Source of the DNA: an uncultured Caulobacterales bacterium
GTDB taxonomy: Bacteria > Pseudomonadota > Alphaproteobacteria > Caulobacterales > Caulobacteraceae
DNA: 39,857 nucleotides
Assembly (NCBI GenBank): GCA_903851655.1
Contig: CAINOV010000188.1
Coordinates: forward strand, 1 to 39,857
Direction of reading: 5' to 3'
Positions 1-39,857 of this stretch are shown piece by piece (the first letter of the stretch is position 1; each line of letters opens with the position of its first letter). Below the pieces are notes generated by a model. It worked only from the letters and a program-made list of their open reading frames with translations, made no database searches and was not told the origin of the DNA. Both the position numbers and the translations under genes were made by a program.

Positions 1-1110
1 GAGGCGGAGACCATCGAGGTCTGCGTCCGCAAGGCCATGACCTGGCTCACCGCCTCCGGTCTCAGCGGCGAGGTGCTGGTGGCCGACAACGGCAGCCGGG
101 ACGGATCCCAGGGCATGGCCGAGGCCCTGGGCGCCCGGGTCGTGGCGGTGCCGGAAAAGGGCTATGGCGCGGCCCTGATCGGCGGCATCCGCGCCGCCCG
201 CGGCAAGTACGTGATCATGGGCGACGCCGACGACAGCTACGACTTCTCCAAGCTGGACGCCTTCGTGGAACGCCTGCAGGACGGGGCGGACCTGGTCATG
301 GGCAACCGCTTCAAGGGCGGGATCGAAAAGGGCGCCATGCCCCCCCTGCACTACTGGCTGGGCAATCCGGTGCTGTCGTTCATCGGCCGGCTGCTGTTCA
401 ACATCCCCGTCGGCGATTTCCATTGCGGCCTGCGGGGCTTCAACCGGGACTCGATCCTGGCGCTGGGCCTGAAGAGCCCGGGGATGGAGTTCGCCAGCGA
501 GATGGTGGTCAAGGCCTCCCTGGCCAAGCTCGCCATGGAGGAGGTGCCCACCACCCTGCGTCCAGACGGCCGCAGCCGTCCGCCGCACCTGAAGACCTGG
601 CGGGACGGCTGGCGCCATCTGAAGTTCCTGATGCTGCACAGCCCCAAGTGGGTGTTCATCTATCCGGGCCTGCTGCTGCTGGCGCTGGGCGTGTTCGGCT
701 CGATCCTGCTGGCGCCCGGCGCCGTGGCCCTGACGCCGACCATCGAGATCGACATCCACTCCCTGGTCGTGGCCTGTTTCGCGGTGATGATCGGCACGCA
801 GCTGGTGATGTTCGGGGCCCTGGCCCGGCGCTATGCGATGATCGAGGGCGTTCTGCCCACGCCGACCAATTTCCGCGCCATTCTTCTGGGAATGGAGCTG
901 GAGCCGATCCTGCGTCTGGCGGCGGTCATCCTGGTTGCGGGCCTCATCGGCGTGACGACCGCGGTGGTCCGCTGGGTGGGCAACGGTTTCGGCCCGATCG
1001 TGTACAACGACGTGATGCGGATGCTGGTGATCTCGTTGACGGCCGTGGCCGTTGCAGTGCAGATCGCAGCAGCCGGATTCCTTGCGTCCATGCTCAACAT
1101 CCGCCGTTGA
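1..1110 (+). CDS. Family 2 glycosyltransferase, DPM1-like, with C-terminal membrane segments (5' partial)
   Basis: The reading frame is open to the left window edge and the first visible codons (EAETIEVCVRKA) match the start of a GT2 catalytic domain, so the true start lies outside; an internal ATG at 37 would cut into the domain. The DNGSRDGS loop and the metal-binding D75-A-D77-D78 region (numbered from base 1) fit a GT-A fold like dolichol-phosphate mannose/glucose synthases, which load a sugar from a nucleotide donor onto a polyprenyl phosphate at the cytoplasmic membrane face. After the catalytic domain come four hydrophobic segments (from about base 640 to the end). The next gene begins 15 bases downstream, which suggests one transcription unit. 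The sugar and acceptor cannot be read from sequence. Confidence 0.9.
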   Translation, partial: EAETIEVCVRKAMTWLTASGLSGEVLVADNGSRDGSQGMAEALGARVVAVPEKGYGAALIGGIRAARGKYVIMGDADDSYDFSKLDAFVERLQDGADLVMGNRFKGGIEKGAMPPLHYWLGNPVLSFIGRLLFNIPVGDFHCGLRGFNRDSILALGLKSPGMEFASEMVVKASLAKLAMEEVPTTLRPDGRSRPPHLKTWRDGWRHLKFLMLHSPKWVFIYPGLLLLALGVFGSILLAPGAVALTPTIEIDIHSLVVACFAVMIGTQLVMFGALARRYAMIEGVLPTPTNFRAILLGMELEPILRLAAVILVAGLIGVTTAVVRWVGNGFGPIVYNDVMRMLVISLTAVAVAVQIAAAGFLASMLNIRR

Positions 1111-1125
1111 TGAGGTTCTCTGTCG

Positions 1126-2703
1126 ATGCACAGGCTACTGCGGCGATCTTGGGTCCAGGTCGTGCTCGGGGCTCTGATGCTGATGATGGTGGTGGCCGCC
1201 AGCGGGCGCCCCACCGTCTTCACCGACACGGATGACTACTACGCCCAGGGTCGCGGAGTCGCCCGCGCCCTGAAGCCCGTCGTCAGCCAGATCCTGCATA
1301 TTCCGCGGAATCTTGACGAGGAAGACGCCGACCTGCAGGCCGAAGCCGACGAGGACCACACCTCCATGGCGGCCCGGTCGCCCTATTACGGCGTCCTGCT
1401 GTACAGCGCGTTCGAGATCGGCACCCTGTGGCTGCTGGCGGCGATCCAGTCCCTGGTCGCCGCCTGGACGGTGTTCACCCTCATCCGCGGCGCGATCCAG
1501 GGCCCGGATGGGGCGCCGCCCAAGGTCTATCTGTCGGTTATGGCGGGCCTCAGCCTGCTGTCGACCCTGCCCTTCTTCGCCGGTTTCGGCATGCCGGACG
1601 TGTTCGCGCCGCTGGGGGCGCTGGCGACGGCGGCGCTGGCCATCTACTGGGAGCGATATGGCCGTCTGGAGATCGCCGGCCTGATCGCCGTGATCGCAGC
1701 GTCCCTGTGGTTTCACACCAGCCACATCCTGCTCGAAATCGCCCTGATCTTCGTCACGGCGGCGGTCCTGTGGTGGTTCCGGACCGGCGCGCGGACGGTG
1801 GCGCTGAGGACCGGGGTCCTCGGCCTGATCGTGGTCTCGGCCTTCGCCTCGGACATCGCCTATCATGTCGTCGTCAAGCTGCGCACCGGGGAGGACCTGC
1901 ACCGCCCGCCCTTCCTCAGCGCCCGGGTGCTGGCGGACGGTCCGGGACGGGTCTATCTGCGCGAGGCGTGCGCCAAGGCCAGCCCCTATGTGCTGTGCCG
2001 CTTCAAGAACAATCCGCTGGACGATTCCGACGAGATCCTGTGGGCCGATGATCCGGCGCGGGGCATCTTCAATGCGTCCAAGATCGACGTCCGCATCGCC
2101 CTTGCGCGGGAGGAGAAGGCCTTCGTCCTGCAGACGATCCTGCACCATCCCCTGTCCCAGATCGGGGCGTCCCTGTCCAACTGGTTCGAGCAGATGAGCC
2201 TGGTCGACCTCTCGGAACCCCTCCGCGATCCGGGCTACTATTTCACCAATGTCTACTGGAAGGACACCAGCCTGCCGACCCTGATCCCGGGCGGCCACGA
2301 GTGTCTCAAGCGCCCGCGGCTGTGCCGTCCCTGGATCTCGATCGAGTGGATCTCCTATCTGCACGGCACCGTCATCCTGCTGGGGACCGCCTTCCTGATC
2401 TGGCGCGGGACCCGCCGGGACATCCGCGCCGCGGTGCTGGCCCGCCGACCGTTGCGGCCCGGCGGCCGCGAGGCGCTGATCGCCGCGACGGTGATCCTGA
2501 TCCTGGCCGTGATCGCCAATTCCGCGATCACCGGGATCCTGTCGGGCCCCTTCGCCCGGTATCATGCGCGCATGGTGTGGATCATTCCCGCCGTCGCCGC
2601 GGTCACCGCCTGGCGGCTGGGCCCGGGCTTTGACGTCAAGGCGACGTGGGCCTATTGGAGTCAGCGGGTTCGGCGTCGATCTGCGAGTCAGGCCCGGGGA
2701 TGA
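1126..2703 (+). CDS. Polytopic membrane protein, possible GT-C type glycosyltransferase
   Basis: A 525-residue protein with about nine hydrophobic segments: one at residues 10-25, a run of them at roughly 95-245, a soluble block at roughly 245-395, and three more near the C terminus. Right after the first membrane segment is an acidic motif (TDTDDYY). Membrane GT-C glycosyltransferases, which use polyprenyl-phosphate sugars, usually have an acidic catalytic pair in their first periplasmic loop, so this fits that fold, but I do not recognise the family by sequence. It sits 15 bases after a DPM1-like gene that could make such a donor, and its TGA overlaps the start of the next gene (ATGA at 2700-2703). 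The coupling is inferred from order and the motif only. Confidence 0.75.
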   Translation: MHRLLRRSWVQVVLGALMLMMVVAASGRPTVFTDTDDYYAQGRGVARALKPVVSQILHIPRNLDEEDADLQAEADEDHTSMAARSPYYGVLLYSAFEIGTLWLLAAIQSLVAAWTVFTLIRGAIQGPDGAPPKVYLSVMAGLSLLSTLPFFAGFGMPDVFAPLGALATAALAIYWERYGRLEIAGLIAVIAASLWFHTSHILLEIALIFVTAAVLWWFRTGARTVALRTGVLGLIVVSAFASDIAYHVVVKLRTGEDLHRPPFLSARVLADGPGRVYLREACAKASPYVLCRFKNNPLDDSDEILWADDPARGIFNASKIDVRIALAREEKAFVLQTILHHPLSQIGASLSNWFEQMSLVDLSEPLRDPGYYFTNVYWKDTSLPTLIPGGHECLKRPRLCRPWISIEWISYLHGTVILLGTAFLIWRGTRRDIRAAVLARRPLRPGGREALIAATVILILAVIANSAITGILSGPFARYHARMVWIIPAVAAVTAWRLGPGFDVKATWAYWSQRVRRRSASQARG

Positions 2704-5700
2704 GCACGGACAAGATGTCGCCCAACACAAACAGACCGGGCGCGATGCAATCCTACGTCTTTCACGATCCCAGCGGCCGTCGCGCGCGGAACGTTCGCCT
2801 GCTGGGCGGTCTGGCGGTCGCCCTGTGCCTGGCCATGTTCGCCGCCTTCGCCGCCACCCTGGCCTTTGCGCCGCACGTGCCCGAGGTGCGCTTCCGCGAC
2901 CCGCGGACCCTGACGGCGCTGAACGTGAAGGTGCCCCGCCGGGCCACGCCCTGGACGGCGACGCCCAAGCGGCCGCGGGTGCACGGCAGCGCGACCCGAC
3001 CCCTGACCATCGCCTTCTATGTGAGCTGGGACGAACAGTCCGCCCAGGCCCTGCGCGAGCACCTGCAGGATCTCGACGTCCTGTCGCCCCAGTGGGTGAT
3101 GGTCTCGACGCCGGACGGACAGCTCTCCGCCACCTCCGACCCCCGCGCCGAGGAACTGATCCGCAACGCCAAGAAGCGGCCGGCCATCATGCCGGTGGTG
3201 CACAACGCCGTGGACGGCGTGTGGGTGACAAAGCCGATCGAGCAGCTGCTGCGCTCGCCCAAGGGCCGCGCGGCCCTCATCAAGAACCTGCAGACCCTGG
3301 CTGATCAGCGGGGCTTCTCGGGCTACATCTTCGACTTCGAGAACCTGACGCCGGCGGCCCTGGCGGCCTATCCCCAGTTCATCGCCGAGGTCAACCTGGC
3401 CTTCCAGGCCTCCAACCGCGAGATCTGGGTCACGGTGCCGGTGGACGACACGGACTGGCCCCTGCGCGCCCTGCAGAAGGCCGCCGACGCCATTGTGCCA
3501 ATGATGTACGACGAGCACTGGCAGACGGGCTCGCCCGGCCCCTCGGCCTCTCAGGCCTGGTTCCAGGCCAAGCTCTCGGAATATCTGCGCGGGCTCGACC
3601 CCAACAAGATCGTCCTGGCCCTGGGGTCCTACGGCTATGACTGGGCCAAGGGCGAGACCCAGGCCCAGGCGATCACCTTTCACGAGGCCATGCAGTCGGC
3701 GCATGACGCCGGCGTGCCGGTGGTCTTCGACCACACGGCGCTGAACCCCATGTTCCGCTATGCGGACGACAAGCAGGTCTCGCACGAGGTCTGGTTCCTG
3801 GACGCCGCCACCCTCTACAACCAGATCAAGATCGCCGATGCGTGGCGCCCCCGGGGCTACGCCATCTGGCGCCTGGGGGCGGAGGATCCCGGGATCTGGT
3901 CCCTGCTGGGACGACGCTATGACACGGCCTCGATCTCCGCCCTGCCGGACATGCCCGCCAGCCACGACATCGACTTCAACGGCTATGGCGAAGTGCTGAA
4001 CGTGTCTGCGCAGCCGACGCCGGGCAAGCGCAGCCTGACCTTGGACAAACCCACCGGCCTCGTCAGCGACGAGACCTATCAGGTGTTTCCCACCGCCTGG
4101 ATCGTGCAGCGCCTGGGCCAGAGCCCGGGCAAGGTGGCGCTGACCTTCGATGACGGACCGGACCCCCGGTGGACGCCCAAGATCCTGGACATCCTCAAGG
4201 CCAAGCAGGCGCCCGCGACCTTCTTCGTCATCGGCCGGAACATGGAGGACTATCCCGAGATCGTCAGCCGGGAGGTGCGTGAAGGCCACATTGTCGGCAG
4301 CCACACCTACACGCACCCCAATATCGCCGACGAGCCCCCCAGCGCCGTTCCGCTGGAGTTCAACCTGACCCAGCGCCTGTTCCAGACCATCACCGGGCGG
4401 ACCCTGCGCTTCTTCCGCCCGCCCTATCTGGGAGACGCCTCGCCGTCCACGGCGGCGGAACTGGCGCCGCTGCTGACGGCGCAGAAGCTGGGCTATGTCA
4501 CCGTCGGCCTGCGGGTCGACCCGGACGACTGGAACCGCCCGGACAGCAACCTGATCGTCACCCGCACCCTGGCGGGACTCGCCGAAACCAATCCGGAAGT
4601 GGCCGGCCAGGTGGTGCTGCTGCATGACAGCGGCGGCAACCGCAGCCACACGATCGAGGCCCTGCCCCGCCTGATCGACGCCCTTCGGGCCCACGGCTAC
4701 CAGCTGGTCAGCGTCGCCGACCTGGTGAACATGCCCGCCAGCCAGGCCATGCCGCCCGCCAACCGGGACGCCTACCAGCTGCTGCTGGACCGGGCGGTGT
4801 TCACCTCCGTGCGCGACTTCGACAAGTTCGTGGCGGCGATCTTCATGATCGCCATCCTGGTGGGCATGGCCCGGCTGCTGTTCCTGGCGGTGCTGGCCAT
4901 CTATCACCGGATCCGCATCGACCGGCGCACGCCCGAGGAGATCGACCCCCAGACCGGTCCGTTCGTGACCGTGCTGATCCCCTGCTACAACGAGGAGGCG
5001 GTGATCGCCTCCTCCATCCGGCAGGTTCTGCAGTCCGCCTGGACGAACATGGAGATCCTCGTCATCGACGACGGCTCCAAGGACAACACCGCCGCCGAGG
5101 TCGAGGCCCACTTCAAGGACCACCCCATGGTGCGCCTGCTGAGGTTCGAGAACGGCGGCAAGGCCATGGCGCTCAACCGCGGTCTCGCCGCCGCCCGGGG
5201 GGACATCATCGTGGCCCTGGACGCCGACACCCTGTTCGGACGGAGCACCATCGGCCGGCTGGCCCGCTGGTTCCGGGACCCCAGGGTCGGCGCCGTGGCC
5301 GGCAACGCCCTGGTCGGCAATCAGGTGAACACCGTCACCCGCTGGCAGGCCCTGGAATACGTCTCCGCCCAGAACCTGGAGCGCCGGGCCCTGGCGGCCC
5401 TGGGAACGGTCACCGTGGTGCCCGGCGCGGTGGGCGCCTGGCGTCGTCAGGCCCTGGACGCCCTGGGCGGCTTCCCGCACGACACCCTGGCGGAGGATCA
5501 GGACCTGACCCTGGCGGCCCAGTCCGCCGGCTGGGTGGTCGAGTTCGATCCGGAGGCGGTGGCCTTCACCGAGGCGCCGCAGACGGTGCAGGGCCTGCTG
5601 AAGCAGCGGTTCCGCTGGTCCTTCGGCACCCTGCAGTGCGTCTGGAAGCATCGCCGCGACCTGTTCAACCGCAAGCGCCCGGCGCTGGGCTTCATCGCCC

Positions 5701-6152
5701 TGCCGCAGATCTGGCTGTTCCAGATCTTCCTGACCACGGCCGCGCCGCTGGTGGACCTGGCCGTGGTGTTCAGCCTGATCGGGGCCGGCTTCGACCGGCT
5801 GTCGCACCCGGTGGAGTACAATGACGAGGGCCTGATCCGCGCCGTGCTCTACTGGACGGCGTTCGTGCTTGTCGATCTGGCGGCGGCCACCATCGGCATG
5901 GCCATGGAGCGCCGGGCCCCCTGGGGCAGCCTGTGGTGGATCCCGGCCCAGCGGTTCGGCTACCGCCAGCTCATGTACTACGTCGTCGTCAAGGCGGTGC
6001 TCAGCGCCCTGCATGGCCGAAAGGTGGAGTGGGGCTCCCTCACCCGCACGGCGACCGCGGTGGTGGACGACCGGGGCGACAGCTCCGAGGGGCCGCCGGA
6101 CGGGGCCTCGACCAGCGCCTCCGACGCGGCGTCCCCCAAGGCTGTTGCTTGA
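2700..6152 (+). CDS. Three-domain membrane protein: GH18-like hydrolase, NodB polysaccharide deacetylase and GT2 synthase
   Basis: A 1150-residue protein using the ATG that overlaps the upstream stop; a later in-frame ATG at 2745 is the alternative start. One membrane anchor lies near residues 35-60. A GH18-type domain follows, with the D212-F-E214 pattern of the catalytic acid. Next is a NodB deacetylase with D484/D485 (FDDGPD) and H535/H539 (SHTYTH), the usual metal ligands. After a membrane segment near 710-740 comes a processive GT2: VLIPCYNEE from 758, D790/D791, D841-A-D843, E932-D-Q-D and Q969..R972-W973 (QxxRW), then three or so membrane segments. The GT2 core is of the PgaC, hyaluronan and cellulose synthase kind. 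The simplest reading is synthesis, export and trimming/deacetylation of an N-acetylhexosamine polymer in one polypeptide. The glycan is not known. Confidence 0.9.
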   Translation: MSTDKMSPNTNRPGAMQSYVFHDPSGRRARNVRLLGGLAVALCLAMFAAFAATLAFAPHVPEVRFRDPRTLTALNVKVPRRATPWTATPKRPRVHGSATRPLTIAFYVSWDEQSAQALREHLQDLDVLSPQWVMVSTPDGQLSATSDPRAEELIRNAKKRPAIMPVVHNAVDGVWVTKPIEQLLRSPKGRAALIKNLQTLADQRGFSGYIFDFENLTPAALAAYPQFIAEVNLAFQASNREIWVTVPVDDTDWPLRALQKAADAIVPMMYDEHWQTGSPGPSASQAWFQAKLSEYLRGLDPNKIVLALGSYGYDWAKGETQAQAITFHEAMQSAHDAGVPVVFDHTALNPMFRYADDKQVSHEVWFLDAATLYNQIKIADAWRPRGYAIWRLGAEDPGIWSLLGRRYDTASISALPDMPASHDIDFNGYGEVLNVSAQPTPGKRSLTLDKPTGLVSDETYQVFPTAWIVQRLGQSPGKVALTFDDGPDPRWTPKILDILKAKQAPATFFVIGRNMEDYPEIVSREVREGHIVGSHTYTHPNIADEPPSAVPLEFNLTQRLFQTITGRTLRFFRPPYLGDASPSTAAELAPLLTAQKLGYVTVGLRVDPDDWNRPDSNLIVTRTLAGLAETNPEVAGQVVLLHDSGGNRSHTIEALPRLIDALRAHGYQLVSVADLVNMPASQAMPPANRDAYQLLLDRAVFTSVRDFDKFVAAIFMIAILVGMARLLFLAVLAIYHRIRIDRRTPEEIDPQTGPFVTVLIPCYNEEAVIASSIRQVLQSAWTNMEILVIDDGSKDNTAAEVEAHFKDHPMVRLLRFENGGKAMALNRGLAAARGDIIVALDADTLFGRSTIGRLARWFRDPRVGAVAGNALVGNQVNTVTRWQALEYVSAQNLERRALAALGTVTVVPGAVGAWRRQALDALGGFPHDTLAEDQDLTLAAQSAGWVVEFDPEAVAFTEAPQTVQGLLKQRFRWSFGTLQCVWKHRRDLFNRKRPALGFIALPQIWLFQIFLTTAAPLVDLAVVFSLIGAGFDRLSHPVEYNDEGLIRAVLYWTAFVLVDLAAATIGMAMERRAPWGSLWWIPAQRFGYRQLMYYVVVKAVLSALHGRKVEWGSLTRTATAVVDDRGDSSEGPPDGASTSASDAASPKAVA

Positions 6153-6223
6153 CCCGGCGAGCTTGCCGTCCCAGCATGGAGTCCGACGTTCACGGGCCCT
6201 GCAGCGCGGGGATCGCCGGACAA

Positions 6224-6255
6224 GTCTGAACAGACGGCGCGCGAAACGACGCGCC
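6224..6255 (+). promoter_or_regulatory. Two adjacent inverted repeats in the leader of the PQQ dehydrogenase gene
   Basis: GTCTG-AA-CAGAC (6224-6235) is followed directly by the arms GGCGCG (6236-6241) and CGCGCC (6250-6255) around an eight-base loop. The second hairpin ends four bases before a GGGGGAG ribosome site (6259-6265) that serves the ATG at 6271. The first could be a protein-binding site; the second could form in the mRNA and mask translation. Both roles are inferred. Confidence 0.4.
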
Positions 6256-6270
6256 GCGGGGGAGTGACGC

Positions 6271-8427
6271 ATGCGCCTGGACACCTTTCATCTGACCACC
6301 GCCCGCCGGCTGGCCGCGGCGACCGCGATCGGCCTTGTGACGGCCAGCCTCGCCCTGTCCGGCTGCGACAAGCTGCGCGGACCCGCCGCCGTGGATGACG
6401 CGCGGCTGGCGGCGGCCGACAAGGAGCCCGGCGCCTGGATGAGCCACGGCCGGACCTGGTCGGAGCAGCGCTATTCCCCCCTCGAGAAGGTCAATGGCGG
6501 CAACGTCAAGGACCTGGGGCTGGCCTGGCAGTTCCAGCTGTCCACCAATCGCGGGGTCGAGGTGACGCCGGTGGTGGTGGACGGGGTGATGTATGTCACC
6601 TCCGCCTGGAGCCCGGTCTACGCCCTGAACGCCAAGACCGGCGAACTGCTCTGGAAATATGACCCCGAGGTGCCGAAGGAGACCGGCAAGTTCGCCTGCT
6701 GCGACGTGGTCAACCGCGGCGTGGCCGTCTGGAAGGGGCGGGTCTATTCCGCCACCCTCGACGGCCGGCTGGTGGCGCTGGACGCCAAGACCGGCAAGCC
6801 GGACTGGGTGGTGCAGACCACGCCCAAGTCCCTGCCCTACACCATCACCGGCGCGCCGCGCATCGCCCACGGCAAGGTGTTCATCGGCAATGGCGGATCC
6901 GAATACGGGGTGCGCGGTTATGTCTCGGCCTATGACGCCGACACCGGCAAGCTGGCCTGGCGCTTCTACACCACGCCGGGCGACCCCTCGAAGCCACAGG
7001 AAAACAAGGCCCTCGACATGGCCGTGAAGACCTGGAGCGGCGACTGGTTCAAGCAGGGCGGCGGCGGCGGCTCGCCCTGGGACTCCATGTCCTATGACCC
7101 CGAGACCAACACCCTGATCTTCGGCACCGGCAACGGCACGCCCTGGGACCAGAAGAAGCGCTCCGACGGCAAGGGGGACAACCTGTTCCTGTCCTCCATC
7201 GTCGCGGTGGACGCCGACACCGGCGAATACAAGTGGCACTACCAGACTACGCCGGGGGACGACTGGGACTTCGATTCGACCCAGACCCTCGTCCAGGCCG
7301 ACCTGACCATCGACGGCAAGCCGCGCAAGGTGGTGATGCAGGCGGCCAAGAACGGCTTCTTCTACGTGATCGACCGGACCACCGGAAAGCTGATCAACGC
7401 CCACAACTATGTCACCACCACCTGGGCGACGGCCGTAGATCCGACGACGGGCCGGCCGGTGGAGACCGCGGACCCGCGCTACAAGACCGGCGTGTCCCTG
7501 GTCATGCCGTCCGGCTTCGGCGGACACAACTGGCACCCCATGTCGTTCAGCCCCAAGACCGGGCTCGCCTATATCCCGGCCCAGGACGTGCCCAGCGCCT
7601 ACGGCTCGGACGATCACTACGGCTACCGGAACGGCGAGTGGAACGTGGCCCAGAACCCCGCCCTGAACGCCATGCCCACGGACAAGAAGGCCCTGGCGGC
7701 GGTCAAGAACTCCCTCAAGGGCAAGCTGGTGGCCTGGGACCCGGTGACCGGCAAGGAGGCCTGGCACACGGATCACAAGGGGCCTTGGAACGGCGGAACC
7801 CTCGCCACCGCCGGGGGCCTTGTGTTCCAGGGCACCATCGATGGCCATTTCAACGCCTATGACGCCGCCAACGGCAAGGAGCTGTGGAGCCGGGACATCT
7901 ACACCGCCGCCCTGGCCGGGCCGATGACCTACGAGGTGGACGGGGAGCAGTATGTGGCCGTGGGGGCCGGCTTCGGCACCCTGTTCTACATCATCGGCGG
8001 CTTCGCCCTGGACCAGCATATGGGCGTGCCGGAGAACGGCCGGATCCTGGTCTACAAGCTGGGCGGGCAGGCGGTGCTGCCCAAGCCGAACCTGACCCGC
8101 ATCCCGGTTCCGCAGCCCCCCGCCCAGACGGCGTCGCCCGCCGTGGTCGCAACAGGGCAGATGAAGTACCAGACCTATTGCGTCTATTGCCACGGCTACA
8201 ACGCCATCGGCGCCGGCGTGATCCCGGACCTGCGCTATTCCGCCCTGATCGGCGACTCCAAGGCGTTCAAGAGCGTGGTCCTGGGCGGGGAGCGGAAGTC
8301 CCTGGGCATGGTCAGCTTCTCGAGCGTGCTCAGCGACGCCGACGCCGACGCGGTGCGCGCCTATCTCGTCCAGGAGGCCGGCCGCGCCTATGCGGACGAG
8401 CATCCGGCCCCGGCCAAGGGCAAGTAG
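6271..8427 (+). CDS. PQQ-dependent quinohemoprotein alcohol dehydrogenase, lipoprotein
   Basis: A 718-residue enzyme with a PQQ beta-propeller and a C-terminal cytochrome c domain, as in type II quinohemoprotein alcohol dehydrogenases that oxidise primary alcohols in the periplasm. The N terminus ends in a lipobox (LSGC, C32), so it is predicted to be lipid-anchored, whereas classic enzymes are soluble. Visible motifs: vicinal C143-C144 near PQQ, E211 and N288 as metal ligands, the catalytic D333 in WDFDS, haem site C637-V-Y-C640-H641 and likely axial M680. The Asp two residues after the catalytic Asp (D335) is the position linked with lanthanide use in XoxF and PedH. No separate cytochrome or PQQ synthesis genes are nearby. 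A strong GGGGGAG site supports the start. Confidence 0.92.
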   Translation: MRLDTFHLTTARRLAAATAIGLVTASLALSGCDKLRGPAAVDDARLAAADKEPGAWMSHGRTWSEQRYSPLEKVNGGNVKDLGLAWQFQLSTNRGVEVTPVVVDGVMYVTSAWSPVYALNAKTGELLWKYDPEVPKETGKFACCDVVNRGVAVWKGRVYSATLDGRLVALDAKTGKPDWVVQTTPKSLPYTITGAPRIAHGKVFIGNGGSEYGVRGYVSAYDADTGKLAWRFYTTPGDPSKPQENKALDMAVKTWSGDWFKQGGGGGSPWDSMSYDPETNTLIFGTGNGTPWDQKKRSDGKGDNLFLSSIVAVDADTGEYKWHYQTTPGDDWDFDSTQTLVQADLTIDGKPRKVVMQAAKNGFFYVIDRTTGKLINAHNYVTTTWATAVDPTTGRPVETADPRYKTGVSLVMPSGFGGHNWHPMSFSPKTGLAYIPAQDVPSAYGSDDHYGYRNGEWNVAQNPALNAMPTDKKALAAVKNSLKGKLVAWDPVTGKEAWHTDHKGPWNGGTLATAGGLVFQGTIDGHFNAYDAANGKELWSRDIYTAALAGPMTYEVDGEQYVAVGAGFGTLFYIIGGFALDQHMGVPENGRILVYKLGGQAVLPKPNLTRIPVPQPPAQTASPAVVATGQMKYQTYCVYCHGYNAIGAGVIPDLRYSALIGDSKAFKSVVLGGERKSLGMVSFSSVLSDADADAVRAYLVQEAGRAYADEHPAPAKGK

Positions 8428-8445
8428 CCCCGGCCGCGACCCAGG

Positions 8446-9096
8446 TCAGGGGGCCGGCGGCGGATCGTCGCCGGCCTCGACACCCACATAGCCGGGCAAC
8501 GACCAGCCCAGCGCCAGCGCGCCGGCCCGGAGCGCGAAGGCGCCTCCGACCCCCACCAGGGCCGCATAGTCCGGCCCGGCGCCCATCAGACGGAACAGGG
8601 CGAACAGGCCGGCGCCCAGCACCGCCGCGGATACATAGATCTCCCGGCTCAGGAGCACCGACGGCCGACCCGCCAGCACATCGCGGACAATGCCGCCGAA
8701 GGACGCGGTCAGCACGCCCATGGCCACGCTGATCAGCGGCGGCGCGCCATATTCGGACGCCTTGGCCGCGCCCGCCACGGCGTAGGCCGCAAGCCCCACG
8801 GCGTCGAGCCACAGCAGCACCGACTGCCCCCAGCGCCGCGCGCCCAGGGACCAGATCAGGCCCGCCACGGCGATGCAGATGGCGATGTAACGGGGCTCTC
8901 GCACCCAGAACACCGGGGCCCCCAGCAACAGGTCGCGCAAGGTGCCGCCGCCCACGCCGGTGACCGCGGCGAAGAAGGCGAAGGTGACGAGGGTCTGCCC
9001 GCGCCGCGCCGCCGCCAGGGCGCCGGTGGCGGCGAACACGGCGATGCCCGCATAGTCGAGCACCGCCAGGGTCGAACTGTCAGGAAGGAGCGCCAT
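8446..9096 (-). CDS. TRIC/UPF0126 family membrane protein (trimeric cation channel type)
   Basis: A 216-residue, seven-helix protein with the internal repeat typical of the family: GGGTLRDLLLG in the first half and GGIVRDVLAG in the second. Prokaryotic members related to TRIC channels form trimeric monovalent-cation pores; earlier annotation was UPF0126/YicG. It is the last of four minus-strand genes running from 12314 to 8446 and starts 14 bases after the glyoxalase stop, so co-transcription is likely. Convergent with the PQQ dehydrogenase, with only 18 bases between the stops. The physiological ion and role cannot be told from sequence. Confidence 0.88.
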   Translation of the reverse strand: MALLPDSSTLAVLDYAGIAVFAATGALAAARRGQTLVTFAFFAAVTGVGGGTLRDLLLGAPVFWVREPRYIAICIAVAGLIWSLGARRWGQSVLLWLDAVGLAAYAVAGAAKASEYGAPPLISVAMGVLTASFGGIVRDVLAGRPSVLLSREIYVSAAVLGAGLFALFRLMGAGPDYAALVGVGGAFALRAGALALGWSLPGYVGVEAGDDPPPAP

Positions 9097-9110
9097 GGCC
9101 TGCCCCGGAC

Positions 9111-9551
9111 CTACCAGGCGCCGACATTGGCCATGCTGCTCCAGGGTTCGGCGGGCGCCAGGGCGCCGCCCTTCTGCAGCAGTTCGATGGAAATGCCGTC
9201 CGGAGAGCGGACAAAGGCCATCCGGCCGTCCCGCGGGGGCCGGTTGATGGTCACGCCGCCGGCCTGCAGGCGGGCGCAGCTGGCGTAGATGTCATCGACC
9301 TCATAGGCCAGGTGACCGAAATTGCGTCCGCCGGCATAGTCCTCCGGGTCCCAGTTGTAGGTCAGCTCCACCATCGGCGCCTGGTCCGCCCGGGCCCGGT
9401 CCACATCCTGCGGCGCGGCGAGGAAGACCAGGGTGAACCGGCCGCCCTGGTTATCGATCCGCCGCACCTCCTCGAGGCCCAGCAGGTCGCAGTAGAAATG
9501 CTTGGCGGCTTCGAGGTCAGCCACCCGGACCATGGTGTGGAGATACTTCAT
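9111..9551 (-). CDS. gloA: Glyoxalase I (lactoylglutathione lyase), VOC superfamily
   Basis: A 146-residue single-domain VOC protein matching the E. coli GloA type. The four expected metal ligands are in place: H5 (LHTMVRV), E62 (MVELTYNW), H80 (FGHLAYEV) and E123 (SIELLQ). Members convert the hemithioacetal of methylglyoxal and glutathione to S-lactoylglutathione in the cytoplasm. The ATG at 9551 is preceded by AAGGGA, which decides it over longer in-frame starts upstream. It sits 43 bases after an ABC exporter gene and before the TRIC gene on the same strand. The extended C-terminal tail (about residues 127-146) is slightly longer than in E. coli. Confidence 0.9.
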
Positions 9552-9594
9552 GGACGTCCCTTCGGGGTTGAGGAGGAGGTGATGCGCGCGGGCC

Positions 9595-11433
9595 TCATGC
9601 GTCCCGCGTCTGCTTGCGCCAGAGGGCGGCGTAGTCGCCGTCCTTCCGGAGCAGGGTCGCATGGTCGCCGCGCTCGACGATCTCGCCGCCGCGAACGACC
9701 AGGATCAGGTCGGCGTCAGCGATGGTGGACAGGCGGTGCGCCACGACCAGCATGGTGCGTCCGTCCCGGGCGCGGCGCAATGTGTCCTGGATGGCGGCCT
9801 CGGTGCGGCTGTCCAGGGCGCTGGTGGCCTCGTCCAGGATCAGCAGTCGCGGATTGGCCAGCAGGGCGCGGGCCAGGCCGACCCGCTGCCGCTCGCCGCC
9901 GGACAGCTTCAGCCCCCGTTCACCCACCTTGGTGTCGAAGCCCTCGGGCAACTGGCGGATGAACGGGCCGAGCTCCGCCGCCTCCGCGGCCGCCTCGATC
10001 TCGGCTGCAGTGCTGTCCGGGCGGGCGAAGGCGATGTTCGACCCCAGGGTGTCATTGAACAGGGCCACGTCCTGCGGCACGAGGGACACCGCGGTGCGCA
10101 GATCGGCCACCCGCAGGTCGCGCAGGTCCACGCCGTCCAGCAGCACCCGCCCGTCCTGCGGGTCGATCAGGCGCAGGGCCAGCCGGACCAGGGTAGTCTT
10201 GCCGGCCCCGGACGGGCCCACCAGGGCCACCGTCTGCCCGGGCGCAGCCTCGAAGCTGATGCCGGTCAGGCCCTCCGCCCGGGCGCCATGGCGATAGCTG
10301 ACGGCCTCGAACGTCAGGCGTCCCCCCTGCCCGCGGGACACGGGCGGCAAGGGGCGGGCGTCGGGCTTGTCGGCGATGTCCGGCTCCAGCGCCTTCAGCA
10401 CCAGCATGGACTCCATGTCGATCAGGGACTGGCGGATCTCGCGATAGGCGAAGCCCAGGATGTTCAGCGGCTGATACAGGGAGATCAGGATCAGGATCGA
10501 GGCGGTGACATCGCCTGGCCCCATGCGGCCGCTCGCGGCCTGAAACCCGGCCAGCAGCGCCATGACGCCGAGCCCCAGGCTCATCACGCCGGACTGGACG
10601 ATGTTCAGCATGGCCAGCGAGGCGTTGGCCTGTTCGGAGGCCTCCCCATAGGCGGCGAGCGCGCGGTCATAGTCCGCCGCCGCCCGGCTCTCCGCGCCGA
10701 AGGCCTTCACCGTCTCGTAATTCAGGAGGGCGTCGATGGATCGGCCGGAGGCTTCGGAATCCGCCTCGTTCAGCTTGCGCCGGTGGCCGATCCGCCAGTC
10801 CGATATGGCGAAGGTGGTGACGCCATAGATCGCCACCGTCACCACCGCGGTGGCGGCGAAACGCCAGTCATAGGCCCGGGCCAGGACTCCGGCGGCGAAG
10901 ACCAGCTCCAGCGCCGTGGGCGCCAGGTTGAACACCAGCACCCGCAACAGGAAATCCACCGACCGCGCGCCGCGGTCGACGGTGCGGGCCAGGGAGCCCG
11001 TGCGCTTGGTCTGGTGATAGTCCAGGGACAGGCGCAAGGCGTGGGCGAAGGACTCGGCCGCCGATCGCCGCTGGGCCGCCATGGCCACGGGACCGAACAC
11101 GATGTCCCGCATCTGGGGCGCGGCCGCCGACAGGAAGCGGATCAGCGCCCAGCCGATCACCAGGGCGGCGAAGCTGAGGCCGATCTGGACGGTGGGGCCC
11201 GCCCGGTGGCTGAGACGATTCACCGCCTGCCCCAGCAACAGCGGTGCGATCACGCCGGTCAGCTTGCCGGCGACGGTCAGCACCAGGGCGACCGTCAGGC
11301 GCGTCTTCAGGTGCGGGGCGCCGGACCGGGCGACAATGGCCGACAGGCTGCGCATGGACGCCCAGAAGGCGATCTGGTCCCCATCGGGGCTCAGCTTGCC
11401 CCGGGGCATGGTGCGTCTCAAGGCGCCGCTCAT
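9595..11433 (-). CDS. ABC transporter half-molecule, Atm1/ABCB7 (heavy-metal exporter) type
   Basis: A 612-residue fused permease-ATPase. Residues about 45-340 form the six-helix exporter domain; the ATPase shows Walker A G406-T413 (GPSGAGKT), signature LSGGE from 510 and Walker B LILDEA with D534-E535. Sequences such as [14 protein letters not shown] and [15 protein letters not shown] resemble the Atm1/ABCB7 group, whose bacterial members export glutathione derivatives or metal-glutathione complexes. It would act as a homodimer in the inner membrane. The ATG overlaps the stop of the upstream lipoprotein gene (ATGA, 11430-11433), and glyoxalase I, a glutathione enzyme, follows. That neighbour fits a glutathione-conjugate substrate, but the substrate is inferred. 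Confidence 0.9.
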
Positions 11434-12314
11434 TTCGCGCCGCCGTCCCGGGCCTGCTGGGCGCTGTCAAACACGACCGTGGACTGCACCGCCTGGGCGC
11501 CCGCCCGCCAGTCCAGCCGCCAGCCGTCCGCCTGTCGCCGGGCGGCGTACATGCCGTCCAGTCGACCGGTGGGCTCCACCTCGGTCTGGATCTGCGCGGC
11601 GCCGTCCACATTCTCCACCCGGATCAGTCGCTGTCCGGGCTTCAAAGGTTGCTTGATCGCCGGCGCGACGAAGCGTCCCTGATTGTCGGCCCGCACGCCG
11701 CCAGCGTCGAGCCCGTCAATGGACAGACGCACGATGGAGCCGGCGCGCGCCACCCCCGAAACGATCCCGCCCCCGCCGCCGTCATAGTCCAGCGACACGA
11801 TCACCGGTCTGGCGGACTGCAGCCCGACGGGGCGCGCGCCATAGCCGGGTCGGGCGATGATCACCGGCGTGTCAGGGGCCGGCAGCAGCACCACGGCGCC
11901 ATCCACATGAACCGATCGACCCGCCTTTTCCGCGGTCAGCGACAGCATCCGCGGCGCGGCGCCGACCGGAATGGCGAAGCTCCACTGTCCATCCCCGCCG
12001 GCGGTCATGCCCCAGCTCTGCCCTTCGGGCGCGGACAGGCGGACAATGGCGTCGGGCGTCGCGCGGCCGGACACGGTCACAAGGCCGTCCGGCGTGCGGC
12101 CGCCCGCCAGCACCAGGGGCGCCTCCACATAGTCGGCCGCCGTGGGCTCGGACCCTGCGCCGGCCTGCCCCCCCGCCGGACCGCCGGAGACGGCCCCGGC
12201 CGGGCTGCTTCCAGCGCCGCCGGACCGGTCCGCCCCGCAGGCGGCGAGGAACAGCGTCAAGCCAGCGGCTGCGGCCCTGACGATCCGTTCACACCCCCGT
12301 CGTCCTGACTGCAA
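11430..12314 (-). CDS. Putative lipoprotein with two Ig-like repeats
   Basis: A 294-residue protein that begins with a basic N terminus and hydrophobic stretch ending in a lipobox (LAAC near residue 26). A low-complexity Gly/Ala/Ser segment follows, then two related beta-rich units: one with GRATPDAIVRLSAP...GQWSF and another with GVARAGSIVRLSIDG...GRF. These resemble the bacterial Ig-like units found in cell-envelope proteins, sometimes next to LysM domains. I do not recognise a named family. Its stop overlaps the ABC exporter start, so it is probably the first gene of the 12314-8446 operon and may work at the envelope with the exporter. The first ATG is at 12314; no convincing ribosome site was seen. 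Confidence 0.75.
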   Translation of the reverse strand: MQSGRRGCERIVRAAAAGLTLFLAACGADRSGGAGSSPAGAVSGGPAGGQAGAGSEPTAADYVEAPLVLAGGRTPDGLVTVSGRATPDAIVRLSAPEGQSWGMTAGGDGQWSFAIPVGAAPRMLSLTAEKAGRSVHVDGAVVLLPAPDTPVIIARPGYGARPVGLQSARPVIVSLDYDGGGGGIVSGVARAGSIVRLSIDGLDAGGVRADNQGRFVAPAIKQPLKPGQRLIRVENVDGAAQIQTEVEPTGRLDGMYAARRQADGWRLDWRAGAQAVQSTVVFDSAQQARDGGAK

Positions 12315-12504
12315 CTTTCCGCCCCGATCCGTCCCATGGTCCCGTCCTGAGGCCAGCAGGCTTCAGGAGTCGGTAAATCATCGTCAATGCAAGCGGATAC
12401 AAGGTCCTGACGGACATTCCAGAAAAACTTTGTCCAGAAAGCGCTTGCCCCGATCGGCTCCGGCCGCGACCCTTGATCAGACACCCCTTCAACGGATTCC
12501 CCCG

Positions 12505-13131
12505 ATGCATGACCCGTCCCCGCCGCACGCCGCCCCCACGGGACAGGCCGTCCTGTCGGTCTGCCTGTTCTGCGGCTCGTCCAACGCGGCCGATCCCGAC
12601 TTTCTGGCCGGCGCCGCCGCCTTCGGTCGGCAACTGGCCGCAGAGGGCGTGCGACTGGTCTACGGGGGCGGCGGGATCGGGTTGATGGGTGCGGCGGCCA
12701 AGGGGGCGCACGGGGCGGGCGGCGACGTGTTCGGGGTCATCCCCGACTTTCTGCGCCGGCAGGAAGTCGTCTATGACGATGTGGAGACCGTGGTGGTCAG
12801 CAACATGCACGACCGCAAACGGATGATGTTCGAGGCCTCCGACGCCTTCGCGGTCTTTCCCGGCGGTGTCGGAACCCTGGAGGAGGTCATCGAGCTGATC
12901 TCGTGGCGGCGGCTGAACCTGCACGCCAAACCCATCGTGTTTGCGGATCTCAAGGGCTTCTGGCAGCCGTTCTTCCAGCTGATCGAGCACACCGTGGCCG
13001 CGCGCGTCACCCCCGACTGGGTGCCATCCACCTGGTCGGCCGTGTCGCAGGCCGACGAGGTGCTGCCGCGGATCCGCGCCATGCTGGCCGAACATTCCGC
13101 CGCGCCGGACACGGTCAAGGAACGAAGCTGA
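12505..13131 (+). CDS. LOG family protein (cytokinin riboside 5'-monophosphate phosphoribohydrolase type)
   Basis: A 208-residue Rossmann-fold protein with the family hallmarks CLFCGSS near the N terminus, GGGGIGLMGAAAKGA, and the catalytic signature PGGVGTLEE with the preceding MHDRKRMM. LOG enzymes remove ribose 5-phosphate from N6-modified AMP, and many bacterial members hydrolyse AMP-type nucleotides generally. The ATG at 12505 is chosen because the domain begins about 15 residues later; longer in-frame starts upstream would extend into the divergent promoter region. It is alone on its strand, divergent from the lipoprotein operon and convergent with dksA. Confidence 0.92.
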   Translation: MHDPSPPHAAPTGQAVLSVCLFCGSSNAADPDFLAGAAAFGRQLAAEGVRLVYGGGGIGLMGAAAKGAHGAGGDVFGVIPDFLRRQEVVYDDVETVVVSNMHDRKRMMFEASDAFAVFPGGVGTLEEVIELISWRRLNLHAKPIVFADLKGFWQPFFQLIEHTVAARVTPDWVPSTWSAVSQADEVLPRIRAMLAEHSAAPDTVKERS

Positions 13132-13139
13132 CCCGCCGG

Positions 13140-13161
13140 GGTCCGGCCGCGCGGCCAGACC
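13140..13161. terminator. Hairpin between convergent LOG and dksA genes
   Basis: GGTCCGGCCGC (13140-13150) pairs with GCGGCCAGACC (13151-13161) with one C-A mismatch, filling almost the whole gap between the two facing genes and touching the dksA stop. There is no T-run on either side, so it may be a bidirectional end-protecting or weak terminator structure and not a textbook intrinsic terminator. Confidence 0.5.
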
Positions 13162-13611
13162 TCAGTCGTCGCGATGGACGCGCTCGCGGCGCTCATGCCG
13201 CTCCTGCGCCTCGACGCTCAGCGTGGCGATGGGACGGGCCTCGAGCCGGGCGATGCCGATGGGCTCCCCCGTCTCCTCGCAGTAGCCGTAGCTGCCGTCC
13301 TCGACCCGGCGAAGGGCGGCGTCGATCTTGGAGATCAGCTTGCGCTGGCGATCCCGGGTCCGGAGCTCAAGCGCCCGGTCGGTCTCGGACGAGGCCCGGT
13401 CCGCCAGATCGGGGTGGTTTTCGGTCTCGGTCTGCAAGTGGCTCAGCGTTTCGCGGGACTCCCGGAGGATGTCCTCCTTCCAGCTGATCAACTTGATCTT
13501 GAAATATTCGAGCTGACGATCGTTCATGAACGGCTCGTCTTCCCGAGGCCGATAGTCATCACTCATCGTCATGGCCCCGGCTTTATTACCGATTGAAGCG
13601 GTCGTCACCAT
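13162..13611 (-). CDS. dksA: RNA polymerase-binding transcription factor DksA
   Basis: A 149-residue protein with the DksA coiled coil (about residues 30-110) and the C-terminal zinc-finger-like region YGYCEETGEPIGIARLEARP. DksA enters the RNA polymerase secondary channel and, with ppGpp, adjusts initiation, including at rRNA promoters. Only one of the four zinc-finger cysteines remains (C in YGYCEE), which is common in alphaproteobacterial DksA. The first ATG is at 13611; ATGs at 13572 and 13566 are alternatives, and none has a clear ribosome site. It lies 108 bases after fliX on the same strand and probably has its own promoter. Confidence 0.92.
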   Translation of the reverse strand: MVTTASIGNKAGAMTMSDDYRPREDEPFMNDRQLEYFKIKLISWKEDILRESRETLSHLQTETENHPDLADRASSETDRALELRTRDRQRKLISKIDAALRRVEDGSYGYCEETGEPIGIARLEARPIATLSVEAQERHERRERVHRDD

Positions 13612-13658
13612 CAGACGGTCCCACGCTCTGAAAACACGCCCCCATATGCGCGGAAGCG

Positions 13659-13686
13659 CTTATACCACCGAATTGCGCGGGATCAA
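13659..13686 (-). promoter_or_regulatory. Candidate sigma-70 type promoter for dksA
   Basis: On the minus strand TTGATC (13686-13681) is followed after 16 bases by TATAAG (13664-13659), about 48 bases upstream of the dksA ATG. The palindrome AAGCGCTT (13654-13661) overlaps the -10 element and could be an operator. Assigned by similarity to consensus only. Confidence 0.45.
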
Positions 13687-13719
13687 CGGAGTGCGACGCT
13701 CACAGGGCGAACCCGTCCT

Positions 13720-14151
13720 TCAGCGCGAATTCCGCGCCACTTCCTGCTTGGCTAGCTCCACTGCGGCCCGGGTCTCGATGTCGTTCAGAACGCCCTCGAG
13801 GCCGGCGTCCGACGTATCCTCCCGCGCTTCGCGCACGGCGGCGGCCAGCTGATCCAGCGCGCCCTCCGTGGGGCCGGATTCGAGGAGAGACAGTTTCACC
13901 TGTTCCAGATGGTCGAGAATCCGCCCCGCACGCTTCACCGCCCGTCGGCGACGGTCCAGCAGGTTCGGCTGCTCCTGCAGGGCCAGCAGGGCGTCCACGC
14001 TGGTCAGGGTGGACGGTCCGACGGCCCGGGCCGCCGGCGCACCGGACTGGGCCGCATCCGCGCCGCCGAGGCTGAAGCCGGACGCAGCCGGCTTGGCCCG
14101 GCCAGACGCCGGGGCGACACCAGGGGCTGGGCCGGAACCGTTGACCTTCAT
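13720..14151 (-). CDS. fliX: Flagellar assembly regulator FliX
   Basis: A 143-residue protein that starts MKVNGSG, has a low-complexity Gly/Ala/Pro N-terminal part, then the conserved FliX core: VDALLALQE, RRRRAVKRAGRILDHLEQVKLSLLES and a C-terminal ETRAAVELAKQE. In Caulobacter, FliX couples early flagellar basal-body assembly to late gene expression by controlling the sigma-54 activator FlbD. The ATG at 14151 has AGGATGG upstream. It is divergent from flgI, and a sigma-54-like element sits close upstream, so the leader would be only 12-14 bases. FliX is restricted to Caulobacterales and relatives, which supports the taxonomic call. Confidence 0.92.
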   Translation of the reverse strand: MKVNGSGPAPGVAPASGRAKPAASGFSLGGADAAQSGAPAARAVGPSTLTSVDALLALQEQPNLLDRRRRAVKRAGRILDHLEQVKLSLLESGPTEGALDQLAAAVREAREDTSDAGLEGVLNDIETRAAVELAKQEVARNSR

Positions 14152-14173
14152 CGAAACGCCATCCTGTTCATGC

Positions 14174-14189
14174 GGCAAGATTTGCGCCG
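14174..14189 (-). promoter_or_regulatory. Candidate sigma-54 promoter for fliX
   Basis: The minus strand reads CGGCGCAAATCTTGCC: GG and GC are spaced by exactly ten bases and the -12 part is a perfect TTGC. The -24 part is GGCGC in place of GGCAC. The predicted start is about 12-14 bases before the fliX ATG, a very short leader. Confidence 0.5.
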
Positions 14190-14291
14190 CCGATCTTGCC
14201 CATTCCTTAACGCCACGGAAATTCTTGCCGGGCGCCGCGCCGCGTTAACCCTACGAGCCATTGTTTTATTTGAATTTTTGAAAAATCCAAC

Positions 14292-14307
14292 TGGCACGAT
14301 TGTCGCA
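14292..14307 (+). promoter_or_regulatory. Sigma-54 promoter for flgI operon
   Basis: TGGCACGATTGTCGCA matches the sigma-54 -24/-12 consensus: a perfect TGGCACG, then GC at the right spacing (ten bases between GG and GC; TCGC replaces TTGC). Transcription would begin near 14318, about 46 bases before the flgI ATG. The placement agrees with the known sigma-54/FlbD control of middle and late flagellar genes in Caulobacter. Confidence 0.82.
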
Positions 14308-14363
14308 GGATGCCGGGCGGCGGATCTCCCCGCCCATCGAATCTGCTCACAGGCCCCTGCATC

Positions 14364-15482
14364 ATGTCATTCACCCGGTTCCGTCTCTCCGTGATGCTGA
14401 CCGCTCTCGCCTTCATCCTCGTCGAAGGGGGCGGCGTCGCGCAGGCCCGGTCGCGGATCAAGGACATTGTCAGCTTCGAGGGCGTCCGTTCCAACGAACT
14501 GGTGGGCTATGGTCTGGTGGTGGGGCTCAACGGCACCGGCGACAGCCTGCGCAACGTGCCCATGACCAAGCAGAGCCTGATGTCCATGATGGAGCGGATG
14601 GGGGTCAACACCCGGGACGCCACCATCGACACCAAGAACATCGCCGCGGTGATGGTCACCGCCAAGCTGCCCCCGTTCGCCGCCACCGGCGCCAAGATCG
14701 ACGTGACGGTCTCGTCCATGGGCGACGCCAAGAGCCTGCTGGGCGGCACCCTGGTCGTCACCTCGCTGATGGGCGCGGACAACGAGATCTACGCCGTGGC
14801 CCAGGGCACGGTGGAGACCGGCGCCGTATCCGCGTCCGGCGGGTCCGGCAGCTCCGTCACCCGCGGCGTGCCCACGGCCGGCCGCATCGCCTCCGGCGCC
14901 GAGATCGAGCGGGAGATCGACTTCAAGATGGGCAGCATGTCGAAGATGCGCCTGTCCCTGCACAACCCCGACTTCACCACGGCGCGGCGGATCGCCGACG
15001 AGATCAACCGCAACTATCCCGGCGCGGCCACGGCGGACAACCCGACCATCGTCACGGTCAGCCCCCCGGACGGCGCCAACATCATGAACTTCGTCACCGG
15101 ACTGGAGCAGCTGGAGGTCGAGCCGGACAATCCGGCCAAGGTCGTCATCAACGAGGTCGACGGGGTCGTGGTGGTCACCGGGGACGTCCGGGTGTCCAAG
15201 GTCGCCATCGACCAGGGCAATCTTTCGATCACGGTGAACGAGAAGCCGCAGGTGAGCCAACCCGCGCCGTTCAGCCAGGGCACGACCCAGGTGACACCCA
15301 GCAGCTCGATCAAGATCGACGAGGAGAAGGGCAAGCGGCTAATCGTGCTCCAGTCCGGCGTCTCGCTGGAGTCCCTGGTCAAGGGCCTGAACGCCCTGGG
15401 CGTCACGCCCCGGGACATGATCTCCATCCTGCAGAGCATCAAGGCCGCCGGCGCCCTGCAAGCCGACATCGAGGTGCTCTGA
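14364..15482 (+). CDS. flgI: Flagellar basal body P-ring protein FlgI
   Basis: A 372-residue secreted protein. The signal peptide ends at AQA before RSRIKDI, the usual mature start of P-ring subunits. The conserved N-terminal block (GYGLVVGLNGTGDSLRN, then FTKQ-like MTKQSLMSMMERMGVN) and the C-terminal LNALGVTPRDMISILQ are typical. FlgI polymerises in the periplasm around the rod as a bushing in the peptidoglycan. The ATG at 14364 is preferred over 14310 because it gives a normal signal peptide. The stop overlaps the next ATG by one base, so flgI and the next two genes form an operon driven by the sigma-54 promoter. Confidence 0.96.
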   Translation: MSFTRFRLSVMLTALAFILVEGGGVAQARSRIKDIVSFEGVRSNELVGYGLVVGLNGTGDSLRNVPMTKQSLMSMMERMGVNTRDATIDTKNIAAVMVTAKLPPFAATGAKIDVTVSSMGDAKSLLGGTLVVTSLMGADNEIYAVAQGTVETGAVSASGGSGSSVTRGVPTAGRIASGAEIEREIDFKMGSMSKMRLSLHNPDFTTARRIADEINRNYPGAATADNPTIVTVSPPDGANIMNFVTGLEQLEVEPDNPAKVVINEVDGVVVVTGDVRVSKVAIDQGNLSITVNEKPQVSQPAPFSQGTTQVTPSSSIKIDEEKGKRLIVLQSGVSLESLVKGLNALGVTPRDMISILQSIKAAGALQADIEVL

Positions 15483-15901
15483 TGAGCGACATCGCCGCCC
15501 CGGGCCTGCCCCCGACCCAGTCCCTGACAGCGGGCATCCCCACCCTGCCGGAGACCGCCACCCGGCAGAAGATCACGCAGACGGCGAAGACCTTCGAGCA
15601 GACCTTCCTGTCGCAGATGCTCGGCAGCATGTTCGAGGGGGTGAACGACAACTCCGCGTTCACCGGCGGGGCCGGGGAAAAGGCCTTCCGGTCCTTCCTG
15701 AACGACGCCATGGCCAAGGAGATGGTGGCCAAGGGCGGGATCGGTCTGGCGCGTCCGGTGGAGCTGGAAATGCTGCGACTGCAGGGGCTGTCCCCGCTGC
15801 CCACGCCGACCCCCTCCCCGACACCGACCCCGTCTGCGGCGGGAGTCGCGCCGGCCGCCGCGCGCCTGGGAACCGCAGCCTATGACAAGAGGAAAGCCTG
15901 A
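15482..15901 (+). CDS. Rod-binding protein (FlgJ N-terminal / CheL type)
   Basis: A 139-residue protein with the rod-binding domain at about residues 30-105: AKTFEQTFLSQMLGSMFEGV and AGEKAFRSFLNDAMAKEMV are diagnostic of FlgJ-type rod caps. The muramidase domain of enteric FlgJ is missing, as usual in alphaproteobacteria, where the homologue in Caulobacter is called CheL. It would help cap or assemble the rod in the periplasm. The C-terminal 35 residues are Pro/Thr/Ala-rich linker. It overlaps flgI by one base and its stop shares a base with the next start. Confidence 0.88.
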   Translation: MSDIAAPGLPPTQSLTAGIPTLPETATRQKITQTAKTFEQTFLSQMLGSMFEGVNDNSAFTGGAGEKAFRSFLNDAMAKEMVAKGGIGLARPVELEMLRLQGLSPLPTPTPSPTPTPSAAGVAPAAARLGTAAYDKRKA

Positions 15902-16341
15902 TGGCCCATCCGGACGCCGCCGCCGATGACCGCGTCGGTCAGATCATCATCCTCACCGACCGCCTGACCGAGATGATCACCCGGGAAACCCGGGCGTTCG
16001 AGGACCGCAGGCCGCAGGACGTGGCGGCGACCATCGGTGAGACCGCGCGCCTTGCTAACATCTATCGCCTGGAATCGGCCCGGTTGAAGCAGGACCCCTC
16101 CGTGCTCCAGGCCGCGTCGCCGCCCCTGCGCAAGGCCCTGACGGCGTCCACCCGCGCCTTTGACGCCGCCCTGTCCCGCCACGGCGAGGTGCTGGAAGCG
16201 GCGCGCACGATCACCGAAGGTCTGGTCCAGGCCATCGCCCGGGAGGTCGTCGCCAACCGGGCCAAGCCCGTCGGCTACACCAGCCGCGCCCGGACGACGC
16301 CGGGCGACAGCGTGGCGGTGACCCTGAACCGCCGGGCGTGA
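15901..16341 (+). CDS. flbY: FlbY-like flagellar protein
   Basis: A 146-residue, mostly helical protein with no signal peptide or membrane segment. Its helical content and place as third gene after flgI and the rod-binding gene match Caulobacter FlbY; the fold looks like the FlgN class of export chaperones, but that is inference. The start overlaps the previous stop by one base. The C-terminal tail (TPGDSVAVTLNRRA) is short and polar. The name rests mainly on gene order and size, so alternatives within the FlgN-like group remain possible. Confidence 0.7.
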   Translation: MAHPDAAADDRVGQIIILTDRLTEMITRETRAFEDRRPQDVAATIGETARLANIYRLESARLKQDPSVLQAASPPLRKALTASTRAFDAALSRHGEVLEAARTITEGLVQAIAREVVANRAKPVGYTSRARTTPGDSVAVTLNRRA

Positions 16342-16354
16342 GCGTCTGACGCCC
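16334..16354. terminator. Hairpin at the end of the flgI operon
   Basis: GGGCGT (16334-16339) and ACGCCC (16349-16354) are perfect complements with a nine-base loop and include the flbY stop codon. They lie between two convergent genes only 24 bases apart. No T-run follows, so termination is uncertain. Confidence 0.35.
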
Positions 16355-16365
16355 GTGCGCGGGGC

Positions 16366-17055
16366 TCAGGACACCATCGCCAGCGGGCCCGCGCCGGCGG
16401 CGGGCGCCGCCCGCTCCGGCCAGATGGCGGCGGAGACGTGGCCCCACAGGGCGTTCACCTCCAGCGCTGCAAGGCTTGTGGGATCGATCTCCTGGGCCAC
16501 CCGACCCTCGCGCACGGAATTCTGGTAGGCGGCCCGATAGCGCAAGCCCACCGGGGCCACGGGCAGACCCATCTCCAGCAGGGCCTCGAAGGTGTCGGAG
16601 ATGATCCGCGGCTCCTCCCCGTTGCGGCGGGAGGGCGCCTGATTGATCAGGAACATGCCCCGCTTGTTCATGTTGCCCACCAGCTCCACGGTCCGCGTGA
16701 TGGCCTTCAGGTCGAAATAGCAGGGACGCACGACGATCAGGCACAGGTCCGCCCAGCGCACCGCTTCGGCGCATTCCAGGTCCGTGGAGGGCCGCGTGTC
16801 GATGACCATCAGGTCATAGCCTTCGCGGGCGGCGCCGAGGCGCTGGGTGAAAAGGGTGCCGACCTTGGCCTCGGCCACCAGCGGGGTCGCAAGGTCGCGG
16901 ACCCGCTCCCGGTACCATTCGGAGGTGGAGCGCTGCGGATCCAGGTCCGCGACCAGGGTCTTGCGACCCGCCCGCTCGGCCTCGACCGCCAGATGCAAAG
17001 CCACCGTGGTCTTCCCGGTTCCACCTTTTCTCGACAGCACGGCCAGGGTGCGCAT
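16366..17055 (-). CDS. Orphan ParA/MinD-family ATPase
   Basis: A 229-residue P-loop ATPase. The deviant Walker A motif is KGGTGKTT with signature lysine K10 and K15; ADLDPQRS (A' motif) and LMVIDTRPS (Walker B) follow. Such proteins dimerise on ATP, bind DNA or membrane and position cargo. No parB, MinE-like or other partner gene is adjacent, and it is shorter than chromosomal ParA (about 265). It faces the end of a flagellar operon, so a role in polar placement can be considered but is not shown. The ATG at 17055 has GGAGAGACC directly upstream, which favours it over longer starts. Confidence 0.85.
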   Translation of the reverse strand: MRTLAVLSRKGGTGKTTVALHLAVEAERAGRKTLVADLDPQRSTSEWYRERVRDLATPLVAEAKVGTLFTQRLGAAREGYDLMVIDTRPSTDLECAEAVRWADLCLIVVRPCYFDLKAITRTVELVGNMNKRGMFLINQAPSRRNGEEPRIISDTFEALLEMGLPVAPVGLRYRAAYQNSVREGRVAQEIDPTSLAALEVNALWGHVSAAIWPERAAPAAGAGPLAMVS

Positions 17056-17328
17056 GGTCTCTCCGCTCAGAAGTCCGTTCGGTCTATAGCGCCGGAAACC
17101 GGACCGGCCGCCAGGGCGTGCTGTCAGGGACACCGGGAATAGACAGCCTGCGCACCGAACGCGCCTATCTAACCGAGGTGTGCCACAGACATACGCAGCG
17201 GCCAATTAACCATCTCACCCGCGTGTGATTCTAACAACGCGCCACGGGCCTCCAATGGCGATTTTTTCGCCTATGCCGCGTTATTTTATTTTCTAAATAA
17301 TTTGATAGATTGTATTTTGAACTTCAAG

Positions 17329-17358
17329 TTGACTTACAAACATTTTTTGTTCTGCTAT
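17329..17358 (+). promoter_or_regulatory. Candidate uvrA promoter
   Basis: TTGACT (17329-17334) is followed after 18 bases by TGCTAT (17353-17358). The -10 part lies inside the SOS box, so bound LexA would cover it. The start would fall near 17365, which makes the in-frame GTG at 17366 unlikely as a start codon and supports the ATG at 17438. Confidence 0.5.
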
Positions 17359-17363
17359 TGTTC
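17349..17363 (+). promoter_or_regulatory. LexA-binding SOS box (GTTC-N7-GTTC)
   Basis: GTTC (17349-17352), seven bases, GTTC (17360-17363): an exact match to the direct-repeat SOS box of alphaproteobacteria. It sits 75 bases before the uvrA ATG in an AT-rich promoter. Damage-induced cleavage of LexA would release uvrA. Confidence 0.88.
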
Positions 17364-17437
17364 CCGTGCGCTCCGGCGGGTCCGATCTTACATCCCGTCC
17401 GTCACTGTCTCACCCTCCAGAATGGGCTCCGCCGCGA

Positions 17438-20344
17438 ATGATCGACCCATCCGCCTTCATCCGCGTGCGCGGCGCGCGAGAACACAATCTCAAGGGCGTG
17501 GACGTGGACATCCCCCGCGGCCAGCTGGTGGTGCTGACGGGGCTGTCCGGGTCGGGCAAGAGCTCGCTGGCCTTCGACACCATCTATGCGGAAGGTCAGC
17601 GCCGGTACGTGGAAAGCCTGTCGGCCTACGCCCGCCAGTTCCTCGAGCTGATGGGCAAGCCGGACGTGGACCTGATCGAGGGCCTGTCCCCGGCCATCTC
17701 CATCGAGCAGAAGACGACCTCCAAGAACCCCCGCTCCACCGTGGGCACGGTGACCGAGATCCACGACTACATGCGTCTTCTCTGGGCCCGGGTGGGGGTT
17801 CCCTACTCTCCCGCCACGGGCCTGCCGATCGAGAGCCAGACCATCAGCCAGATGGTGGACAAGATCGTCACCCTGCCCGAGGGCTCGCGCCTGAACCTGC
17901 TGGCGCCAGTGATCCGCGGCCGCAAGGGCGAATACCGCAAGGAGATCGCCGAGTGGCAGCGCGCCGGTTTCCAGCGGCTGAAGATCGACGGGACCCTCTA
18001 CCTGATCGAGGAGGCGCCGACCCTCGACAAGAAGTTCAAGCACGACATCGACATCGTCGTGGACCGGATCGTGGTGAAGTCCGGGATCCAGCAGCGCCTG
18101 GCCGACAGCCTGGAGACAGCCCTGCGCCTCGCCGACGGTCTGGCCACCGCCGAATTCGCCGATCTGGCGGCCGGAGAAACAGAGCCCCGCAAGATCCTGT
18201 TTTCCGAGCGCTTTGCCTGCCCGGTCTCAGGCTTCACCATCACCGAGATCGAGCCGCGTCTGTTCTCGTTCAACAATCCGTTCGGGGCCTGTCCGACCTG
18301 TGACGGCCTGGGTCAGAAGCTGACCTTCGACGCGGACCTGGTGGTGCCGGATCCGGACAAGTCCCTGCACCACGGCGCCGTGGCGCCCTGGGCCCGGGGG
18401 CCCTCCCCCCTCTACACCCAGACCCTGCAGGCCCTGGCCCGGCACTACGGCTTCTCCATGGACGCCGCCTGGCGCGATCTGCCCGCCAAGGCGCACGAGG
18501 TCATCCTGCGCGGCACGGGCGCGGAAAAGATCAAGTTCGTCTATGACGACCAGGCCCGGCGCTATGAGGTGGTCAAGCCCTTCGAGGGCGTCATGCCCAA
18601 TCTGGAGCGTCGCTGGCGGGAGACGGACTCCGCCTGGGTGCGCGAGGAACTCGGCCGCTACCAGTCCGACACCCCCTGCGAGGCCTGCGGCGGTCAGAGG
18701 CTGAAGCCCGAGGCCCTGGCCGTGAAGGTCGACGCCCGCTCCATCGCCGAGGTGTCCCGCCTCTCGATCAAGGACGCCCGGGCCTGGTTCGAGGACGTCG
18801 CCAACCGCCTCTCGGCCAAGGACATGGAGATTGCCCGGCGCATCCTGAAGGAGATCAACGACCGGCTGCGGTTCCTGAACGATGTGGGGCTGGACTATCT
18901 CAGCCTGTCCCGGGCGTCGGGCACCCTGTCCGGGGGGGAGAGCCAGCGGATCCGGCTGGCCTCGCAGATCGGCTCCGGCCTGACCGGCGTGCTCTATGTG
19001 CTGGACGAGCCGTCCATCGGCCTGCACCAGCGGGACAACACCCGCCTGCTCACCTCGCTCAAGGGCCTGCGGGACCTGGGCAACTCCGTGCTGGTGGTGG
19101 AGCATGACGAGGAAGCCATCCTGACCGCCGATCATGTGATCGACATGGGCCCGGCCGCCGGCGTCCATGGGGGCGAGATCGTGGCCCAGGGCTCCCCCCA
19201 GGACATCATGGACCAGCCGCGCAGCCTCACCGGCCAGTACCTCACCGGCGCCCGGGACATTCCGGTGCCGGAAAAGCGCCGCCCGGTGAACCGCAAGAAG
19301 CTGCTTCGTGTGATCGGCGCCCGGGGCAACAACCTGAAGTCCGTGACCGGCGAGATTCCCGTGGGCGTCTTCACCTGCATCACCGGCGTGTCCGGCGGCG
19401 GCAAGTCCACCTTCACCCTGGAGACCCTGTACAAGGCCGCTGCCCGACGGCTGAACAACGCCTCCGACGCCCCCGCGCCGCACGACCGGATCGAGGGGCT
19501 GGAGCATTTCGACAAGGTCATCGACATCGACCAGAGCCCGATCGGACGCACCCCGCGATCCAATCCGGCGACCTACACCGGCGCCTTTGGACCGATCCGG
19601 GACTGGTTCGCCGGTCTGCCGGAATCGAAGGTGCGCGGCTATGGCCCCGGGCGCTTCTCGTTCAACGTCAAGGGCGGACGCTGCGAGGCCTGCCAGGGCG
19701 ACGGGGTCATCAAGATCGAGATGCACTTCCTGCCGGACGTCTACGTCACCTGCGACATCTGCAAGGGCAAGCGCTACAACCGCGAGACCCTGGAGATCCT
19801 GTTCCGGGGCAAGTCCATCGCCGAGGTGCTGGACATGACCGTCGACGAGGCGGCGGACTTCTTCAAGGCCGTGCCGCCGATCCGCGACAAGATGGCGACG
19901 CTCAAGCGGGTCGGGCTCGGCTATGTGAAGGTCGGCCAGCAGGCCACCACCCTGTCCGGCGGCGAGGCCCAGCGGGTGAAGCTGTCCAAGGAGCTGTCCC
20001 GCCGCGCCACCGGACGCACCCTCTACATCCTCGACGAGCCGACCACCGGCCTCCACTTCGAGGATACGAGGAAACTTCTGGAGGTGCTGCACGAGCTTGT
20101 GGACCACGGCAACACCGTGGTGGTCATCGAGCACAATCTGGATGTGGTGAAGACCGCCGACTGGCTTCTGGACTTCGGTCCCGAGGGCGGCGAAGGCGGT
20201 GGCCGGATCGTCAGCCAGGGGACGCCGGAGACCGTGGCCGCCGACAGCGACAGCTGGACGGGGCGCTACCTCTCCGAGGTCCTCGCCCGGCACGAAATCC
20301 GGCGCAAGGCCCGGGTCAGCGCCATTGACCGCCGGGTCGGCTAG
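17438..20344 (+). CDS. uvrA: Excinuclease ABC subunit A (UvrA)
   Basis: A 968-residue protein of normal length that recognises DNA lesions and loads UvrB in nucleotide excision repair. First ATPase: Walker A near residues 35-43 (GLSGSGKSS), signature [16 protein letters not shown]; second: GVSGGGKST and [11 protein letters not shown], with [11 protein letters not shown]. The C-terminal zinc module CEACQGDG...[10 protein letters not shown] is intact. The first zinc site reads C261-P-V-S264 ... C285-P-T-C288, so one of four cysteines is serine; this may be usual in the lineage. The start [12 protein letters not shown] matches the normal UvrA beginning. Regulated by the SOS box upstream. Confidence 0.97.
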
Positions 20345-20359
20345 TCGGTCCCCGACGTC

Positions 20360-21211
20360 TCAGGCCGTCCGGCGCACGGTCATCAGCGCCTGGACCGCCG
20401 CCGCGCCGGGCGCCTGCAGCACCACCGTGATCAGCACGCCGATCATGGCCATCCACGCCGTCGAGAGGATCGACGCCACGGACAGGAAGCTGACGGCGTG
20501 GCTCGGGTCCAGCAGCTGGAACACCGAACCGATCACCGCGCCCAGAATGTAGATCAGGGCGCCCAGGATTCCAGCCATCACATAGGCCCCCAGCAGGATC
20601 CAGTGCCGGCCGGCCGTCAACCGCCAGGATTGCGTCACGGCCAGCCGGCCTTCGAGCTGGGTCAGGGCGGGGGTGAGCGACAGACGAACGGCGCAGTAGC
20701 CGAACAGGGCCACGACGACGGCGAAATAGGCGGCGGCGATCAGCGGCCCCGCCGCTCCCGCCGCGCCGGCCACGGCCGCGACGCCGCTGCCCAGGGCCGA
20801 CGCGGACAGGGCGGCGATCATCACCGCCGCAAGACCCAGCAGGTTCACCCCGAACATGCGCAGCTCCTCGACCCCCAGGCGCAGGTAGAACCGGCCGCCG
20901 GTCAGGGGCTGGAACACCGCCCGGAAGCACGCGGTCATCAGAATCGCCTGAAGCGCCAGGTCGAACGGCGCCAGTCCCAGCAGGGTCGGCAGCAGGGGCT
21001 CGGCCGCCTGGCTGAGCTCGTCCATGGAGCGCCCGGCCGCCACCGCGCCCATGAAGTTCGTCAGCTGCGGCCCGGACACCGCATTCATGGCGAGCACCGC
21101 CAGAAGGTTGAAGCCCAGACGCAGCAAGGCCCAGGCCGCCACAGCCCGAGGCTGTTCACGGGTCAGTCGAAAGCCCTCAAGGGCGACGTCCGTCGCCGGA
21201 AACTCGGTCAT
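20360..21211 (-). CDS. Polytopic membrane protein of unknown function (copy 3 of a set)
   Basis: A 283-residue protein with about six hydrophobic segments and no signal peptide. It begins MTEFPATDVALEGFRLTREQP, a soluble start with the EGFR pattern also seen in the neighbouring protein. A later block (RLSLTPALTQLEG...SWRLTAGRHWILLGAYV) aligns by eye with blocks in the two upstream genes. No catalytic or transport motif was recognised. It is separated from the upstream copy by 124 bases that include the palindrome AAGCGCTT (21226-21233), so it may have its own control. Its stop faces uvrA with 15 bases between. Confidence 0.7.
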   Translation of the reverse strand: MTEFPATDVALEGFRLTREQPRAVAAWALLRLGFNLLAVLAMNAVSGPQLTNFMGAVAAGRSMDELSQAAEPLLPTLLGLAPFDLALQAILMTACFRAVFQPLTGGRFYLRLGVEELRMFGVNLLGLAAVMIAALSASALGSGVAAVAGAAGAAGPLIAAAYFAVVVALFGYCAVRLSLTPALTQLEGRLAVTQSWRLTAGRHWILLGAYVMAGILGALIYILGAVIGSVFQLLDPSHAVSFLSVASILSTAWMAMIGVLITVVLQAPGAAAVQALMTVRRTA

Positions 21212-21335
21212 GGTCCAGATCTTTCAAGCGCTTGCCACCGGCGACGCCGCCGTTGCGACGCGTTAGCCCTGCTTCATTCAACGACGCAATGGCCCGGCGC
21301 AAGGGGCTTGCGACAATTCCGGCCGGAAACAGGGC

Positions 21336-22253
21336 TCAGCCCCGCTCGCGGGACAGCCCCAGATAGACGTGGGCCGCCGGGGCCCGGAGCAGCACGGCGT
21401 TGAGGACGCTGGCGAGACTGAACGGGACGATGCCCGCGACGACCGCCGGCCATGCGGCGGCGGCCAGCTCCGGCCCGAACCCGTGGGCCGAGAAGACGGC
21501 GGGACCGCCGACACCCAGATAGACGACGCCGCCCAGCAGGATCGCCGCCACCACCAGGGCCAGGGACACGATCAGGGCCAGAAGGGCGGACAGGACATAG
21601 GTCCCCAGCAACCGCCAGAAGACCCCGCGGGTCTTCGACCACGACTCGAAGAAGCGGAACTCTCCCTCTGCAAAGGTCATGGCCGGCGCGAGGGACAGAC
21701 GGATCCCCACATAAAGGGCCCCGGCCGCGCCGATCACGCCGCCCGCGACGATCGCCCCCAGCACGGCCTTGCCCATCTGCGCGGACGAAACGCCGGATGC
21801 GGCGATGCCTATGGCCGTGAAGACGATGACAAACAGCACCCACGCCAGGGTCACGCCAACCATCACGGCGCCATAGACCAGTTGGACCAGGAATTGGCGG
21901 AACTCGTCGCCGCCAAAGGCCAGATAGGCGAAATTGCGGCTGTCCGGCCGGATCACCGATCGCAGGACCGCTGCGCCGAACACCGCCTGGACCACCACGC
22001 TGAAGGGGGTCATCAGCATCTCCGCAAACCGGACCTTCTGTGCGAACACCTGCACCACCGACGGCGCCAGATGCGCCTGGAAGGCGGTCAGCAGCATGTG
22101 AAGGTCAGGACCCAGCACCTGCCAGCCTGCGGCGAGCGCAGCGGCGGTCAGGACCAGATACAACCCGACCCAGACCGCGATCACGTCCGGTCTGCGACGC
22201 AGGACCCGGAAGCCCTCCATCGCGGCGTCCGAAGGGGAGAAGCCCCCGCTCAT
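21336..22253 (-). CDS. Polytopic membrane protein of unknown function (copy 2 of a set)
   Basis: A 305-residue protein, about six hydrophobic segments. The start MSGGFSPSDAAMEGFRVLRRRP and the block RLSLAPAMTFAEG...SWSKTRGVFWRLLGTYVLSALL match the pattern in the 20360-21211 gene. The conserved cytoplasmic-looking elements between helices suggest a common fold, but I do not recognise a named family. Its ATG overlaps the stop of the upstream gene (ATGA, 22250-22253), so translation is likely coupled. Confidence 0.7.
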   Translation of the reverse strand: MSGGFSPSDAAMEGFRVLRRRPDVIAVWVGLYLVLTAAALAAGWQVLGPDLHMLLTAFQAHLAPSVVQVFAQKVRFAEMLMTPFSVVVQAVFGAAVLRSVIRPDSRNFAYLAFGGDEFRQFLVQLVYGAVMVGVTLAWVLFVIVFTAIGIAASGVSSAQMGKAVLGAIVAGGVIGAAGALYVGIRLSLAPAMTFAEGEFRFFESWSKTRGVFWRLLGTYVLSALLALIVSLALVVAAILLGGVVYLGVGGPAVFSAHGFGPELAAAAWPAVVAGIVPFSLASVLNAVLLRAPAAHVYLGLSRERG

Positions 22254-24037
22254 GCCTCATGCCCCTCGGCGGCGCCCACCGGGCCCCGCGCCGGCGGCTG
22301 CTCGGGCGTCGCAGGCGCGGGCTCCGCCGGCTCCGATGTCACGGCGTCATTGGCCGGCGTCTGCGGCGCGGGCGCGTCCCGGACGGCCTGGAAGGGCCGC
22401 GGCGGCGCATAGGCGATCACTTCCAGCGGTGGCGGCGCCTCGATCTCCGAGGGAGGAACGGCCAAGACCGGCGACGCGCCGGAAGTGTCTGGAGACCCTT
22501 CGGCATTGGCTGCGGCCGGAGCGGCTGGCCGCACGGGCCGGGTTTCCACCCGCGGAGGGGGCGCAGGCGCATCCTCCGACGAGATTGCGGCGGCCGGCGC
22601 CTCGGCCAGGCCCCCTGCCGGGGCGTCGGGCGGCACGACGCCGCTGAGCCAGAACAGGTCCTTCAAACCTTCCGCGGGGTCGGCCTGCCGCCAGACATAG
22701 AGCTCCTCCGGGCGGGCTTCCGGAGCGGCGGCCGGGGGCTCGGCGTCGTGCAGAGCCGGCGCATGGGACCCGGACAGCCAAGGCGCGTCAGGCGCGAGCA
22801 GCATCGGATGCTCCAGCGCGGTCACCGCCGGATCGATGGGTGAGCGCGGCCCCTCATGGGCCTCGCCGTCAAACACCGGCGGATGGGCGGCGGGTCCGGC
22901 CATGGGGGGCGCAGGCTCGGCCGCCCGCGGGAACCGCATCGCCAGCACTTCCAGCTCCGGCCAGACGCCGACGGGGGCCGGCGTCGGCGGCGCCGGATCG
23001 CCAAACGCCTGGCCCGACGTGTCGAAGGCGACGGAGCGATGATCCGGCCATGCGATGCGATCGGCGCCGATCTGGAAGGCCGCGGCGCTGCGCCGGACCG
23101 GGGACGCGACCTCGGGCGCCGCGCCGGCGTCGTCGCCGGACCCCTCGGCTCCGTCCGTCCCGGTTTCCACCAGGTCGGCCACCACCCGCAGAACCGGCTT
23201 GCGCGTCGCCGCCCGGGGCGCCTCGGGACGCCATTCGAGATAAAGATGCGTCAGGGCGCCGACAACCAGCGTCGGCATCAGCGCGCCGTGGAACAGCCCG
23301 GACAGGACCGCGCCCGCCAGGGCGTCCGCCAGGGGCCAGCGGCCGGGGCCCAGGGTGAACTCTCCCAGCTCGGCCTGGTTGGCGAAGGCGGCCGCCGTCA
23401 GGGCCAGAGGATAGAGCGCCAGGATCGCCGTTGCGGGGAGCGCCACCGCCAGAAGCCGCTTCTGGGTCAGGGGCCAGGTCTGGAACAGCCGCAGCTGATC
23501 CTCGGCCACGGTCGCAGCCCCGCCCAGCGCCACGCGCATCGCCACCAGCGGGTAGAGAGCCAGCACGCCCAGCCCGCAATAGGCGCCATAGCGCAGGGCG
23601 GCCAGCACGCTCAGCTCCCCTTGGCTGCGGAACACAAAGGCCACCGCCGCGGCGACCAGGGCCGCCGGGGCGAGGAACAGCACGGCCAGAAGGAACATGA
23701 GCATCGCGAGACCCAGCATCCGCGCCTCGGCCAGACCCACGCGAAGACCTGCGAGGCCCCGCGGATAGCGCCGGCTCTCCGGCCCGGCGTAGAGATTGAG
23801 CGCCACGCGGTACAGACCCGCCGTCAACGGGGCGAACATCAGCGCCGACCAGAGCCCTCCGCCGGCGATCAGCGCCATGCCCAGGTCCCGGTTGACCGGC
23901 CCGTGTTCGCCAAAGAACATCACCGCGGGCCCGGCGACGGACAACGCCAGGACCAACCACGCATCCCGCCAGGCCGCCGCACTGAACTGCAGCGCCCGTC
24001 CGAGACTGGTCACCCGGGTCGACCGGGCTGAAGACAT
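22250..24037 (-). CDS. Membrane protein with long disordered Pro/Ala-rich tail (copy 1 of a set)
   Basis: A 595-residue protein. Residues about 1-270 form a six-helix membrane domain related to the two downstream genes (MRVALGGAATVAEDQLRLFQTW...LTQKRLLAVALPATAIL). Residues about 290-595 are low-complexity, rich in Pro, Ala and Glu, broken by short ordered-looking islands such as EELYVWRQADPAEGLKDLF and WPELEVLAMRFPRA. The tail probably lies in the cytoplasm and could be a scaffold, but no function is known. It is the first gene of the cluster and is divergent from trmFO across 160 bases. Confidence 0.7.
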   Translation of the reverse strand: MSSARSTRVTSLGRALQFSAAAWRDAWLVLALSVAGPAVMFFGEHGPVNRDLGMALIAGGGLWSALMFAPLTAGLYRVALNLYAGPESRRYPRGLAGLRVGLAEARMLGLAMLMFLLAVLFLAPAALVAAAVAFVFRSQGELSVLAALRYGAYCGLGVLALYPLVAMRVALGGAATVAEDQLRLFQTWPLTQKRLLAVALPATAILALYPLALTAAAFANQAELGEFTLGPGRWPLADALAGAVLSGLFHGALMPTLVVGALTHLYLEWRPEAPRAATRKPVLRVVADLVETGTDGAEGSGDDAGAAPEVASPVRRSAAAFQIGADRIAWPDHRSVAFDTSGQAFGDPAPPTPAPVGVWPELEVLAMRFPRAAEPAPPMAGPAAHPPVFDGEAHEGPRSPIDPAVTALEHPMLLAPDAPWLSGSHAPALHDAEPPAAAPEARPEELYVWRQADPAEGLKDLFWLSGVVPPDAPAGGLAEAPAAAISSEDAPAPPPRVETRPVRPAAPAAANAEGSPDTSGASPVLAVPPSEIEAPPPLEVIAYAPPRPFQAVRDAPAPQTPANDAVTSEPAEPAPATPEQPPARGPVGAAEGHEA

Positions 24038-24197
24038 GCCGTTACCCCACGCTAGGCCGCCTTTCAGGCGCTGCTCCGCACTTTATCGAATTTTTTTGTC
24101 GGCAGGGCATGAAACTTTTCTGCAACGCGCGCGCCGGCGTGACCTGTTGCCGCAATGCGCCGGTTGATCCTGCGGGTCATTTGCCTATGGTTTGGCC

Positions 24198-25604
24198 ATG
24201 ACCTTGAAACCTATCCACATTGTCGGCGCGGGCCTCGCCGGATCCGAAGCGGCCTGGCAGATCGCGGAGACGGGCGTTCCCGTGGTGCTGCATGAAATGC
24301 GGCCGGATCGCGCAACGCCTGCGCACCAGACTGGCGCCTGTGCGGAGCTGGTGTGCTCCAACTCCTTCCGCAGCGACGACTGGGAGTACAACGCCGTCGG
24401 CCTGCTGCACGAAGAGATGCGCCGTCTGGGCTCCCTCATCCTGCGCGCGGCGGACGTGCACAAGGTCCCCGCCGGCGGCGCCCTGGCTGTCGACCGGGAG
24501 GGCTTCGCCGACGCCGTCACCGCCGCCCTCGCCACGCATCCGCGGATCACCCTCGTCCGCGGCGAGGTGGCCGGCTGGCCGGACGCGGACTGGGGCCAGA
24601 CCATCATCGCCACCGGCCCCCTCACCACCGAAACCCTGTCGCAGGCGATCCTCGCCCGCACCGGCGAAGACACCCTGGCCTTCTTCGACGCCATCGCGCC
24701 CATCCTGCACGCTGACAGCATCGACATGTCCATCGCCTGGCGCCAGTCGCGATACGACAAGGAAGGTCCCGGGGGCGACGCGGCGGCCTATATCAACTGT
24801 CCGCTGAACCGCGAGCAGTACGAGGCCTTCGTCCAGGACCTGCTGGACGGCCCCAAGGCGGATTTCCGGGAGTGGGAAAAGGACACGCCCTATTTCGACG
24901 GCTGTCTGCCCATCGAGGTGATGGCCGAGCGGGGGAGAGAGACCCTGCGCCACGGGCCGATGAAGCCCGTCGGCCTCACCAATCCCCATGCGCCCCTGGA
25001 AAAGCCCTACGCCGTGGTCCAGCTGCGCCAGGACAATGCGCTGGGCACGCTCTACAACATGGTCGGGTTCCAGACGAAGCTGAAGCATGGCGCCCAGACG
25101 GAGATCTTCCGCCGGATCCCTGGTCTCGGCGACGCCCAGTTCGCCCGGCTGGGCGGGCTGCACCGGAACACCTTCATCCAGTCCCCCCGCCTGCTGGACG
25201 ACCAGCTGCGCCTGCGCAGCGAGCCCCGGATCCGCTTCGCCGGCCAGATCACCGGGGTCGAAGGCTATGTGGAGAGCGCCGCGATCGGCCTGCTGTGCGG
25301 CCGCTTCGCCGCCGCGGCCGCCCGGGGCGAGCCCCTGTCGCCGCCGCCGGCGACCACGGCGCTGGGCGCCCTGCTCGCTCATGTGACGGGCGGTCATCTG
25401 GGCGATGGCAGGGGCTCGTTCCAGCCGATGAACGTCAATTACGGCCTGCTGCCCCAGGTCGAGGCGCCGCGGAAAACCGACGACGGACGCAAGCTCGCCC
25501 CGCCGGAGCGGGGCCGGGCGAAAAAGCGGCTGATGAGCCTGCGCGCCCTTGCGGATCTGGACGCCTGGCGTAAGGCGGCGGAGACTGAACCGGCGTCGGC
25601 CTAG
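24198..25604 (+). CDS. trmFO: Folate-dependent tRNA (uracil-54-C5)-methyltransferase TrmFO
   Basis: A 468-residue FAD enzyme that makes ribothymidine at position 54 of tRNA using methylenetetrahydrofolate. The N-terminal [12 protein letters not shown] dinucleotide site, the [13 protein letters not shown] motif with its cysteines, and later [15 protein letters not shown] and MNVNYGLLP are typical. The ATG at 24198 is preferred; a TTG two codons earlier is possible. TrmFO occurs widely in alphaproteobacteria in place of the S-adenosylmethionine enzyme TrmA. Its stop overlaps that of the facing gene by four bases. Confidence 0.96.
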
Positions 25605-26350
25605 ATCCGTCCGGCGACGATGGCGGCCAGCATGCGGCCGCGCCGGACCAGGGGACCGCTGCGGTGATCCAGCGCCAGGCTGGCATGGGCGATGGCCGGG
25701 AAGCCGGCCGGGGACAGCCGGGCCGCGGCTCGCGCGGTGCGGCTCAGGCCGGACAGCTTGTGATCCAGATGGCGGAGCGCCTCGGCCTCCCCGCCGGCGC
25801 TGGCGGCGGCGTCACGCCAGCTCTGAGGCCACCAGACCGCCGCCCCCCCGGACGGAGGCGCCCGCCGCAACAGTCGCCCAAGACCGGCCAGACGCGCCGC
25901 CGCCGCGACCGACGCCGGATCGGCCGCGGGATCCAGCCGCGTCACGGCCATCACCGCCACCGCCCCATCGACCGCGTCCAGATACCGGTCCAGATCGGCC
26001 TCGCCTTCGAACCATGGATCGGACAGCTCGGCGTGCCGGGCGAGGACGACGTCCTCCAGGGCGGCAAGAGCGAAGCGACCGCCGGCCAGGGCGGGCGCGA
26101 GGGCGATCAGGACCGGATGGTCGGCGCCGGGTCGGCCGGCCGTCAGAGCCTCCAGCCTTTCCCGCCACCAGGCAAAGCGGATCTCCCCCGTCAGCGGGTT
26201 GGTGGCCCGCTGCGCCACGGCCGCAAGCTCGAGGTCGAGATTGTACAGCGCCACCACATCCGACCGCGCCTGCGCATCCGCCATGAAGCGGGTTGCAAGC
26301 CAGCGGTCCAGGTCCGCGCCCTTCAGGTGGACGTCAAGCTCTTCACTCAC
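25601..26350 (-). CDS. Squalene/phytoene synthase-fold protein, NDUFAF6-like
   Basis: A 249-residue all-helical protein. The N-terminal [22 protein letters not shown] and [19 protein letters not shown] are characteristic of the NDUFAF6 branch of the squalene/phytoene synthase family. The aspartate-rich DxxxD pairs that bind prenyl diphosphate in true synthases are not seen, which argues against terpene synthesis. In mitochondria NDUFAF6 helps assemble complex I; a similar job here is an inference. It is on the same strand as the sec genes and the NDUFAF3-like gene upstream. Confidence 0.78.
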
Positions 26351-26412
26351 GCACGGCGTCTCCGGTCGGGCGGGCCTGAGCAGACCGGCCCGACCGCGCT
26401 ATGGGCCTCGGA

Positions 26413-27039
26413 CTAGTAGAAGATGGTCTGGTTCATGGTCATGGCCGTCAGCATCGGGATCGACAGCAACAGGTTGGTCCGGGAAAACAGCATCGCCGTC
26501 CGGCCGGCCTTGGCCTTGGCGTCCGCGTCGCCCTCCACCATGCCAAGCGCGATCTTCTGGTTCGGCCAGATGAACACCCACACATTGATGAACATGATCG
26601 TGGCCAGCCACATGCCCACGCCGATGAACACCACCCGGGGATCATGGAAACCCGACGTGGCGCCCAGCGTGTAGGCGTCGAACAGATAGCCCCGGCTCCA
26701 GGCCAGGATCACGCCGATCACCCAGGTCGCCAGCGCCGCCCAGCGGAACCAGAACAGGGCCTCCGGCGCGATGTACTTCGAGACGGCGGGCTTCAGCTCC
26801 GCCGGGATGTCCGGCATTTTCCGGATCTGGACGAAGTTGAAATAGTACAGAAGGCCGATCCACAGGATGCCGGCAAAGGTGTGCGCCCAGCGCAGGACCG
26901 CCTGCACATAGTTGCCGTGGAGGTCGAGGACGCCGTGCTGCTCTTTTTCAAAATGAATGCCGTAGCCGACAAGGAAGACCAGCGCGATCAGGCAGCTCAG
27001 GATGATCGTGTTGCGGAAATTCGAGAGAACACCAGCCAT
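26413..27039 (-). CDS. PuuD-type membrane protein (urate hydroxylase membrane domain only)
   Basis: A 208-residue membrane protein with five or six hydrophobic segments. The segments AVLRWAHTFAGILWIGLLY and MFINVWVFIWPNQKIALGM match the membrane domain of PuuD. Full PuuD carries a C-terminal cytochrome c for urate oxidation; that domain is missing here and no CxxCH is present. Stand-alone versions are common in alphaproteobacteria and have often been misnamed (for example as NusG). Function unknown; urate oxidation is doubtful. The ATG at 27039 has GATGGGGTC upstream. Confidence 0.8.
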   Translation of the reverse strand: MAGVLSNFRNTIILSCLIALVFLVGYGIHFEKEQHGVLDLHGNYVQAVLRWAHTFAGILWIGLLYYFNFVQIRKMPDIPAELKPAVSKYIAPEALFWFRWAALATWVIGVILAWSRGYLFDAYTLGATSGFHDPRVVFIGVGMWLATIMFINVWVFIWPNQKIALGMVEGDADAKAKAGRTAMLFSRTNLLLSIPMLTAMTMNQTIFY

Positions 27040-27093
27040 GTTGACCCCATCATGTTTGGTTCGCACCGCCGGGGCGGTTCGAGATTGCCCAAA

Positions 27094-27122
27094 GCTATAG
27101 GCCGGTTCGCCGGAGGTTGCAG
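27094..27122 (-). promoter_or_regulatory. Weak candidate promoter for the PuuD-type gene
   Basis: On the minus strand CTGCAA (27122-27117), 17 bases, TATAGC (27099-27094), about 55 bases before the ATG at 27039. The -35 match is poor, so the call is weak. Confidence 0.3.
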
Positions 27123-27154
27123 CCGGATTTTGCGACCGCTTCGGAATTCCCGGG

Positions 27155-27508
27155 TCAGACCGGGCGCAGCGCCGCAGCGACCCGTCGCCCGTCGCTCGCC
27201 AGGAGATTGTAGAGCCGCGCCCCCTCGAGGCTGGTCAGGACTTCGAGCCCGAGGCCCGCCGCCCGGAAGGCGTCGCGCAAGGCGCGAGGGGCGGGCTGCA
27301 ACATGGGGCCTGCGCCGAGGATAACCACCTCGACGTCGGCCGGCGACGCGCTCAGCACTGGGGCCAGCGCCGCCGTGGTCCAGTCCCCGCTCCAGGGCAG
27401 GACCGCGTCCGCCAGGATCAGGACCGGACCCTCATGCCGCACGCCCTCGATCCGGAAACCGCCCCCGCCATAGGCCTCGATGGCCGGAGGGCGGCGCAGG
27501 TCGGCCAT
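27155..27508 (-). CDS. Mth938-like domain protein (NDUFAF3 homologue)
   Basis: A 117-residue single-domain protein of the Mth938/DUF498 fold: IEAYGGGGFRIEGVRHEGPVLIL at the front and VEVVILGAGPMLQP in the middle. The eukaryotic relative NDUFAF3 is a complex I assembly factor. It begins six bases after the secF stop and is probably co-transcribed with yajC-secD-secF. I recall that an NDUFAF3-sec gene association has been noted in alphaproteobacteria, consistent with a role near membrane insertion. Biochemical activity is not known. Confidence 0.85.
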   Translation of the reverse strand: MADLRRPPAIEAYGGGGFRIEGVRHEGPVLILADAVLPWSGDWTTAALAPVLSASPADVEVVILGAGPMLQPAPRALRDAFRAAGLGLEVLTSLEGARLYNLLASDGRRVAAALRPV

Positions 27509-27514
27509 GCCGGT

Positions 27515-28549
27515 CTAGCCGTCCGTCCGGCGCTGGGCCTTCAGAGCCGCCGCCTTCTGCGCCATCGCCGCCTGGGCGGCGGAGCCGACCAGCAGGGACT
27601 CGTCCTCGTCCCCCGACTTGACGCCCCACAACAGGATGATCGGGGACGCGACATAGATGGAGGAATAGGTGCCGATGGAAATGCCGAAGATCAGCGCGAT
27701 GGCGAAGGTCCGCAGGGCGTCGCCGCCGAACAGGGCGAGGCCGAACAGGGCCAGCAGGGCCGTCAGGCCGGTGATGATCGTGCGCGACAGGGTCTCGTTG
27801 ATCGACAGTTCGATCACCTCCCGCAAGGGCATCTTGCGGAACTTGCGGAGGTTCTCGCGCAGGCGGTCGAACACCACCACCGTGTCGTTCATCGAATAGC
27901 CGATGATGGTCAGGATGGCGGCGATGGAGGTCAGGGTGAACTCCAGCTTGAACACCGCAAAGACGCCGAAGGTCAGGATCACGTCATGGAACAGGGCCGC
28001 CACGGCGCCCAGGCCGAACTGCAGCTGGTAGCGGAACCAGATGAACAGCAGCATCAGGAAGATCGCCACGCCGAGGGCCAGGATCCCGCTGCGGAACAGC
28101 TCGCCAGACACCTTGGGCCCGACCACGGAGGTGTTGGAGAACTTCACCGGCGCCGGCGCCAGCACCGTGGAGAGACGTTGGGTCACCGCGGTCACCGTCT
28201 GCGCCGGATCTGCGCCGGCGGGCGTCTGGAACTTGATCTCGACGGCGCCGGCGGTTCCGAAGGTCTGCACCTCCACGTCCCCCAGGCGCATGGCGTTCAG
28301 CGCCGCCCGCACGGCCGCGGCGTCCACCGGCTTGCCCGGCGTCGACACGTCGACCACCGTCCCGCCCTTGAAGTCGATGCCCAGGGTCAGTCCCTGGGTG
28401 AAGCACAGGGTCAGGGACGCGATCACCGCCACCACCGACAGGAAACCCATCAGACGGGCGACGCCGACGAAATGCAGGTTCGTCTTGGCGGGCAGCATTC
28501 GGATCAGGGGCCAACGCAGCATGAAGCGGGCTCTCTCTTGCGAACTCAT
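27515..28549 (-). CDS. secF: Protein translocase subunit SecF
   Basis: A 344-residue RND-type membrane protein with the first membrane segment near residues 25-45, the family motif LGIDFKGGT, a periplasmic P4-like domain, and five clustered membrane helices that include IGYSMNDTVVVFDRLREN. SecF acts with SecD, using the proton gradient to pull proteins from SecYEG. The ATG at 28549 overlaps the secD stop (ATGA), which fixes the start; the in-frame extension upstream is secD read in the wrong frame. A C-terminal Ala/Lys-rich tail is present. Confidence 0.96.
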   Translation of the reverse strand: MSSQERARFMLRWPLIRMLPAKTNLHFVGVARLMGFLSVVAVIASLTLCFTQGLTLGIDFKGGTVVDVSTPGKPVDAAAVRAALNAMRLGDVEVQTFGTAGAVEIKFQTPAGADPAQTVTAVTQRLSTVLAPAPVKFSNTSVVGPKVSGELFRSGILALGVAIFLMLLFIWFRYQLQFGLGAVAALFHDVILTFGVFAVFKLEFTLTSIAAILTIIGYSMNDTVVVFDRLRENLRKFRKMPLREVIELSINETLSRTIITGLTALLALFGLALFGGDALRTFAIALIFGISIGTYSSIYVASPIILLWGVKSGDEDESLLVGSAAQAAMAQKAAALKAQRRTDG

Positions 28550-30138
28550 AGGATCGGCAGGGTCTTGGGCTTGAAGGTGCGGAACCACCAGCCCAGCAGC
28601 ACCTGGGTGACGACCACGGCGGTGAACACCGAGGTCAGCACGCCGAAGCCCAGGGTCCAGGCGAAGCCTTTCACCGTGCCGGTGCCGGCCAGGAACATGA
28701 TCACCGCGGCGATCAGGGTGGTGACATTGGCGTCGAAGATGGTCACCCACGCGCGGCGGAAGCCGGCGTCGGCAGCCAGCAGGGGCGTGCGACCGGCCCG
28801 CGCCTCTTCCCGCATCCGCTCATAGGTCAGCACATTGGCGTCCACCGCCACGGCCAGGGTCAGGATCAGGCCGGCGATGCCCGGCAGGGTCAGGGTCGCC
28901 TGGGTCAGGGACATCAGACCCACGATCAGGAAGCCGTTCACCACCAGGGCGATGGCGGCGAACACCCCGAACAGTCCATAGGACAGGATGATGAAGGCGA
29001 AGATGGCGACGGCGCCGATGGCCAGCGAAGTCTCGCCCGCGCGGATCGAGTCGGCGCCCAGCTCGGCGCCCACGGTGCGCTGCTCCTGCACGTTCAGCTT
29101 GGCCGGGAGCGCGCCGGACCGCAGCATGTTGGCCAGCTGGTTGGCGCTTTCCTCGGTAAAGTTGCCGACGATCTCGCCGGAGCCTGCCAGGATCGGCGTG
29201 TTGATCGTGGGGGCCGACAGGACCCGGTCGTCCAGGATGATGGCGAAGCGCTTGTTCAGATTGTCCTGCGTGATCTGGGCGAAGCGGCGGGTGCCCAGAC
29301 CGTTGAAGCGGAAGTTCAGGGAGGGCCGTCCATTCTGGTCGAAGGATGGGCGCGCGTCGGTCAGCATGTCTCCGGACACGTCCACCCGGCGCTTCACCAC
29401 CACGCCGTTGCGGTCATAGGCCTCGTCGGACGGCAGCAGCACGCTGCCCGGCGGAACCCGGCCGGACGCCGCTTCCTCGGGCGTGACGCTCTCGTCCACC
29501 ATCTGGAAGGTCAGCTTGGCGGTCTTGCCGATGACGGCCTTCAGCTTTTCCGGGTCGCTCTCGCCCGGGGCCTCGATGACGATGCGGGTGGCGCCGCTGC
29601 GGGTGATGGACGGCTCCCGGGTGCCGAGCTGGTCGATCCGCTTGCGGATGATCTCGATGGACTGCTCCACCGCCGTGTTCACGGCTGCGGCGTCGGCCTG
29701 CGGCGGCGGGGCGAGGCTCAGGGTCTGGTCGGCCAGCTGGGTGACCAGCAGATCCCGCCCGCCGCCGGCGGTGGGGGCGGACAGCTTCACCAGCTCCTTG
29801 AACGCCGCGTCCAGCTGCGCCGGGTTGGTGATGCGCACGGTCACCGCCGTGGGCGAGGCGCCGAGACCGGTGAACAGGATCTGCTGCTGGGTCAGCACCC
29901 GGCGCACATCCTCGGTCAGGTTGTTCAGCTTCTCCTGCTTCAGCTGGACGGTGTCGACCTCCAGCAGCAGGTAGGAGCCGCCCTGCAGGTCAAGGCCCAG
30001 ATTGAGGCGCGCCGCCGGAACCCAGCCCGGCAGGCTGTTGGTCACCGAACGGGGCAGGAGATTGGGAAGGGTGAAGACGACGCCGAACAAGAGGGCGAAG
30101 ACGACAAGCGCGACCTTCCAGGGCCTGAGCTGCAACAT
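28546..30138 (-). CDS. secD: Protein translocase subunit SecD
   Basis: A 530-residue RND-type protein: N-terminal membrane segment, LNLGLDLQGGSYLLLEVD (the conserved P1 entry), a large periplasmic region (about residues 60-345), then five membrane helices with AVDANVLTYERMREE. It pairs with SecF in late steps of Sec export. It starts 13 bases after yajC and overlaps secF by four bases, the classic yajC-secD-secF order. Confidence 0.97.
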   Translation of the reverse strand: MLQLRPWKVALVVFALLFGVVFTLPNLLPRSVTNSLPGWVPAARLNLGLDLQGGSYLLLEVDTVQLKQEKLNNLTEDVRRVLTQQQILFTGLGASPTAVTVRITNPAQLDAAFKELVKLSAPTAGGGRDLLVTQLADQTLSLAPPPQADAAAVNTAVEQSIEIIRKRIDQLGTREPSITRSGATRIVIEAPGESDPEKLKAVIGKTAKLTFQMVDESVTPEEAASGRVPPGSVLLPSDEAYDRNGVVVKRRVDVSGDMLTDARPSFDQNGRPSLNFRFNGLGTRRFAQITQDNLNKRFAIILDDRVLSAPTINTPILAGSGEIVGNFTEESANQLANMLRSGALPAKLNVQEQRTVGAELGADSIRAGETSLAIGAVAIFAFIILSYGLFGVFAAIALVVNGFLIVGLMSLTQATLTLPGIAGLILTLAVAVDANVLTYERMREEARAGRTPLLAADAGFRRAWVTIFDANVTTLIAAVIMFLAGTGTVKGFAWTLGFGVLTSVFTAVVVTQVLLGWWFRTFKPKTLPIL

Positions 30139-30151
30139 GGGACGGTTCTTC

Positions 30152-30508
30152 TCAGCCCTTGGCGTCGTTGGCGACGGTCTCGGTGCGGGCGCGCACTTCG
30201 GAGACCATGGACTTGACGACCTTGATGTTCACGCCGGCGGCGATCTCGACCTGCGCCTCGGTGTCGTCGACGCGGGTGACCTTGCCGATCACGCCGGAGC
30301 TGAGCACCACCGTATCCCCGCGCTTGAGGCCCGAGACCATCGCCTGATGCTCCTTCATGCGCTTCTGCTGCGGGCGGATGATCATGAAATAGAACAATCC
30401 GAACAGCGGGACCATGATCACCAGCGGACTGCCGGCGAGGAAATCCATCGGTCCGCCCGCCGGCGCGCCGGGGGCCGGGGTCTGAGCCTGGGCGATAGAT
30501 GCGATCAT
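30152..30508 (-). CDS. yajC: Preprotein translocase subunit YajC
   Basis: A 118-residue protein with a Pro/Gly-rich N terminus, one membrane helix (PLVIMVPLFGLFYFMIIRP, about residues 27-45) and the cytoplasmic domain with QQKRMKEHQAMVSGLKRGD. YajC joins SecDF and SecYEG in the inner membrane. ATG 30508 has GGAGTCCCC upstream; in-frame starts further up are less likely. The N-terminal linker is longer than in E. coli YajC. Divergent from the DUF815 gene. Confidence 0.95.
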   Translation of the reverse strand: MIASIAQAQTPAPGAPAGGPMDFLAGSPLVIMVPLFGLFYFMIIRPQQKRMKEHQAMVSGLKRGDTVVLSSGVIGKVTRVDDTEAQVEIAAGVNIKVVKSMVSEVRARTETVANDAKG

Positions 30509-30624
30509 GGGGACTCCAGCAGTCAATCTCGGTCGGTGCGTCGCAACGACGGTTCGGAAGGCGCGGAAGCTATGCGTTGCGCTTGCGTTTTGCAATGCAC
30601 AGCCGTTCAGGCTAGGAAATCGCG

Positions 30625-31464
30625 GTGACCGAACCCGCCCTGCTCCCCGTTCTGACCCGCATCGCAGACGCTCTGGAACGGCTGGCCCCGCCGCCGGCGC
30701 CGGTCTGGGACCTGGCCGCCGCCCGCCTGTTCCGCTGCGACAGCGCCGACCTGTCCCTGACGCCGGCGCCGGACTATCCGTTGCCGGTGGACCTGCTTCT
30801 GGGGGTGGAGCGGCAGAAAAGGGTGTTCCAGGCCAATCTGGACCGTTTCGCCCGTCGCCTCCCCGCCAACGCCGCCCTGCTGTGGGGGGTTCGCGGGACC
30901 GGCAAGAGCTCCCTGGTCAAGGCCGCCTTCATGGAGGCCGCCGGCCGTCATCCCGACCTGCGCCTGATCGAGGTGGAGGCCGAGCACCTGACCGTGCTGC
31001 CCCGGCTGTTCGAGCAGCTGCGCGGCCGGGCCGAGGCGGTGGTGGTCTTTTGCGACGACCTGTCCTTCGAGGAAGGCGCCGGGTCCGCCAAGGCGCTGAA
31101 GTCCGCCCTGGAAGGCGGGGTCGCCGGACCGCCGGGCAATGTCCTGTTCGTGGCGACTTCCAACCGGCGCCACCTCATGCCCCGGGAACACGCCTCCGAC
31201 GATGCGATCGCGGCGGCGGAAGACGCGGAGGAGACGGTCTCGGTTTCGGACCGCTTCGGCCTGTGGATCGGGTTTCCGCCGATGGACCAGCCGACCTATC
31301 TCGCCGCCATCGAGGCCTATGCGGCGCGGGCGGGCCTCGCAGCGCCGGATCTGGAGCGCCGCGCCCTGCAGTGGTCCATCCAGCGGGGGGCGCGGTCGGG
31401 TCGCGTGGCCATGCAGTTCATCCGCGACCTGGCCGGAGAGCTGGGACGGCCCCTGCCCTTCTGA
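30625..31464 (+). CDS. DUF815 family AAA+ ATPase
   Basis: A 279-residue P-loop ATPase: Walker A GVRGTGKSS (around residue 92), acidic Walker B VVVFCDDLSFEE, and the sensor-like LFVATSNRRHLMP. The family is widespread in proteobacteria and its biochemical role is unknown. The start is GTG at 30625, with AGGAAA seven bases upstream. It is divergent from yajC. The last four codons plus stop (PLPF-stop) are duplicated exactly just after the gene. Confidence 0.87.
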   Translation: MTEPALLPVLTRIADALERLAPPPAPVWDLAAARLFRCDSADLSLTPAPDYPLPVDLLLGVERQKRVFQANLDRFARRLPANAALLWGVRGTGKSSLVKAAFMEAAGRHPDLRLIEVEAEHLTVLPRLFEQLRGRAEAVVVFCDDLSFEEGAGSAKALKSALEGGVAGPPGNVLFVATSNRRHLMPREHASDDAIAAAEDAEETVSVSDRFGLWIGFPPMDQPTYLAAIEAYAARAGLAAPDLERRALQWSIQRGARSGRVAMQFIRDLAGELGRPLPF

Positions 31465-31479
31465 CCCCTGCCCTTCTGA
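31450..31479 (+). repeat. Perfect 15-bp tandem duplication across a stop codon
   Basis: CCCCTGCCCTTCTGA occurs at 31450-31464 and again at 31465-31479 with no gap. The first copy encodes the last residues and stop of the DUF815 protein; the second repeats the stop in the same frame, since 15 is a multiple of three. Looks like a replication-slippage duplication. Confidence 0.95.
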
Positions 31480-31494
31480 CGCTGGGTCGTCCGG

Positions 31495-32880
31495 CTATCG
31501 GTTCCCGTCCGGGGCCAGGATGAGCAGAGGATTGACCGGGCGGTGCTTCTCGGTGGGCGCGGCGCGGTAGCGCAGCTCGAAGTGCAGCTGAGGCTGGGCA
31601 AAGTTCTGCCCCTGGCCGATACAGGCGATCACCTGGCCCTTCTTCACCTTTTCCTCGTTCTTCACCAGCGACCGGGACAGCTGGCCGTACACCGAGGCCC
31701 AGTTGTCGTCATAGTGCTTCAGCAGCACCGTCTTGCCCTGGCCGGCCACCGCGCCGTTGAACACCACATGGCCGTCGGCCGTGGCCACCACCGGCGTGCC
31801 GAAGGCCGCGCCGATGTCCACGCCGTCATTCTGCGCCAGGGTGGGCTTGGGCCCGAAGGTCGACAGGACCGGGCCCTTCACGGGCCAGACGAAACGCCCG
31901 CCCCCCGCCTCCACGGCGGCGGTCTCGAACGGGGTCTGGGGCGTCGGCAGGGGTTCATTGACCGCGGGCGCCGGGCTGTCGGGCGCCTGCGCCGTCGGAC
32001 TGCGCTCCACTGCGGCATAGGCGTCGGCGATCGTGTGAGACGACCGCCGCGCCCGCCCGGCCGCCGGCGCCGGTCCGCAGCCGACGGCGGCGGCCTCTGC
32101 GGCCGACGCCTCGGACATGGCCGGCGGCACATAGGTCGGCCGAGGCTGCGGCGGGGGCGTCGATGCCGTCTGGGCCGTCTGGGCCGTCGTCGGGCCCGAG
32201 GCGCCGGAGCCGATCGGCCGAGGCGGACGCACGGCCGGCGGCTCCGCGGGTTCCGCCCCCGAGGCCATGGCCGTCGGCGCGACGGGACCGGAATCCCGCG
32301 CGCCGGACGGCAGCGCCAGGGGCTGGCCCACCCGCAGACGCGACTGCAGGGTCAGGTCGTTGAGGCTCGCCAGGCTGTGGACGTCCACCAGGAACCGGCG
32401 CGACACGCCGAACAGGGTGTCGCCCTCCTGCACCAGATAGGTCGCGGGCCGCGGCACGGTCAGCACCCCACCGGGGCGAAGCTCGTAGGGCGGCGTGAGG
32501 CCGTTGGCCTCGATGATGCCGCGCACCGGCGCATGGTTCCGGGCGGCGACGTCGTAGATGGTCTCGCCGGCGCGGATGGTCACGCGCAGGGGCGGCGGCG
32601 TCGGCACGGGCTGCGGTTCCGGCTTCACCGGCGCCAGCGGGGTGGATTCGCCCACGACGGCCGCCGGCGGCGCCGACGCGGCGGACGGGACCGGCGCCAC
32701 CGCCGGCGGGCTCGGCGCAGTGTTGGCGGCGATCTGATAGCGGGGCGATACGAGGCTGACGCCGCCGGACCCCGGCGCCTCTCCCTCCCGGACCGGATAG
32801 CGTGGCGAGGCCGCGCACGCCCCCGTGGCAAGGGCCGTTACGCAGACCAGGCCTTTGGCGAGGGATCTAACCGACTTCAT
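31495..32880 (-). CDS. nlpD: LysM/LytM (M23-fold) lipoprotein, NlpD-like amidase activator
   Basis: A 461-residue lipoprotein (lipobox ending ATGAC) with two LysM units (IRAGETIYDVAARNHAPV and VQEGDTLFGVSRRFLVDV regions), a long Ala/Pro linker, and a C-terminal M23-fold domain from about residue 330. Catalytic positions are changed: the HxGxD histidine is N351 (D355 kept), and the first histidine of HxH is Q431 (H433 kept). NlpD and EnvC lost these residues too and act by switching on amidases for cell separation. Gene order surE-pcm-nlpD supports the name; the Caulobacter LytM family has several members, so the exact orthologue is open. It lies 130 bases after pcm. Confidence 0.85.
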   Translation of the reverse strand: MKSVRSLAKGLVCVTALATGACAASPRYPVREGEAPGSGGVSLVSPRYQIAANTAPSPPAVAPVPSAASAPPAAVVGESTPLAPVKPEPQPVPTPPPLRVTIRAGETIYDVAARNHAPVRGIIEANGLTPPYELRPGGVLTVPRPATYLVQEGDTLFGVSRRFLVDVHSLASLNDLTLQSRLRVGQPLALPSGARDSGPVAPTAMASGAEPAEPPAVRPPRPIGSGASGPTTAQTAQTASTPPPQPRPTYVPPAMSEASAAEAAAVGCGPAPAAGRARRSSHTIADAYAAVERSPTAQAPDSPAPAVNEPLPTPQTPFETAAVEAGGGRFVWPVKGPVLSTFGPKPTLAQNDGVDIGAAFGTPVVATADGHVVFNGAVAGQGKTVLLKHYDDNWASVYGQLSRSLVKNEEKVKKGQVIACIGQGQNFAQPQLHFELRYRAAPTEKHRPVNPLLILAPDGNR

Positions 32881-32975
32881 TTCAGCTCCGGTAATGCCCT
32901 TTCGGGACCCTTCTTCGAAGAGCCCGATATTTGGTTACTGAATAGTGACCAGCCTATGGCCAATCCACAGCGAAC

Positions 32976-33009
32976 CCCGATCCGGCGTCGCAGACGGCGC
33001 GACATCGGG
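32976..33009 (-). terminator. Imperfect hairpin just after pcm
   Basis: CCCGAT (32976-32981) pairs with ATCGGG (33004-33009), and inside GTCGC (32987-32991) pairs with GCGAC (32999-33003), with a five-base bulge and seven-base loop. It starts one base past the pcm stop. No T-run follows on the minus strand, so it may slow or stabilise transcripts without terminating them. Confidence 0.35.
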
Positions 33010-33010
33010 C

Positions 33011-33670
33011 TCACAACTCCCGCGCCACGCCCGGCAGGAGCGGAACAAACCGCACGTCTCCCATGTCCTCCACGCGAAACTCTCCGGACCCGTCGCCGAC
33101 ATACCGCTTGAGGGTCTGGACCGGACCACGCCCCACGGGCGCCACCAGGATCCCGTTGGGCTTGAGTTGGGCCAGCAGCGCCCGCGGCGTTTCCGGGGCC
33201 GCGGCGGTAACCAGGATGCGATCGAAGGGCGCCTGTTCGGGCCAGCCATCGAACCCGTCGGAAAACCGGGTGATGACATTCAGGATGCCAAGCGTCTTGA
33301 TCCGCTGCTCGGCCTCCTGCAGCAAGGTGCGGTAGCGCTCCAGGGAATAGACCAGACGGGCGATCCGCGCCAGCACCGCGGTCTGATAGCCGGACCCCGT
33401 GCCGATCTCCAGAACCCGGGAGCGGCTGTCGACGCTGAGCGCCTGGGTCATCAAGCCGACGATCAGCGGCTGGCTGATGGTCTGGCCGCAGGCGATGGGC
33501 AGGGCCGAGTCCTCCCAGGACCGCTCCTGGAACAGTTCGGGGACGAACAGGTCCCGGGGCGTCTTCTCCACGGCCGACAGCACGGCCGGATCCGACACGC
33601 CCCCCGAGCGCAATCCCAGGATCAGGCGGGCGCGACGGGTCTCCGCCTCATCCGAGCCGCCGGGGCTCAC
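33011..33670 (-). CDS. pcm: Protein-L-isoaspartate O-methyltransferase
   Basis: A 219-residue S-adenosylmethionine-dependent methyltransferase that repairs L-isoaspartyl residues in aged proteins. The family signature around [17 protein letters not shown] is present, followed by motif [17 protein letters not shown] and the later [11 protein letters not shown]. The start is GTG at 33670, overlapping the surE stop (GTGA), so it is translationally coupled to surE, as in many proteobacteria. Confidence 0.96.
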
Positions 33671-34467
33671 GGGTCACCCACGGTTTGGAACGCAGGCGGG
33701 GCGCCGCCCAGCAATCCCTTCAGCCGGGCGACCGTCTCCCGATGCGTCAGGTCGATGTGCAGCGGGGTCACCGAGATCCGCCCGCCATAGACGGCGGCCA
33801 GGTCGACCCCCTCCGGCGGGACCGACAGCTGCCCCTGGAAACCCAGCCAGTAATAGTCGCGCCCGCGAAGATCCGTCCGGCGCTGGAAATGCAGATGGTG
33901 CTGGTCGCGGGCGCCCTGGTGGGTCACCTCCACGCCGACCACCTCGGCCACCGGCACCGGTGGAAAGTTCACGTTCAGGATCACATTGGCCGGCCAGCCC
34001 AGCGCGATCAGACGCTGGATCAGGCCCGGTCCGAAATGCTCCGCCACCTCGAAGGACGCGACAACATGCTCCTCGAAGCGCATCAGCGACTGGGACAGGG
34101 CGATGGAGGGCACGCCCATGGCCATGCCCTGCAGGGCGCCGGCCACCGTCCCCGACAAGGTCACGTCCTCGGCCAGGTTCTGCCCCCGGTTGACGCCGGA
34201 CAGGACAAGGTCCGGCTTGCCCCCGGTGACCAGCTCCTGGATGGCGATCATCGCGCAGTCGGTGGGCGTGCCGGACACCGCAAAGACCCGCGGCTCGATC
34301 CGGCGGACGCGGACCGGGTCCGACAGGGTCAGGGCGCGGCCGGCGCCGGACTGCTCCACCTCCGGCGCGCAGACCCAGACATCGTCCGACAGCCGGGCGG
34401 CGATGCGACGCAGCGCCGCCAGACCGTCCGCGTGAATCCCGTCGTCATTGGTGAGAAGGATGCGCAC
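33667..34467 (-). CDS. surE: 5'/3'-nucleotidase SurE
   Basis: A 266-residue phosphatase starting [16 protein letters not shown], with the metal-binding D8-D9 pair, then VSGTPTDC and [14 protein letters not shown]. SurE dephosphorylates nucleoside monophosphates and is linked with stationary-phase survival. It lies six bases after serS and overlaps pcm by four bases. Length is normal for the family. Confidence 0.96.
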
Positions 34468-34473
34468 GCGGGC

Positions 34474-36006
<1,533 letters not shown>

Positions 36007-36129
36007 TCACGGGGCGTCGATGGGGTCTTCTAAGCGGCTAATGGCTGCAGGCCAACCCGCCTCGGCGCGGACGGTCCTCAATCTCCCGGCCGGATCGCGC
36101 CGATCGCCGGTGACGGAGGCGCCAGGCCG

Positions 36130-37029
36130 TTACGCCGAGATCAGGGACCGCCCGTCGCCGTCCGATGAGTCGTCATCCCGCTTCCGTCGCAGCTCGATCA
36201 GCTTCACGCACCAGATCGACACCTCGTAGAGCAGGTAGATCGGCACGGCGAGCATCAGCTGGCTGATCGGATCCGGCGGCGTCACCAGCGCCGCCACGAA
36301 CACGATGCCGAGAAGGGCGTAGCGCCGGACCTCCATCAACTGCCTGGCGGTCAGGAGACCGGCCAGGCCCGCCAGGCTCAACACCACCGGCAGCTGGAAG
36401 CACAGGCCGAACGCCAGCAGGAGCTTGGTGACGAGGTCGAGATAGTCGCTGACCCGGGGCAGCAGCTCCACCTGGATATTGCCGGACGAGATCTGCTGCG
36501 ACAGGGAGAACCACAGAACGAAGGGCAGCATGATGTAGTAGACCAGCGCCGCGCCCATGCCGAACAGCACCGGCGAGGCGATCAGGAACGGCAGGAAGGC
36601 GTGCCGCTCCCGCCGATAGAGCCCTGGGGCCACGAAGCGGTACAGCTGCCAGGCCAGGACCGGAAAGGTCACGACAATGGCGCCGAAGCCCGCCAGCTTC
36701 ATCTTGGTGAAGAAGAATTCCAGCGGGGCGGTGAACACCAGCTTCAGGGCCTGGACCGCCGCCGGCATCGGCTTGAAGCCGGTGACGATCAGCAAGAGGT
36801 CGAAGGGCCCGTGAGGGTGGTGGGCCGACTGCTCCGCCAGCAGCCCCGCCGCCACCTCGAAGGGGTGCAGCAGCGCCAGATAGATGTCCTTGGCGAAGAT
36901 GAAACAGACGATGAAGCCCACGCCGAGGGCGGCGACGCAGATGATCAGCCGCTTGCGCAGCTCCACCAGGTGCTCCATCAGCGGCGCGCGAGACGCCTCG
37001 AGCTCGGCCTCTTCGTCGTAACTGCTCAC
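36130..37029 (-). CDS. tatC: Twin-arginine translocase subunit TatC
   Basis: A 299-residue six-helix membrane protein that recognises twin-arginine signal peptides. The N-terminal MEHLVELRKRL motif (here APLMEHLVELRKRLI), the FEVAAGLLAEQ region and the C-terminal RRYALLGIVFVAALVTPPDP are typical. It begins with an ATG overlapping the tatB stop (ATGA, 37026-37029). A long periplasmic first loop and a charged C-terminal tail are present. 138 bases separate it from serS; nothing distinctive was seen there. Confidence 0.96.
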   Translation of the reverse strand: MSSYDEEAELEASRAPLMEHLVELRKRLIICVAALGVGFIVCFIFAKDIYLALLHPFEVAAGLLAEQSAHHPHGPFDLLLIVTGFKPMPAAVQALKLVFTAPLEFFFTKMKLAGFGAIVVTFPVLAWQLYRFVAPGLYRRERHAFLPFLIASPVLFGMGAALVYYIMLPFVLWFSLSQQISSGNIQVELLPRVSDYLDLVTKLLLAFGLCFQLPVVLSLAGLAGLLTARQLMEVRRYALLGIVFVAALVTPPDPISQLMLAVPIYLLYEVSIWCVKLIELRRKRDDDSSDGDGRSLISA

Positions 37030-37442
37030 GCCCGGGGCTCCGCTGCGCGGCTCGCACCGGGCGCGTCATCCACCGCGGCTGTGTCCGCCGCGGGCGCCGG
37101 CGCCGGGACATCGACGGCCTCGGCCGGCGGCGGCGGCGGTTCGGGATGGGTCGCGGAGATGACGGCCTCGTGCACCGAACTGAGATGCGCATTGAGGTCC
37201 GCCGCGATCGGCTCGCCGAAGCGGGCGTTGCGCAGGGCCTCGACCTCCTTGCGCAGCTCGTCCAGCTCGCTCTGCCGCGCCATCTCGTCGAAGCTGGCGC
37301 GGAACTCCGCCGCCATGCCCCGCATCCGGGCGATGAACTGACCCAGCTTGCGCAGCAGCACGGGCAGGTCCTTGGGACCCACCACGATCAGCGCGACGGC
37401 GGCGAGGAAGACCAGTTCGAATGCGCCCGCTTCTGGCAACAT
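37026..37442 (-). CDS. tatB: Twin-arginine translocase subunit TatB
   Basis: A 138-residue single-pass protein: short N terminus, helix FELVFLAAVALIVVGPKDLP, then the amphipathic helix RKLGQFIARMRGMAAEFR and a long Pro/Ala-rich tail. The GPKDLP motif marks TatB. It joins TatC in receptor complexes for folded substrates. It lies 69 bases after tatA and overlaps tatC by four bases. Confidence 0.95.
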   Translation of the reverse strand: MLPEAGAFELVFLAAVALIVVGPKDLPVLLRKLGQFIARMRGMAAEFRASFDEMARQSELDELRKEVEALRNARFGEPIAADLNAHLSSVHEAVISATHPEPPPPPAEAVDVPAPAPAADTAAVDDAPGASRAAEPRA

Positions 37443-37511
37443 GAAGGATCAGGACCTGATTGAGGAACGAGGGAGCAAGGACCGGTTCGGGACCGACGGA
37501 CAGCCGGCGTC

Positions 37512-37745
37512 TCAGCTCTTGGCGGTGTCCTTCGACGGGTCGCGGGCGGCGTCCGTCGGCGGCAGCACCGTCGGCGCGGCGGCGGGCTTGTCGCCCTCCC
37601 CGTCCGACTTCAGGCCGTCCTGAAAGGCGCGGATGCCCTTGGCGGCGTCGCCCATGATCGACGAGAGCCGTCCCCGTCCGCCAAAGACGACCACGGCGAC
37701 GAGGCCAAAGATCAGCCAGTGCCAGATGCTCAGAGAGCCCATCAT
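37512..37745 (-). CDS. tatA: Twin-arginine translocase subunit TatA
   Basis: A 77-residue single-pass protein with helix WHWLIFGLVAVVVFGGRGRL and amphipathic segment GDAAKGIRAFQDGLK, then a charged tail. It forms the pore-like assembly for Tat export. Two adjacent ATGs (37745 and 37742) follow GGAGG; spacing favours the first. First gene of the tatABC-serS-surE-pcm group. Confidence 0.95.
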   Translation of the reverse strand: MMGSLSIWHWLIFGLVAVVVFGGRGRLSSIMGDAAKGIRAFQDGLKSDGEGDKPAAAPTVLPPTDAARDPSKDTAKS

Positions 37746-37893
37746 GTCCAGATTCCTCCAAAAAGGCGGCAGCGGGCTCAATGACCGACCGGGAACCGCC
37801 CGTCAATTGCCTGACCGAACTGGCTATATAGGCCGAAGCCCGCGGAAGCGCCATCGCCGCCGGCTGAAAGCCTCCGGACGCGATCTCGCCGGT

Positions 37894-38070
37894 TCAGTTT
37901 TCCGACCCGTCCGCAGGGTCGGCGGCGCTGGGCGCCGCACCGGGGGGGACGTCCGACCCCGGGGCCGGGTCAACCGCCTTGCGGCGCCGAAGATTGGCGC
38001 GCAGCGCCTCGGCCCGGCGGGCGTCCCGCGCGGCGGCTCGGTCCTGATCTGGGGAGCTGGGAGATTTCAT
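37894..38070 (-). CDS. Small basic conserved-looking protein
   Basis: A 58-residue protein with the core AEALRANLRRRKA, a motif I recall from small uncharacterised proteins in many alphaproteobacteria. The N-terminal half is strongly charged and probably helical; the C-terminal part is Pro/Ala-rich and disordered. No signal peptide. It is upstream of tatA on the same strand, with 148 bases between. The ATG is at 38070; no strong ribosome site is seen. Function unknown. Confidence 0.65.
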   Translation of the reverse strand: MKSPSSPDQDRAAARDARRAEALRANLRRRKAVDPAPGSDVPPGAAPSAADPADGSEN

Positions 38071-38174
38071 GGGGCGACGGACGGTCCCGGATCGATGCGC
38101 AACCGCGACGGCATAGCAGACCCGCAGGGTCGGAGGCGATCCCTTCCGGCTCGGGTCTACTGGCCAGTTCAGCT

Positions 38175-38417
38175 CTACTGGATCGTGGCGAGCCCCGGAT
38201 GCGTCACCCGCAGAAACCGGTCGAAGGCGAAGGCCGTGTCCGGGCAGGAAAACTCCACCTGCGCCCGGACGGTGTCCGGTCCGGCGTCGGCGGAGGTCCG
38301 CAGAACCATCTGCTCGTCCAGCCGGCCGCTGTGCAGCTCCACGAACCGGAACACCGCGGTCTTGAACAGTTCCACCTTCCGGGGATTGACGGACAGGGTC
38401 ACGATCGTGGGGGTCAT
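38175..38417 (-). CDS. Small uncharacterised protein
   Basis: An 80-residue protein with a clear GGAGGAG site nine bases before the ATG at 38417. The sequence mixes hydrophobic and charged residues (VELFKTAVFRFVELH, FAFDRFLRVTHPG) and predicts a small alpha/beta fold, cytoplasmic. I do not recognise a family. It sits between a 58-residue gene downstream and a 39-residue membrane protein upstream on the same strand. Confidence 0.6.
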   Translation of the reverse strand: MTPTIVTLSVNPRKVELFKTAVFRFVELHSGRLDEQMVLRTSADAGPDTVRAQVEFSCPDTAFAFDRFLRVTHPGLATIQ

Positions 38418-38493
38418 GAGAGGCTCCTCCGGCCAGGATTGGGACGGCGCCCGCCTGGCCCCGCAAGACCGGCGCCAGCCAGCGCCGGCTGCC

Positions 38494-38613
38494 TCAGTGA
38501 ACCAGCAGCGCTGCAATCACCGCGCCGACCAGAAGCAGTCCGGCCCAGAGGATCATGGAACCCACAAGGCTGTTGGCCGCAACGACGACCTGATACCGAA
38601 GTCCTCCGCGCAT
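38494..38613 (-). CDS. 39-residue single-pass membrane protein
   Basis: A 39-codon frame plus TGA. It starts MRGGLRYQVVV, then has an uninterrupted hydrophobic stretch with SMILWAGLLLVGAVIAALL, ending in VH. The basic N terminus suggests it stays inside. A GGTGGGG element lies eight bases before the ATG. It is short, so the coding claim rests on the ribosome site, the clean membrane helix, and its place downstream of a distinct AT-rich promoter-like region. No function recognised. Confidence 0.5.
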   Translation of the reverse strand: MRGGLRYQVVVAANSLVGSMILWAGLLLVGAVIAALLVH

Positions 38614-38836
38614 GTCGTTAACCCCACCAGACGTGTTTTTATTGGCTGATTATCAGCTTACGTCTTGTGTCACACAAATGACGACAAACGGCAATATGAA
38701 CGTATCGTTAATTTGTAGTATCGGCTCCAAATTCGCCGAATTTTCATGGATTAACCCTAACAGCGCGCATGCGACTTGCTTCAATTGGCGAATAACACAG
38801 CGTCAGGGGCGTCTGAATACGCCGAGGAAGCGAACA
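38614..38836. other. AT-rich intergenic region with palindromes
   Basis: 223 bases, clearly richer in A/T than its surroundings, upstream of the 39-residue gene. It contains GCTGATTATCAGC (38645-38657) and TTGTGTCACACAA (38665-38677), two 13-bp inverted repeats with centres 20 bases apart. Also present are AACG-TAT-CGTT (38699-38709) and AAATTC-GCC-GAATTT (38729-38743). Likely a regulated promoter on the minus strand. I did not find a confident -10/-35 pair or a known RNA element. Confidence 0.55.
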
Positions 38837-39857
38837 TTAACCATTTGCCGCCAAGTGGCGCATGCGCCGCTCCTCCGCCGCCTCGTTGTGCAGGAAGGTC
38901 AGGAGGACATAGCGAGACCCGGACAGCACGGGCCGGGCGGCGTGCAGCAGGGACGCCGAGAACACCGCCGCCGCCCCGGCCGGAGGCAGATAGAGCTCGG
39001 GTCCGAATTCGGGAAATTCGAGTTCGCCGCCGGTGTAGTCGTCCGTGTTCAGGTTGATCGACACGGCAAACTGTCGAAACGCCACGTGCGGCGCGGCATT
39101 GTCCCGGTGGCGATGGAAATAGCCGCCCGTATGGTCGTACCGGGCGATCAGAATGCGGTCCGCATGGGCGACTTCCAGGTGAAAGGCGCGGAACAGTTCC
39201 GGCGCCAGCCGCTGTCCCAGAACCTGGACCACCGCTCCGTGCAGGGGGTGGTCCGCGTCCAACAGCAGGTCCCGGCGCATCTTCTTGGCGTCCGACACGC
39301 GCACGATCGCCTCCCCGTTCGCATCGACCGAGGCCATGGCCCCGACCTCATGCTCGCCGGCCTCGAAGGCGTCGATCAGGGCGCGGCGCAGATCGACATC
39401 GATCAGGTTTGGCACCATCAGCACCGGCGCCGCCGATCGTCGGATGATCGGCGCGCCCAGTCGCAGACGCGAAGCCGCCGCCAGCGCGGCCGCGAAACCC
39501 GCCTCCGGATCGGCCGCGCTGAGCCGCTCGGCGATCCGCCCGGCCCGGTCGATGATCAGGACGTCCGCCGCCGGTCCCTGCCCGCCGAGGGGCGCCAGGT
39601 CCGCGCCCGGAAGGGCGATGACGATCCCCGGCGTCGGCGGATTGAGGTGCGCGGTCATGACCGACACGCCCATCGACACCAGCACCGCAGCCTCGGCCTC
39701 GCACGCCGCCAGGGCCTCGCCGCCGCCCGCGCAGAGCGCCGCCCAGGCGGACTGCTGCTCCGGGCCCGCGCCGTCCGCCAGCACGAGCACCAGCGTGCGC
39801 CCGAGCTGCGCCTCCAGGGAAAAAAGCCGGCCGTCGGCATAGCCGCCGACCACGGGC
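38837..39857 (-). CDS. 2-oxoglutarate/Fe(II)-dependent oxygenase with N-terminal redoxin-like part (5' partial)
   Basis: At least 339 residues visible; the frame runs off the right window edge, and the only start-like codon near it (GTG at 39853) is probably internal. The C-terminal 200 residues form a prolyl-4-hydroxylase type domain: the iron-binding HxD is in GGYFHRHRDN, the distal His in SLLHAARPV, and the 2-oxoglutarate Arg in SGSRYVLLTFL. The N-terminal part (GRLFSLEAQLGRTLVLVLAD...) resembles a peroxiredoxin/thioredoxin fold, without a visible CxxC. Redoxin-linked hydroxylases of this shape occur in alphaproteobacteria. Substrate unknown. Confidence 0.85.
   Translation of the reverse strand, partial: PVVGGYADGRLFSLEAQLGRTLVLVLADGAGPEQQSAWAALCAGGGEALAACEAEAAVLVSMGVSVMTAHLNPPTPGIVIALPGADLAPLGGQGPAADVLIIDRAGRIAERLSAADPEAGFAAALAAASRLRLGAPIIRRSAAPVLMVPNLIDVDLRRALIDAFEAGEHEVGAMASVDANGEAIVRVSDAKKMRRDLLLDADHPLHGAVVQVLGQRLAPELFRAFHLEVAHADRILIARYDHTGGYFHRHRDNAAPHVAFRQFAVSINLNTDDYTGGELEFPEFGPELYLPPAGAAAVFSASLLHAARPVLSGSRYVLLTFLHNEAAEERRMRHLAANG

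Follow-up and report, generated by a model that had tools for sequence, protein, structure and literature searches.

The window analysed here is a 39,857-nucleotide stretch of DNA from an uncultured Caulobacterales bacterium (contig CAINOV010000188.1), which at positions 20360-24037 carries three consecutive minus-strand genes for membrane proteins. The first gene of the array, P0003 (22250..24037), encodes a protein of 595 aa, in which a six-helix domain (residues 1-275, 23213..24037) is followed by a 320-residue C-terminal tail that is acidic and rich in alanine and proline (residues 276-595, 22253..23212). Its stop codon and the start codon of P0002 (21336..22253; 305 aa) share an ATGA overlap at 22250..22253, and the array is completed by P0001 (20360..21211; 283 aa). 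Two conserved plus-strand genes flank the array: uvrA (17366..20344), which is convergent with it, and trmFO (24192..25604; matching Pfam GIDA), which is divergent from it. Hydropathy analysis gave six segments in each of P0001, P0002 and P0003, so that ORF calls and hydropathy agree with the three six-helix proteins described in an earlier note made from the sequence by eye; loop charges predict that the N- and C-termini of all three lie on the inner side.

The earlier note also proposed that the three proteins are homologous, and this was borne out by profile comparison. P0001 and P0002 are 32% identical over 236 aligned positions by blastp (E 4e-22), whilst pairwise comparison of P0003 with the other two is marginal (E 7e-5 and 0.001). 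A profile built from 52 relatives without P0003-type rows found P0003 at E 1.6e-9 (Z=10000), and no reversed, shuffled or non-family decoy was matched at E 10 among 605 targets. Profiles built from four orthologues alone recovered P0003 at 2.7e-5 from the P0001 side and at 0.0012 from the P0002 side, the latter profile also matching a single non-family protein (3.9) and a single shuffled sequence (7.5). Using hhalign with four-sequence alignments, the probabilities were 99.7% for P0001-P0002, 83.5% for P0001-P0003 and 56.6% for P0002-P0003. By these sequence comparisons the three proteins are homologous, in the case of P0003 convincingly only at the profile level. The helix-loop-helix block that had been read in all three is indeed found in each; it reads RLSL...SWxxTxG in P0001 and P0002, whilst P0003 has RVAL...TWPLT and lacks the closing L-x-G.

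The same arrangement recurs across the bacterial family to which the window belongs. Slot-family genes were defined here by homology to the C or D profile (the two classes are described below), by position between uvrA and trmFO, and by orientation opposite to both; the three genes of the window have all of these properties. In the 76 genomes of the family in which both flanks are visible at the fetched match locus, there are between one and seven such genes per genome, and 203 of 203 lie on the strand opposite to both flanks. The expansion is old and widespread at one chromosomal slot (1-7 copies at the same site), and the suggestion of a tandem expansion is supported, but not as a local event. 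Recent local duplication was rejected since P0001, P0002 and P0003 fall in separate clades, each grouped with orthologues of its own, and since P0003 is part of a deep set, as judged from a midpoint-rooted tree with several long branches.

That tree, of 91 rows, separates 21 D rows from 70 C rows with support of 97/85 under midpoint rooting; the longest branch is a sister-family row within the D set (L086_9965), whose placement is unsure. P0001 and P0002 belong to the canonical class C and P0003 to the divergent class D. Four charged positions are retained across both classes (P0002 numbering): R98 in 66/70 C and 20/21 D rows, E117 in 68/70 and 19/21, R119 in 52/70 and 19/21, and R185 in 69/70 and 21/21. 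Together with W205, T208 and G210 these make up the conserved residues of P0002, and the residues of P0003 that are invariant in four orthologues include R77, E104, R106, R168, W188 and T191. P0003 itself is found in four of the six genomes of the window's own genus.

The tail of P0003 had been described as some 300 disordered residues. Its length is as claimed, at 320 residues (22% alanine and 19% proline), but a charge-hydropathy test gave no unfolded call, and disorder remains an inference. From residue 263 onward there are 47 acidic and 21 basic residues. Within the tail, 70 of the 320 residues are invariant in four orthologues, with invariant blocks at 280-288, 322-332, 387-394, 408-414 and 458-466; pN/pS for the tail is 0.39-0.67, and for uvrA it is 0.05 in the pair L004-L005. 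Long C-terminal tails are rare in the family, acidic, and of more than one independent origin: nine distinct examples are all acidic, and two of them contain 22-29% histidine. P0003 is not, as had been supposed, one extended copy amongst like genes but a member of the divergent class, and because 14 of the 21 D rows of the tree lack it, the tail is no part of any core mechanism.

The order of the genes within the slot points to a partnership between the two classes. A D gene is present in 41 of the 76 arrays and in none of them without a C gene. D-to-C junctions are 30 nt or shorter in 35 of 38 cases, as against 28 of 73 for C-to-C and C-to-D junctions (Fisher p 1.9e-8 by junction); with relatedness handled by genus medians only, D-to-C junctions are close in 10/10 genera versus 6/14 for the others (Fisher p 0.006), and close apposition can occur without contact between the products. 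Where starts were assigned, an exact -4 gap was found at 8 of 29 D-to-C junctions, with overlap in 2 of 37 C-to-C junctions, and the -4 gap between P0003 and P0002 is repeated in the three other P0003-carrying genomes of the genus. A D-C heteromer is supported because D abuts the next C gene and never occurs without C, which lends indirect weight to the hetero-oligomeric membrane complex of the earlier note and sharpens it into a predicted, co-translated D-C pair.

The reading that we hold with moderate confidence is of an old tandem array that encodes a co-translated D-C heteromer of the inner membrane, with a charged core and with the tail as an arm. The three genes of the window would be the local state of this six-helix inner-membrane array between uvrA and trmFO. 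P0003 would be translated just before, and overlapping with, P0002, and most likely the two proteins would join in a heteromer by co-translational assembly, with both sets of termini predicted to be cytosolic, whilst P0001 may be an additional C subunit or else a homomeric version. The shared core would consist of conserved arginine and glutamate residues at the predicted cytosolic ends of helices 2-4 (R98, E117, R119 and R185 of P0002), which probably make a charged site that stabilises the fold and binds, at a guess, a small anion or a lipid headgroup. Again as a guess, the acidic P0003 tail could act as a cytosolic recruiting or gating arm. For the role, our best guess is a mixed complex of the inner membrane that carries a conserved Arg/Glu cluster on its cytosolic face. 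The poor quality of the structure models counts against this reading. Less probable, though a serious contender, is an array of paralogues that arise and are lost by birth and death and form no joint complex, each making its own homo-oligomers in related roles, with the D-C spacing left by duplication history and operon packing. There are indeed anywhere from one to seven copies, and D genes are missing from 35 of the 76 arrays, so that C exists without D (12 of the 76 have a single C gene). Co-variation of distances fits either account: D and coupled C distances correlate with r 0.92, or a partial r of 0.66 given UvrA (computed on the 28 of the 43 D-C pairs for which another C gene and UvrA were present), and unpaired copies also correlate (D with other C, 0.52; C with other C, 0.55, given UvrA), a modest difference that carries no null test. 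Tight spacing is, however, specific to D-to-C junctions, C-to-C and C-to-D being wider, and the birth-and-death account leaves the constant company of D with C to be explained.

Two further readings start from likeness to known proteins. The slot family is remotely related to GPDPase_memb (PF10110), a profile that P0001 and P0002 match weakly (16.3 and 15.2 bits, both below the gathering threshold of 29.6) and that P0003 did not match in the Pfam search. Of 30 aligned proteins, 8 match with an E of 1 or better (best 3.4e-4), and of 29, 8 match with an E of 0.1 or better (best 2.2e-7). PF10110 exceeds its cut-off in 4 of 21 genomes, the window's own genome having no such match. One of these matches (G004:C17:1843-2076), which scores 28.9 bits, or 29.8 when its neighbours are included in the frame, is also a P0002 homologue (E 5.6e-16) from the uvrA-trmFO slot. 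The matches listed for the window proteins and in the search that covered this homologue lie within profile positions 149-272. The name-giving architecture of PF10110 is a fusion to a glycerophosphodiester phosphodiesterase domain, which the Pfam search found in none of the three window proteins. It is on this remote similarity that one could picture a phospholipid-turnover accessory, comparable to the membrane part of such enzymes, presenting lipid headgroups to soluble enzymes; we regard this as very improbable, since the three proteins lack a catalytic domain, there are no lipid enzymes among the array's own genes, and in the literature covered the PF10110 membrane domain has no established role of its own. 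A few aligned proteins also match DUF7544 (PF24400; 2/29, best 1.1e-5), DUF975 (PF06161; 1/29, 5.2e-4) and the BPSS1780 family (NF041043; 4/30, best 9.2e-5), and DUF4013 (PF13197) appears only at E 0.78, with P0002. None of these four families has a significant match to the window proteins, and for BPSS1780 none was found in NCBIfam at E up to 10; in the passages of two papers covered, their members are named only within screens. The earlier note's word 'undescribed' is consistent with the open-access literature, where no functional study of the GPDPase_memb superfamily or any member was found; the superfamily itself has a name in Pfam.

Structure leads instead to CysZ / EI24 (PF07264), two CysZ structures heading the VIA-align list for a low-confidence model of P0002 (pLDDT 54, pTM 0.41) with near full-length overlap: 6d79 (Z 10.8, rmsd 3.5, 198 aligned) and 6d9z (Z 9.9, rmsd 4.8, 218 aligned). 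A small channel or carrier for ions or metals, with acidic or His-rich tails that buffer or sense a cation, would suit the composition of the nine long tails, and CysZ has a hydrophilic head that Glu/Arg contacts at its helices H3-H5 keep in place (PMC5967866), which by our own reading R98, E117 and R185 resemble in position. Yet we consider this conduit unlikely: the Z scores fall below the caution level for helical bundles, a designed protein in third place (Z 9.3) is tied with 6d9z, and Foldseek ranked 6d9z at E 7.5, with nothing matched at 0.001 or better. There is no sequence relation by hhalign, where 30 EI24 proteins gave 0.3% against 0.1-1.0% for seven control families (four of them single sequences), and PF07264 had no match in the window's own genome and exceeded its cut-off in 0 of 21 genomes, two having weak matches below it. 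In CysZ, two long membrane helices are accompanied by two pairs that are half-inserted, and the topology of the subunits is inverted, whereas the window proteins are predicted to have six helices in a single orientation. Equally doubtful is a fusion of this idea with the heteromer, in which a modular heteromeric machine encoded at the fixed slot, built on a conserved, co-translated D-C pair with a CysZ-like fold, would move or sense a small ion or metal; further C subunits would be gained and lost between lineages (one to seven genes), and its regulation would be set by cytosolic tails, acidic or His-rich, that can be exchanged.

Taken as the preferred D-C heteromer, these hypothetical membrane genes become a testable system, with a family-wide locus, two subunit classes, a predicted pair and near-invariant charged residues, and they may open a first way into a membrane superfamily that is uncharacterised. 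A laboratory Caulobacter strain carrying both classes is expected to exist.

Several other readings of the locus were set aside. The idea that the array is under SOS control was rejected. A GTTC-N7-GTTC sequence, the SOS box motif, occurs at 17349-17363, immediately upstream of uvrA and over 6 kb away from the 5' end of the array (24037). The window holds two matches to this motif, no more than chance would give, since 18 of 100 shuffled sequences had at least as many. A LexA target, CC_2589, whose number adjoins that of C. crescentus uvrA (CC_2590), is named in one study (PMC3073932). A role in anti-phage defence was likewise rejected, since PADLOC matched nothing with an E of 1 or better. 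A viral fold library gave no match at E up to 0.001, and the best sequence matches to solved structures had E 0.91 and, for a chain with the name TMHC2_E, E 0.036. A promoter scan found none, and a terminator scan gave five terminator-like sites, all within the P0003 coding sequence (shuffles average 1.7). Copies outside the slot, with neighbours named by eye, have no common partner: six adjoin an MFS-like transporter gene, four of these also a hydrolase-like gene, and three adjoin a band-7-like gene. The window genome's own outside-slot copy adjoins a 5-formyl-THF cyclo-ligase gene (Pfam), and the PF10110-like genes of G005 and G007 adjoin an RDD-like gene (by eye).

Three consecutive genes on the reverse strand of the window encode proteins of 595 (P0003, 22250-24037), 305 (P0002, 21336-22253) and 283 amino acids (P0001, 20360-21211). 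The first two genes overlap by 4 nt at an ATGA (22250-22253, reverse strand), the third lies 124 nt downstream of P0002, and the trio is flanked by uvrA (17366-20344) and trmFO (24192-25604), both on the forward strand and recognised by their UvrA and GIDA domains. Hydropathy analysis assigns six segments to each protein, and loop charges place clusters of basic residues at the N-terminus and in loops 2-3 and 4-5 of all three, with the short C-terminal end also basic in P0001 and P0002; from this distribution, both ends of the proteins are predicted to be cytosolic.

P0001 and P0002 are clear homologues (32% identity, E 4e-22), and P0003 is a distant relative with marginal pairwise matches to both. 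It was found at 1.6e-9 (Z=10000) by a profile of 52 family proteins containing no P0003-type rows, and with the same profile none of the reversed, shuffled or non-family proteins among 605 targets reached an E of 10; among the P0003-type rows, L065_5096 scored only 0.39 and L057_4654 was unreported. Profile–profile comparison with four orthologues each gave 99.7% for P0001-P0002, 83.5% for P0001-P0003 and 56.6% for P0002-P0003, a last score that would by itself make for a weak link and leaves it dependent on the larger, 52-protein profile. The observation in the earlier note of three homologous six-segment membrane proteins was right. In a tree of 91 rows, P0003 falls in a set of 21 rows (support 97/85) that also takes in one row on a long branch, which comes from a sister family; the 21 rows are termed the divergent class (D), whilst P0001 and P0002 lie in separate clades of the canonical part (C). 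The residues that both classes keep include, in P0002 numbering, R98 (66/70 C and 20/21 D rows), E117 (68/70 and 19/21), R119 (52/70 and 19/21) and R185 (69/70 and 21/21); the D rows differ from C in a systematic way, for example by W for P22 (17/21) and G for Y110 (20/21).

Relatives of P0002 are present in 94 of the 99 sampled genomes of the window's bacterial family, and relatives of the P0003 domain in 11 of the 99, including four of the six from the window's genus. A wider profile matched at least 112 of 385 genomes in the class, no more than six candidates having been scored in each genome. In families f2, f5, f6, f11, f92, f117 and f138 of the same class the genes also sit next to, or in between, uvrA, trmFO or GatA-like amidase genes (the amidases named by eye), and in other families they are located elsewhere; because this neighbourhood recurs in several families of the class, the slot between uvrA and trmFO is old. 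The slot was surveyed at 95 loci, picked for holding a family match, from 89 of the 99 genomes; among the other ten, five had no match in the P0002 search and five had a match at a locus outside the survey. Both flanks were in view at 76 loci (76 genomes), and 19 loci, many of which sit elsewhere in the genome, were dropped for missing one or both. All 203 family genes in the 76 slots are on the strand opposite uvrA and trmFO, and there is one copy in 12 genomes, two in 31, three in 16, four in 11, five in one, six in three and seven in two, counts which, the loci being preselected, give no rate of empty slots. In 32 of the 76 slots, a glutathione S-transferase gene in the same orientation as uvrA interrupts or adjoins the array between the two flanks, for example at L053 (7093-7872), where the assignment comes from Pfam.

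D members occur in 41 of the 76 arrays and never without a C member (raw counts, without phylogenetic correction), each member being given the class of whichever of two profiles scored it higher, an assignment that may be wrong for members distant from the training rows. Across junctions from all 95 loci, of which a few estimates are plainly off (to about -120 nt for D-to-C and -150 nt for others), the D stop lies within 30 nt of where the following C gene is expected to start in 35/38 cases, against 28/73 for C-to-C and C-to-D together (Fisher p 1.9e-8; three D-to-D pairs left out). Genus medians gave 10/10 against 6/14 (p 0.006, D-to-D counted among the others). When starts were assigned to codons, omitting members that lack a start codon close to the predicted position (numbering 55 in the junction comparison above), the gap was 20 nt or less in 24/29 D-to-C junctions, eight of the 29 being exactly -4, against 6/37 C-to-C junctions. 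Pairwise distances of D and the C encoded directly after it correlate somewhat more strongly than those of other pairs (28 of 43 pairs usable). From the close spacing, the constant company of C and this correlation, we infer that D and C would form a heteromer made by co-translation. The earlier note had proposed a tandem expansion with one extended copy, possibly forming a hetero-oligomeric complex; this reading is partly right. A single local expansion does not agree with one to seven copies and separate clades, and the trio belongs to an old, conserved array with a likely D-C pair.

The nearest named family is PF10110 (GPDPase_memb), under whose threshold the window's proteins score; P0003 gave no match to it, and one slot relative reaches the threshold. 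On these scores the window's proteins are classed as remote relatives of PF10110 and not members. AlphaFold2 modelled P0002 from 9 sequences with low confidence (pLDDT 54) and the P0003 domain at pLDDT 46. CysZ (PMC5967866) occupied the top two VIA-align rows for the P0002 model, followed by a designed protein (Z 9.3); a relation to EI24 (the CysZ family, PF07264) was unsupported by sequence profile comparison. Across the phylum, 124 of 150 genomes have an EI24 match exceeding its cut-off, vs none of 21 comprising the window's genome and its relatives. Searches of the open-access literature on the family names, locus tags and neighbouring genes turned up no published study of these genes, the Caulobacter crescentus tags being guessed around uvrA (CC_2590; PMC3751524). 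The passages of PMC7998038 and PMC9143085 on BPSS1780 and a DUF975 gene concern screens only.

The P0003 tail comprises 320 residues, is Ala/Pro-rich and acidic, and has a pN/pS of 0.39-0.67 vs 0.30-0.54 for the membrane part; 70 of its 320 residues are invariant across four orthologues, with five conserved blocks. It evolves faster than the membrane part, yet is constrained. Tails of at least 50 residues were found in 13 of the 288 rows counted as distinct, but four of these rows duplicate a locus already counted. The nine proteins that remain all have acidic tails with few basic residues. Two of the nine, from different lineages, have His-rich tails (29% and 22% His); these His/Asp-rich C-terminal tails are carried by the family members at L058 (frame from about 5327, forward strand) and L087 (4235-5587, reverse strand). 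Since tails are found on both D and non-D members, they probably arose more than once.

Just upstream of uvrA lies a LexA-type box, GTTC-N7-GTTC (17349-17363, forward strand), and the motif is matched near the uvrA start in 19 of 22 listed loci; it is consistent with SOS regulation of uvrA rather than of the array. A ParA/MipZ-like ATPase gene (16366-17205, reverse strand) is divergent from uvrA. The window's own genome holds a fourth, solitary family gene on contig C361 (L046, 4829-5779), upstream of a 5-formyl-THF cyclo-ligase gene, with an MreB-like gene (by eye) roughly 3.6 kb away. Other off-slot copies, their neighbours also named by eye, adjoin an MFS-transporter-like gene (L167, L177, L189, L190, L197 and L205, four of the six also with an alpha/beta-hydrolase-like gene) or lie beside a band-7/SPFH-like gene (L215, L222 and L230).
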